From: Phytophthora sp. 'mugwort'
Lineage: Eukaryota > Oomycota > Peronosporomycetes > Peronosporales > Peronosporaceae
Direction: 5' to 3'
Length of the DNA stretch: 64,000 bases
Assembly (NCBI GenBank): GCA_033558025.1
Contig: JAUCEF010000001.1
Location: forward strand, 3,720,001-3,784,000
The position numbers were made by a program, and so were the translations under genes. Positions 1 through 64,000 of the stretch are shown here, piece after piece; position 1 is the stretch's first letter; each line of letters starts with the position of its first letter. The notes below the pieces were generated by a model. It made no database searches and was not told where the DNA came from. It saw only the letters and a list, made by a program, of their open reading frames with translations.

Positions 1-1233
1 TCAGAGGGCTTGGCCGACTGATCACGGTAGTTGAGGGCGAGGATACGATCCCGACTTGGCCCTTCGGCCAGGCTGTTGGAGATATAACGAAATGGTGGCA
101 TAGTAAGCAGAGATCGGCGTCTGTAGGTGTTGAGTGCCGTGACGTAGCTCCGGCTGACGCCGGCTAAGGACGGCGGGCGCGCTCGTATTAACCATGTTGA
201 AGTGAATAACGTCGTGTAGGATGATTGGCTGTTATTTTCGGCCAATCCGATGTCATTGTAAAAATACTTTTTACACAGCGTAAGAAGTCGAGATGGCCGA
301 ACCAACCGTTTTGGCGCGCTGACGATCGCTCCAGTATCCTCATTCCTGCTTCACGCGCGCATTAACCAGGAGTTCAGAGTTGAGCAGGATCTGCTATCGC
401 TGACACGGCGCGTGCATTGCTGTATTGTTTCTCCATTTATCTCGAAAGCCAGTGACGATATTGCACCAACGGACCAATTCATGTCGATTGCAACTTTTTC
501 GGGTACCAGCTGAGGCTTCGCAACACAACTTCTGGATGTTTAGAGACGCGCTTGTCTTGCCCTAGTGCATGTGCGAGTACGTTTGTGTATAGTAGTAGAG
601 AGGACTTACATGTCGAATTGATGGCGGGTTGGTGGTTCTGCTGATGCTTTTCAAACAAGCGTATGTCTGACTTGTATGAGGACAACCGTTTTTACTGAAG
701 GAAACGCCAGCCCAGTCTTATCTAAATTCGGTCTTCGCATCTTCATAGCTTCAACTATTAGTCGTCTTTTTCTTTTACGACCAGTTTTCATTCATTAGCA
801 GCAAGTTTAAAGATGCCGGGATCGAGTGATGATCGTTTATCTGGTTTACGGACCTCGCACTCGTGAGAGCTGACGAAACACAAACATTAAGACTACGATG
901 ATCTGACGAATCCCATAACTACAATATCTGCTGGTACTGTATCTGTACACGGTGAGGGGTTTCCTTCTAAAGCTGTTGTCAATGGCACTAGTGGTCTGAG
1001 CGTGAAGTCTTACACTTCAGTATCCTCTAACTCGCACTACTGGTCTCAGCGTGAAGTCTTAGTACTGTGTTAGTGCTTACTGCTATTACACAATGAGTGC
1101 TAAAAAGACTCCATGCTGAGACCGTCATTACATTAGTGATTGAATCGCCTCGCTGTTTGACACGTGCAACTTGCATTTCGTACTTAGTGGGTGACAACCG
1201 CTCATTATCGGATTTTGGATCGCTGTTTTGACA
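1..1233. other. Upstream region without a recognisable gene
   Basis: No coding stretch in either strand gives a recognisable protein here; the longest open frames are under 70 codons. The last part must hold the promoter of the ATPase gene that starts at 1234. The only structure I see is the short direct repeat annotated at 987-1061. Confidence 0.6.
987..1061. repeat. 26-bp direct repeat upstream of the ATPase gene
   Basis: Two copies of a 26-bp sequence lie at 987-1012 and 1036-1061 with two mismatches, sharing the core CAGCGTGAAGTCTTA or GAGCGTGAAGTCTTA. Part of the motif (TGCTGAGACC) recurs in opposite orientation near 1112. The repeat lies 170-250 bp before the start codon, so a regulatory role is possible but not shown. 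Confidence 0.55.
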
Positions 1234-4200
1234 ATGGGCGTGACGGTGGGCGTGGCGGACCCGGAGCTGACATCCGTGGCTTTATATACGCCGCTGCCAT
1301 GGCCTCTGCGGTTGGACTTGCTGCCATTCTTCTTTCTCTACATCACGGCTGTGTATCTGTACACACTGCGGCCCAAAGACGACGTAATCCCGTGGGTGTT
1401 CGGCGCCTTCAGCGTCTTCTGGCACGCACTGGCGCTGTTGAGCGCTGAATGGAGCGTGGACATGCGTTGCTGGATGAGTTGCGCGCGGCTGCCGGCTGTG
1501 GTGCAGGACGAGCGATTGATGATGCTGGCCAAGGTGGAGCCGGCACTCAGGATGTTGCCCAAGCAGCTCTGCGGGTGCCACCTAGCGCTCAAGTCAAAGG
1601 AGGAGAAGAACAAGACTAACGGCGCTGAGGTGCCGACGCTTTGGTTCTCGTTCCAGAACCTCAAATTCTGTCTGTATGAGGACGTGGAGACTATCAACCG
1701 GAGTGGCGAGACGCAGTTCCGGCGTCTGGATTTCCCGTCCAATGGCACACTCGAGTCGTATCTACAAAGTGAAGGTGTTAAGTCAATGGAAGAGTTCCAA
1801 CATGCCAGAGGAAAGTGGGGCAGGAACGACTTTGAGCTGCCCATGCCCAAGTTCGCGGAGCTGCTTAAGGAGCAGCTAGTGGCCCCGTTCTTCGTGTTCC
1901 AGTTCTTCTGCATGCTGCTCTGGTGTCTCGACGAGTACATGTACTACTCGCTGCTGACTCTGCTCATGCTCGTGATCTTCGAGTGCACTGTGGTCAAGCA
2001 GCGCCAGCAAAATATGGACACGCTGCTGCACATGCGGCGCGCCCCGCAGCCGTGTCTGGTCTTTCGTCTCGGTGAGTGGACTCAAGTTTCAAGCGACGAC
2101 CTGGTTCCGGGTGACATCTGCTCTGTTGGACACAAAGAGCGAGACACTGTTATCCCGTGCGACTTGCTGCTGCTTCGTGGAAACTGTGTGGTCAACGAGT
2201 CGATGCTCTCGGGTGAGTCTGTACCATTGCGCAAAGAGGCGATCGGGACTTCGATTGTGAATGATGCGGAGAAGCTGAAGAGCCTCGAGATTGACGACGG
2301 ATCTAGTATGAAGCACAAGAGACATGTGCTATACGGAGGCACCAAGGTTCTTCAGCACGCAACTCCAGCCTCAAAAGATATGCTGCGTGTCCGTGCTCCT
2401 CCTGATGGAGGTTGTGTTGGATTCGTGCTGAAAACGGGGTTTGGCACAACGCAAGGAAGCCTGATGCGCACCATTTTGTATTCTTCACAGCGCGTTACTG
2501 CAAACAACTCGGAGGCCATGCGGTTTATCGTTCTTCTTTTGAACTTTGCAGTGGCTGCGGCAGCGTTTGTGCTTGCGCAGGGAATTAACGACCCGACCCG
2601 CAACCAGTTTAAGCTCTTCCTTCACTGTGTTATGATCATCACATCAGTTGTCCCGCCAGAGCTCCCCATGGAGCTGTCATTGGCAGTCACGAACTCGCTG
2701 ATTGCGTTGACGAGAAGTAACATTTTTTGTACGGAGCCGTTTCGAATCCCTTTTGCTGGACGCATTGATGTTTGCTGCTTCGACAAGACTGGGACATTAA
2801 CCAGCGACGAGCTCAAGTTACATGGCGTAGCTGGTCTGGAAACCCATGTGGAGCCTGATAAGTACAGAGGGAAGCATCGCGGTGAGCTGGATATTATCGC
2901 ACCTGAGCAACTTCCTCTTGATACCGAGCTGGTACTTGCAGGATGCCAGTCGTTGGTCTTGCTCAATGGCCAGGTCGCGGGAGATCCGCTTGAAATGACG
3001 GCTGTTCGAAGCATTCACTGGTGTCTGACAAGCAATGAAGGCGGTGGGGAGGGATTACCAAGTGTTGAGCCATCCTTTTTCTCTGATCGTCGAGGCGAAA
3101 TCCAAGCTGTCGATATTCTTCACAGCTTCACCTTTTCCTCGGAGCTTAAGCGCATGACCACCATTGTGTGCGTGCGAAAAGCCGATAATGACGAGCAAGA
3201 CGAGCAGCGCGTGCTAACGAAAGGTGCACCCGAAGTACTCGAGTCGATCTTTACCAATAAGCCTTCGTACTATCGCCGTGTGTACCGTCATTATGCGTCG
3301 AAGGGATGCCGTGTCTTGGCATTGGGATTCCGCGTATTGCCTGGAGAGTGTTCCCCGGACGAGTTGCTGCGCAAGCCACGTGGTGAGCTGGAAAGTGGAT
3401 TGACGTTTGCAGGTTTTTTAATTCTTGATTGTCCGCTGAAAGATGACACGAAGCGAACTATTCGGGAGCTGGTTATTTCGAAGCACAAGGTTACTATGAT
3501 TACAGGAGATAACCCACTCACGGCATGCGATGTAGCCCGTCAAGTGGGGATCAATGCGGGGTATTCCAAGCAACCGTTGATCTTGACACCGAATACAGAG
3601 ACAGGAACCGTGGAGTGGAAGTCTATTGACGACGGATCACCTGATATTGACGAGGAAACTATCCCTTTCAACGTTGATGAAGTGAAAAAAATGCAGACTC
3701 AATACGATTTGTGTGTGACGGGGGAAGCCATGGCGACGCTCTACAAGCAGCAGGAGGACAAGTGCGACGACGACGGGGCTGCGTTGGAAGGCTTTCTTTT
3801 TGTCCTCGAGAAGATGTGCCTATGCATCACAGTGTTTGCTCGAATGTCGCCCCAGCAGAAGGAGCATCTCATCATGGCAATGAATCAGTGTGGTAAGACA
3901 ACAGCAATGTGTGGCGACGGCACTAACGATGTGGGTGCTTTAAAGCAAGCTCACATCGGCATCTCGATTGTGAACTCGTCGAGCTTCGAGAATACGCCTC
4001 ATGTGGTTGATTCCGGGAGAGGTGCTGGTAATACTGCAGGCCAGGACGGTCTTCGTCATCGACGGCAACTGGGGCGTCGGGAGCACTCGGCGGAAGAGCT
4101 GCAGCAATCCGTTTATGGCAGTGATGATGCTCAGATTGTGCGGTTGGGAGACGCTTCTATTGCATCACCGTTTACTTCAAAGAGCTCGAGTATCCGAGTG

Positions 4201-5049
4201 ATTAAGAAGTTGATCCGCCAGGGTCGATGCACACTGGTGACCACCATTCAGATGTACAAGATCCTAGGTATCAACTGTCTTATCACGGCGTATTATCTGA
4301 GTTCTCTCTTCGTTCACGGTGTGAAGAACGGTGATCAGCAGCTCACCATATCGGGGGTAAGTATTGTTTTTCTTCTTCTTCATGTTGTCTGAGTTAAAAG
4401 GCAGTTCTAATGTTGTATTATTATTTGTTGTATGCAGCTGTCGATCGCGATGTTCTTTTTCTTTTTGTCGCGAGCGAAACCTGCGCGCAAGCTCTCTCAC
4501 CAGCGTCCGCCGTCGGGGGTGTTCTGCATGTCTGTGATGGTGTCGATCTTTGGGCAATTTGTCATCCATTTGGCTTTTCTAGCTGCTGCTCTCCAAGTCG
4601 CCCAACCTTTCATCGAGCCGGGAGACCCAGCGATGCATCCGGATGGAAACTTCACCCCGAATGTGGTCAACAGTATCATGTTCCTCATGTCGTCGATCAT
4701 GCAAGTGAACACTTTCGTGGCTAACTACCGGGGACAACCGTTCATGGAAGGATTTTGGGATAATAAGCTGTTCTATCGCAGCGCGCTCTTTAACTACGCT
4801 GTGCTAGCCGTAGTTATTGCGGAGGTCTTCACACCGATCAACGCCCTACTCGAGTTGGTGGCAATGCCGAACGAAGAGGTACGGAGTATTTTAACTGGGT
4901 ACGTGATCGTATGAGGCAATGTTACTGACATCGTGATGGTTTCTGGGTTTCAGACGCAGCTCATAGTTGCAGCTCTTATGGCAGGTGACACAATCGTGAC
5001 GTTGGTGTTCGAGCATGCCGTCCAAATGATAGTTTTTGTATCGGCATGA
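1234..5049 (+). CDS. P5A-type cation-transporting ATPase (ATP13A1/SPF1 family)
   Basis: This encodes a P-type ATPase of the P5A group, which in yeast and animals sits in the endoplasmic reticulum membrane and extracts mis-targeted transmembrane helices. The first exon (1234-4356) is about 1040 codons. It holds the P5A membrane signature PPELPMELS near residue 474, the phosphorylation motif DKTGTLT with the aspartate near residue 517, LSGESVP of the actuator domain, KGAPE, TGDNPLTACDVARQVG and GDGTNDVGALKQ near residue 895. I place the start at ATG 1234; the frame is open a little further upstream only through a TTG. An intron at 4357-4437 (GTAAGT..CAG) leads to an exon carrying the last membrane helices, and a final short exon runs from 4954 to the TGA at 5047-5049. 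The donor of the last intron is uncertain: GTACGG near 4879 keeps the frame, GTACGT at 4899 does not. The stretch coding residues about 925-955, just before DASIASPFTSK, is unlike the family and could contain compensating frameshifts. Confidence 0.9.
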
Positions 5050-6269
5050 TCTAGACCAGCTGCAAGAATGATGAGAAATCCTGCAGAAAATTGGACTTTT
5101 AATTGTGCTAATTTGTTGAGGCATGGCTTTTGTATGAAAGGAAGAGCACAAAGCACTTTTTAGACAGTGTGTGGTAACCACAGCATAACATTGAGCTTGT
5201 AGCCACTGGCGACGCTCAGTTTGTGCTGAAGCCTGAAGGCTGTAGCAGGCATGCTATCTCTGAGCTGACATGCTGGACTGCTTCTGAGGAAGGCGGTTTG
5301 CAAAATGACTCATAGGAGGACTGAGTGCGAACTCGTTAGGAAGTTTACGTGGCACGCTTTCGTTGAGCTGCCAAGAATGGTTGACGAAGGCGTGCTTGGC
5401 GTAGCAACTGTTTCGGCAACAATGGGTCGCACCATTCGTGTAAATCTAAGGTATCATGTCGAATTGAGCCCATAGGCGTCACCCATTGAAAGGACAAAAC
5501 CTGTTTCTTGTACTTTACTGTACAAGGTACATATGATAATTCAATAGCCATATTGGTTATTAAATTATCATATTGTTCAATACTTAATATTTAATAATTA
5601 TAAATTGTTATTATTACAAAACATATACTTTCTCTGGTCAACCGTACTATGGCAATTTCAATATTATTAACATAGCAGACGAAGTAGATAGAGATTAGAG
5701 AGTAAGAGCCACATCATTTGGAAGCTCTCAAAGCAGTGTATGCTCTTACCATGCTAGCTTGCCCAAACGCGACCTACTTTGGAATGGTAAGAGAGCTATT
5801 CTGTGAAAGCTTCGAGGGGTCGCTAAGTTAGATATCGAATTCAGTCAGGTTCTAGCAATTATCCATTGCGCTTTTACACGAGATCTATTGTTAGTTTAGC
5901 AATTTGCTACTCACAGGAATAGCTTAAAAACGCGCAGAACGCCCGCAAATTAATGGCATACAATCGAGGTTTTATTCTCCGTTATTGCGATATCGCAGCA
6001 CATTACTAAGAGGGGAAGATTAAAATAATTCAATCATCGAGCAGTACGGAAGGTGACTATTTATGGTTGCAACTGCAACAAATTTGACCGAAAGCTGTGA
6101 TTGGCGTAAATGCCAGTAGCCTTCGGCAACTATACTTTCGTCTCCCGGATTGCTATCGGCGAGATGTCATGGCGCTCGTGAAACTTGCGAACGCGAGGTA
6201 GGCTGTAGCTATTGCCCCCCCCCCCCCCGCACGCAATAACCGTACCTAATACTTTCTGTAGTGTTAAAA
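5050..6269. other. Intergenic, partly AT-rich, no gene recognised
   Basis: Open frames here are short and unrecognisable. 5560-5660 is very AT-rich. An inverted repeat of 10 bp (CTCTTACCAT at 5743-5752, its complement at 5784-5793) could be the core of a small non-autonomous element. A run of 14 C residues lies at 6215-6228. Confidence 0.5.
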
Positions 6270-6274
6270 AGAGC

Positions 6275-6945
6275 ACTTATCTAATGCATGGTAGCTAACC
6301 CGTGCAAACGTGTTCTCTACAGCCGCGATCAGGTCGTCCGTGCCGAATGTGGGTGTCTTGTGGTGCAGCGGCTTCAACAACGAATTGAGGAACCCGAGGT
6401 CTAAAACGTTCATATCCTGCGAACATGACGGCTGCCTAATCATTTGGATATCCCAGCCGCCCTCCTGACCAGCCTCGATGTTGGCATCTTGTACACGTCA
6501 GCGTTGTCCTGCTGCACCTTATTGTGGTCGACTTTTTTCCTGCAAAATTCTAGTTTTTTATCCAGCAACATATTAGCAACATCAGTGTAAATGGCTTCAT
6601 TGACGCAACATCAAGCAACATCAAACTTCAACGCCGTCATTTCTCCCGAATTGCAAGGAACACCTTCTCACGCAGCGTCTGGGTATATAAAGCGCGTGTC
6701 ATGGAGACTTTATTTGCGATTTGAGCCATTTTTGCTCGTTTTTTTGGCGTTCGGCCACAGCCCCGCAGCCAAGAACATTACCTTTCCTATGTACCTTTTG
6801 TTTCGGCACGAGCGGTAGGGCAACTCTCTTCGTCTTTGGCTATGTAGTACTTGGCATTTGCCTTGTAGAGATTAAACCACTTCTCATCAAGATTTACGGT
6901 GTCATACATATGCTGTACACGAAACATTTTTTCTCCTAGCCAAAT
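6275..6945 (-). pseudogene. Mariner/Tc1-type transposase, catalytic half (broken)
   Basis: Read on the minus strand from 6927, the frame gives MYDTVNLDEKWFNLYKAN, which contains the first catalytic aspartate context (LDEKWF) of oomycete mariner transposases. After stops and frame changes the C-terminal part follows at about 6540-6280, with DIQMIRQPSCSQDMNVLDLG and ENTFARVSYHALD, matching the family's third-acid region (PxDxNxLDLGF). The reading frame is interrupted several times, so it cannot make a transposase. The matching N-terminal part lies about 1.4 kb away at 8340-8640, also on the minus strand, so the two are probably one element split by an insertion. Confidence 0.75.
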
Positions 6946-6949
6946 GGAA

Positions 6950-8339
6950 TAGCAAAAAGCAAATTATTGGTTCAACTGGATAGACTATCAATTATTGTAA
7001 ACAATTCAATAGTAGTGTGTATGTGGTGTAGCGGGATCGGTCAAAATATGATTAAGACCCGATCCGCTTACCAACTACGCCCAGACACCGACTAAAGGGG
7101 GGGGGTTCCCCGATGATCCGTGATCAGCTGAACTTGTTATCACCTTGTGTACCCGTCGGTGGGCTGGATCTGCTCTCTTGGGACTCCGAAGGATGCAGCG
7201 ATGAAAAGTCTTGAACGTCCTGGCGGGACCGGAGACGTGGAGTAGCGTGGAAGTCTTCGCTCTGCTGCCGTTATCGGTTCCGATCTGAGGTAGTTGACCT
7301 TCGATCGGGGGCCTGGACTTGATCCGAGGCCGAGGTTGCCGTGTGGCGTTGTTCCTTTCTTTCCCTTGAGTTGCTTGCCGCTTCCCTTAGCGGGATCTTG
7401 CGAGTTGAGAGTCGAAGCGGTCGTCGGCCAAGCACTGAATGCCGATCGGATGAGGTACGCGCTTGAGCTGAAGTTCGCTAGCGTGGGGGAGGGTCGGCCA
7501 ATATCCGATCCGATCCGATCCACTCACCACGACACTAGATCTGCTACCTTGGTCTGGTCGACACCTTGGGGGGCCAATGTAGTTCCCTTTCCACGGTATT
7601 TGAAAACAGCCTAAGTTGTCCAACGCAAATTCGAGTCTGATTGTTGCTTATCCTTTTCTGGTCCTATCTTCCCATCCTGATCCCTATCTCGTACTACCTG
7701 AATCTCCTGAACCTTGCCTTTTCAACCGCTCAACACGTACCGTCTTCACGCTTGCACATCCTCGATGATGATTGCTGATCAAATCTCGATCTGCCAGATC
7801 GCGGATGTCCGAACATGTATGTCGATCTGACAGATCGAGAATGTCGGAACCTGTATGCCAATCGGCAAATACCGATCGACCCGATCCGCTCAATCTCGAC
7901 CGCAAGACCGATCCGATCTGCCCGATCTCGGACAGCGGGGTGTAGGCCGACCTGTGGACGCCGGATCAGCCCGATCTGCCAACCCGCGGACCACAGATCC
8001 GCACGATCAGGGTCCGACCGAGGCCAAATGGGGTTAGATCCAGTCTGACCGATTCCGTCACCGCTCGCCAGTCCTGATCTCTTATACCCCCCTCGATCCG
8101 GGTTCCGAATATCCACTCGATCCTCGATCGGTCGGGTGATCACAGTGTAACAGATCTGTGTTGGGTGGTTGCCCGACCCTGGTCTCCTTCCTCGTCGTCG
8201 AAGCATCCACTTGCACCCCAGATTAAGTCGAACGTCGCCCCGCCTTTACCTCGTATCTTGATCCGGCTCGATTGCCCCCTCTTTTCAGAGCTGGGGCCGC
8301 CTTTCTCACCGATCTGGCCATTCCTTAGGGATCCGATAC
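6950..8339. other. GATC/GATCCG-rich segment inserted in a mariner element
   Basis: The segment is unusually rich in GATC, CGATC and GATCCG words, so frames on both strands read as biased arginine, aspartate, isoleucine and serine strings. It sits exactly where the mariner transposase is interrupted. Its left part holds TGTAGCGGGATCGG (7027) and its right part GTGTAACA (8147-8154), which resemble the ends of an oomycete LTR. A solo LTR or gypsy fragment is therefore possible, but I find no target duplication and no protein I recognise. Confidence 0.45.
7786..7857. repeat. 36-bp tandem repeat, two copies
   Basis: Copies at 7786-7821 and 7822-7857 differ at only a few positions. Each begins TCGATCTG and ends in TGTATG, and contains the palindrome-like CTGNCAGATCG. 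It lies inside the GATC-rich segment. Confidence 0.7.
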
Positions 8340-8640
8340 TTTTGGTTGACGCTTCTCCACATGTATCTATGTGGCGCTCGACGTGCGTCATCGATCACGA
8401 CAAACGTCGCACCTCGCGCACAGCAGACAGCGCCGGCTGGACACATGAGACCTTCCTGTGGATGACGCTGCGCTTCCAGTAGCGCAAAAGCGTCGTCTTG
8501 GAGATGCAGGTTGCAGCGGCAATTGAGCGCAAGCTCTGTCGCCAGCAGAAAGGGACATCACGAACCCTCTATACCACTTCGTCATCGGTGAGGCGGTGGG
8601 ACGGTGACGGGCGCTTCTGGCGGCCTCCCATCATCGCAGC
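8340..8640 (-). pseudogene. Mariner/Tc1-type transposase, N-terminal DNA-binding half (broken)
   Basis: On the minus strand one frame reads MMGGRQKRPSPSHRLTDDE, and after a frame change SLRSIAAATCISKTTLLRYW, a helix-turn-helix of the kind that opens mariner transposases, followed by THVERHIDT. The catalytic half continues at 6945 after the GATC-rich insert. It is frameshifted and not functional. Confidence 0.6.
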
Positions 8641-8949
8641 ACTATTGTGGCGGTGCAACCCGATGCCCGGTGCGGCCGTGACAATGCTGCCCCTAGGAAG
8701 GCAGCCCCGACTGACCAGTGAGCGAGGTGCAGGGCGACGGCCACCTTGATACGTGGCGAGAGGTTCTGCGGACTGGGGCGGCGGGGCATGCTGAGGCTGG
8801 CTGTCGTGTCTTGAGACGCTTGCGGTGAATAGAACTGTGAGAAGTGTGTCCGTGGTAACTCGGGTAGAAGTGATTAGCGACGGTGAAAAAACGCAAGCGA
8901 CGACTCTATCATGATTTCAAGAAGTGTAACGTTTGCGGAGCATGCTGTG

Positions 8950-10945
8950 ATCAAAAAGTCGAACAACCACGGGTGAACGTGTTATTGACATCCTGGACGG
9001 TGCGAATGCTAAAGAAATAGCGGAAGTACCAGGTACAGACTTCGAACCCCACACCCTACCCGACTGGACCACACAAAGAACCCACACAAAGCGACCACGA
9101 TGGCTCAACCCACTCTGTACCAACCCGATGTTCAAGTACACTAGGGAGAGACGGCAACAAACAGTTGATGGTGCGTCCGGTACGCAAGAGGTGCGGTGTG
9201 GTACGGTACGAAGGCGAATGTCCCAGTACTCAGCGTGGAAGTTCAACTTGGACGACTTTGAGAGCGAGTTCGAGTCCCTCTACTTTTTCAACGCCGAAGA
9301 AGACGACGGCCAGCGTTGCCGTGACATACGACCAAATTATGCGAAGCAAGTACAAAAACAAGTGTTGCGTACGATAGAAGCGGAAATGAAGTCGCTGGGA
9401 GCCCACTTCACCTGGAAGTTGGTAGATATGCCCTCCGGCAAGAAGGCTGTGGGGTGCAAGTGGGTATTTCGGATCAAGCGGAAACATCGTGAAGTTCAGG
9501 CTTATGGCTAAATGGTACAAGCAGTGTCCAGGTATCAACTACACCGAGATGTTTGCCCCAGTCGCTCGGAAGGAGTCGATAAACGCTTCATTGGCGGTGC
9601 AGCGGAAGAAGGTCTGGAGGCTGAAAATGTGGACGTGGATACGGGTTTCCTGTATGGCGATGTCAAAGAGGACATCTATATGGACCAGCCGGACGGTTTT
9701 GAAGATCAATTCAACCTCACCCGGAAGCGTTGCTTGAGAAAGCGCTTTGCGGCATGAAACAGCCGGTGTGTCAATAGAACAACAAGGTGATTTGACACCT
9801 GGAAGGCCATGGTTTCAAGCGCTCTGATGCAGATCCGTGGGTGTATGTGCGAAAGATGAGTACACAATCGTGGTTATTTATGTGGATTGAGCTACTTTTG
9901 CTAATACTTTTTATAATAAAAAGGTGAATTTAATAATAAAATAATTCATAACGATTTTTATTTAGATAAAAATTCGCTACGAATTATTTTTGTTATGAAT
10001 TATTATTATTATTATATTTAATTGGCAGAACGAAACACGACATCGAGAAGGTCAAACAAGCGCTGAAATCCGAGTTTAGCATTAAGGAAATGGGAGAGCT
10101 CAAGTATTGCCTCGACATTGAGATCCGCCCCAGACGTGAGTACAAAATCATCATGATGAACCAGCGCGCGCACATCAAGCGACTTCGGAGAAGTTTGGCG
10201 TGCAAAAGGATACGCATACGCCGGCTGACAGCAACTCGAGACTGGTCGAGGTATCGGACTAGGATGTGTGTGTGTCAAAGTACCCGGATCACGAGCTGGT
10301 GGATGCACTGATGTACGTGGCAACTTGCACACGGCCAGGCATTTTCACACGCAGTGGGTTAAGGGGTTAAGTGGCCAAGTTTTACGAGCGCCACAACAAG
10401 AGCCACTGGGCGGCGCCGAATCGCAACTTGAAGTATCTGTAGACGTCCAAAGAGTTTGTAATTGTGTTTAACTGTGGGGTCAAGGGAGAGCTTGTGTGCT
10501 TTGCGGACGCAAACTGGGTTGGCGACCTTGACACGCGATGCTCGACTACTGGCTACGTATTTTTTCTAACGGGCAGCGCAGTTTCGTGGAAGTCCAAGCG
10601 CAAAACCCACTGTGGCTACCTCAAGTACTGCAGCAAAGTACATGAGTCTCTACCGTGCGACTCAAGAAGCGGTGTGGATGCGACTACTGCTTAACAATAT
10701 GGGCTACACGGACCAAGCTGCTACAACAAGATGATCAAGGGTGCACTGGCCAGGACCCAGTGTATCTCACACGCATGAAGCATATCGACATCAAGTTCCA
10801 CTTTCTGCGTGAGAAGATTGAGTGCGCGGTTATCACTTTGGAGTACAAGCCAACCGATGAGGTGGTCGCTGATGGCATCACAAAGGCGCTAGCGCGTGAC
10901 AAGCATCGCAAGTTCGTCGTAGTACTCTGCATGGGAGCATGAGGA
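8950..10945 (+). pseudogene. Decayed Ty1/copia retrotransposon polymerase
   Basis: Pieces of a copia polyprotein appear in order on the plus strand in shifting frames. The reverse transcriptase start is WKLVDMPSGKKAVGCKWVFR (about 9414-9473), then LDVDTGFLYGDVKEDIYMDQ-like sequence near 9625-9690 (here with N for L), then MGELKYCLDIEIRP at 10090. RNase H follows with FADANWVGDLDTRCSTTGY at 10500-10560 and VADGITKALARDKHRKF near 10870-10915. Frameshifts and stops separate the blocks, and an AT-rich palindromic insert interrupts them at about 9885-10020. No LTRs were recognised on either side. The element is dead. Confidence 0.85.
9885..10020. repeat. AT-rich palindromic insert inside the copia remnant
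   Basis: AATAATTCATAAC at 9940-9952 is the exact reverse complement of 9992-10004, and between them ATTTTTAT and ATAAAAAT form an inner stem. The composition is nearly pure A/T, unlike the flanking copia sequence, and the insert breaks the copia frame. A small MITE-like element is the simplest reading. Confidence 0.6.
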
Positions 10946-11282
10946 AGCAAGCAATACGAACATTAACGACGGTATGGATAGTCATTCACGAATTCCTGGA
11001 TCAGATGCTTTCTATACTCAACTGGTTAATTCTCTGTACGCAAACCAGCAGGGGGTTCGAGTCCCGCTATGACCACAACTTTTGCATCTTCCCATTATAC
11101 ATATGGGATGTCTGCTGGGATCTAGAGAACTCATGGCAGCGAAGACAATAGAAGGAATAAGCTAGGAAGGTAGAGAACAATAACGACATCAATCCCACTC
11201 ATTTTTGGTTTCGCAACGTCGCCACGAAGCCTTCTTCATCGACTCACCCCGCACGTTCTTCCTCTCCTATCTATATTCCTCA
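10946..11282. other. Spacer between copia remnant and tRNA array
   Basis: No protein-coding gene is seen. It contains a tRNA-like sequence at about 11007-11075, annotated separately. The array-homologous sequence begins at about 11283. Confidence 0.5.
11007..11075 (+). pseudogene. tRNA-like sequence with a Pol III B box
   Basis: GGTTCGAGTCC matches the Pol III B-box consensus and sits in a T arm that pairs at four of five positions, followed by TATGACCA and a TTTT run at about 11081. The D-arm part (ACTCAACTGGTTA) is tRNA-like, but the 5' acceptor strand does not pair with the 3' strand and the anticodon stem is weak. It could be a tRNA pseudogene or the head of a SINE. Confidence 0.4.
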
Positions 11283-11514
11283 TCTCTGCAGTTTGGTGTT
11301 TGTAAATTTGTCCGAGGTACTGTAGGTTTCCGCGTTTGTTCTTTTGTGTATTTGAGGTGCTCTGTGGTTTTGGATGACAAAGTTATGAGGCAGGATTGCG
11401 TTGAGTGAGGTAAATGATGTGCGTGCGCGATCGATGTCGAATGTCTTGATGATGTGTGAGCGTTGAGTGTAATTGGTCGAGCTGTGTTTTTGGTTGGTTT
11501 GAGACATGTGATGT

Positions 11515-11586
11515 GCACCGTTGGTCTAATGGTTAGGATTCATCCCTTCCAAGGATGAGGTCGGGGTTCGATTCCCCGACGGCGCA
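11515..11586 (+). tRNA. tRNA-Gly(UCC), copy 1
   Basis: The 72-nt gene folds as a cloverleaf: acceptor GCACCGT with ACGGCGC, D arm GTC..GAT, anticodon stem CATCC/GGATG with loop CTTCCAA (anticodon UCC), T arm GGGGT/CCCGA region with loop TTCGATTC, and discriminator A. Position 3 (A) faces C70, a mismatch. A Pol III terminator (CTTTTA) starts three bases after the gene. This is the only complete gene left of the LINE. Confidence 0.95.
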
Positions 11587-11923
11587 ACTTTTAACAGCTG
11601 TTGTGGCACAAAGAACCACCTTTTGGTAACAGCGGGCTTCTATCCGCGTCTCGCTGCAGGTGGACGTACATCTCGGACCTTCTGACCACTCGGTCACCCC
11701 CTGGCTAACAGTGCAAAAGCAGAACTTTTAGGACGCTATTGCGTGCTCACATCCTTGCACATACAATTTGGATGTTCGAGGTAGGGCGAGAGAGCTGTCC
11801 GATGTGTATGGGCGGCCGCTGGTGAAAGTTTTGTAGACGGTTGTGAATATTTGCGGTGTTTTGTATTGGTTAGGGTTGCGGTTTAGCGGGTGTTGTTTTG
11901 GGCCAACATCGAATTTGTCTGTC

Positions 11924-11949
11924 GCGCCGTTGGTCTAATGGTTAGGATT
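11924..11949 (+). pseudogene. tRNA-Gly(CCC), 5' fragment cut by the LINE
   Basis: These are the first 26 nucleotides of a CCC-type gene (starts GCGCCGT), ending at GGATT where the LINE begins. Bases 11934-11949 form the 5' copy of the target duplication. The rest of the gene is at 19427-19488. Confidence 0.95.
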
Positions 11950-12352
11950 AGTTTGCAATTTGCCGGCTACCCCACAAGTGCACATAGACAGACCCATACC
12001 TGCTAATGCGCTTTCAAGCTTCGGTCCTTCCAGTCCCGTGTTGTCGTTTTTCCACCTCAGCCTATCTGTCGTGCTGTCGCCTCACCTGACTACCGGACCT
12101 TAAGACCCCGCCCCGCGCCGCGACACCACCACCACGCTAAGCCGTCGTGCTGCTGCCGCCGAAGAACTAAGTCGTCGCGACTCCCAATCGAGCCGCTCCC
12201 CTGAAGCTGTTGCCGAGTTTGCGCCTGTGGCCCTAGGAGGTCAGAGGAGTGCGGCCTAGCCCTACCGTAAAGGGGGGAACGTGACAGCTGCGAGAGAGCA
12301 GCTGGAAGAAGAAACGCCCGAACTGGTCCGCCAGCCTTCGCAGCCCATCATC

Positions 12353-14311
12353 ATGGCGGCTCCTCGTCGTGACCAGACTTGGCATGCTGAGTGGCGAAAC
12401 AAGGCCCCACAGGTCGAGTTCTCGTTGCCCACCGATGACGCACTCGCGTCAGCGGAAAAGGCTATGTTGGATCCCGAGCGCAACGCTGATGACAAGAAAG
12501 CAGCTGCTCTACGTGGAGTTCCCCAGCTCGTCTCGAGTGAGTTGATCTACTCCATGTGGATTCCTGCGCGAGACCTGACCGCCACGTTCTCTGATACGGA
12601 GATCATGACCTCGCTCGGATCGGATACGCAACCGGCCATCTGGTCGGCCAACGTCAGCCATCTGCGCGATTTCAAGACCATCCGGAACGCTGGCATCAGC
12701 TTTGTATGCACTGATCAAGCTATCGCATCCAAGTTGGGTGGCCAGACGCTGTCGATCTGTGACCGAAACTATCGGGTTCAACCGTACTCCAAGTACTCCA
12801 GCTGGTACTATGTCGACTTGCAGCACCTGCCTGACGAGGTCGATGACAGCGAGATCTACGACTGGTTCGCCGCACATGGGACACCACCGGTGTTCATCTG
12901 CCCTAGTCGTACGATTCGCGGTCTGAAGTCACGCAGCCGCCGAGTGTACTTCAACTACAAGTCCCCGCCCGAGTCGCTGATGCTTACGCCAACGACGCCG
13001 TTGCGAGAAATCAAGTTCGGTGACCATGGATACGCGGTGGTCAATCACCGCATCCGTGCGTTCAACCACGGCACGCCGCCCTTCCTGAAGGCGATGCACG
13101 AGAAACGCAAGGCTCACCCATCAGCATCTAAGTCGGTCGACCATGCGGCACATCAGGCTTCCTCGAAGCCTGCTGTTGCCACGAGCGTCGAAGCCAATGG
13201 CACGCCTATGGAAACGTCGGACGCCGAGTACGAGCCATCCGAGGCTAATGGCTCAGAAGTGAGTGACTCGGAAGCCAGTTCAGGCAGCGCTATGGAAGGT
13301 GTTGAAGGAGAAACTGTCGGAGACGGGATCACAGTCCAGCCCAATTCTATCTGGCCGTCGGATGAAGAACCTCCAAATTATCCCACTGGCTCGATCAAGC
13401 GAACGGACCGGGAGCCGGCGCGTATCTTGCGCGCCAAGCAACTTGTATTTGGCAAGATGTCCACTCCCACAGACAAGGCAAAGGAACTACCCCCGTCCCA
13501 GACTGGCTATCCAGTACTGGCATCCACCAACCAGTATGAGTGGCTGAGTGAGGGAGATGGTGGCAATGTCCCACCTGATCAGGATATGACTCTCTGGGAC
13601 AGTACTCAGATCCCGCCCTCCCCGGTTGCCTCGTATGTCAAGCTGTCCAAGCCTGCCGAAAAGATACTCAACAGCGCTGCGATCAAGTACCCTGCAGAGA
13701 CGATCACCCTCAATGACCTCTGCGACGTCATCGAATCGTATCTGACGGAGTTCTCGAACACCTCAGATGCCGATAGCAGCTTGTACGGGATCCAAGCCCA
13801 ACCTAGCGTCCATCGCTTTTTATTAGACACCTCGGCTCCCGGTAACTATCAGCATCTTCGCAGCAAGACGTTTGGCCACGCAGTACTCCGAATGATCTCC
13901 ACGAAGCTAGACTCCTCGGCGAAGGATTACTCGCTCAAGAACAAGTTGGCCGAGCTCTTCCCGGACGCCGACGACCTAAGCCCAGAAATCGTGCTGCAGA
14001 GCCTTTGCTCTACCCCAAACGATTTCTGGCTCCAAACGCGACTGGCCGAGTTTGATCTTGCGTTGCAAGTGATTGCTCCAAGCATCTATATGGATCCGGT
14101 CAAGGTCTGCGCTCTAATCCAAGTAGAAGCTACTACGCTGCCCCATCCGATGTGGCACCTCTGGGACGATCGCACCCTAGGGGTACTGGTAACCTCGCCG
14201 TTGGCAACTCGACTCCTTGATGGCCCGTTGCCGGACGACTTACGCCAATGCATCGTTGATCTCCAACAAGCGGCTTCGTCAGTAGCCAACTCGGGTAGCC
14301 CTTCTGTCTAA
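12353..14311 (+). CDS. LINE ORF1 protein
   Basis: This is an open frame of 652 codons from the first ATG (12353) to TAA; the frame is open upstream to 12281 but without an ATG. Residues about 135-220 (YYVDLQHLPDEVDDSEIYDW, then a stretch with SRSRRVYFNY) look like an RNA-recognition fold, as in ORF1 proteins of several LINE groups. That is suggested by pattern only. The middle is acidic and serine-rich. I see no CCHC zinc knuckle. ORF1 proteins normally coat the element RNA. The frame is intact, unlike ORF2. Confidence 0.75.
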   Translation: MAAPRRDQTWHAEWRNKAPQVEFSLPTDDALASAEKAMLDPERNADDKKAAALRGVPQLVSSELIYSMWIPARDLTATFSDTEIMTSLGSDTQPAIWSANVSHLRDFKTIRNAGISFVCTDQAIASKLGGQTLSICDRNYRVQPYSKYSSWYYVDLQHLPDEVDDSEIYDWFAAHGTPPVFICPSRTIRGLKSRSRRVYFNYKSPPESLMLTPTTPLREIKFGDHGYAVVNHRIRAFNHGTPPFLKAMHEKRKAHPSASKSVDHAAHQASSKPAVATSVEANGTPMETSDAEYEPSEANGSEVSDSEASSGSAMEGVEGETVGDGITVQPNSIWPSDEEPPNYPTGSIKRTDREPARILRAKQLVFGKMSTPTDKAKELPPSQTGYPVLASTNQYEWLSEGDGGNVPPDQDMTLWDSTQIPPSPVASYVKLSKPAEKILNSAAIKYPAETITLNDLCDVIESYLTEFSNTSDADSSLYGIQAQPSVHRFLLDTSAPGNYQHLRSKTFGHAVLRMISTKLDSSAKDYSLKNKLAELFPDADDLSPEIVLQSLCSTPNDFWLQTRLAEFDLALQVIAPSIYMDPVKVCALIQVEATTLPHPMWHLWDDRTLGVLVTSPLATRLLDGPLPDDLRQCIVDLQQAASSVANSGSPSV

Positions 14312-14354
14312 TGAGAATTGGGCCCTGAGAGGGTTCTCGCTGAACGCTAACGGC

Positions 14355-17300
14355 ATGAACCGGACCTCAAGGAGCTCGCTGCAGTACTTCTCTAAGACCT
14401 TTCACATGATCGGTCTTCAGGAGACGTGCTTCACCGGGCCCTTCAACTACCAGCGCTTGAAACAGATCTGGAGGCAAACCTCGCGGTTTAATTCCAGCTT
14501 TTGGTCGCAAGAACATATGACTACATACACAGGGCACGCTGGTGTGGGCTTACTACTCACGCCGACATGCCCTGTTCAAGATATCCAAGACGTTACCCTC
14601 CGTCATGTTAGCTCGGCTGATATGATGGATCGGTACTTACTACTACGCGGCACTCTGGACTTGAAAGAGACGTACATTCATGTGGTGTATGCCCCCGTTA
14701 AAGGCCAGAAGCGGCCAACTTTCTTTAAAAACCTTATAAGAGACTTCGACGATGATGTGCTGCACATTGTCATGGGCGACTTCAACACGGTGATGTCAAG
14801 CCAACTGGACCAAGCCAACCACACCGACCGAAATCGATCGCGGGGACGAACCGAGCTGCTGGACTGGATGCAAGCTATCAACGTTGTGGATGCATGGCGC
14901 CTGGAACATCCGACGCTCGTCGAGTTCATCAGCCCCAACTCCAGCTCAAGGTTAGACTACGTGATGCTAAGCTCCCAGCTCTTCCACTCGGCCATGCAGG
15001 GCATTCTGCACGACTTTCGCAATCGCTCCAATATGGGTGACCACTGCGGCATCGACTTTCGACTCGGATCTGCTGTCTTTCGGCCGGCTAAGAGACCCCC
15101 CTGGCGCTGCCCAGAATGGATCATCCAGCTTCCTGAAGCGCAGCAGTATCTCCAAGAATCGCTGATCAAGTTGGCAGACATGCTCCATGCACCAACGGAC
15201 TCCCACTACAACCCGGGCTGCCTACTCGACGAGCACAAGCGTCGCGACAACATCTTCCTGCACGAGTTATTTGAATCCCGGAAGAATGCTCGCCAGCGCG
15301 AATTTGAGGAACTGCACCTGGAAATCAATGATCTGCAGCACCGCCAAGCGACGGAGCCTACAGATGATCAACGCCGGCGGCTGACTGAAAAGAGGGCACT
15401 ACTGGAGGTCAAGATGAAGGTGAAAAAGTTCTACGCATCGAAGAAGAAGTTTGCCTCCGACCTCCATGATTCTGAACGAGGTACCAAGTACTTCTTCCGA
15501 CCGCCTCAGATCCTGCACAACACTCCGATTCCTGTCAATTCGCCGGAGGAGTTGGAAGTCATGTGCCAGGAGTTCAGCCAGTTTTGGTCCGGGATCTATC
15601 GTTCACCTTCAAGGGAGTTCCATCATGACAAGCCGAAATGGGATCGCATCAAGCTGGCCCAGATCCTTGAACACACGACTAAGCATCTGACGCCGAAGCG
15701 AGCTGCCTATCTTGACAGTCCACTCACAGCAAATGACTTCTACTGGGCTATCAAGCATATGTCGTCGGGGAAGGCACCAGGACCCGATGGGTTACCCGTG
15801 GCCTACTACCTAACTGATGTGCCACTTTGGAGCCGTATCCTGGAGATTGTCTACGCAGCTCAACTGGAGAAAGGCAGGATGTCCAAGTTCCAGCGTCGCG
15901 GCCAAGTCTGCTTGCTATACAAGAAGGGAGACCGTAAAGAGCCTGGAAACTACAGAACTGTGCTAGACAGTCTCCTATTCTCTGACCAGTATGGCTTCGT
16001 GCCTGGGCGCGATATTCGTCATGCTCACCTGCGACTTCAAGCACTCATGAAAGTGTATGAAGACGATGACGCGGTGGCTGGTGCTATCTTGATTGATTTT
16101 GCCAAGGCCTTCGACAGCGTGGTGTGGGATGCCTTTGACATGATCCTCGAGCACTTCCGCTTCGGCGAAGTGTTTCGTCGCTGGGTACGCGTGATGTTTC
16201 CTGGGACTTTGGTGGCGCTACTATTCAACGGTAGCCTACTTTCACCCTTTGAATTAAGGAGAGGCGTGCGGCAAGGAGACCCTCTCTCCCCGGGTCTGTT
16301 CGTGCTTTACGCGGAACCTTTGCTGAACTTGATTCGCGCCAAGATGAAGGATGCTGGACTTCGGTGTGGAGACTCTTCGGTAGTCCATACAGTTATCAGC
16401 TTTGCTGATGACTGCACTGGACTACTGAGGGACCTGCGGGATACTCAGCGTCTACTGGACTTGGTGGATCTCTTCTGTGAGGCATCGGGCATGGAGCTGA
16501 ACAAGAACAAGACCGTGGTGCTGCCGTTCCACCCCTGGAACAGTGAAACCGACAGCATCCGTGAGGAACTACAGCAATTGGGACTAAAGGTTGTTGAGAA
16601 CAACGACTCGGCCAAACTGCTTGGTATATACTACGGTCCCAAGCTCACAGACGCAGCACGGCTACAGCACATATTGGCGGACATGCAGACAAGGTGTTCA
16701 CTGTGGAAGTATCGGGCACGCACTCTGCGAGGACAAGTGGTTATCCTACAACAGATCATCTTGCCTGTTCTCTGGTACACGGCCAGTGTCTGCTACATAC
16801 CTGAAACTGGTTTCCAAGACCAAGTCCAGGACATGATAGTACGGTTCATGACCCAGTCTTCTACTTCGAACATCGTGCCCCGAGCTTGGTGGACGTTGCC
16901 CATGCACATGGGAGGCCTCGGTTTAACGCCTGTGAAAACGATGATCGAGGAACTCCAACTACACATGCTCTGCAAGCTGCTCATGGCCGTACGCCAGTCA
17001 CCGGATGATGTACCCTCATGGGCCGCCCCAGTCATTGCGCTGTTTGACTCCGTGATGAAACCTTGGGGACGCGACTTTGACATCCTGTACGCGCCGGTCT
17101 GGAACAGCCCTCATCATGTGGTGTCTCGACGGCTAAGACGATGGAGACCGCTTGGTTTGTATTGGCACCATGTTTTCTTCCTTTGGAACACCAAACTGCG
17201 CCCCAAGATCACTCGCAACATGACCAAGTTTGACAAGTTGACAATACCGCTGCTGGACAATGTGGATATCACGACTGCAACCAAGACGCCCAAGACCCTG

Positions 17301-18472
17301 CGAGCCGCAAACCTGGGAATTGTCCAAGACCTTATTCGCTTAAAGGTTTATCGGATATCTGACTTGTTTGAGCTTAGTGGATACCCGCCTCAAGCCGCCA
17401 AGCTATCCCAAGTCATCCGTGAGCATGGCCAGCCTAGGCGTGCTAACAGCGTGGGCTTCTGCGGATCTTTCTTAACTAAGATTGACTCGCAGTTACGACC
17501 GTTGGCCAACATGCCCATTGGACCCCGCCCCAAGCCACACTCCGGCTGCGCACTCCATACTTGGAGCTTCAGTGGCTATGAAGTCGCTGATCTCACGGTG
17601 TCGTTAATACGCAAGCTCCTGGTTCAGTACAAGGTACCCGGCCTGCCAACGACTGCACTTGGCCTTGAACGAGCGCCTCCCGGAAATGTATGGGGCAGGG
17701 ACCTAAAGATGAACAAGCACGTACTACCAGTGAACGCGGACTTGCTGTACAGACTTCAGCACAACGCACTTTGGGTGGGCTTTAGGCTGCAGCATGTGCA
17801 AGGCGCTATGACTCGCTGCCATCCATGGGTGTGGAGTCATTGAAACCGTCGTCCATCTCTTTTGGTATTGTGACTTTGCGGCAACCGTATGGGCGGAATG
17901 GCTTGAGGTGTTCCAACAGTGGTTTGAGTCTCCCATTGAGTGGGCGACTGTGGTCTACTTCGCGGACATCATGCCTACGCCCCGAGCCAAAAAGGACTTT
18001 GGTTACAGCCTCTTTGCGATCTTCCACATAGTGAGAGTTGATACTTCGCTGCCTATGGACGCACCGCAATGACATCCGCTTCCACGAGTCTGAACCAAGT
18101 CTCATCGGCGTCAAGGCTCGGGTGCACGCCCTGATTGACCTTCATGTTGCTGCCTTATGGCAGGCAACCCAGGCGCAAGCAATAAGACAGTCCACGCAGG
18201 TGAGTAGGCAACTACACACCTTATTGCGAGGACTGCCTGTGTCGGCACCCTTCGATGACAATGGCCCAAGCGACCACGAGGCGGAAGCCCGTCAGCGGGA
18301 CTCCTTACTCGCGGACATGTTGAACCACGACAGGGAAGAGACGTCCGGAGCGTTGGCGCCCTTCACGACTGCAGATCCAAGCGATCGCGCGGTGGAAACC
18401 CGTCAGCGGGGCTCCTTTCCCGCGGCCATGCTGAACCGTAGCCGGGAAGAGACGCCTGTGGCCCGAAGGTAA
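14355..18472 (+). pseudogene. LINE ORF2: endonuclease and reverse transcriptase, with frameshifts
   Basis: The main frame runs 14355-17843 (1162 codons). Endonuclease motifs are IGLQET, VYAPV, MGDFNTV, SRLDYVML and GDHCGIDF within the first 225 residues. Reverse transcriptase motifs follow: GKAPGPDGLP, CLLYKKGDRKEPGNYR, DQYGFVPGRDI, ILIDFAKAFDSV, RRGVRQGDPLSPGLF and the catalytic FADD near residue 683. Between GNYR and DQYGF about 25 residues normally present seem to be missing. At about 17820 the frame shifts; the next frame reads VIETVVHLFWYC, the C-terminal CCHC region, and a second shift near 18035 leads to LRCLWTHRNDIRFHE, ending at 18472. The first ATG lies inside the endonuclease fold: the same frame upstream, open from about 14284, reads NWALRGFSLNANGM. 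Initiation by frameshift or reinitiation is therefore likely in the parent element. Confidence 0.88.
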
Positions 18473-19426
18473 GGCCACAAGCTCAAGGCTTCATCCTGAT
18501 GTCTTACAATCCGCCGCCGGCGTGCTCGGCCATTACTGGCTTCAGTCTCCACCACTTTCACGCCCATACGCCAAGTTCCCGGCTCCATTTGCCGATCGCT
18601 TAGCGGGCGTTGCCTTATGTCTGCTGTACCCGAAGGCGGTGTGGATTTTTGAACCCAGGCGGGGCCCCACGTTAGCGGACAGGCGGGCGAAGAACGCGAC
18701 ACGCTACAGACGCTTACGCGTGTTATGGCATGCACGACATCACTAGACTACTCCTTGGATCGAGGTCTAGAGCGGCGCCACACTCCCGAGCCGCGCGTAC
18801 TACCAGGCCTACAAGCCCATGAGACGACGACTGGGAGGCTTTGCCCCTCTAGACCACGACCCGCATCTCTCCTATTGAAGTGCCCGGTCAAGCAGTCTCA
18901 AGAACTACCGGGTCTAACCGTGCTTCCAGGCCTACAGCCCATGAGACGGCGCCCAGTAGCCCCCAAGACCACCAGTCCAGTCACAAGACCAGATATCCCA
19001 ACCTTCGCGGCCAAACCCCAACCATCGTCCGAAAGGTCTGGTCGGCCCGGGGATTGAACCCTGGCCGCTTCCGTCCGACACTGGATGCTTAACCAGCTGA
19101 GCTATCTGAGCTCACTAGAAGTAGGTGGCTCACCACCACCTGGTTCATCGGGTTATACTTGGTTTTTGTATAGACTCCATCGGAAAGGTCCTGCCAATGT
19201 CCAACTCGGCCCAGAGACGTCTCCGGACGTCCACCAGTTTCCTCCTGGACACTAAAATGGGTCCTTCAGGGTACCCACTTTCGAGAAAATGGACCTTTTT
19301 TGGGCACCAATTGGATACTTCGTACCCAATTTTTGGGTCCACATGACCCAAATCGATCCCAAATAGCAAGTAGGGTAGCTAAGTAGGTTGCTTACTAGCC
19401 TTAAAGTGTAATGTATTTTTTGTTAA
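18473..19426 (+). other. LINE 3' region
   Basis: No coding frame is recognised. A motif CCAGGCCTACARGCCCATGAG occurs twice (near 18803 and 18928, the second one base shorter) as a diverged direct repeat. A tRNA-like sequence on the minus strand lies at 19037-19112. The last 150 bp contain several GGGTCC/GGGTAC words and end in a T-rich tract. Confidence 0.6.
19037..19112 (-). pseudogene. tRNA-like sequence in the LINE 3' region
   Basis: Read on the minus strand it has TAGCTCAGCTGGTTAAGC, a good D arm and A box, and CAGGGTTCAATCC, a T arm close to the B-box consensus, followed by GCCGACC. The 5' acceptor strand pairs at only about four of seven positions and the anticodon arm is irregular. 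It is probably a captured or decayed tRNA; a role as recognition structure for the element's RNA is speculative. Confidence 0.4.
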
Positions 19427-19488
19427 TCTAATGGTTAGGATTCATCCCTCCCACGGATGAGGTCGGGGTTCGATTCCCCGACGGCGCA
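19427..19488 (+). pseudogene. tRNA-Gly(CCC), 3' part after the LINE
   Basis: It begins with the 3' copy of the 16-bp target duplication and continues through anticodon loop CTCCCAC, T arm and discriminator. It lacks the first ten nucleotides, so the acceptor stem is gone and replaced by the LINE end (GTTAA). B box intact, gene broken. Confidence 0.95.
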
Positions 19489-20467
19489 TGCCTTAGAAAA
19501 AGCTTGCACGGCCTGTTTGGAGAATCTATTTGTCTCCGACTGCTAGCTCGTCCCTTGCCTTGTTGCTCGGGACACTTTACCATTTTGTGGATCATACTCG
19601 TCACTTCTTAGCGCACTTGTGGAGGCACCCGGAGCTTTCTAGGCCTACTATGGCTTTCTTCATACGCATAGAAAGCTGTGATAGCTAGACGGTGAAAGCG
19701 AGGCCTAACCTAAACATCTTCCTGACAAACCCACTCATACAATGACAACCTCAATTCAGAAGTCCCGACCTAGCTAACAGCCCACGGAGATGACTTGCAC
19801 CAGCCTAAACCACTCGCTTTCTTGCGAATTGACTCTACGACTGAATTGGATGATGGAAGTCATAGTAATGGTCGAAATGGACAGGCTGATATCGTAGCTG
19901 CCTCCAAAGCATCGCGAGTGGGTTCTATAACAGCGTATGATTTACGAGCTTAGGTTGAATATGTGCCTCGCATCGAAGGTGATGATAGAGCGTATCGTGA
20001 CAGGTTGGTGATAGTATTGTAACCGATTCACAACGCGGAAAAAGGATCCTAAGGCGGGGTTAGGAAGAGCGCCTGCTGTGTGCCGCCACGCCACCACCTC
20101 GTTCGGCAAGGTGAGTGGCATGCCAATAAACATGAATAACTTTATTGGCCGAACCTTCGAGGCGGACCTTTTCCAAAAGTTTCAGTATCCACGTTACCGG
20201 TCGCGGAAGCTACAGGACGGGCAATGTCTTCCAAATCTCTGCAGTTTGGTGTTTGTAAATTTGTCCGAGGTTCTGTAGGTTTCCGCGTTTGTTCTTTTGT
20301 GTATTTGAGGTGCTCTGTGGTTTTGGATGACAAAGTTATGAGGCAGGATTGCGTTGAGTGAGGTAAATGATGTGCGTGCGCGATCGATGTCGAATGTCTT
20401 GATGATGTGTGAGCGTTGAGTGTAATTGGTCGAGCTGTGTTTTTGGTTGGTTTGAGACATGTGATGT
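19489..20467 (+). repeat. Long spacer module of the tRNA array (representative)
   Basis: This is the roughly 975-bp spacer that follows each CCC gene and precedes the next UCC gene. I find no protein, 5S rRNA, U6 or other known RNA in it. It contains a perfect 9-bp hairpin, GCCAATAAA (20122-20130), 10-nt loop, TTTATTGGC (20141-20149), present in every unit. The first TTTT after the CCC gene is in CCATTTTGT, about 95 nt downstream. This copy has a small difference near 19620 (GGCACCCGGAG instead of GCCGGAG). Confidence 0.8.
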
Positions 20468-20539
20468 GCACCGTTGGTCTAATGGTTAGGATTCATCCCT
20501 TCCAAGGATGAGGTCGGGGTTCGATTCCCCGACGGCGCA
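20468..20539 (+). tRNA. tRNA-Gly(UCC), copy 2
   Basis: First complete gene right of the LINE. Anticodon loop CTTCCAA, A3-C70 mismatch, CTTTT terminator at once downstream. The following 409-bp module ends at the CCC gene 20877. Confidence 0.95.
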
Positions 20540-20876
20540 ACTTTTAACAGCTGTTGTGGCACAAAGAACCACCTTTTGGTAACAGCGGGCTTCTATCCGC
20601 GTCTCGCTGCAGGTGGACGTACATCTCGGACCTTCTGACCACTCGGTCACCCCCTGGCTAACAGTGCAAAAGCAGAACTTGTAGGACGCTATTGCGTGCT
20701 CACATCCTTGCACATACAATTTGGATGTTCGAGGTAGGGCGAGAGAGCTGTCCGATGTGTATGGGCGGCCGCTGGTGAAAGTTTTGTAGACGGTTGTGAA
20801 TATTTGCGGTGTTTTGTATTGGTTAGGGTTGCGGTTTAGCGGGTGTTTTTTTGGGCCAACATCGGATTTGTCTGTC

Positions 20877-20948
20877 GCGCCGTTGGTCTAATGGTTAGGA
20901 TTCATCCCTCCCACGGATGAGGTCGGGGTTCGATTCCCCGACGGCGCA
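20877..20948 (+). tRNA. tRNA-Gly(CCC), copy 1
   Basis: The acceptor GCGCCGT pairs perfectly with ACGGCGC; anticodon stem CATCC/GGATG closes loop CTCCCAC (anticodon CCC); T arm as in the UCC gene. It is followed by TGCCTTAGAAAAAGC, with no run of four T until 21043-21046, 95 nt downstream. Confidence 0.95.
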
Positions 20949-21923
20949 TGCCTTAGAAAAAGCTTGCACGGCCTGTTTGGAGAATCTATCTGTCTCCGAC
21001 TGCTGGCTCGTCCCTTGCCTTGTTGCTCGGGACACTTTACCATTTTGTGGATCATACTCGTCACTTCTTAGCGCACTTGTGGAGCCGGAGCTCTCTAGGC
21101 CTACTATGGCTTTCTTCAGACGCATAGAAAGCTGTGATAGCTAGACGGTGAAAGCGAGGCCTAACCTAAACATCTTCCTGACAAACCCACTCATACAATG
21201 ACAACCTCAATTCAGAAGTCCCGACCTAGCTAACAGCCCACGGAGATGACTTGCACCAGCCTAAACCACTCGCTTTCTTGCGAATTGACTCTACGACTGA
21301 ATTGGATGATGGAAGTCATAGTAATGGTCGAAATGGACAGGCTGATATCGTAGCTGCCTCCAAAGCATCGCGAGTGGGTTCTATAACAGCGTATGATTTA
21401 CGAGCTTAGGTTGAATATGTGCCTCGCATCGAAGGTGATGATAGAGCGTATCGTGACAGGTTGGTGATAGTATTGTAACCGATTCACAACGCGGAAAAAG
21501 GATCCTAAGGCGGGGTTAGGAAGAGCGCCTGCTGTGTGCCGCCACGCCACCACCTCGTTCGGCAAGGTGAGTGGCATGCCAATAAACATGAATAACTTTA
21601 TTGGCCGAACCTTCGAGGCGGACCTTTTCCAAAAGTTTCAGTATCCACGTTACCGGTCGCGGAAGCTACAGGACGGGCAATGTCTTCCAAATCTCTGCAG
21701 TTTGGTGTTTGTAAATTTGTCCGAGGTTCTGTAGGTTTCCGCGTTTGTTCTTTTGTGTATTTGAGGTGCTCTGTGGTTTTGGATGACAAAGTTATGAGGC
21801 AGGATTGCGTTGAGTGAGGTAAATGATGTGCGTGCGCGATCGATGTCGAATGTCTTGATGATGTGTGAGCGTTGAGTGTAATTGGTCGAGCTGTGTTTTT
21901 GGTTGGTTTGAGACATGTGATGT

Positions 21924-21995
21924 GCACCGTTGGTCTAATGGTTAGGATTCATCCCTTCCAAGGATGAGGTCGGGGTTCGATTCCCCGACGGCGCA
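21924..21995 (+). tRNA. tRNA-Gly(UCC), copy 3
   Basis: Starts the first expanded unit: UCC, CCC, CCC. Close TTTT terminator, A3-C70 mismatch. Confidence 0.95.
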
Positions 21996-22332
21996 ACTTT
22001 TAACAGCTGTTGTGGCACAAAGAACCACCTTTTGGTAACAGCGGGCTTCTATCCGCGTCTCGCTGCAGGTGGACGTACATCTCGGACCTTCTGACCACTC
22101 GGTCACCCCCTGGCTAACAGTGCAAAAGCAGAACTTGTAGGACGCTATTGCGTGCTCACATCCTTGCACATACAATTTGGATGTTCGAGGTAGGGCGAGA
22201 GAGCTGTCCGATGTGTATGGGCGGCCGCTGGTGAAAGTTTTGTAGACGGTTGTGAATATTTGCGGTGTTTTGTATTGGTTAGGGTTGCGGTTTAGTGGGT
22301 GTTCTTTTGGGCCAACATCGGATTTGTCTGTC

Positions 22333-22404
22333 GCGCCGTTGGTCTAATGGTTAGGATTCATCCCTCCCACGGATGAGGTCGGGGTTCGATTCCCCGACGG
22401 CGCA
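22333..22404 (+). tRNA. tRNA-Gly(CCC), copy 2 (with UCC-type downstream flank)
   Basis: CCC anticodon, but followed by ACTTTTAACAG, the flank normally found after UCC genes. This CCC gene therefore has a close Pol III terminator. It is the product of duplication of the 409-bp module by exchange between the two tRNA types. Confidence 0.95.
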
Positions 22405-22741
22405 ACTTTTAACAGCTGTTGTGGCACAAAGAACCACCTTTTGGTAACAGCGGGCTTCTATCCGCGTCTCGCTGCAGGTGGACGTACATCTCGGACCTTC
22501 TGACCACTCGGTCACCCCCTGGCTAACAGTGCAAAAGCAGAACTTGTAGGACGCTATTGCGTGCTCACATCCTTGCACATACAATTTGGATGTTCGAGGT
22601 AGGGCGAGAGAGCTGTCCGATGTGTATGGGCGGCCGCTGGTGAAAGTTTTGTAGACGGTTGTGAATATTTGCGGTGTTTTGTATTGGTTAGGGTTGCGGT
22701 TTAGCGGGTGTTCTTTTGGGCCAACATCGGATTTGTCTGTC

Positions 22742-22813
22742 GCGCCGTTGGTCTAATGGTTAGGATTCATCCCTCCCACGGATGAGGTCGGGGTTCGATT
22801 CCCCGACGGCGCA
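22742..22813 (+). tRNA. tRNA-Gly(CCC), copy 3
   Basis: Second CCC gene of the expanded unit, 409 bp after the previous one. Its flank reads TGCCTAAGAAAAAGC (A instead of T at one position), a variant shared only with 30427. Confidence 0.95.
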
Positions 22814-23788
22814 TGCCTAAGAAAAAGCTTGCACGGCCTGTTTGGAGAATCTATCTGTCTCCGACTGCTGGCTCGTCCCTTGCCTTGTTGCTCGGGACAC
22901 TTTACCATTTTGTGGATCATACTCGTCACTTCTTAGCGCACTTGTGGAGCCGGAGCTCTCTAGGCCTACTATGGCTTTCTTCAGACGCATAGAAAGCTGT
23001 GATAGCTAGACGGTGAAAGCGAGGCCTAACCTAAACATCTTCCTGACAAACCCACTCATACAATGACAACCTCAATTCAGAAGTCCCGACCTAGCTAACA
23101 GCCCACGGAGATGACTTGCACCAGCCTAAACCACTCGCTTTCTTGCGAATTGACTCTACGACTGAATTGGATGATGGAAGTCATAGTAATGGTCGAAATG
23201 GACAGGCTGATATCGTAGCTGCCTCCAAAGCATCGCGAGTGGGTTCTATAACAGCGTATGATTTACGAGCTTAGGTTGAATATGTGCCTCGCATCGAAGG
23301 TGATGATAGAGCGTATCGTGACAGGTTGGTGATAGTATTGTAACCGATTCACAACGCGGAAAAAGGATCCTAAGGCGGGGTTAGGAAGAGCGCCTGCTGT
23401 GTGCCGCCACGCCACCACCTCGTTCGGCAAGGTGAGTGGCATGCCAATAAACATGAATAACTTTATTGGCCGAACCTTCGAGGCGGACCTTTTCCAAAAG
23501 TTTCAGTATCCACGTTACCGGTCGCGGAAGCTACAGGACGGGCAATGTCTTCCAAATCTCTGCAGTTTGGTGTTTGTAAATTTGTCCGAGGTTCTGTAGG
23601 TTTCCGCGTTTGTTCTTTTGTGTATTTGAGGTGCTCTGTGGTTTTGGATGACAAAGTTATGAGGCAGGATTGCGTTGAGTGAGGTAAATGATGTGCGTGC
23701 GCGATCGATGTCGAATGTCTTGATGATGTGTGAGCGTTGAGTGTAATTGGTCGAGCTGTGTTTTTGGTTGGTTTGAGACATGTGATGT

Positions 23789-23860
23789 GCACCGTTGGTC
23801 TAATGGTTAGGATTCATCCCTTCCAAGGATGAGGTCGGGGTTCGATTCCCCGACGGCGCA
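23789..23860 (+). tRNA. tRNA-Gly(UCC), copy 4
   Basis: Standard UCC copy with close terminator. The spacer after it carries GCGTGTGTTC near 24160, shared with the unit at 31474. Confidence 0.95.
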
Positions 23861-24197
23861 ACTTTTAACAGCTGTTGTGGCACAAAGAACCACCTTTTGG
23901 TAACAGCGGGCTTCTATCCGCGTCTCGCTGCAGGTGGACGTACATCTCGGACCTTCTGACCACTCGGTCACCCCCTGGCTAACAGTGCAAAAGCAGAACT
24001 TGTAGGACGCTATTGCGTGCTCACATCCTTGCACATACAATTTGGATGTTCGAGGTAGGGCGAGAGAGCTGTCCGATGTGTATGGGCGGCCGCTGGTGAA
24101 AGTTTTGTAGACGGTTGTGAATATTTGCGGTGTTTTGTATTGGTTAGGGTTGCGGTTTAGCGTGTGTTCTTTTGGGCCAACATCGAATTTGTCTGTC

Positions 24198-24269
24198 GCG
24201 CCGTTGGTCTAATGGTTAGGATTCATCCCTCCCACGGATGAGGTCGGGGTTCGATTCCCCGACGGCGCA
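24198..24269 (+). tRNA. tRNA-Gly(CCC), copy 4
   Basis: Standard CCC copy without close T run. The following long spacer has GCATGCGAG (one base lost) near 24687 and TTCGCAAGG near 24879. Confidence 0.95.
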
Positions 24270-25242
24270 TGCCTTAGAAAAAGCTTGCACGGCCTGTTTG
24301 GAGAATCTATCTGTCTCCGACTGCTGGCTCGTCCCTTGCCTTGTTGCTCGGGACACTTTGCCATTTTGTGGATCATACTCGTCACTTCTTAGCGCACTTG
24401 TGGAGCCGGAGCTTTCTAGGCCTACTATGGCTTTCTTCATACGCATAGAAAGCTGTGATAGCTAGACGGTGAAAGCGAGGCCTAACCTAAACATCTTCCT
24501 GACAAACCCACTCATACAATGACAACCTCAATTCAGAAGTCCCGACCTAGCTAACAGCCCACGGAGATGACTTGCACCAGCCTAAACCACTCGCTTTCTT
24601 GCGAATTGACTCTACGACTGAATTGGATGATGGAAGTCATAGTAATGGTCGAAATGGACAGGCTGATATCGTAGCTGCCTCCAAAGCATGCGAGTGGGTT
24701 CTATAACAGCGTATGATTTACGAGCTTAGGTTGAATATGTGCCTCGCATCGAAGGTGATGATAGAGCGTATCGTGACAGGTTGGTGATAGTATTGTAACC
24801 GATTCACAACGCGGAAAAAGGATCCTAAGGCGGGGTTAGGAAGAGCGCCTGCTGTGTGCCGCCACGCCACCACCTCGTTCGCAAGGTGAGTGGCATGCCA
24901 ATAAACATGAATAACTTTATTGGCCGAACCTTCGAGGCGGACCTTTTCCAAAAGTTTCAGTATCCACGTTACCGGTCGCGGAAGCTACAGGACGGGCAAT
25001 GTCTTCCAAATCTCTGCAGTTTGGTGTTTGTAAATTTGTCCGAGGTTCTGTAGGTTTCCGCGTTTGTTCTTTTGTGTATTTGAGGTGCTCTGTGGTTTTG
25101 GATGACAAAGTTATGAGGCAGGATTGCGTTGAGTGAGGTAAATGATGTGCGTGCGCGATCGATGTCGAATGTCTTGATGATGTGTGAGCGTTGAGTGTAA
25201 TTGGTCGAGCTGTGTTTTTGGTTGGTTTGAGACATGTGATGT

Positions 25243-25314
25243 GCACCGTTGGTCTAATGGTTAGGATTCATCCCTTCCAAGGATGAGGTCGGGGTTCGAT
25301 TCCCCGACGGCGCA
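25243..25314 (+). tRNA. tRNA-Gly(UCC), copy 5
   Basis: Standard UCC copy. The 409-bp module after it has the variant TTATATTGGG near 25621. Confidence 0.95.
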
Positions 25315-25651
25315 ACTTTTAACAGCTGTTGTGGCACAAAGAACCACCTTTTGGTAACAGCGGGCTTCTATCCGCGTCTCGCTGCAGGTGGACGTACATC
25401 TCGGACCTTCTGACCACTCGGTCACCCCCTGGCTAACAGTGCAAAAGCAGAACTTGTAGGACGCTATTGCGTGCTCACATCCTTGCACATACAATTTGGA
25501 TGTTCGAGGTAGGGCGAGAGAGCTGTCCGATGTGTATGGGCGGCCGCTGGTGAAAGTTTTGTAGACGGTTGTGAATATTTGCGGTGTTTTGTATTGGTTA
25601 GGGTTGCGGTTTAGCGGGTGTTATATTGGGCCAACATCGGATTTGTCTGTC

Positions 25652-25723
25652 GCGCCGTTGGTCTAATGGTTAGGATTCATCCCTCCCACGGATGAGGTCG
25701 GGGTTCGATTCCCCGACGGCGCA
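25652..25723 (+). tRNA. tRNA-Gly(CCC), copy 5
   Basis: Standard CCC copy without close T run. The next UCC gene is 1046 bp on. Confidence 0.95.
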
Positions 25724-26697
25724 TGCCTTAGAAAAAGCTTGCACGGCCTGTTTGGAGAATCTATCTGTCTCCGACTGCTAGCTCGTCCCTTGCCTTGTTG
25801 CTCGGGACACTTTACCATTTTGTGGATCATACTCGTCACTTCTTAGCGCACTTGTGGAGCCGGAGCTCTCTAGGCCTACTATGGCTTTCTTCATACGCAT
25901 AGAAAGCTGTGATAGCTAGACGGTGAAAGCGAGGCCTAACCTAAACATCTTCCTGACAAACCCACTCATACAATGACAACCTCAATTCAGAAGTCCCGAC
26001 CTAGCTAACAGCCCACGGAGATGACTTGCACCAGCCTAAACCACTCGCTTTCTTGCGAATTGACTCTACGACTGAATTGGATGATGGAAGTCATAGTAAT
26101 GGTCGAAATGGACAGGCTGATATCGTAGCTGCCTCCAAAGCATCGCGAGTGGGTTCTATAACAGCGTATGATTTACGAGCTTAGGTTGAATATGTGCCTC
26201 GCATCGAAGGTGATGATAGAGCGTATCGTGACAGGTTGGTGATAGTATTGTAACCGATTCACAACGCGGAAAAAGGATCCTAAGGCGGGGTTAGGAAGAG
26301 CGCCTGCTGTGTGCCGCCACGCCACCACCTCGTTCGGCAAGGTGAGTGGCATGCCAATAAACATGAATAACTTTATTGGCCGAACCTTCGAGGCGGACCT
26401 TTTCCAAAAGTTTCAGTATCCACGTTACCGGTCGCGGAAGCTACAGGACGGGCAATGTCTTCCAAATCTCTGCAGTTTGGTGTTTGTAAATTTGTCCGAG
26501 GTTCTGTAGGTTTCCGCGTTTGTAGTGTGTATTTGAGGTGCTCTGTGGTTCTGGATGACAAAGTTATGAGGCAGGATTGCGTTGAGTGAGGTAAATGATG
26601 TGCGTGCGCGATCGATGTCGAATGTCTTGATGATGTGTGAGCGTTGAGTGTAATTGGTCGAGCTGTGTTTTTGGTTTTGGTTTGAGACATGTGATGT

Positions 26698-26769
26698 GCA
26701 CCGTTGGTCTAATGGTTAGGATTCATCCCTTCCAAGGATGAGGTCGGGGTTCGATTCCCCGACGGCGCA
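26698..26769 (+). tRNA. tRNA-Gly(UCC), copy 6
   Basis: Standard UCC gene. Its upstream spacer has TGTAGTGTGTAT near 26521 and its downstream module CTCGGACTTTCTG near 26857, both shared with the unit at 32927. Confidence 0.95.
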
Positions 26770-27106
26770 ACTTTTAACAGCTGTTGTGGCACAAAGAACC
26801 ACCTTTTGGTAACAGCGGGCTTCTATCCGCGTCTCGCTGCAGGTGGACGTACATCTCGGACTTTCTGACCACTCGGTCACCCCCTGGCTAACAGTGCAAA
26901 AGCAGAACTTGTAGGACGCTATTGCGTGCTCACATCCTTGCACATACAATTTGGATGTTCGAGGTAGGGCGAGAGAGCTGTTCGATGTGTATGGGCGGCC
27001 GCTGGTGAAAGTTTTGTAGACGGTTGTGAATATTTGCGGTGTTTTGTATTGGTTAGGGTTGCGGTTTAGCGGGTGTTATATTGGGCCAACATCGGATTTG
27101 TCTGTC

Positions 27107-27178
27107 GCGCCGTTGGTCTAATGGTTAGGATTCATCCCTCCCACGGATGAGGTCGGGGTTCGATTCCCCGACGGCGCA
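27107..27178 (+). tRNA. tRNA-Gly(CCC), copy 6
   Basis: Standard CCC copy; preceded by the TTATATTGGG variant, followed by TGCCTTAGAAAAAGC. Confidence 0.95.
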
Positions 27179-28153
27179 TGCCTTAGAAAAAGCTTGCACG
27201 GCCTGTTTGGAGAATCTATCTGTCTCCGACTGCTGGCTCGTCCCTTGCCTTGTTGCTCGGGACACTTTGCCATTTTGTGGATCATACTCGTCACTTCTTA
27301 GCGCACTTGTGGAGCCGGAGCTTTCTAGGCCTACTATGGCTTTCTTCATACGCATAGAAAGCTGTGATAGCTAGACGGTGAAAGCGAGGCCTAACCTAAA
27401 CATCTTCCTGACAAACCCACTCATACAATGACAACCTCAATTCAGAAGTCCCGACCTAGCTAACAGCCCACGGAGATGACTTGCACCAGCCTAAACCACT
27501 CGCTTTCTTGCGAATTGACTCTACGACTGAATTGGATGATGGAAGTCATAGTAATGGTCGAAATGGACAGGCTGATATCGTAGCTGCCTCCAAAGCATCG
27601 CGAGTGGGTTCTATAACAGCGTATGATTTACGAGCTTAGGTTGAATATGTGCCTCGCATCGAAGGTGATGATAGAGCGTATCGTGACAGGTTGGTGATAG
27701 TATTGTAACCGATTCACAACGCGGAAAAAGGATCCTAAGGCGGGGTTAGGAAGAGCGCCTGCTGTGTGCCGCCACGCCACCACCTCGTTCGGCAAGGTGA
27801 GTGGCATGCCAATAAACATGAATAACTTTATTGGCCGAACCTTCGAGGCGGACCTTTTCCAAAAGTTTCAGTATCCACGTTACCGGTCGCGGAAGCTACA
27901 GGACGGGCAATGTCTTCCAAATCTCTGCAGTTTGGTGTTTGTAAATTTGTCCGAGGTTCTGTAGGTTTCCGCGTTTGTTCTTTTGTGTATTTGAGGTGCT
28001 CTGTGGTTTTGGATGACAAAGTTATGAGGCAGGATTGCGTTGAGTGAGGTAAATGATGTGCGTGCGCGATCGATGTCGAATGTCTTGATGATGTGTGAGC
28101 GTTGAGTGTAATTGGTCGAGCTGTGTTTTTGGTTGGTTTGAGACATGTGATGT

Positions 28154-28225
28154 GCACCGTTGGTCTAATGGTTAGGATTCATCCCTTCCAAGGATGAGGT
28201 CGGGGTTCGATTCCCCGACGGCGCA
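28154..28225 (+). tRNA. tRNA-Gly(UCC), copy 7
   Basis: Standard UCC copy with A3-C70 mismatch and close terminator. Confidence 0.95.
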
Positions 28226-28562
28226 ACTTTTAACAGCTGTTGTGGCACAAAGAACCACCTTTTGGTAACAGCGGGCTTCTATCCGCGTCTCGCTGCAGGT
28301 GGACGTACATCTCGGACCTTCTGACCACTCGGTCACCCCCTGGCTAACAGTGCAAAAGCAGAACTTGTAGGACGCTATTGCGTGCTCACATCCTTGCACA
28401 TACAATTTGGATGTTCGAGGTAGGGCGAGAGAGCTGTCCGATGTGTATGGGCGGCCGCTGGTGAAAGTTTTGTAGACGGTTGTGAATATTTGCGGTGTTT
28501 TGTATTGGTTAGGGTTGCGGTTTAGCGGGTGTTCTTTTGGGCCAACATCGAATTTGTCTGTC

Positions 28563-28634
28563 GCGCCGTTGGTCTAATGGTTAGGATTCATCCCTCCCAC
28601 GGATGAGGTCGGGGTTCGATTCCCCGACGGCGCA
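28563..28634 (+). tRNA. tRNA-Gly(CCC), copy 7
   Basis: Standard CCC copy without close T run; 1046 bp before the next UCC gene. Confidence 0.95.
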
Positions 28635-29608
28635 TGCCTTAGAAAAAGCTTGCACGGCCTGTTTGGAGAATCTATCTGTCTCCGACTGCTGGCTCGTCCC
28701 TTGCCTTGTTGCTCGGGACACTTTGCCATTTTGTGGATCATACTCGTCACTTCTTAGCGCACTTGTGGAGCCGGAGCTTTCTAGGCCTACTATGGCTTTC
28801 TTCATACGCATAGAAAGCTGTGATAGCTAGACGGTGAAAGCGAGGCCTAACCTAAACATCTTCCTGACAAACCCACTCATACAATGACAACCTCAATTCA
28901 GAAGTCCCGACCTAGCTAACAGCCCACGGAGATGACTTGCACCAGCCTAAACCACTCGCTTTCTTGCGAATTGACTCTACGACTGAATTGGATGATGGAA
29001 GTCATAGTAATGGTCGAAATGGACAGGCTGATATCGTAGCTGCCTCCAAAGCATCGCGAGTGGGTTCTATAACAGCGTATGATTTACGAGCTTAGGTTGA
29101 ATATGTGCCTCGCATCGAAGGTGATGATAGAGCGTATCGTGACAGGTTGGTGATAGTATTGTAACCGATTCACAACGCGGAAAAAGGATCCTAAGGCGGG
29201 GTTAGGAAGAGCGCCTGCTGTGTGCCGCCACGCCACCACCTCGTTCGCAAGGTGAGTGGCATGCCAATAAACATGAATAACTTTATTGGCCGAACCTTCG
29301 AGGCGGACCTTTTCCAAAAGTTTCAGTATCCACGTTACCGGTCGCGGAAGCTACAGGACGGGCAATGTCTTCCAAATCTCTGCAGTTTGGTGTTTGTAAA
29401 TTTGTCCGAGGTTCTGTAGGTTTCCGCGTTTGTTCTTTTGTGTATTTGAGGTGCTCTGTGGTTTTGGATGACAAAGTTATGAGGCAGGATTGCGTTGAGT
29501 GAGGTAAATGATGTGCGTGCGCGATCGATGTCGAATGTCTTGATGATGTGTGAGCGTTGAGTGTAATTGGTCGAGCTGTGTTTTTGGTTGGTTTGAGACA
29601 TGTGATGT

Positions 29609-29680
29609 GCACCGTTGGTCTAATGGTTAGGATTCATCCCTTCCAAGGATGAGGTCGGGGTTCGATTCCCCGACGGCGCA
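29609..29680 (+). tRNA. tRNA-Gly(UCC), copy 8
   Basis: Starts the second expanded unit, exactly 7685 bp after the first one at 21924. Confidence 0.95.
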
Positions 29681-30017
29681 ACTTTTAACAGCTGTTGTGG
29701 CACAAAGAACCACCTTTTGGTAACAGCGGGCTTCTATCCGCGTCTCGCTGCAGGTGGACGTACATCTCGGACCTTCTGACCACTCGGTCACCCCCTGGCT
29801 AACAGTGCAAAAGCAGAACTTGTAGGACGCTATTGCGTGCTCACATCCTTGCACATACAATTTGGATGTTCGAGGTAGGGCGAGAGAGCTGTCCGATGTG
29901 TATGGGCGGCCGCTGGTGAAAGTTTTGTAGACGGTTGTGAATATTTGCGGTGTTTTGTATTGGTTAGGGTTGCGGTTTAGTGGGTGTTCTTTTGGGCCAA
30001 CATCGGATTTGTCTGTC

Positions 30018-30089
30018 GCGCCGTTGGTCTAATGGTTAGGATTCATCCCTCCCACGGATGAGGTCGGGGTTCGATTCCCCGACGGCGCA
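30018..30089 (+). tRNA. tRNA-Gly(CCC), copy 8 (with UCC-type downstream flank)
   Basis: Counterpart of 22333: CCC anticodon followed by the ACTTTTAACAG flank and therefore a close terminator. The module upstream has TTTAGTGGGTG near 29977, as at 22292. Confidence 0.95.
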
Positions 30090-30426
30090 ACTTTTAACAG
30101 CTGTTGTGGCACAAAGAACCACCTTTTGGTAACAGCGGGCTTCTATCCGCGTCTCGCTGCAGGTGGACGTACATCTCGGACCTTCTGACCACTCGGTCAC
30201 CCCCTGGCTAACAGTGCAAAAGCAGAACTTGTAGGACGCTATTGCGTGCTCACATCCTTGCACATACAATTTGGATGTTCGAGGTAGGGCGAGAGAGCTG
30301 TCCGATGTGTATGGGCGGCCGCTGGTGAAAGTTTTGTAGACGGTTGTGAATATTTGCGGTGTTTTGTATTGGTTAGGGTTGCGGTTTAGCGGGTGTTCTT
30401 TTGGGCCAACATCGGATTTGTCTGTC

Positions 30427-30498
30427 GCGCCGTTGGTCTAATGGTTAGGATTCATCCCTCCCACGGATGAGGTCGGGGTTCGATTCCCCGACGGCGCA
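30427..30498 (+). tRNA. tRNA-Gly(CCC), copy 9
   Basis: Counterpart of 22742, including the TGCCTAAGAAAAAGC flank. Confidence 0.95.
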
Positions 30499-31473
30499 TG
30501 CCTAAGAAAAAGCTTGCACGGCCTGTTTGGAGAATCTATCTGTCTCCGACTGCTGGCTCGTCCCTTGCCTTGTTGCTCGGGACACTTTACCATTTTGTGG
30601 ATCATACTCGTCACTTCTTAGCGCACTTGTGGAGCCGGAGCTCTCTAGGCCTACTATGGCTTTCTTCAGACGCATAGAAAGCTGTGATAGCTAGACGGTG
30701 AAAGCGAGGCCTAACCTAAACATCTTCCTGACAAACCCACTCATACAATGACAACCTCAATTCAGAAGTCCCGACCTAGCTAACAGCCCACGGAGATGAC
30801 TTGCACCAGCCTAAACCACTCGCTTTCTTGCGAATTGACTCTACGACTGAATTGGATGATGGAAGTCATAGTAATGGTCGAAATGGACAGGCTGATATCG
30901 TAGCTGCCTCCAAAGCATCGCGAGTGGGTTCTATAACAGCGTATGATTTACGAGCTTAGGTTGAATATGTGCCTCGCATCGAAGGTGATGATAGAGCGTA
31001 TCGTGACAGGTTGGTGATAGTATTGTAACCGATTCACAACGCGGAAAAAGGATCCTAAGGCGGGGTTAGGAAGAGCGCCTGCTGTGTGCCGCCACGCCAC
31101 CACCTCGTTCGGCAAGGTGAGTGGCATGCCAATAAACATGAATAACTTTATTGGCCGAACCTTCGAGGCGGACCTTTTCCAAAAGTTTCAGTATCCACGT
31201 TACCGGTCGCGGAAGCTACAGGACGGGCAATGTCTTCCAAATCTCTGCAGTTTGGTGTTTGTAAATTTGTCCGAGGTTCTGTAGGTTTCCGCGTTTGTTC
31301 TTTTGTGTATTTGAGGTGCTCTGTGGTTTTGGATGACAAAGTTATGAGGCAGGATTGCGTTGAGTGAGGTAAATGATGTGCGTGCGCGATCGATGTCGAA
31401 TGTCTTGATGATGTGTGAGCGTTGAGTGTAATTGGTCGAGCTGTGTTTTTGGTTGGTTTGAGACATGTGATGT

Positions 31474-31545
31474 GCACCGTTGGTCTAATGGTTAGGATTC
31501 ATCCCTTCCAAGGATGAGGTCGGGGTTCGATTCCCCGACGGCGCA
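31474..31545 (+). tRNA. tRNA-Gly(UCC), copy 9
   Basis: Counterpart of 23789, 7685 bp later. Confidence 0.95.
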
Positions 31546-31882
31546 ACTTTTAACAGCTGTTGTGGCACAAAGAACCACCTTTTGGTAACAGCGGGCTTCT
31601 ATCCGCGTCTCGCTGCAGGTGGACGTACATCTCGGACCTTCTGACCACTCGGTCACCCCCTGGCTAACAGTGCAAAAGCAGAACTTGTAGGACGCTATTG
31701 CGTGCTCACATCCTTGCACATACAATTTGGATGTTCGAGGTAGGGCGAGAGAGCTGTCCGATGTGTATGGGCGGCCGCTGGTGAAAGTTTTGTAGACGGT
31801 TGTGAATATTTGCGGTGTTTTGTATTGGTTAGGGTTGCGGTTTAGCGTGTGTTCTTTTGGGCCAACATCGAATTTGTCTGTC

Positions 31883-31954
31883 GCGCCGTTGGTCTAATGG
31901 TTAGGATTCATCCCTCCCACGGATGAGGTCGGGGTTCGATTCCCCGACGGCGCA
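31883..31954 (+). tRNA. tRNA-Gly(CCC), copy 10
   Basis: Counterpart of 24198, with the same GCATGCGAG variant in the spacer that follows (near 32372). Confidence 0.95.
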
Positions 31955-32926
31955 TGCCTTAGAAAAAGCTTGCACGGCCTGTTTGGAGAATCTATCTGTC
32001 TCCGACTGCTGGCTCGTCCCTTGCCTTGTTGCTCGGGACACTTTGCCATTTTGTGGATCATACTCGTCACTTCTTAGCGCACTTGTGGAGCCGGAGCTTT
32101 CTAGGCCTACTATGGCTTTCTTCATACGCATAGAAAGCTGTGATAGCTAGACGGTGAAAGCGAGGCCTAACCTAAACATCTTCCTGACAAACCCACTCAT
32201 ACAATGACAACCTCAATTCAGAAGTCCCGACCTAGCTAACAGCCCACGGAGATGACTTGCACCAGCCTAAACCACTCGCTTTCTTGCGAATTGACTCTAC
32301 GACTGAATTGGATGATGGAAGTCATAGTAATGGTCGAAATGGACAGGCTGATATCGTAGCTGCCTCCAAAGCATGCGAGTGGGTTCTATAACAGCGTATG
32401 ATTTACGAGCTTAGGTTGAATATGTGCCTCGCATCGAAGGTGATGATAGAGCGTATCGTGACAGGTTGGTGATAGTATTGTAACCGATTCACAACGCGGA
32501 AAAAGGATCCTAAGGCGGGGTTAGGAAGAGCGCCTGCTGTGTGCCGCCACGCCACCACCTCGTTCGCAAGGTGAGTGGCATGCCAATAAACATGAATAAC
32601 TTTATTGGCCGAACCTTCGAGGCGGACCTTTTCCAAAAGTTTCAGTATCCACGTTACCGGTCGCGGAAGCTACAGGACGGGCAATGTCTTCCAAATCTCT
32701 GCAGTTTGGTGTTTGTAAATTTGTCCGAGGTTCTGTAGGTTTCCGCGTTTGTAGTGTGTATTTGAGGTGCTCTGTGGTTCTGGATGACAAAGTTATGAGG
32801 CAGGATTGCGTTGAGTGAGGTAAATGATGTGCGTGCGCGATCGATGTCGAATGTCTTGATGATGTGTGAGCGTTGAGTGTAATTGGTCGAGCTGTGTTTT
32901 TGGTTTTGGTTTGAGACATGTGATGT

Positions 32927-32998
32927 GCACCGTTGGTCTAATGGTTAGGATTCATCCCTTCCAAGGATGAGGTCGGGGTTCGATTCCCCGACGGCGCA
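32927..32998 (+). tRNA. tRNA-Gly(UCC), copy 10
   Basis: Matches the unit at 26698 rather than 25243, so one unit is missing here relative to the earlier block. Confidence 0.95.
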
Positions 32999-33335
32999 AC
33001 TTTTAACAGCTGTTGTGGCACAAAGAACCACCTTTTGGTAACAGCGGGCTTCTATCCGCGTCTCGCTGCAGGTGGACGTACATCTCGGACTTTCTGACCA
33101 CTCGGTCACCCCCTGGCTAACAGTGCAAAAGCAGAACTTGTAGGACGCTATTGCGTGCTCACATCCTTGCACATACAATTTGGATGTTCGAGGTAGGGCG
33201 AGAGAGCTGTTCGATGTGTATGGGCGGCCGCTGGTGAAAGTTTTGTAGACGGTTGTGAATATTTGCGGTGTTTTGTATTGGTTAGGGTTGCGGTTTAGCG
33301 GGTGTTATATTGGGCCAACATCGGATTTGTCTGTC

Positions 33336-33407
33336 GCGCCGTTGGTCTAATGGTTAGGATTCATCCCTCCCACGGATGAGGTCGGGGTTCGATTCCCCGA
33401 CGGCGCA
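33336..33407 (+). tRNA. tRNA-Gly(CCC), copy 11
   Basis: Standard CCC copy; preceded by TTATATTGGG, like 27107. Confidence 0.95.
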
Positions 33408-34382
33408 TGCCTTAGAAAAAGCTTGCACGGCCTGTTTGGAGAATCTATCTGTCTCCGACTGCTGGCTCGTCCCTTGCCTTGTTGCTCGGGACACTTTGCC
33501 ATTTTGTGGATCATACTCGTCACTTCTTAGCGCACTTGTGGAGCCGGAGCTTTCTAGGCCTACTATGGCTTTCTTCATACGCATAGAAAGCTGTGATAGC
33601 TAGACGGTGAAAGCGAGGCCTAACCTAAACATCTTCCTGACAAACCCACTCATACAATGACAACCTCAATTCAGAAGTCCCGACCTAGCTAACAGCCCAC
33701 GGAGATGACTTGCACCAGCCTAAACCACTCGCTTTCTTGCGAATTGACTCTACGACTGAATTGGATGATGGAAGTCATAGTAATGGTCGAAATGGACAGG
33801 CTGATATCGTAGCTGCCTCCAAAGCATCGCGAGTGGGTTCTATAACAGCGTATGATTTACGAGCTTAGGTTGAATATGTGCCTCGCATCGAAGGTGATGA
33901 TAGAGCGTATCGTGACAGGTTGGTGATAGTATTGTAACCGATTCACAACGCGGAAAAAGGATCCTAAGGCGGGGTTAGGAAGAGCGCCTGCTGTGTGCCG
34001 CCACGCCACCACCTCGTTCGGCAAGGTGAGTGGCATGCCAATAAACATGAATAACTTTATTGGCCGAACCTTCGAGGCGGACCTTTTCCAAAAGTTTCAG
34101 TATCCACGTTACCGGTCGCGGAAGCTACAGGACGGGCAATGTCTTCCAAATCTCTGCAGTTTGGTGTTTGTAAATTTGTCCGAGGTTCTGTAGGTTTCCG
34201 CGTTTGTTCTTTTGTGTATTTGAGGTGCTCTGTGGTTTTGGATGACAAAGTTATGAGGCAGGATTGCGTTGAGTGAGGTAAATGATGTGCGTGCGCGATC
34301 GATGTCGAATGTCTTGATGATGTGTGAGCGTTGAGTGTAATTGGTCGAGCTGTGTTTTTGGTTGGTTTGAGACATGTGATGT

Positions 34383-34454
34383 GCACCGTTGGTCTAATGG
34401 TTAGGATTCATCCCTTCCAAGGATGAGGTCGGGGTTCGATTCCCCGACGGCGCA
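34383..34454 (+). tRNA. tRNA-Gly(UCC), copy 11
   Basis: Standard UCC copy; the module after it has GCTGTTCGATG near 34661. Confidence 0.95.
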
Positions 34455-34791
34455 ACTTTTAACAGCTGTTGTGGCACAAAGAACCACCTTTTGGTAACAG
34501 CGGGCTTCTATCCGCGTCTCGCTGCAGGTGGACGTACATCTCGGACCTTCTGACCACTCGGTCACCCCCTGGCTAACAGTGCAAAAGCAGAACTTGTAGG
34601 ACGCTATTGCGTGCTCACATCCTTGCACATACAATTTGGATGTTCGAGGTAGGGCGAGAGAGCTGTTCGATGTGTATGGGCGGCCGCTGGTGAAAGTTTT
34701 GTAGACGGTTGTGAATATTTGCGGTGTTTTGTATTGGTTAGGGTTGCGGTTTAGCGGGTGTTCTTTTGGGCCAACATCGAATTTGTCTGTC

Positions 34792-34863
34792 GCGCCGTTG
34801 GTCTAATGGTTAGGATTCATCCCTCCCACGGATGAGGTCGGGGTTCGATTCCCCGACGGCGCA
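34792..34863 (+). tRNA. tRNA-Gly(CCC), copy 12
   Basis: Standard CCC copy; the long module after it leads to the chimeric gene at 35840. Confidence 0.95.
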
Positions 34864-35839
34864 TGCCTTAGAAAAAGCTTGCACGGCCTGTTTGGAGAAT
34901 CTATCTGTCTCCGACTGCTGGCTCGTCCCTTGCCTTGTTGCTCGGGACACTTTGCCATTTTGTGGATCATACTCGTCACTTCTTAGCGCACTTGTGGAGC
35001 CGGAGCTTTCTAGGCCTACTATGGCTTTCTTCATACGCATAGAAAGCTGTGATAGCTAGACGGTGAAAGCGAGGCCTAACCTAAACATCTTCCTGACAAA
35101 CCCACTCATACAATGACAACCTCAATTCAGAAGTCCCGACCTAGCTAACAGCCCACGGAGATGACTTGCACCAGCCTAAACCACTCGCTTTCTTGCGAAT
35201 TGACTCTACGACTGAATTGGATGATGGAAGTCATAGTAATGGTCGAAATGGACAGGCTGATATCGTAGCTGCCTCCAAAGCATCGCGAGTGGGTTCTATA
35301 ACAGCGTATGATTTACGAGCTTAGGTTGAATATGTGCCTCGCATCGAAGGTGATGATAGAGCGTATCGTGACAGGTTGGTGATAATATTGTAACCGATTC
35401 ACAACGCGGAAAAAGGATCCTAAGGCGGGGTTAGGAAGAGCGCCTGCTGTGTGCCGCCACGCCACCACCTCGTTCGCAAGGTGAGTGGCATGCCAATAAA
35501 CATGAATAACTTTATTGGCCGAACCTTCGAGGCGGACCTTTTCCAAAAGTTTCAGTATCCACGTTACCGGTCGCGGAAGCTACAGGACGGGCAATGTCTT
35601 CCAAATCTCTGCAGTTTGGTGTTTGTAAATTTGTCCGAGGTTCTGTAGGTTTCCGCGTTTGTTCTTTTGTGTATTTGAGGTGCTCTGTGGTTTTGGATGA
35701 CAAAGTTATGAGGCAGGATTGCGTTGAGTGAGGTAAATGATGTGCGTGCGCGATCGATGTCGAATGTCTTGATGATGTGTGAGCGTTGAGTGTAATTGGT
35801 CGAGCTGTGTTTTTGGTTTTGGTTTGAGACATGTGATGT

Positions 35840-35911
35840 GCACCGTTGGTCTAATGGTTAGGATTCATCCCTCCCACGGATGAGGTCGGGGTTCGATTCC
35901 CCGACGGCGCA
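35840..35911 (+). tRNA. Chimeric tRNA-Gly(CCC), UCC-type 5' end
   Basis: The gene starts GCACCGT like UCC copies (so it has the A3-C70 mismatch and the UCC upstream flank) but carries the CCC anticodon loop and the CCC downstream flank. The 409-bp module is missing, and the next UCC gene follows after 1048 bp. The crossover lies between nucleotide 3 and the anticodon. Confidence 0.95.
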
Positions 35912-36887
35912 TGCCTTAGAAAAAGCTTGCACGGCCTGTTTGGAGAATCTATCTGTCTCCGACTGCTGGCTCGTCCCTTGCCTTGTTGCTCGGGACACTT
36001 TGCCATTTTGTGGATCATACTCGTCACTTCTTAGCGCACTTGTGGAGCCGGAGCTTTCTAGGCCTACTATGGCTTTCTTCATACGCATAGAAAGCTGTGA
36101 TAGCTAGACGGTGAAAGCGAGGCCTAACCTAAACATCTTCCTGACAAACCCACTCATACAATGACAACCTCAATTCAGAAGTCCCGACCTAGCTAACAGC
36201 CCACGGAGATGACTTGCACCAGCCTAAACCACTCGCTTTCTTGCGAATTGACTCTACGACTGAATTGGATGATGGAAGTCATAGTAATGGTCGAAATGGA
36301 CAGGCTGATATCGTAGCTGCCTCCAAAGCATCGCGAGTGGGTTCTATAACAGCGTATGATTTACGAGCTTAGGTTGAATATGTGCCTCGCATCGAAGGTG
36401 ATGATAGAGCGTATCGTGACAGGTTGGTGATAGTATTGTAACCGATTCACAACGCGGAAAAAGGATCCTAAGGCGGGGTTAGGAAGAGCGCCTGCTGTGT
36501 GCCGCCACGCCACCACCTCGTTCGCAAGGTGAGTGGCATGCCAATAAACATGAATAACTTTATTGGCCGAACCTTCGAGGCGGACCTTTTCCAAAAGTTT
36601 CAGTATCCACGTTACCGGTCGCGGAAGCTACAGGACGGGCAATGTCTTCCAAATCTCTGCAGTTTGGTGTTTGTAAATTTGTCCGAGGTTCTGTAGGTTT
36701 CCGCGTTTGTTCTTTTGTGTATTTGAGGTGCTCTGTGGTTTTGGATGACAAAGTTATGAGGCAGGATTGCGTTGAGTGAGGTAAATGATGTGCGTGCGCG
36801 ATCGATGTCGAATGTCTTGATGATGTGTGAGCGTTGAGTGTAATTGGTCGAGCTGTGTTTTTGGTTTTGGTTTGAGACATGTGATGT

Positions 36888-36959
36888 GCACCGTTGGTCT
36901 AATGGTTAGGATTCATCCCTTCCAAGGATGAGGTCGGGGTTCGATTCCCCGACGGCGCA
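36888..36959 (+). tRNA. tRNA-Gly(UCC), copy 12
   Basis: Standard UCC copy after the shortened unit. Confidence 0.95.
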
Positions 36960-37296
36960 ACTTTTAACAGCTGTTGTGGCACAAAGAACCACCTTTTGGT
37001 AACAGCGGGCTTCTATCCGCGTCTCGCTGCAGGTGGACGTACATCTCGGACCTTCTGACCACTCGGTCACCCCCTGGCTAACAGTGCAAAAGCAGAACTT
37101 GTAGGACGCTATTGCGTGCTCACATCCTTGCACATACAATTTGGATGTTCGAGGTAGGGCGAGAGAGCTGTTCGATGTGTATGGGCGGCCGCTGGTGAAA
37201 GTTTTGTAGACGGTTGTGAATATTTGCGGTGTTTTGTATTGGTTAGGGTTGCGGTTTAGCGGGTGTTATATTGGGCCAACATCGGATTTGTCTGTC

Positions 37297-37368
37297 GCGC
37301 CGTTGGTCTAATGGTTAGGATTCATCCCTCCCACGGATGAGGTCGGGGTTCGATTCCCCGACGGCGCA
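37297..37368 (+). tRNA. tRNA-Gly(CCC), copy 14
   Basis: Standard CCC copy; preceded by the TTATATTGGG variant. Copy 13 in this count is the chimera at 35840. Confidence 0.95.
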
Positions 37369-38342
37369 TGCCTTAGAAAAAGCTTGCACGGCCTGTTTGG
37401 AGAATCTATCTGTCTCCGACTGCTGGCTCGTCCCTTGCCTTGTTGCTCGGGACACTTTGCCATTTTGTGGATCATACTCGTCACTTCTTAGCGCACTTGT
37501 GGAGCCGGAGCTTTCTAGGCCTACTATGGCTTTCTTCATACGCATAGAAAGCTGTGATAGCTAGACGGTGAAAGCGAGGCCTAACCTAAACATCTTCCTG
37601 ACAAACCCACTCATACAATGACAACCTCAATTCAGAAGTCCCGACCTAGCTAACAGCCCACGGAGATGACTTGCACCAGCCTAAACCACTCGCTTTCTTG
37701 CGAATTGACTCTACGACTGAATTGGATGATGGAAGTCATAGTAATGGTCGAAATGGACAGGCTGATATCGTAGCTGCCTCCAAAGCATCGCGAGTGGGTT
37801 CTATAACAGCGTATGATTTACGAGCTTAGGTTGAATATGTGCCTCGCATCGAAGGTGATGATAGAGCGTATCGTGACAGGTTGGTGATAGTATTGTAACC
37901 GATTCACAACGCGGAAAAAGGATCCTAAGGCGGGGTTAGGAAGAGCGCCTGCTGTGTGCCGCCACGCCACCACCTCGTTCGCAAGGTGAGTGGCATGCCA
38001 ATAAACATGAATAACTTTATTGGCCGAACCTTCGAGGCGGACCTTTTCCAAAAGTTTCAGTATCCACGTTACCGGTCGCGGAAGCTACAGGACGGGCAAT
38101 GTCTTCCAAATCTCTGCAGTTTGGTGTTTGTAAATTTGTCCGAGGTTCTGTAGGTTTCCGCGTTTGTTCTTTTGTGTATTTGAGGTGCTCTGTGGTTTTG
38201 GATGACAAAGTTATGAGGCAGGATTGCGTTGAGTGAGGTAAATGATGTGCGTGCGCGATCGATGTCGAATGTCTTGATGATGTGTGAGCGTTGAGTGTAA
38301 TTGGTCGAGCTGTGTTTTTGGTTGGTTTGAGACATGTGATGT

Positions 38343-38414
38343 GCACCGTTGGTCTAATGGTTAGGATTCATCCCTTCCAAGGATGAGGTCGGGGTTCGAT
38401 TCCCCGACGGCGCA
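38343..38414 (+). tRNA. tRNA-Gly(UCC), copy 13
   Basis: Last complete UCC gene of the array. Confidence 0.95.
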
Positions 38415-38751
38415 ACTTTTAACAGCTGTTGTGGCACAAAGAACCACCTTTTGGTAACAGCGGGCTTCTATCCGCGTCTCGCTGCAGGTGGACGTACATC
38501 TCGGACCTTCTGACCACTCGGTCACCCCCTGGCTAACAGTGCAAAAGCAGAACTTGTAGGACGCTATTGCGTGCTCACATCCTTGCACATACAATTTGGA
38601 TGTTCGAGGTAGGGCGAGAGAGCTGTTCGATGTGTATGGGCGGCCGCTGGTGAAAGTTTTGTAGACGGTTGTGAATATTTGCGGTGTTTTGTATTGGTTA
38701 GGGTTGCGGTTTAGCGGGTGTTCTTTTGGGCCAACATCGAATTTGTCTGTC

Positions 38752-38823
38752 GCGCCGTTGGTCTAATGGTTAGGATTCATCCCTCCCACGGATGAGGTCG
38801 GGGTTCGATTCCCCGACGGCGCA
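38752..38823 (+). tRNA. tRNA-Gly(CCC), copy 15
   Basis: Last complete CCC gene. Its spacer is more diverged (ATCAGTCTCC near 38863, GGACATCTTGCC near 38905, GGCACCCGAAG near 38959), as expected at an array edge. The GGCACCC form is shared with the unit just right of the LINE. Confidence 0.95.
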
Positions 38824-39801
38824 TGCCTTAGAAAAAGCTTGCACGGCCTGTTTGGAGAATCTATCAGTCTCCGACTGCTGGCTCGTCCCTTGCCTTGTTG
38901 CTCGGGACATCTTGCCATTTTGTGGATCATACTCGTCACTTCTTAGCGCACTTGTGGAGGCACCCGAAGCTTTCTAGGCCTACTATGGCTTTCTTCATAC
39001 GCATAGAAAGCTGTGATAGCTAGACGGTGAAGCGAGGCCTAACCTAAACATCTTCCTGACAAACCCACTCATACAATGACAACCTCAATTCAGAAGTCCC
39101 GACCTAGCTAACAGCCCACGGAGATGACTTGCACCAGCCTAAACCACTCGCTTTCTTGCGAATTGACTCTACGACTGAATTGGATGATGGAAGTCATAGT
39201 AATGGTCGAAATGGACAGGCTGATATCGTAGCTGCCTCCAAAGCATCGCGAGTGGGTTCTATAACAGCGTATGATTTACGAGCTTAGGTTGAATATGTGC
39301 CTCGCATCGAAGGTGATGATAGAGCGTATCGTGACAGGTTGGTGATAGTATTGTAACCGATTCACAACGCGGAAAAAGGATCCTAAGGCGGGGTTAGGAA
39401 GAGCGCCTGCTGTGTGCCGCCACGCCACCACCTCGTTCGGCAAGGTGAGTGGCATGCCAATAAACATGAATAACTTTATTGGCCGAACCTTCGAGGCGGA
39501 CCTTTTCCAAAAGTTTCAGTATCCACGTTACCGGTCGCGGAAGCTACAGGACGGGCAATGTCTTCCAAATCTCTGCAGTTTGGTGTTTGTAAATTTGTCC
39601 GAGGTTCTGTAGGTTTCCGCGTTTGTTCTTTTGTGTATTTGAGGTGCTCTGTGGTTTTGGATGACAAAGTTATGAGGCAGGATTGCGTTGAGTGAGGTAA
39701 ATGATGTGCGTGCGCGATCGATGTCGAATGTCTTGATGATGTGTGAGCGTTGAGTGTAATTGGTCGAGCTGTGTTTTTGGTTGGTTTGAGACATGTGATG
39801 T

Positions 39802-39827
39802 GCACCGTTGGTCTAATGGTTAGGATT
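39802..39827 (+). pseudogene. tRNA-Gly(UCC), 5' fragment at the right array end
   Basis: This is the first 26 nucleotides of a UCC gene (GCACCGT..GGATT), then unrelated sequence starting TATCAGCG. The break is at the same nucleotide as the LINE insertion at 11949/11950. Confidence 0.95.
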
Positions 39828-39971
39828 TATCAGCGTCTTGGAAGGACGATCTTCTCATCTAGAGAGGATACAGAAGTCCATCCTGTACGAAGAGCCCAAG
39901 ATGAGCATTGAAGCCAGGGTTCGTGAGATGCAATTCAAAGAACGCTACAGCCTCGCTAAAGGAACACCGTT
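39828..39971 (+). other. Junction segment between array and hAT fragment
   Basis: One plus-strand frame is open throughout and reads ISVLEGRSSHLERIQ and MSIEARVREMQFKERYSLAK, a helical, charged stretch. It is not recognised as any family and is not part of the LINE at 11950. It could be the inside of a second, 5'-truncated insertion into the tRNA gene. Confidence 0.4.
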
Positions 39972-40800
39972 GATGCGCCACTTGCGCACCTCAAAGCAAA
40001 AAACACGTCCTTCGCAAGATGGAGTGTCCTATGCCTGTTCAGAAAAATTCGACGCGCTGGTAAAGCGCTTATCGGATAAAAAATCGCACGGTACTTGATG
40101 ATTGAGAAGCACCCGGACGAGAAGGACGCTGATTTTAGTGTACTACTCCCAACACCTCAAGAAATAAATCAAGGTCAAGCCTCTCTTTGAGTACCTGAAG
40201 AAGTTTCAATCTGTCAATATGACTCTACAGCACTCGGATGGTACTGTTGAAAAGACGTGCGTATTTTGTTCGACAAATTAGTGGAGACGTTCGAGGCAGA
40301 GGGAAGTTGCCCACTCATCTTACTACAACGGCCAAGGTGGTGACATCTCCAGACGAAGACGGAACTGTGAAGATTCAAAGCGGTCGCGAGAGTGAACTCA
40401 CTCAAAGTGAAAAAAAATCGCTAGCAAAATTCGAGCTACCGGTTATCACCCCTCTCCTGACCAACAGCACCAACAAAAGCAATATCGGGTTTGCGCAAGC
40501 TACTCTATAAAAGAAACAGGCTGTGAAAATGGGGGAATGACTCCAAGTACGTCGATCTAGCGTGGATACCACCAATATCTGATGATATTGAGCGACTTTT
40601 TCGCTGGCTGGGCAGGTATACAGTGATCATCGGCAGAGGATGGTACCAACCAACCTCGAGGTGTCGTTGTTTCATCGTTACAACGGCTCCTTATGGGATG
40701 AAGTCACTGTGGCATGTGTATTAAGGGCGAAGGTCAAACGAAAAAAGCGTGAACGACAGCAGACACTGCTTGTAGACGGGAATGTTCTGTAGGTTAAGAG
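39972..40800 (+). pseudogene. hAT transposase fragment, copy 1
   Basis: This is the C-terminal part of a hAT transposase with frameshifts, ending in WIPPISDDIERLFRWLGRY near 40560-40620, the hAT dimerisation region. About 730 bp (39972 to about 40720) match the minus strand of 58430-59160, and the match resumes with 55050-55127, because the second copy is split by a MULE. Here the site GTGTATTAAGGG (near 40717) is uninterrupted. Confidence 0.8.
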
Positions 40801-41211
40801 AATTTTCGTAAGTTGTCTATGGCATTTTACATAATGGACTATGGCCCCATAATGGATGGAATCGATTTTTGCATCGATAGTCCGTTACCATTTTCGGGGG
40901 CCTGCATGATAGTCTTGCCCATTATGCGTTCTTTTGCAAATAGTTATGCTCCTGTTTACTCGACAGCCTATACTGTAGACTGCCTAAGTACATGTACGTG
41001 TACGAGTTGCTCGGCACCCTATATTATATTATGCATTCGCTATTAGTTAATCGTACTTACGCTCTGGAATGGTGGGCGTAAGTGATTCGACGCGATTTTC
41101 GATTCGATGAGGAATCTACGCACAACTTTCCGCCAATATTTGCTAAAACGACCGAATCGCCCTACTGGTTCTCAGTCATTTGATTATAGTATGTAATATC
41201 ATATTACGATT

Positions 41212-41278
41212 AAACTCATAACGAATGCATAATAAATTTATGCATTAGCTAGGGAGTATTATTCATCGCTATGAGTTT
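41212..41278. repeat. Nested inverted repeats, AT-rich
   Basis: AAACTCATA (41212-41220) pairs with TATGAGTTT (41270-41278); inside, AATGCATAA (41224-41232) pairs with TTATGCATT (41238-41246). A small MITE-like palindrome is possible. Confidence 0.55.
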
Positions 41279-41310
41279 CATCCGTAGTTAACGAGGTGTC
41301 ATAGGAGAAC

Positions 41311-41365
41311 AACCAACCGACGTTGCGCGATTGCTCGAAAGCAATCGCGCAAGCAAGTGTTGGTT
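41311..41365. repeat. Perfect 13-bp stem hairpin with CGAA loop
   Basis: TTGCGCGATTGCT (41323-41335) and its exact complement (41340-41352) enclose the tetraloop CGAA. An outer arm AACCAAC (41311-41317) can pair with GTTGGTT just beyond, extending the stem imperfectly. It lies about 110 bp beyond the 3' end of the GNAT gene. Confidence 0.7.
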
Positions 41366-41463
41366 AGGACGCAATAATAAGCTATTGCATAGCTTCGTTT
41401 GTCACTTAGTAATGCAGCGCTATGCGTACCAATAGCTTTCTTCCTTGACGGCATTCGGAGACA

Positions 41464-42467
41464 CTAAAAGCGGCTGCAGCCCCAGGGCATCCGCATCTGT
41501 AATAACAAGCTGTCCTCGACCACTTTTACCTGCGATGACGGCTCGAAGCCAACAGACTGGAACAACTTCATCGCTGCGAACGAGTCATTCTGCGGCACGT
41601 AAGCGACTAGCGCTTCGGGGTGCATGTCCTGCTGCGCATAGATCGCCTCAATGTCCTGCAACGCAATACACCAATGCTGAGTGTTAGTATGGAACGAGGG
41701 TTCGTGATTGCACAAGCTCTTACCTCGACCACTGCACGTAGAAACCGCCTCGCGTAGCCCTGCCGCCGCTTGGTCTCCACGATGCCGAAGTGCTCGATGA
41801 TGGCCACCTGAATGCCGTTCTCCTCGGAGGCAGGGCGCCATCGTGTGACACCCATCGGCCCATCGCCAACTACAATTCAACACAATAACATCTCGTCAGC
41901 ACATTGTGTCACTCGCTGTCACTTCATCAAAACTTCCGCACCGAACGAAACCAAATGCCGCGACTTCGGGTCGTCCGGCTGCACTTTTGCCATATTAGGA
42001 AAGATTCTTCCCCTTAATATCTTGATAAATGTCCACAAGGCCAGATTAGCGCGCTCTAGAGCTGCAACGGTGCTAGCAACACCCTCGTTCTGTCCCTGAC
42101 AGTCGAACCGCTGCACCGTGAACTCAAACGCGGTAAACGTCATCTACCCGATCGGCAAGCAGCGAATGAAAGATCAGATATTAATGCGCAAGCATTGTAG
42201 CACTGGGACACAATAAATCTCCACCTTGAAGCACTTGTACGAGCGACTTTTGCCGGTGTGGCCGCAAATGGGGCACTTAATTCCCTGTTTAGAGGAGTAA
42301 ATCCGCGATTTAGCCACTAATTTCGCGTCGGGATTCAGCTGTCGCTCCTTACAAACACAGCTCGCGATCGCCTCTCTCAATTGTGTTCCATATCTGCTAC
42401 GTACTTGCTCGTGGTCGTGTCCGCAGATACCGCAGTGCAGCTCCATGATATCGACTTTCGCCTCCAT
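41464..42467 (-). CDS. GNAT-family N-acetyltransferase, possibly with N-terminal zinc ribbon
   Basis: Four exons can be joined on the minus strand: 42467-42225, 42143-41942, 41869-41724 and 41655-41464, with GT..AG introns of 81, 72 and 68 bp that keep the frame, giving about 260 residues. The last three exons form a GNAT domain: GDGPMGVTRWRP, then IVETKRRQGYARRFLRAVVE, the acetyl-CoA binding motif, then QNDSFAAMKLFQSVGFEPSS near the end. The first exon has CGICGHDHEQ, CVCKER and CPICGHTGKSRSYKCFK, suggesting a zinc ribbon. Its join to the GNAT part is inferred from splice sites. The alternative is a separate small zinc-ribbon gene, with the GNAT protein starting at ATG 42143 (179 residues). 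Substrate unknown. Confidence 0.7.
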
Positions 42468-42568
42468 TTTGTTTAGAACTTGTCATCTCAATAGATCGGT
42501 ATTTTTATGCTAGTACCGGAATACCGGTACACCACATCAGTTAAGCATCCACTTACACATCAAGCACC
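42468..42568. promoter_or_regulatory. Probable shared promoter of a divergent gene pair
   Basis: Only 101 bp separate the start codon of the GNAT/zinc-ribbon gene (minus) from that of the photolyase-like gene (plus). It holds the palindrome-like ACCGGAATACCGGT near 42516-42529. Promoters of both genes must lie here or inside the first exons. Confidence 0.5.
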
Positions 42569-45244
42569 ATGTCGTTGCCTGATGTGGTCGAGGCGCGGCG
42601 AATCTCGGCGCAGCTGGAGACACTGGAGCAGCAGCGCGCGCAAGGGAATCTACCTCATGAAGACACACCGCTGAGATTATACACAGTGCGTACCGGCGGC
42701 TTCGTGCGCGTGCTGGATCAGCACCCAGAACCGATCTCACAGAGCATGGTACGAGTCGAATAATTGGCATATTTGATTGATCTGATGTTAATTGAACAAT
42801 GTCTTTTTTTGCATCAGTTGGAAGCAATTGATGAATTTATTAGGGATAGCGCGAGGAGCGGAGAGCTAGAGGAGAAGAATACTGCTGTGGAAGAGGAGAT
42901 ACAACAGGATAATACTGGTGATATAGCTGCTGAAGAAGAGCACAGCAGTCCAGGGCATGCAAAAAGGGAAGAAGAGCATGATGATCTTGTTGATGCTGGC
43001 GAAGACACCGTGGTGGAAGCTGTCACTGTAGCAGCGGACGTGGGGGATGACGATGTTGAAAAGACGCAGCCTTTTACTTCCGCTAGTGTGGAGATTGCGC
43101 CTCCATGGGAAGGTGCAACTGTTACAAAAACTCCGCAGCAATTATTGGCACACAATGTGCGAGCAAGTGACTGGCTCGGTAACCAGAATGTGATGGAGAA
43201 TCAGACGGCGGAGCTGCGGGACAGTGTGCGGCTTGATGGGGATTCAGTGGCCGAGATTGAGAATGAACCGTCGGAAACTGTCGATCACCCGACGCTGTAC
43301 AAGCAGTGGCCGCCGCAGCTTGAGGAGCGACGTAAAATCTGGTTTGTTCCTAAAAGCTCTGGCAGGATGGCTCGTAGTATTGAAGCGATGCGTAAGCCTG
43401 TTGTGTATTGGATGCAAAACACACTGCGCGTGATGCAAGGGAATTTCGGACTGGAAGCTGCCATTTTGCTCTCACGACGGCTAGCTGCCCCGCTGGTAGT
43501 TGTGTCCTTTCTTCCATCGTCTATCATCTACCCGATTTGCCATTCTACGACAGCAAGTGATGCGTATGCGAGATTCTCCTTGGTTGAGTTGTATCAACAA
43601 TTCTCCCACGCCGGGGTGCCTTTCTTCGGGATCACCGCCAAAGAAGACGTGGTGTCAACAGTTTTGAATGACCAGCAGTCGATCGCACTGAAACCTAATC
43701 CGTTGTTCGAATTGCTAGATGCATTCGAGCCAAACGCGGTAGTAACAGATGCGATGTTCGACTCTCCAAGCAGAAATGACTTAGTACGCTTGGCCCGTTA
43801 TTTAGAGCTGAATCGCTCGTCCTGTTCGTGGTCTCTCCTTTCTATGGATTCTACAACATGCTGTCCGGCCTATCAGCTCTCGATGAAGCTACAAGGCTCA
43901 CTCGAGCGTGGTGCTGCTTTCGCCACTGAAGAGCAGTTTGGAGCCGAGTACGCCCCATTATCTCAGTTTCGCCATGGAACGTACGTCTTTAGCCCCTTGC
44001 CGCGTGTTGCTTCTCAAGATCCAGTCGTTAATCAGCGACGGCCGGAGATGTTATCCACTGTCTTGCAGCGGCTTCACTTGGAAGAAGTAAACTGGCAAGT
44101 TGTGAAGGCAGAAAACTCTCAATCAAGCTCTCAGATGCGACGATATAGCGAAGGAGAAGGACTTCAGAAGCTGGGCCAGCTATTATCCGATTCGGAGAGC
44201 AATCACCCAGCTATTCAAGCTGAGTTGTGCGGTGGAGGAGTGCTGAGTCTGTTGCCCTTTATTCGCCATGGTACATTATTTGCTGGCTACGTACTACGGC
44301 GAATAACCGAAGCGATCGCTTCTTGCCCAACACCAACAACTTCGCAAGAAAGAAAAGCGCTCGCTATGCGGAAGGTAAGTAAGTTTTGTTCCGCATTATC
44401 AATGCTTTTATTTACAACGTACATTTTACTATTTGTCTATTGCAGGTTATGAGATCTCGAGCGGTGAATCACTTAGGCAAAGAACGAGATTACGTCCTGT
44501 ATCTAGCTCTGTGGTCTGCTGCTAATGGCGAATCTAGCGACCCAAGTGGTCCGACTGAGTCAGATATTGCGTTGTTTTCGACAAGCGAAATCATTACAAG
44601 CTTGAAGATATCCGCATCTCGCACGTCATCTTTGTAAGTTTGTTCTCTTTGTGGCCTGTGCTGTGTTGTTACACCACTAATGTTGCTTTCCATTGTGCAT
44701 AGGGAAACTTATCAGAAGCTGCTGCCAGCTTGGACATTCAGTGCTGCTAGAATCGGTGAAGAATACAATGCGCAAGTACCAGGCGCTGCCATTTATGACC
44801 CATACGAGCTGGAAAGCGCACGGACAAAAGATCCATACTGGAACGAGATTCAAAAATTCCTCGTGGAGCGGCAGTACCTCCACCCGTTGTTGATCATCTA
44901 TTGGGCGTATCGATTGTTGACGTGGAGTGTGTCTAGTCGAGCAGCTATGGTGGTACGTACTTCAAATCAATGATGTTGGCTCTTTCCTGAGCTGTAACTA
45001 ATCATTTTGCGTTCTACTGCAGACGATCGATTCTTTGCTTTCTCAGTGCTCGCTTGGATCGAAGAATTCTCCTGATGCTGTGTTTATCGTATGGAAGCAG
45101 CTATTTCGTCTAGGAACAAACAACACCGATTCATTCAGTGCTAATAACGGGACAAAAATTTCAAGCCTAGAGGATATCCGGCAGTTCCAGCGCATTCTGG
45201 AAAGTGAAATAGCGTCGCAACCGAAACTACAGCTACGTCCATAA
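42569..45244 (+). CDS. Divergent class II photolyase-like protein
   Basis: Five exons (42569-42748, 42818-44374, 44446-44633, 44703-44952, 45023-45244) join in frame to about 798 residues. After an acidic, low-complexity region (about residues 75-150) the sequence KPVVYWMQNTLRVMQGNFGL resembles the N-terminal Rossmann region of class II CPD photolyases (consensus VLYWMxRDQRVxDNWAL). Near the C-terminus, ARTKDPYWNEIQKFLVERQ followed by LHPLLIIYWAYRLLTWS matches the class II region KTHDPLWNAAQxxMVxxGxxHNYxRMYWxKKILEW. Residues that help bind FAD there (the N and R of HNYxRMYW) are replaced, and RDQR is NTLR. The fold is probably kept but flavin-dependent repair may be lost. The end lies 93 bp from the convergent CFAP418 gene. 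Confidence 0.7.
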
Positions 45245-45337
45245 AGACAATGCATTTGATAATTATTTATGACTTTCTCGTAAATAATTTGCTGTGAAAT
45301 TGTGCCTGACGTAGAAGGATCGTCCGCATGCTTGTCT

Positions 45338-46338
45338 TCAATGCCCAGCACAGGACCATTTCACCTGACATTGGTCCGCTCGAGTTTGTGAGCAGATGGA
45401 GAGCCACTTGCACTGGCACGCGTACGCGGCAAAATCTATCTCGTCACAGATCCCGTGTCAGATGTTGGTACCGAAAATTGAGACCGGAAATCATCCTCGC
45501 AATCTGTACCTGGATCGCTTTCCATTTTCACTCGAAGTCTCGCCTCATTAGGTACATTCTCGCGGAAGAACATGTAGTCGGCAGTGGCATCCCATTTTCT
45601 AATCATAGAGCAGAAATTCATTGTGATTTTTTGTTCATAACTCTAGCACAACCAGGATAGCTTTTAAGTCGTAACTTACTTGCCAGGGAATTGCACGACA
45701 GTAAAGTCGCACTCGTTGCAGCGAAGATTTGAGCACACGCTAAAGGAATAAGAAGAAACATAAGTTGTAGGTTTTTTTGCAGTTTTTAGTACCAAGCACA
45801 GGAGAACGAATTGAAGGATTTCATACTTCCGCGAAGAAAATGCGGTAGTTAGACCACGGTTAGCACGTCCTCCATCTATCAACACTTGAGGGCATCTACA
45901 AGGCAACAAAATGGACCGCGTAAGCAACAGTGAATCAAAAAATTGAAAGCCTGCATTGCTAACTTTTTTGTGCCGCCAGCTTGAAACTCGGTTCTTGAGA
46001 TCTTCGCGTTAGATGAGTTGTATGCGCCTGCTCTAGTTGATGACATCGGTTGCGGGTGGACGGCTGCAGGTTTGCTATCTTCGTCGTTGAGCATCTCCAA
46101 CAGATCGTCGAGCTCATTTCTGCCCTACTCAAGCGGACAGTAGTGTCTCGTTAGCAAGACACTACGTATTATCTATAAGAAAAAAAAAACGCACCCGTCC
46201 CTTACTAACAGGCTGAGTAATTCTGGTGGAGATATCTGCGTCGTTGGTGTACTTCATCCCTGCTGCGTGGCCTTCTCCACCGGATCGAGGGCTTTTCATT
46301 GCGTCTTCGACCTCATCGAGCAAATCCTGGAAGTTCAT
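45338..46338 (-). CDS. CFAP418: Cilia- and flagella-associated protein 418 (C8orf37) homologue
   Basis: The minus-strand exons read MNFQDLLDEVEDAMKSPRSG at the N-terminus, then ELDDLLEMLNDED, then LRCNECDFTVVQF, then KWDATADYMFFRENVPNEAR, and finally AYACQCKWLS to CQVKWSCAGH before the stop at 45338-45340. In the human protein the matching blocks are DLDELLDEVE, LRCIACDFLVV, DKSCDYLFFRNNMPE and AYACQCSW..LRWVCGKH, in the same order. Several short introns (GT..AG) separate them. The protein is associated with cilium and photoreceptor function in animals; in an oomycete this fits flagellated zoospores. Exact internal exon ends were read by eye. Confidence 0.85.
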
Positions 46339-46566
46339 GCTTCTTCACGATTGAAGCAGGGCGATTATGTAGTTTGAGAAGCTACACTAACGTATAATGA
46401 ATCGGATTGCTGGCCTTGTCGCGGATGCCCTCCGTTTTATCGGCCTGTCGTTTCGCTACCTCCATCACCAACCAGTCTATTCTTAGCTTAACTCTTGTCT
46501 CGTGAATCATGAATGATTAGAATACATTTTGTTCAAGGTTACACATTACTACATTAGTACGTCTAA

Positions 46567-47619
46567 TCACACGGGGATCATACTCGCCGACTCAACGAGT
46601 GCTGAAGGCGGGGGCCGGACGAGCTTCTCAGTGGTGGCGTCCTCTAGCTCCTCCACAGTGAATCCCTCGATAAGCTTTTTCCAGCCGAACGAAGCGATCG
46701 AAAATAATGCGAATAGCGGTCTGAAGACAGGCCACCATGAAGCAAGCAAAGTAAGTATCAATTCCCAGATAAACCAAGTCTAGATAGACGACGTCTGGTG
46801 CGTACCTTGTAATGAGATCGAACCAGCCACTCTGCGGGGCGGCGCCATTTACATAGCGAATGTACAAGAACGCATCGTGCCGTACCCCGTCAATTATGTA
46901 GTAATCTGCAACAACAGCAACAGTTGTTAGAAACCACTACCGAATGAATGTCTTTTGACTCCATCTGCACCTTGCAAATACCGCAAGTTCTGGAACCCGT
47001 TCTTTTCGTAAAAGTGTCTGGCACTGAGATTATCTGCCTTCACATGGAGATAGACCGCTCCGCACTGCGGTTGACGACAGGCTTGAGCAATGCATTCCTG
47101 CAGCAGCGCCGAGGCGATGCCCATCCTTCGGACGGAGGACCTGGTGCCCAAAGTCAAGATGTACATGATGTGCGTGTGTTCCCAGTCATCAGGGGAGATC
47201 AGGTCCGGGTCGTCCACTTTGCTCAGCGGCAGCGTGCTGGCCGTCACCGCGCCGAGAACATTTTCCTCTCGTTTCTCCTCAATATTGGGCTGGACGGACG
47301 TCTGGAGATCGGACGAAGTCTGCGTCTCCACCGCCAGACGAGCGAACAGCGGCCCGCCCGTCTCCATCCACATACCCTGTGCAGCGCCGTCATAGAACGC
47401 CTGGTTGTAGCGGATAGGGAACCATTCTTCGTGCAACGCGCGCACCTGCGGGATATCCCATGAGCCCAGGTCGCGGAAGTAGATGACGCGTTCGAGTGCT
47501 GTGGATGCCGGCGCCGCCGGCGCCTTGGCGCCGACTACGTCCATCACGTCCACCACGTCGTAGTCGATCTCCAGCGCCACCACGCGCGGGGTCAGCTCCA
47601 CGTCGTCGACGTATGCCAT
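46567..47619 (-). CDS. NAA60: N-alpha-acetyltransferase 60 (NatF)-like
   Basis: Three exons (47619-46971, 46905-46806, 46720-46567) join in frame to 300 residues. The GNAT core has HEEWFPIRYNQAFYD (human DWFPIEYPDSWYRD), THIMYILTLGTRSSVRRMGI (human VAYILSLGVVKEFRKHGIG) and AVYLHVKADNLSARHFYEKN (human AIYLHVLTTNNTAINFYEN), then DYYIIDGVRHDAFLYIRYVN with NGAAPQSGW (human SIRGVLKDGFTYVLYINGGHPPW). The last exon, RPLFALFSIASFGWKKLIEG, is a hydrophobic-amphipathic stretch, as in the Golgi-anchoring tail of NAA60. NatF acetylates N-termini of membrane proteins on the cytosolic side. An extra segment of about 45 residues (around residue 95-135) is inserted in the core. Confidence 0.85.
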
Positions 47620-47797
47620 CTTCCCACGAGGTGCTCAATCTAGTTTCCGCGTTGGTTTGGTGGGTCAGCGTACTCTTGCGTTTCTTTCTTGCGACTATGA
47701 GAACAGTTATTTAGAGCGTTTGCTGCTAACTTATTCTAGAAATCCAGTAAAAGGTTCGTTTCATAAACTGTCAGAATTGATCGTCAGCGATTTAGGT

Positions 47798-49989
47798 CTA
47801 TTTTTTAAAGTAGGAGACGATGGTTTTCAGTCTCTTACTATCGCCCTGCGTGACGTGTGAGATTGTGCTAGTCGCGCTTGACTTCGACTTACCATTGGTC
47901 TTGCTCTTGCTCTTGCTGCTGGCACTGTCGAGGTGCAGCACAAGTCGTAGGATCTTCTTAACGCCCGTTGTGATGCCCAACTGCTGCATATCCGCAACTG
48001 TCATCCAGCGTAGCTCGTCAGACTCGGCAGCTGGCAGCAGCTCCGGTCGAGCCTTGAAGTGCAGGTGTTCGATGCCCATGTGATGCTTCACGTGCGAGAA
48101 AACGTGTGTGAGCTCGCCGAGGTCGCGGCGCTCGGGAATCGGCTTGCCGGATCGAGTGAGCGCGGTCTTCTCGAATATGTCCGTGAGCCGGGCGTCCACG
48201 AATGTTTTCCGTTTGGAAAATGGTGGGATTTTATCACTTTCGCTCATCTGTGAAGCACATCGAACGGAAAGTATGATAAATGCTTGGCTCATAATACAGT
48301 TCATACCTTCACTCACCTTGCTGTGAAGGAACTCCCATTGTCCAGATAGCAGACCACCCTCAGGCCGTTTGGACATCAGAAACTTCCAATTGGATGGACA
48401 AGCGTCTGCCTCAACGCTCTTCGAAGCTTTACGCTTTCCCTTTGTCAGTGCTGCTGTTCCCTCACTTGATAAAGCACACAATGCGGAGACGACAGCAACT
48501 GCGATTACCTCGTTCTTCGATTCATTCTTTTTCGCCTTCAGTGGATATTTGGTGACCTGTGGATAACAACAAGTTAGCGGACGATTATATATTTGTGTCA
48601 GCCAGGTCACTGTCAAGATGAACACTACCAAACTCACCTCGGTCTGCGCTTTACCCCACTCCGAAATACGTGTGTAGTCGCAGAAAGAACAAGAATTACT
48701 TGATTCGGCGGGCACCTTAGCTAAAGGACGCACGCTCTTAGGCTTGACTGCAGTTGCCTCTTCGTAGGCAAGACACACCGACTTGACAGGGCAGTTCGAG
48801 CATTGAGGGTTCTGCGAGAGCAAACATGTCATTCATGTAAGAACTGAGCTCTCCTAGAAATTACAGCTGAGGCGGCATAGTTCATGCAATAACCTGAACT
48901 GTGCACATTGTCGCTCCAAGTTCCATCAGCGCCTGGTTAAGAGCGCCAGGCCGATCGCACTCGCCTACAAGCTCTTTAGCTGTCTTCCATGAAAACTTAA
49001 TTAGCTGTTTGTTCTTCGGGTCTGCTCCGACAGCTCTCATCCGGGCCATCACGCGTATTACATTGCCGTCTACTAATGGTTCGCGGTTCCCGAAAGCGAT
49101 GGATGCAATTGCTCCTGTCACGCACAAAATGACAACAAAAAATGAGCCCAGCGCTAGCACCTAAATAAAGCGTTTGTTCGGTACTACGAACCTGCCGTGT
49201 ACGGTCCAATTCCTGGAATTGTCAGCAATTGATCAACACCAGATGGCAGCTCGCCATCATAATTCTCGACCACGTACTTCGCGCCAGCATGCAGCATCCT
49301 AGCACGGCGGTAATACCCCAGCCCAGCCCACAATGCGTTCACATCCTACGACCGCAAAGCAATTAACCACCCAATGTTCAATGCCAAATATTTTAACTGA
49401 TATGAACACGACTGCCGCTTACCTCTTCATTTGCTTCAGCCAGTGCGGCAACCGTCGGGAATTTGTCGATCCAGCGCAAGAAGTACTCCACCACGGTATC
49501 CACGCGCGTCTGCTGCAGCATGATTTCAGATACCCACGTCTCGTACGGCGCGACATTCCTCGGCTGGACTGCACTGTCACCATCCGTAACAGCGGTGACA
49601 ACAGCTTCCTCTTCCACCTTCTCATTATTGACATCCTTAACCTCCTTCACCGGCGACTTCAGGAACACGTCCATTCCCATTTTCTTGGCTGCAACTTGCA
49701 GCTTCTTCTTATGGTTCGTGTGCGTCGCCGTCGTCAAATACGGCGGCGGATCTCCTCGCCACGGAAGTTTCCGGCGGTGCGCGTCGTACCACGCGAGCAG
49801 CTCCGTTCGTGTGACCACGAGCTCCTGCAGTCGAAAATCGTGGCGTGCAGCATCGTGTTGCGTCGAGAACGCCGTCGCATTACCTGCAGCTGCTTCCGAG
49901 CTTTCGCACTTCATCAGATCCTCAATGTCCGGCTGACTCGTAGCGGCATTGGACGGCGATGCGGTCGTGTGCGTCCTGGACCGCGGCAT
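47798..49989 (-). CDS. MUTYH: A/G-specific adenine DNA glycosylase MutY (MUTYH)
   Basis: MutY removes adenine mispaired with 8-oxoguanine. On the minus strand the exons give [40 protein letters not shown], the helix-hairpin-helix [20 protein letters not shown] split by an intron near 49193, the catalytic [12 protein letters not shown], and an iron-sulphur motif [17 protein letters not shown] (C-x6-C-x2-C-x5-C) interrupted by an intron. A C-terminal NUDIX-like part recognises 8-oxoG. An insertion of about 70 residues lies between LPWRG and YETWV. I prefer ATG 49989; an in-frame ATG exists at 50043. The protein ends in [10 protein letters not shown], close to a PCNA-binding box. TTTGGCGGGA, an E2F-like site, lies at 50009-50018 just upstream of the chosen start. 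Confidence 0.9.
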
Positions 49990-50190
49990 CTTGAAAGTGT
50001 TAAACAACTTTGGCGGGAGACACCTTTTGTGTCCTAAGCACATGTGTGATCACAGACCAAAAATATCATCTAGTGTAATTAGTGTAAATGGTGTGTTTTA
50101 CATTAGGTCAATAACATACGGTCGCTGAACAGTTCCCTCATCGACAACGGACGCGAAGGACTTCGACCGGCATCCCTCTTACATTGATCA

Positions 50191-50803
50191 ATGCAGCGCG
50201 TGGCCGTCTTGTCGCACGTGAAGGCGAGCTCGGTGCTACCGAGTCAGAACAGTAGCGGTGGGCGGCGCATTGCCTGGCACGGCGGCAAGATCTCGTCCAA
50301 CAAGGAAGAGGCACTGCAGAAGTTCTACCAGCGCAAGCTGCGGGCGGGCGACCACCTCACGGCACAGCAGATTAAGGCCAATCAGGCGATGCGTGCGACC
50401 ACTTTCTCTTCACTTCCAAGCCTCTGGGGTACTATTAAGTGACTAACTATTGATTATATGCCGCAATGCAGTGGGCATCAAGCTGGACCTGGACGCGGCG
50501 CAAAAGAAACCCAAGAAGCTACACGCGACCCACCGACCACATGTCAAAGTGACAGCGAGTGGGAACCGCACAGTGCTCAAGACGGGACGCGTGGTTGGAC
50601 CCAAGCTCGACGCAAAGCAGAAGGGGAAGAAGACAGGGAACAGCAGCAAGCAGCAGGCTGCGCGCCAGCCCAAAACGGTCGTCAAGATGCCGCAGAAGCA
50701 GACAGAGTGCCCTTCCATCTCGCTAGAAGACAAGCTGGACCTCCCACTAGAAGCTCTGGTCGGCGGCAAAAACAAACGCAGCAATAACATGAAGCGGAGA
50801 TGA
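50191..50803 (+). CDS. Small basic protein of unknown function
   Basis: Two exons, 50191-50392 and 50472-50803, joined at GTGCGA..GCAG in frame, give 177 residues. The N-terminal half reads ALQKFYQRKLRAGDHLTAQQ and IKANQAMLGIKLDLDAAQKK; the C-terminal half is very basic and lysine-rich, ending ISLEDKLDLPLEALVG and then KNKRSNNMKRR. I do not recognise the family. DLPLEALV followed by lysines vaguely recalls the UAP56-binding motif of mRNA export adaptors (consensus DMSLDDII), but this is weak. The gene is divergent from MutY with about 200 bp between the start codons. Reading through without the intron would stop within exon 1's extension, so splicing is needed for the second part. Confidence 0.6.
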
Positions 50804-50951
50804 ATAGATGTACAGGAACACGCAGAAAGAAGCTCAGGACAGGAAGAACACTCGAGGAAGAAGAGAGAAACCCGCTGTCATCCTGCGGCTGTTCGTGTGT
50901 GTGAATGGATAAATACTACACATGTTGCATCTCGCATGAGGTCAACGCAGA

Positions 50952-52979
50952 CTAGAGCATGCTTCCTTCCTCCACCGTAGAAGCTCCGTCTGGTCGGGAC
51001 AAGAACGATGCGGTCGTCGGGGAACGAAACGCGATCTTCAGAGCTTGTAGCAGCGTTGATACCTCGATCACAGTTAGCGTGTTGGCGAACTTCTTACGCA
51101 AAGCGCGGCGTGTGGCGTGGTCGTGCTCCTTAGGAATCAGGCACACTTCCAGCCCAATTTTCTGCGCTGCCGTGAGGCGCGACTCAAGCATCTTGACTGG
51201 TCGTACATGGCCTGATAATGACACCTCTCCTAAAAATGCGGTACGCTCCAAAACAGGACGGCCGAGAACAGAGCTGGCCAGTGCCACTGCTAGTGCCAAG
51301 TCGGCCGCAGGTTCCTGAATTGTGTAGCCCTCCGCGATATTCACGAATACACTTTGGTTGCGGCAAGAAATCTTGGCACGCTTCTCCAGTACGGCGAATA
51401 ACAGCAGCAGTTTGTCGAACGCTACGCCCACGCCGCGCACACGTGAGAAAGCCTGACCACCACCACGCGCAGCATCCGCGCTATATTGCGTCCGGTTTGC
51501 CAGGGCCTGGATTTCGAGGGGAATTGGCCGCTTGCCTTCCATAGCAATCGTAAGGGAGCATCCGTCAAGCGGCTCAATCTCGGTCTCCTCGCCATCGTCA
51601 GGATAGTCACCATTGTCTTCATCGTGTGATGAAACAAACGCCATGAGAGGATTCGGTAGCGGCTGGAGGCCCTCGTCAGTCATGGTGAAGACGCCGACCT
51701 CATTGGTGTTGCCAAAGCGATTTTTTTGGCAGCGCAGAAACCGCCGCGAACTCTGCGGGTCGCCCTCTAGCTGTACTACGGTGTCCACAATGTGCTCTAA
51801 CACCTTGGGACCAGCAATATCACCGCTTTTGGTCACGTGGCCAATCAGAATCACGGGCACATTGCGTGACTTGGCCAGCCGAAGCAAGCGAAGGGTGCAC
51901 TCTTTCACCTGATTGACTGTCCCGGCTGGAGACGGAATATCTTCTACGTAGACGGTCTGAATGGAGTCTACCACCACAGCGCCAAATCCTTGATAATCGT
52001 CATCATTCGCATTTTGTCCATTTCCTCCTTGCAGCAACTGGAACACCGAGTCCAGATTGGTCTCGCTTGCCACAAACAGACTGTCACTCATGGATCCGAG
52101 ACGCTCTGCACGCATCCGTACCTGCAGCACACTTTCCTCACCCGAGATGTATACCACTCCGCGCTCACGCATGGTTGGTCCATTTGCCAGCATGTTCGCC
52201 ATTTGGAGTGCGAGCTGTAGTGAGATAAACACCAAAACAACAATAACATTCTGGTAAGCCAGTAGCTCCTCGTCTTCGACACGCATCCAATACAGCATAT
52301 ATACCGTGCTCTTGCCTACACCAGGGTTCCCAGCCACCAGCGTCAATGAGCCGGCCACTAAGCCTCCTCCTAGCACCCAATTCTACGAACACACACATCA
52401 GTAGCCTGTCATCAGTTGCTGCAACTCAACCATCCAGTAGCTTAAAGCACTCCGTCCTACCAATTCGCGTTCTGGCAGTTCGATCCGCTCTAGAAACGTG
52501 TCCAGCTCGACTTCTTTCATGCGTAGAGCGTGGGGGGCGTCCCCTTCACTGGCGCCCTGGCCGGTCCTGGACCAGGCCACAGCTCGCTTGGATTTGTTCT
52601 GAGTAAAGGATGCAGCGTTTGACTGGCGGAACAATGGTTCGGCCGGCTTGGCGGCCACCACGGAGCCCCACTGCGAGCAGGCCGAGCACTTGCCCTGCCA
52701 CTTGACGAAAGTGTGGTCGCAGTTTAGGCATCGGAAACTATCGGACGAGCTTGCGAAGCTGCGCGCGTGAAGAGCAAAACGCTGGACGTTAGGTTCGGTA
52801 TGTGTTCTCAGTCGATTCTGGAGGTGATGGTGTGAGGCTACGAATCCGGTAGGACGCGTGAGCCACGCTGCCGACTGCCGCATGTACATCAGCTTGGCAG
52901 GCCACATTTGGGCTGCAGCAAATTTTTTTGGAGTGAACCGGTACAGCAACATGGGCGTTATGGTTCTATCCAGCAACAT
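50952..52979 (-). CDS. radA: RadA/Sms-like DNA repair protein with probable organelle presequence
   Basis: Three exons (52979-52461, 52382-52305, 52214-50952) join in frame to 619 residues. The order is that of bacterial RadA: a zinc finger at C84, C87, C98 and C101 (FRCLNCDHTF, then KCSACSQWG), a Walker A motif GNPGVGKST in the second exon, GVVYISGEES, VVVDSIQTVY, HVTKSGDIAGPKVLEHIVD, the diagnostic KNRFG motif (KNRFGNTNEVGVF), and a Lon-like C-terminal domain with AFLGEVSLSGHVRPV. RadA is a RecA-family motor that helps process recombination intermediates. The first 75 residues are rich in Arg, Ala, Ser and hydrophobics with few acids, and precede the conserved part, which suggests import into mitochondria. 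RadA is bacterial in origin but also found in plants and some protists. Confidence 0.92.
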
Positions 52980-53294
52980 ACGTTATTTATCTTACCGTAA
53001 AATTTACATTACACATGCCACATCCTTCGCAAAGTTTTCAAACGTGAAAAAAAAAGGTCAAAGATTGACAAAAACCATAGCGATAGCTAGATATAGGGGG
53101 TAAAATCGCGCTCTGAGCCCGAAAATGAGGTCGATTTTTGCTGCTTCGCAGCGATTTTCACACCAGAGGCTACCAAACAATGGCATTCCGTTGGCCTCCG
53201 CACTCCGGTGGCTAGGGTTGGTTTTTCTTTGCATAATTGAAGGGCATGTATTGGTCAATCGGACGTACCATATGATGAATATTGAGAAACGACG

Positions 53295-55027
53295 TTACGA
53301 ACGGCAATCTAAAACTCTAACATCACGCCCCACAAATCTTCTGTGCATATGTATTTGTTGAGGTCTATTTGGTAATGCATCTTCGTGCTTCTGAACGTGG
53401 CGATAGACCTTTAGCCAGTCTCCCTCGGACGCCTCGAGTCCTGCGCGCACCTTGGCGACGACGCCACCACCGTTCTTGGGGGGATTCTTGGCGATGCGAT
53501 TATTGACAGTCCCCCAAATCAGCTCGATCCGCTGCAGTGAGGGGTGGTACGGCGGCGTGTAGTACACAAGGTGCTCGCACTTGACAGCAATTTTGGTTGC
53601 CATGCACTCTACCTTGGGCCGGTAGACTTAACGAGTTCGAGCAGCATATCGACCGTTGCTTTAGGGCTAAATACCATCCGGATGTGGAGCATATGGAAGC
53701 GATCATTAGCAAATTAGAATTACAAGCAAACACAATATAAAAAGCAGATTTACCGTTTTTCCGCAGCCACGCCAGGGTGTCTGCCTTCAGCCACTTTTTG
53801 CGCGGACTTTTGTTGGCGGCTCGCTTGTGATATGATGCGCCGTCCATGTATATGTTGCAACCGCCGTAGCGCTGCAGCGCCTTGCACAATTGCTCGAACC
53901 AAAGTTCAAACAAATCTGCATCAAAATTACCATGATAGTCTTCATTACTATCCGTACCTCTCTTTAAAGTGGAACTCCACACTCTAATAGAGTCTTCAAC
54001 GAAGTGGTCCGTCATCACGGCACCACGGCTGCGGATGATGCCAGCGGCAATGATGCATGCACTAAGATCGCAACAACACAGTAGATATTTCAGCTAGAGT
54101 CACAAGTGAGTCAGGTAAACAAATACCAAAAATCTTACCGAGCTCCTTTTCCGGATTTACCATATCGAACCTTTTCCGACATCAGCCACGTCACAGACAA
54201 GACGTGGTTGACCTTGCAATAAGACTCGTCGAGAAATACATCGGGCTGGGCGACACCCAGCCATACAGAGCGCTGGTTGGGGCAGCGAATAGCAACTCGA
54301 TTCACAAGTTTGCGCTCGAGGTAGGCCTTTCGGAAGGCCACATTGCCGGCCGACTCGGCGAAGATGTTGCATGTCTCCCCTTTGAGGTGGTGGAAGCTTA
54401 TCGCGTGGAGGGCCAGCGTCATCGTGTCCTCGCTCGACAGCACGTCGCACTTGGTATCCACCTCAGAAGCAATGCGACGTGCTGTTGTTGGCTGGACGGC
54501 GCAGTTCTGGGCCACTACAAACTCCCGAACTGTTGGGACAATGGCCTCCAAGTTGTAGCCTCTCGGCCTTCCTCGATTCGACTGCATAGTCTGCCAAATG
54601 TAGCATTAGCAAATATTAAATATTAGAGTTAACAAATACATGTCAGTTAAGATCACTAAAGGCAACAATACCTGGAAGTCGGTCCCGGGTCGGCGCTGTT
54701 TTGAGCAACCACTCGCTCTACCGTCTTGAAAGCGCAACCTAAACACTGAGTTACGAGTTCCCTCGTGCGGATTCCTCGAAAGAGGCCTTGTTCCTTCTGC
54801 AGCGCGAAGAAGTCATATCTCACCACCAGCATCTTCTTTTCTCCTGGGGTGAACTCGTGTCGTTCAGCCGACATCTTTTGCGTAATGAAAGCGATTGCAA
54901 AGCGATGCCGCTGACTGATTTGAACAGGAGTCTCTAAGCCATCCAGTGACGGTCTCCTGAGCTCAGTGCGGTTAGCCTTCGAATCGCTATGGCACTTTCG
55001 CTTTGTTAATATTTTTGGCGTCGCCAC
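53295..55027 (-). mobile_element. DDE_3 (IS630/Tc1-like) transposase gene of an oomycete transposon
   Basis: On the minus strand the N-terminal region starts at ATG 55027 (MATPKILTKRK), followed after an intron by RGRPRGYNLEAIVPTVREFV. The catalytic region has DVFLDESYCKVNHV (first Asp), DYHGNFDADLFELWFEQLC, CNIYMDGASYHKR (second Asp) and YTPPYHPSLQRIELIWGTVN (Glu). All three acids are present, spread over several frames separated by probable introns, so whether a functional protein is made is uncertain. This family is very common in Phytophthora genomes. Terminal repeats were not identified. The gene abuts the end of the second hAT copy at about 55050. Confidence 0.82.
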
Positions 55028-55049
55028 TTATGCGGCGTACAATACGTAC

Positions 55050-55127
55050 GTAAGAGAACATTCTCGTCTACAGGCAGTGTCTGCTGTCGCTTACGCTTTT
55101 TCGTTTGACTCCACGCCCTTAATACAC
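55050..55127 (-). pseudogene. hAT copy 2, distal fragment beyond the MULE
   Basis: The reverse complement matches 40717-40795 of hAT copy 1 (for example AAACGAAAAAGCGTAAGCGA here, AAACGAAAAAAGCGTGAACGA-like there). Bases 55117-55127 are one copy of the MULE target duplication. Confidence 0.8.
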
Positions 55128-58100
55128 GGGATTTGACAACAATAGTATAAATCCAAACTTAAGTGGCAAGACTAGTATAAGGGATGGTGTTTCTAGGGGA
55201 CCGAGCGCATAATTAATTCATCGGTACTCGCCAGTATCAGTAATGCATCACTAATTATCTTGGCGAACAATTTGGTCTACCCACTCCGCTTGTCACAAGC
55301 ATTTCTTCACCATTTCTAACGTATAGTATCAATCACAATATGTCATATAGGCAAAGCCGCGAGCTGCACGAGGAAGCTCTGAATCGTGGAGATGTGCCTT
55401 CTCGAATACACACGAACGGTTGCGACGGTGATTGCAGGTATGATTAAGTCGTTTCAGTTACTGTAATCGAAGCTTGGAAGGGAGAATCTATTCAAGAAAT
55501 TCTAGAGTGAGTGGGTCAACGAGAAACATGGTCTAACCACGCGTGCTAGCGACGTAGACAGTAGAGCGGACCTGCTCCAAAGTCAGATTAGGCGCCATCT
55601 TTGGATAAGTGAACTGCACCTTGTCTGCCAAGAGCGGCGGCATCGTCGTCGTGCAGGAGCTCGATGATGTCAAATTCGTGAGCATCATGAGGGGTGAGCT
55701 CATTGAGGTGGCTCCGACAAGTTCTGATATTATGGCTGGGTAGACCGCAGCGCTTGCAGTTGTACGTCGTTATTGAGCCGGACTCACCACTGCTCAGGAA
55801 CCGCTTTTGACGGGGACGACCGCGTGCTTTCCTGCTAGGAGGGGGCTGGGTTATTTCATTTGGCTCATCAATTTCTTCCTGGAGGGTAGATCCATGGACT
55901 TCCAAAGGTAGGCTTCTGTGTGCGTAGCCACGTGGTAGTAGCGATCGAAGTGGTTGACACAAGGTAAAGATTACCTCTAGCGTTCTAAACAATAATGATA
56001 TGTCTGCACGAGATACGTCGCTGATCCATAAACCCACCGGTACAGTGACTTTGGCTGAGGGTCACACGTCTACCGACTTGAACAGATGCTTGACGGTTGT
56101 ACACGTAGTATACATCATCGGAAGATGGTTTTACCAGATAGCATCCAATGGATTCGCTTTGTTTATCGTAGATGCGCATTGCTGATGGCGTGATTCGTCT
56201 TCCTTCTGCCGTCCATTTAATAGCAAATTGGCTACGTTCGAACGTCCGCGACATTATCGTGAAACAGACAGCTTTAATAAAACAAACGCAGGCAGTCCGC
56301 GTATCCCAACTGTAAGCTGCGTACCGAATACAATTTCCACAAAGTTCGACGTCCTCCAGTCATAGAGTGGTTGCACCCCGATGTTTGCAAAATACACCAA
56401 TTTTTGGGATGGATCGACTTCAGGTACTCTATTGGTTTGGTTCCAAGCTCCATCTCAATCCAAGCAAGTCGGCTGATATACTCCGACTCAGTGTAACACG
56501 ACTGTAGCTGCCATACGAGAACCTTGTGCTACTGTTTGACGTTGGAATGTTCATGGACAAAGTTTCGCGCTATGTAGGCCGTACCATATTTCACATTAAG
56601 ACCGCACCTGGCAGCAACAGACAGCATAGCAGCACTTCTTTCACGGAAGATGGGGATGCCTGACATTCAGTGCCACTCTGCACCAGTACGTCAAAGAACC
56701 AAACCAATTATAGCTGTCATTATCCTCGGATGGTACCAGTGCAAACGCAGTAGTCACGTTCTGCATGTTACCGTCCCGTCCAACAGGACGCATTTGTAAG
56801 CCGCTGTAATACTGGCATTTTGAATGCGAGCAGTCAATACCGAGCTGGTTGAGATGGAGCGAACCCGCCACGGTTTGAGCAATTACCATTGCACGTTTTG
56901 AACCGACCTTGATCAGCCAGCTTCATAATTGTGGTTGACCCGGTGTTCCTCACTCGAAACGCTTCTAAGTACGGTGCCATCAGCTCGTACGACTTCTTCA
57001 ACTCTTTCTCCGTTATTTCCATCACCATAGATTTCGCTCGATAGACAGAGCGCTTCTGTCCAACAAGAGATATGTTATCTCTCGAAGCTACTTATTCGAT
57101 TAGGGCCGCAGGTGACAGCGTGTTGTCAGCTTGACCGCGCTGACAAAAGTCGGTAAGTTTGCAATCTGACGCGTGGTCGCCTTAGCAACTGAGTTGCAGT
57201 CCATGTGATTCAAGTGCAAAGAAGATACTGCCCAAACTCCACTTATTCTCTTATAGATTTGAATGAAGAACGGACAAGTGCCTCCGTTGTGGCCAGACGA
57301 GCAAATGATCCGGCTGTCTACCCCGCTATGCCGCTGAACTTTGACGCTTTTCGTTTTGGACAATGCGTACGTTTTTTTTGCATGATGCAGCACAAGCGTA
57401 GCAGATACAAAAACGCATTCCCACAGCCAGCACCGGAAATTTTTTTGCCCAACTTAGCATCCATCTGGGTCGAGTCACAATTTATTTCTGAATATGGCAA
57501 CTCCACAACAAACTCACCATTCATTATATTCTCCTCATTCCCTGCTGGTTGTTTTGCCTTTTTGTCTATTAAGCCTCCGTTCGCTGAGTCATCATTTTGA
57601 ATCGAAGCGCCGCTGTCGTTCTCGAAATTTGATAGCTCCGCCCTTTGGCGGGAATGTTGGGCATCATCTACACCTTCACTAACAACCCCGGACACGCCTG
57701 AAACATTATCTACGCGCTCAGTGGTTTTACCAGTGCTTGATCGAATATCATCGATGCCTGTATCCATAATATCGCTCCTAACAGCGGCGAAAGTTTTGCC
57801 CTTTAGCTGCAAATGAGTTGAAGTTTGTAGCAACCCTGGCTTAAGATGGAATCTCCTTATTGTTTGTATTATTCGGTCTTTAACCGGAATCACTTTGCCC
57901 GACGCGGTCTCCACGCGAGAAAGCATCATCAGCTTCCACAGCACTCTTCCTGTGTCAACGTAGACAGGGTAGTCAAAGTCGGGCTCAACTTGAGTAACCA
58001 ACATTCTATGTATTCGTCGTGATTCCCCCAACCAAATGCCGGTAAATAGTACTCAATAACGTCCCCAACACAAAGTTCTTCGTACGGTAGCTGCGAAATA

Positions 58101-58399
58101 GGAATTGGGGCCCGGTGTTCGGCAGTATCATTCTTTCCGGGTGGTTCTCCTCGAAGTTGTCTTTTCCTAAATGATGTGGCTGCTCTTCTAATCGAGTGCG
58201 TCTCTCCCTAGAGAATGCGCCGCTAAAAATACACCCGTGCACTCAGTATCTATGTAGCTCCCTGTTTCCATTCTACCTATACTGGTCTTGGCATGACATA
58301 TTGGGCGCTCGCTCGCAAGGTTAGGCCTTACTAGTACTGTCATGGATATTACTAGTCTTGTCACTTAAGTTTCGATCCATACTATTGTTGTCAAATCCC
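55128..58399 (-). mobile_element. Mutator-like element (MULE) with terminal inverted repeats, inserted in hAT copy 2
   Basis: The 3272-bp element has terminal inverted repeats of about 50 bp (55128-55178 and 58349-58399), starting GGGATTTGACAACAATAGTA at both ends with four or five differences. It is flanked by an 11-bp direct duplication CCTTAATACAC at 55117-55127 and 58400-58410, within the usual 8-11 bp for MULEs. The insert lies in hAT sequence, and the uninterrupted site exists in hAT copy 1 near 40717. The coding region is on the minus strand and partly decayed. Confidence 0.93.
55588..58242 (-). pseudogene. MULE transposase (frames broken)
   Basis: From N- to C-terminus on the minus strand there is a leader region, a FAR1/MuDR-type zinc region VQRHSGVDSRIICSSGHNGG with CPFFIQIY and HLNHMDC (57100-57393), the MULE catalytic domain QLGIDCSHSKCQYYSGLQMR and DGNMQNVTTAFALVPSEDND (56641-56889), a SWIM finger ending RRISCRHIIIV (55985-56254), and a CCHC knuckle YNCKRCGLPSHNIRTC (55588-56037). 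Stops and frame changes separate the blocks. Some may be introns, but several are not, so I call it a pseudogene with caution. Confidence 0.8.
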
Positions 58400-58410
58400 C
58401 CTTAATACAC

Positions 58411-60100
58411 ATGCCACGTACACTCAATCCATAAGGAGCGGTTGTAACGAAGAAACAACAACACCTCGAGGTTGGTTGGTACCATCCTCTGCCGATGATC
58501 ACTGTATACCTGCCCAGCCAGCGAAAAAGTCGCTCAATATCATCAGATATTGGTGGTATCCACGCTAGGTCGACGTACTTGGAGTCATTCCCCCATTTTC
58601 ACAGCCTGTTTCTTTTGTAGAGTAGCTTGCGCAAACCCAATATTGCTTTTGTTGGTGCTGTTGGTCAGGAGAGGGGTGATAACCGGTAGCTCGAATTTTG
58701 CTAGCGATTTTTTTTCACTTTGAGTGAGTTCACTCTCGCGACCGCTTTGAATCTTCACAGTTCCGTCTTCGTCTGGAGATGTCACCACCTTGGCCGTTGT
58801 AGTAAGATGAGTGGGCAACTTCCCTCTGCCTCGAACGTCTCCACTAATTTGTCGAACAAAATACGCACGTCTTTTCAACAGTACCATCCGAGTGCTGTAG
58901 AGTCATATTGACAGATTGAAACTTCTTCAGGTACTCAAAGAGAGGCTTGACCTTGATTTATTTCTTGAGGTGTTGGGAGTAGTACACTAAAATCAGCGTC
59001 CTTCTCGTCCGGGTGCTTCTCAATCATCAAGTACCGTGCGATTTTTTATCCGATAAGCGCTTTACCAGCGCGTCGAATTTTTCTGAACAGGCATAGGACA
59101 CTCAGGACACTCCATCTTGCGACGGACGTGTTTTGCTTTGAGGTGCGCAAGTGGCGCATCAACGACGCACTCATGTCCACCTCGTTGCTGAAAAGCGCAA
59201 TGTGGCTCTGTACGGCTAGATTCATCCTGTGACTGGCGCACCCGATCAAGAAGCTAATTTTGCGACAAATACTGGCGTTACGCTTGCATTATCGCCAACT
59301 AGAAAGCAGAGCTGACTTACGTCGATCTCGTATTTGTCCAGATCCTTGTCGAAAAATTGAATAATTGCATCCGCATCAAAAATCTCTTTTGTCGGATCGT
59401 AGTGCTTTGGGTTGATAGGTTGAAAATTGAGCAGATATTGACGTCGGGTAGGTGGTGGAGAGACGGATCCGTCGTCAGAGCGTTCAGATAACTGCACTGC
59501 AGTCTTGACCCTAGATACAGATTATTGCAGAGTGTGACAGTAAGTACCCCCACAAAGTGGTATCTGTTGGATGACCACGCGTCGAACGCAATACCAATCT
59601 TCCTGCCCTTTAACTCAGCCGTGATAGTCTCGATAACATCGAATGAAAGATACTCCATGTTCGATATCAGTGTTTTCGTAGATATAGCCGACAACTTGGT
59701 GTTCTTGCGCACAAGCTGTGCTCGCAGAAGCTTATCCCACGGTTCTTCATGACCGTCCATTCAATCCAGTCGTGCACCTCCCTTTCAGCAAGATCGGCCT
59801 TAACAAACACAGACTCTTGAATGCCTTCCTGGTGCACCTGTCGAAAGGAATCGTCTACAACATCGCAACCGTGCTTGCGTAGCAGATGATCGACTAGGTT
59901 TGTGTAGCCTGTTCTGGACGCTTGAGCAAAGGTGTTCTAGCACAACTTGCATTTCTAGTCGGTGACCGTCTGCTGGATGAAAAGCGCGTGGACAACATCT
60001 TTGTTCGGCGTAGAAATGACATAACGAGGATGTTATGCGGTGTAACCTGTCTTAACGTAGAAGGATTTTGCAGAGGAATAGGACGTAGGAAGGTTAGTGT
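58411..60100 (-). pseudogene. hAT transposase, copy 2 (N-terminal and central part)
   Basis: On the minus strand a BED-type zinc finger lies at about 59950-59870 (CKLC, a stop, then RTGYTNLVDHLLRKHGCDVV), then GRKIGIAFDAWSSNRYHFVG (first catalytic Asp region) near 59590, QLCFLVGDNASVTPVFVAKL and LIGCASHRMNLAVQSHIALF near 59200-59310, and the C-terminal part shared with copy 1. A 10-bp tandem duplication (GTGTCCTGA/GTGTCCTAT near 59096-59116) is absent from copy 1 and adds a frameshift. The element is not functional as it stands. Confidence 0.8.
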
Positions 60101-61645
60101 GAAGGCGTTAATAATATACAGTGAGAGTAAGTGTAGGGCCCAAAGGTGCTTGCGTATTGTAGTCGGGAAAAGAAGAAGTGAGGACTTAGGAGTCCGGAGT
60201 GGAAGCTGGAGAGTTGTCTCCACCAACCACTCCAAATCATGTATACTATACTGTACACTATCGTGTCTATGTCTGTTAGCACATATGTCAATACATAAAA
60301 TGTACGTCCGAAATGTATACTTTGACTGCCTCCCACATTGAGGAATGTGCGATTACGTTGTGTTTTTATGGTTAATCTGAGAAAAAAACTTTCGTGCAGG
60401 AAAAACCAGTTCACCTCTTGTATTAAGGTTTTAAGCGCTTGTGTGTAGTGGATACATCTAGGAAACCTTTAAGGATAAACCTGTTTTGCGTACATTATTT
60501 GCTACCTTTTATGTCAATTATATTTATTCTTACAGAGATTGCTCTGTGAGTTTTACTTTAACGCAATTATTAAATTGATAGCGTTTACAGTGATTGAGAT
60601 GTTGCAAATTGGCAAATAGCTGAAAGTGCATATTCAATATAATGCCATTGGTGAATAATAATCCTTTGCAGCTTAGAAAATTTATAACTATGGTTGTAAG
60701 AACAACAGCAGTGCAATGTCATTGGTTGAAAACACAACTTTCTCGTCTAGAGTGCTGGATCACATTTCTATATGGGGTATTTTCTCCCTAGTGACCATTC
60801 GAGTATACTTTTTTTATCTCGTTTATTATACTAGCGAAGAGTATGTGTACCCCAAATTAATTGTTGGTGAAGTTCACACAACGCAGTTATATTGTTTCGT
60901 CAAGGCCTCGCGGGTTTGTTTGAAATTTATATAAGAGATGGCAACAAAACTCATCTTTCACCTCTGTAGACAGACGCATTATATGCTTGTCTTTACTTTT
61001 CAATAAGCATGATTTTTTTAATTTCATGCAACGCAATCGGTAAGGCCATGGTTTCTCCGTCGGTGTCTGGGTCTGGGAATATCCGAGCTTGAAATTCCCC
61101 GATGCTGTTCCCTGATTTCTCGGCTCCTGCTCGTAATCACGTTGAGGTCGGCGCTGCCTGGGCGCTTGTCGCCACTTTGCTGAATAAAGTAGAAGAGAAA
61201 CCTTTCACTGTCACTCAATGCAAATACAAGGTAAATACAAAGAAAGGTTTGGTTATATATATTTTTTAAGAGTGGATGCTAACCGTGCCGATGGTTATTA
61301 TGCACGTATGCTTAAAGATCAAATGGCTTAAGCAGAAATGGTCGCTCTACCGTGCCGATCTGAATGCTACTGGCAACGTGCCGAAGGCGACGCCTCCGCA
61401 GTGTCTAGATCTGATGCTTGGGCACTGGGCCCCAATCCAGGCATGCAGAACACGTCACTATGTGAAGGCACCCTTTATCACGGAGCTGGTGTAGAGAGTG
61501 ATAGCAATGCATCGCTCGATGAAGAATTGCCTGTGACGAATCGCAACAAGCAAAAAAAAGACGAACGGAGAGTGTGTCGAGGAAGGTAGTTTGTTTATTA
61601 TTTTTATTTTGTTTGTGCTGAAGCAGAAAGCTAACTAAACATTAC
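60101..61645. other. AT-rich region without a recognised gene
   Basis: 60430-61020 is strongly AT-rich. Open frames around 61024-61589 do not match any family I recognise, though one plus-strand frame near 61338-61589 ends in a charged, lysine-rich stretch and could be a remnant of a DNA-binding protein. Confidence 0.5.
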
Positions 61646-61972
61646 TGTAACGGGGTATCCAAGTACACCAAGTGATGTAGCCAACATCCCTATGGCGTCA
61701 ACGGTATGACGTAATGGATAGGTACCACATATATGGTACAGAGACCTCAGAGCCACTCAATAGAAGAACATCTAGGGTACTTATAGGTGACTAATAGTTA
61801 GTATGTAGACGTATTAAGAGAGGTCACCTATAAAATATATTCAGTCTTAAATCTACCTAGTTTTGGTAACAGTCACACAGGCCAGGGACTAGTGAACTGC
61901 CGTTCACTGGGACTTTATATACTCCCCGGAAGTCACACTTCCTGTGCGCAAGGTGTTGGGTGCCCCGTCACA
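61646..61972 (+). repeat. Probable 5' LTR of a gypsy element
   Basis: It starts TGTAACGGGGTATCC, a common start of oomycete gypsy LTRs, and ends CACA. Two bases later TGGTAGCACTTGTAGTC (61975) could be the primer-binding site. A TATAAAA box lies near 61829. The matching 3' LTR is not in the window, so the boundaries are inferred. Confidence 0.5.
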
Positions 61973-62040
61973 CTTGGTAGCACTTGTAGTCAATCCACGC
62001 CTACGCGGGTTACTACCTGAAACCTCTGGGTCCTAGCAAC

Positions 62041-63060
62041 ATGGACTGGAATGAGTTTCCTCATCTGAACGACTCACAGTTCGAGTCCGTTCGTAAGATG
62101 ACTGACATCTTTGGTATGGATGCCTTGCGTAGCTTGGCGTCGTCAACGCGTGACCGCGTTCGACATGTATGAGCGGGGCTCATCGAACGTGTTCGGAGCA
62201 ACCTGCAAGTTCCGGCCGCAGAGCCGAAACCGGTCTACCCCAAGCCACTAAGGCTGAAGGTAAACCCATATGAAGGGAAGGAAGGTGAAAACCTTCACTT
62301 CTGGGTGCGAGAAGTAGAGCTCGCAATGGATGCGGCTCTCGTCTCCTCGGAGCACCTCCGAGTGGCTTTTGCCCTCTCCAACCTTAGCGGGCGTGCTAAG
62401 CATTGGGCGGAAACGACAACGCCTGGATGCTTCGCATCCTGGGCTCAGCTGTGTGAACAGCTTAGAGCCGCGTTCCTCCCGGCGAACTATGATTACCGCC
62501 AGCGGTCACTCTTCCTGTTATGTAAACAGGGAAGCCGTGAGCTGCACGAGTACATCCAAGAGATGCGGGAACTCACCGCATCCCTCGTGGGAAACACACT
62601 CCCTGAACACATCAAGTGACGGTGTTCATTGACGGCCTAGGGTAGGCCCAGCCCGCACCCAGCAGTTTTGGGTGCAGCCCAATACTCTGGAAGAGGCGAT
62701 CCAAGACGCCCCCCAAGAGGAGTACAGTCACCGCCGGGCGCGCAAGCTGGCGGCGATGTGGCCAGGGGTTGCGACACCACCCCAAGTGGGCCAGTTCCCA
62801 TGGAACTTGGGCTCGCCGAGCAGCATGATATTCACTACTATAGCTGTGGTAAGCTAGGGCACATGGTACGTGCCTGTTCTGCGGGGGGACAACGAAAGCG
62901 TTTCCTTCAAAGCCCATCGCGCTCAAGGTCATTGGCAAAGGCCGCGACCCCACGGGCAGGGGAACGCAGGACACCAGTACCGGCGGCTTCGATCATCTGG
63001 GCATTGATGATGTGGGTGTTCTTCGTGCGAGCTATGACGATATATGCAAAGCAACAACGG
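62041..63060 (+). pseudogene. Decayed gypsy gag
   Basis: The frame starts MDWNEFPHLNDSQFESVRKM at 62041 and meets a stop near 62168. The gag core follows at 62305-62619 with NLSGRAKHWAETTTPGCFAS, LRAAFLPANYDYRQRS and ELHEYIQEMRELTASL. After a frame change come VQPNTLEEAIQ and a knuckle YYSCGKLGHMVRAC, in which the first Cys of CX2CX4HX4C is replaced by Tyr. Protease and polymerase are absent, so the element is truncated. Confidence 0.8.
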
Positions 63061-64000
63061 TTAGGTAGGCGCCAACACGAGTGCACATAGTAGTAGTATG
63101 GTGTTAATACCTATTACGCCCCTACAGCAAGCTCCTTCGGCCAAATATATATAGCGTCGCTGGGATGCTGTGCAGCAGTTCCTTGTTGGCTGTGATCGCA
63201 CCAGCGAAATCGACGACTGACGATATTGTTTTAAATATTTTTCTTGGCAATACCTATGCAGTAAGCCTGTGCAATATCTGGCGGTGGTACCTGGGCCGTA
63301 GCCTTGCCGTACGAGAAATCAAGCATACGAGAGGAGGACTTCCCATGGATTAACATCAGTTACTGTATAGGTTTGTACAGGGGGAGTCTAACCTAGCGAA
63401 AACCCCAAAACGGTTTTTATTATTTTATTATTGTCTTCTTTCCTAGCCAATTTCTTACTGATATCCTGGACGTATTTTTGCTTATATTGGTCCCACGTAT
63501 CAGTCACCTAGAGAGGTGGCTGATATTAGAAATAAGACTTATTTTATGCAAGGGAAACAGTAGCGAGTCCCCCTAGCTTATTTATATGACGAATACGTGC
63601 TTATTTGTGCGTTTCCTTTTTGCTTACTTTTTCTGCTTATTTCGAAGGTTCGACTCCTCCTAATATTACATACTTATGTACTACGTTTGACATGCATGCA
63701 CTGTATACTGTACTGTATAATGCATTTTGTTTGCAGGCTGTAATATTGCGCGTTCTATTCGAATTTCCCGCTGCGAATGCACTATTGTTTTCTCAAAGCA
63801 CCGTAATCGTACTTAGAAGGATCGTATCCATACCATTTTGGCCGATTTTTAGAATGCATTTGTCGATTCAAAACCCATGTTGATGAACCGGATAGCATAC
63901 GGCAGGTTGGGCTAGGACGACAGCCACTTGCTCTGCGTCCCAAGGCAGCTCAGGTATGGTTCATTCGCTAGTAGCGCTAGTTGAGGCAGTTGGAACGGTC
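63061..64000. other. Region without a recognised gene
   Basis: No protein family is recognised on either strand. An imperfect inverted pair AGGGGGAGTC (63379) and GAGTCCCCCTA (63566-63576) flanks about 190 bp of AT-rich sequence and might mark a small element or LTR remnant. Confidence 0.45.

What the first reader, a model, noticed from the sequence alone, without database searches (positions are those of the whole stretch)
11924..19488. LINE inserted inside a tRNA-Gly gene with a 16-bp target duplication
The element starts after tRNA nucleotide 26 and is followed by a perfect repeat of nucleotides 11-26. Together with the APE-type endonuclease this points to a retrotransposon specialised for tRNA-Gly genes, using the array as a safe multicopy target. 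Tx1-clade families with RNA-gene targets exist in animals; one aimed at tRNA-Gly in an oomycete would be new to me.
Basis: partly seen in the sequence, partly recalled or inferred. Interest (0 to 1): 0.9.

Follow-up and report, generated by a model that had tools for sequence, protein, structure and literature searches.

The report
Jumping gene inserting inside tRNA genes
A LINE-type jumping gene in a Phytophthora-like water mould lands inside tRNA genes of many kinds, in either direction, far more often than chance, although most of its copies sit elsewhere; the tRNA-seeking relatives known to us land beside tRNA genes or keep to one tRNA type.

Summary
In detail: a 7.48-kb LINE (11950-19426) splits a tRNA-Gly(CCC) gene after nucleotide 26, flanked by a perfect 16-bp duplication of nucleotides 11-26. 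The claimed tRNA-Gly specificity is wrong. Of 60 left flanks read in the host genome, 12 (11 events) are tRNA genes, of at least seven isotypes and in both orientations; only this one is Gly, and 48 are not tRNA gene bodies. Still, 11 of 59 events against 0.1-0.5 expected is a strong excess (P 2e-12 or less), and hits fall in gene bodies rather than array spacers (6 of 8 loci). The eight resolved duplications in tRNA genes lie between positions -3 and 45, at no fixed site.

Non-tRNA copies share a loose endonuclease motif, YGTWYSC|TCT; it is weaker at tRNA sites and cannot account for the excess. tRNA hits are commoner in copies close to the window copy and absent (0 of 35) from one 3'-end variant.

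Best reading: an L1-like APE LINE with a loose motif plus a second mode drawn to Pol III-occupied tRNA genes; the tether is inferred. TRE5, TRE3 and NLTR elements insert outside tRNA genes. An antisense tRNA-like A/B-box segment in the 3' UTR is an untested candidate link.

The parts
11924..11949 (+). 5' part of the split tRNA-Gly(CCC) gene, nucleotides 1-26
   Evidence: sequence; joined flanks give a complete tRNA
11934..11949 (+). first copy of the 16-bp target-site duplication (tRNA nucleotides 11-26)
11950..19426 (+). LINE, about 7.48 kb, 5' end AGTTTGCAATTTGCC, 3' end TTTTTTGTTA(A)
   Evidence: both ends recur genome-wide
12281..14311 (+). ORF1 (676 aa in the mechanical list; no Pfam family); resembles by eye the N-terminal half of P0002 from Globisporangium splendens
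14355..17843 (+). ORF2 (1,162 aa from the first ATG of the mechanical list; reading probably begins further upstream), endonuclease plus RT, lacking 21 RT residues and ending early beside P0001
14673..15044 (+). APE-type endonuclease match (ORF2 residues 107-230)
   Evidence: (below cut-off)
15966..16559 (+). reverse transcriptase match RVT_1 (ORF2 residues 538-735)
19039..19111 (-). antisense tRNA-like segment in the 3' UTR with A box (19093-19104) and B box (19050-19060)
   Evidence: box pair in 1 of 3,000 resamples; both boxes exact in 27 of 30 copies; covariance match weak and not better than unrelated families
19427..19442 (+). second copy of the 16-bp target-site duplication
19443..19488 (+). 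3' part of the split tRNA-Gly gene

Best explanation
An L1-like, APE-endonuclease LINE of a Phytophthora-like oomycete inserts by target-primed reverse transcription in two modes. In the ordinary mode its endonuclease nicks dispersed DNA at a loose motif, YGTWYSC|TCT. In a second mode it is drawn to tRNA genes of any isotype and inserts inside the gene, on its A-box side, in either orientation and with less need of the motif. The simplest cause of the second mode is recruitment of the element's particle to tRNA genes occupied by the Pol III machinery, as proposed in print for TRE5-A of Dictyostelium. Shown here: insertions, duplications, isotype breadth, both orientations, excess over chance, motif, and its weakness at tRNA sites. 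Inferred: target-primed reverse transcription (from the duplications and the protein domains), the recruitment step and its partner.
For: 12 of 60 left flanks (11 of 59 events) in tRNA genes of at least seven isotypes, P 2e-12 or less for 1,860 to 9,329 tRNA genes. Eight resolved duplications in tRNA genes at positions -3 to 45, four sense and four antisense. Gene bodies take 6 of 8 hits in or near tRNA genes among 30 right-end loci with long flanks, though bodies are about 13% of an array unit (P 1e-4). Motif at non-tRNA sites: 17 of 31 held-out sites over the null 95% level, against 3 of 12 tRNA sites. Motif weight of tRNA genes 1.50 v 1.16 and 1.02 elsewhere, raising the expectation only to 0.41-0.70 of 59.
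Against: 48 of 60 left flanks are not tRNA gene bodies. The motif contrast is modest: tRNA sites score above null (one-sided P 0.013) and below the others only at P 0.03; 14 of 31 held-out and 10 of 17 leave-one-out non-tRNA sites also miss the 95% level. No tRNA-specific change was seen in the endonuclease. No contact with any Pol III factor was tested. No second element family was surveyed as a control for general openness of tRNA genes; the only internal control is the 0 of 35 five-T right ends.
Confidence: 0.55

Rival explanations
1. One reading: a retrotransposon specialised for tRNA-Gly genes at one site.
For: The window copy alone.
Against: 1 of 60 left flanks is tRNA-Gly; 11 others are other tRNAs and 48 are not tRNA gene bodies; positions differ.
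Confidence: 0.01
2. Direct recognition: the endonuclease itself reads tRNA gene sequence through a second or relaxed motif (for example D-arm/A-box letters), with no host tether.
For: tRNA sites keep part of the motif near the nick (C or G at -1 in 7 of 8, T or C at +1 in 7 of 8) and score slightly above null; TSDs cluster on the A-box side.
Against: Different positions, isotypes and both orientations with no shared site; average motif weight of seven tRNA genes only 1.3-1.5 times background.
Confidence: 0.2
3. Openness: tRNA genes are nucleosome-poor and highly transcribed (R-loops, nicks), so the element enters them without any specific contact.
For: No fixed site or orientation; part of the copies only.
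Against: Hits avoid the T-arm/B-box side in the eight resolved cases (P 0.007 for a boundary chosen after looking); 0 of 35 five-T right ends are in tRNA genes although the host genome is the same, but those may be older.
Confidence: 0.2
4. Survivorship: insertion is random and only insertions into redundant tRNA arrays survive.
For: tRNA genes lie in tandem arrays here and in P. infestans (PMC9584435, passages); most tRNA hits are in copies close to the window copy.
Against: Then spacers, about 87% of an array unit, should take most array hits; among 30 right-end loci with long flanks it was 6 bodies to 2 nearby (small sample).
Confidence: 0.04

Closest known systems
TRE5, TRE3, NLTR-A and NLTR-B non-LTR elements of dictyostelids (passages of PMC5006619, PMC5911963, PMC5391098, PMC4559204)
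   Same: LINEs (listed as L1 type; APE domain stated for TRE5-A) that go to tRNA genes of any isotype; [quoted passage not shown]
   Different: They insert outside the gene (40-54 bp upstream, 40-150 bp downstream, 2-6 bp upstream, 39-64 bp upstream in the review's table); here insertion is inside the gene and most copies are elsewhere
LIN15_SM and LIN25_SM of planaria (one passage of PMC4640811)
   Same: Non-LTR elements with tRNA genes as target (tRNA-Arg; tRNA-Glu)
   Different: One isotype each; discussed there with the NeSL-related restriction-like-endonuclease elements (their endonuclease type is my inference); exact site not seen
Dada DNA transposons (passages of PMC3706591)
   Same: Insert inside tRNA genes, three Perkinsus families at the letters TAGCTC
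   Different: DDE transposase, each family keeps to its own gene and site
Utopia (R2I) and Keno elements in U2 genes; Dewa in the spacer of tRNA-Leu (passages of PMC4640811, PMC3706591)
   Same: LINEs aimed at multicopy RNA genes; Utopia lives in Phytophthora
   Different: Fixed site in one gene or spacer; Utopia has a restriction-like endonuclease

Membership tests
APE-type LINE (non-LTR retrotransposon) | reverse transcriptase of LINE type | tested here: met
   RVT_1 E 5e-23; L1 ORF2p 112 bits
APE-type LINE (non-LTR retrotransposon) | APE-type endonuclease N-terminal to the RT | tested here: met
   PF14529 below its cut-off, but L1 endonuclease structures match residues 88-212 at E 7e-10 and the closest full-length relative has PF03372
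APE-type LINE (non-LTR retrotransposon) | target-site duplications, no long terminal repeats | tested here: met
   25 duplications resolved of 60 left flanks (one further site dropped as a segmental duplicate), 24 of them 11-17 bp
Tx1 clade | RT grouping with Tx1-clade references | not testable with these tools
   no Tx1 reference was at hand; tree of 31 rows places it in an oomycete clade
tRNA-Gly-specific LINE | copies share one site in tRNA-Gly | tested here: not met
   1 of 60 left flanks
TRE-like Pol III-guided LINE | preference for tRNA genes irrespective of isotype | tested here: met
   at least seven isotypes, 11 of 59 events
TRE-like Pol III-guided LINE | insertion at a set distance outside the gene | tested here: not met
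   the eight resolved tRNA duplications overlap the gene; one left end about 70 bp downstream of a tRNA-Thr
TRE-like Pol III-guided LINE | contact of an element protein with a Pol III factor | not testable with these tools
   needs binding experiments

The most novel reading that the evidence does not exclude
The LINE finds tRNA genes through its own Pol III-like module: the antisense tRNA-like A/B-box segment in its 3' UTR is bound by TFIIIC, which gathers element copies and their particles with tRNA genes (or yields an antisense Pol III RNA used in targeting), and insertion then happens inside the gene on the A-box side. It would be a retrotransposon that carries a copy of its target's promoter as an address label.
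Probability: 0.1. Interest if true: 0.85.

Novelty: new variant of a known kind. Interest (0 to 1): 0.6.

Why it matters
A paper on such elements contrasts two ways of targeting multicopy RNA genes: direct reading of a DNA site inside the gene, or guidance by host proteins to a place near the gene (PMC3706591, passages). This family fits neither neatly: inside the gene, but with no fixed site, isotype or orientation, beside an ordinary motif-driven mode. It is a natural two-mode element in which a tether and an endonuclease preference might be told apart, in a genus whose tRNA genes form large tandem arrays (about eight thousand tRNA genes in P. infestans; PMC9584435, passages).

Tried and rejected
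tRNA-Gly specificity: rejected. A tRNA-specific endonuclease variant: I compared the endonuclease region of 21 copies (window plus 20 fetched); two rows (C7:3162286, C7:8333772) did not hold that region at the expected place and say nothing, and several others had long gaps (one with only 228 comparable bases); no fixed difference between tRNA and non-tRNA copies was seen. Motif as the whole explanation: rejected. Survivorship in arrays: disfavoured on the body/spacer ratio, from 8 loci only. Strong conservation of the 3' tRNA-like segment: only about twofold (17 of 1,866 cells differ, against 166 of 8,498 and 209 of 8,170 beside it), and single 72-bp windows nearby come close (1.1% and 1.4%). 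Proof by covariance model that the segment is tRNA-derived: failed; the tRNA model fits end to end with 11.5 bits (gathering 29), but three unrelated families scored higher in the same call, and nothing was seen there at E<=1 in the whole element. A search of viral contigs for relatives with readable insertion sites found none. Literature: the nine searches (listings; passages of eight papers read) showed no LINE reported inside tRNA genes of several isotypes; the library holds open-licence papers only, so this is no proof of absence.

Full report
Observation. The window holds a 7.48-kb LINE at 11950-19426 inside a tRNA-Gly(CCC) gene. The 16-bp duplication is perfect, and the joined flanks give a complete tRNA-Gly with the duplication at positions 11..26. 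ORF2 carries RT and APE-type endonuclease matches, and it is damaged: 21 residues short inside the RT region and ending early beside P0001 (by eye; 460 v 481 residues). The host is most likely a Phytophthora: the best hit of a RadA-like gene of the window is Phytophthora nicotianae (86% over the whole query), other Phytophthora follow, and downy mildews come somewhat lower. The genome itself is unnamed.

Genome survey. End patterns place 58 left ends (up to 2 mismatches) and 90 right ends (up to 3 mismatches), with 0 matches of the reversed controls; more diverged copies are missed. I read all 58 left flanks plus two that one search had found and the pattern missed (C7:1099590, C10:2622286), so 60, and all 90 right flanks. 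Twelve left flanks are tRNA gene sequence: Gly, Asn, Leu, Arg (two), Phe, Asp (two), Thr (two, one duplicated event), and two whose isotype I could not fix (C7:1099590, sense, on about 25 nt only; C16:674652, antisense, about 54 nt with a B box). Seven isotypes are confirmed by ARAGORN on joined flanks; the rest are by eye. Of 90 right flanks 13 were labelled tRNA, among them four of one tRNA-Thr cluster, one tRNA-Ala without a matching left flank (C3:3351971) and one doubtful (C5:8044462). One left end lies about 70 bp downstream of a tRNA-Thr gene (C13:1002646). The other 48 left flanks are not tRNA gene bodies.

Duplications. Matching left and right flanks resolved 25 duplications after one segmental duplicate was dropped; 34 left flanks stayed unresolved. 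Twenty-four are 11-17 bp (18 perfect, 6 with one mismatch); the one in tRNA-Thr is 38 bp. In tRNA coordinates the eight resolved sites run from -3 to 45, four sense and four antisense: Gly 11-26, Asn 13-23, Leu -2 to 11, Arg 9-21 and 32-45, Phe -3 to 8, Asp 4-18, Thr 8-45. If midpoints were uniform, all eight in the first 39 of 73 positions would have P 0.007, for a boundary chosen after looking.

Excess. The number of tRNA genes lies between about 1,860 (strict B box net of control) and 9,329 (loose first-look candidates, only 63 scored); a wider B box gives 6,724, or 5,420 net of control. Expected tRNA-body hits among 59 events: 0.10-0.48; seen: 11; P from 5e-20 to 2e-12. Survivorship in arrays does not explain this well: bodies are about 13% of an array unit (tRNA spacing about 556-558 bp in the Asp and Phe arrays), yet they take 6 of the 8 hits in or near tRNA genes among the 30 right-end loci with 1.5-kb flanks (P 1e-4).

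Motif. Seventeen resolved non-tRNA sites share YGTWYSC|TCT around the first nick (G at -6 in 15, T at -5 in 13, C at -1 in 13). A matrix from them, applied to 31 held-out non-tRNA sites, puts 17 over the null 95% level, where 1.6 are expected (one-sided P 3e-10); leave-one-out, 7 of the 17 pass. Of 12 tRNA sites 3 pass; as a group they are weaker than the held-out sites (P 0.03) yet above null (P 0.013). Over seven tRNA genes the mean motif weight is 1.50, against 1.16 in flanks and 1.02 in window DNA, which lifts the expectation only to 0.41-0.70 of 59. So something besides this motif brings the element to tRNA genes.

Age and branch. Among the 40 copies with enough 5' sequence (chosen for likeness to the window copy), those within 5 differences of the window copy are in tRNA genes in 8 of 13 events, the rest in 3 of 26 (Fisher P 0.002). 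Distance to a tRNA-resident copy may bias this. By the T-run at the 3' end, 12 of 54 right ends with six or more T (variants included) and 0 of 35 with five T are in tRNA genes (P 0.003; 9 of 49 v 0 of 35 after collapsing duplicates, P 0.009; one of the 90 could not be classed). Either the preference was gained recently or old tRNA insertions are lost. Endonuclease sequences did not separate the two kinds.

3' segment. On the minus strand at 19039-19111 lies a tRNA-like stretch with A and B boxes in tRNA spacing. Such a pair arises in 1 of 3,000 first-order resamples of the element; both boxes are exact in 27 of 30 copies; the stretch differs from the window copy in 0.9% of cells, against 2.0-2.6% beside it. 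Against a tRNA origin: the covariance score is 11.5 bits and three unrelated families scored higher on the same stretch. [quoted passage not shown] That the segment acts in targeting is a guess.

Phylogeny. In a tree of 31 rows (window plus 30 of the 120 listed hits) the RT lies with a metagenome protein (68% identity over the RT stretch) and Globisporangium LINEs in a set of six (support 100/100), inside an oomycete clade of 15 rows, apart from the plant and reptile rows. The best solved relative is L1 ORF2p (112 bits), before R2 (56 bits). 'L1-like' is fair; Tx1 membership is untested.

Comparison. Dictyostelid LINEs TRE5, TRE3, NLTR-A and NLTR-B target tRNA genes but insert outside them (passages). 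Planarian LIN15_SM and LIN25_SM keep to one isotype each (one passage). Dada DNA transposons insert inside tRNA genes, each family at its own gene and site (passages). The window family works like the TREs in isotype breadth but differs in place, so I file it as a new variant and as a member of neither.

Verdict. The insertion is real, the tRNA-Gly specificity is not, and a broader preference for the inside of tRNA genes is well supported by numbers; its mechanism is inferred.

Noticed in passing
11514-38823: Tandem array of tRNA-Gly genes (29 ARAGORN calls, TCC and CCC types alternating for the most part in units of about 1.46 kb); the LINE sits in its first CCC gene.
   Followed up: partly
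19039-19111 (-): Antisense tRNA-like segment with A and B boxes in the LINE's 3' UTR, present in nearly all copies looked at.
   Followed up: partly
15900-16000 and 17843: ORF2 of this copy lacks 21 RT residues beside P0001 and ends early, so the copy itself is probably not active.
   Followed up: partly
18266-18454: Two direct repeats of about 78 bp, about 80% alike, inside the 3' part of the element (element positions 6317-6394 and 6428-6505).
   Followed up: no
host genome C6:4015586/4113297 and 4105822/4114003; C16:3488709/3456539; C12:1434693/1307130; C4:3171449/3187564: Left and right ends whose duplications match belong to copies on opposite strands 16-128 kb apart, as inversions by recombination between LINE copies (or assembly errors) would leave.
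   Followed up: partly
host genome C17:3722736-3761945: Cluster of four right ends and two left ends in tRNA-Thr genes with an unusually long 38-bp duplication; looks like one insertion multiplied with its array.
   Followed up: partly
host genome C7:1196320, C7:1234704, C7:1263025: Three right ends with identical flanks, probably a segmental duplication.
   Followed up: no
host genome C13:855277-1002667: Seven element ends within about 150 kb in and around a tRNA-Asp array.
   Followed up: no
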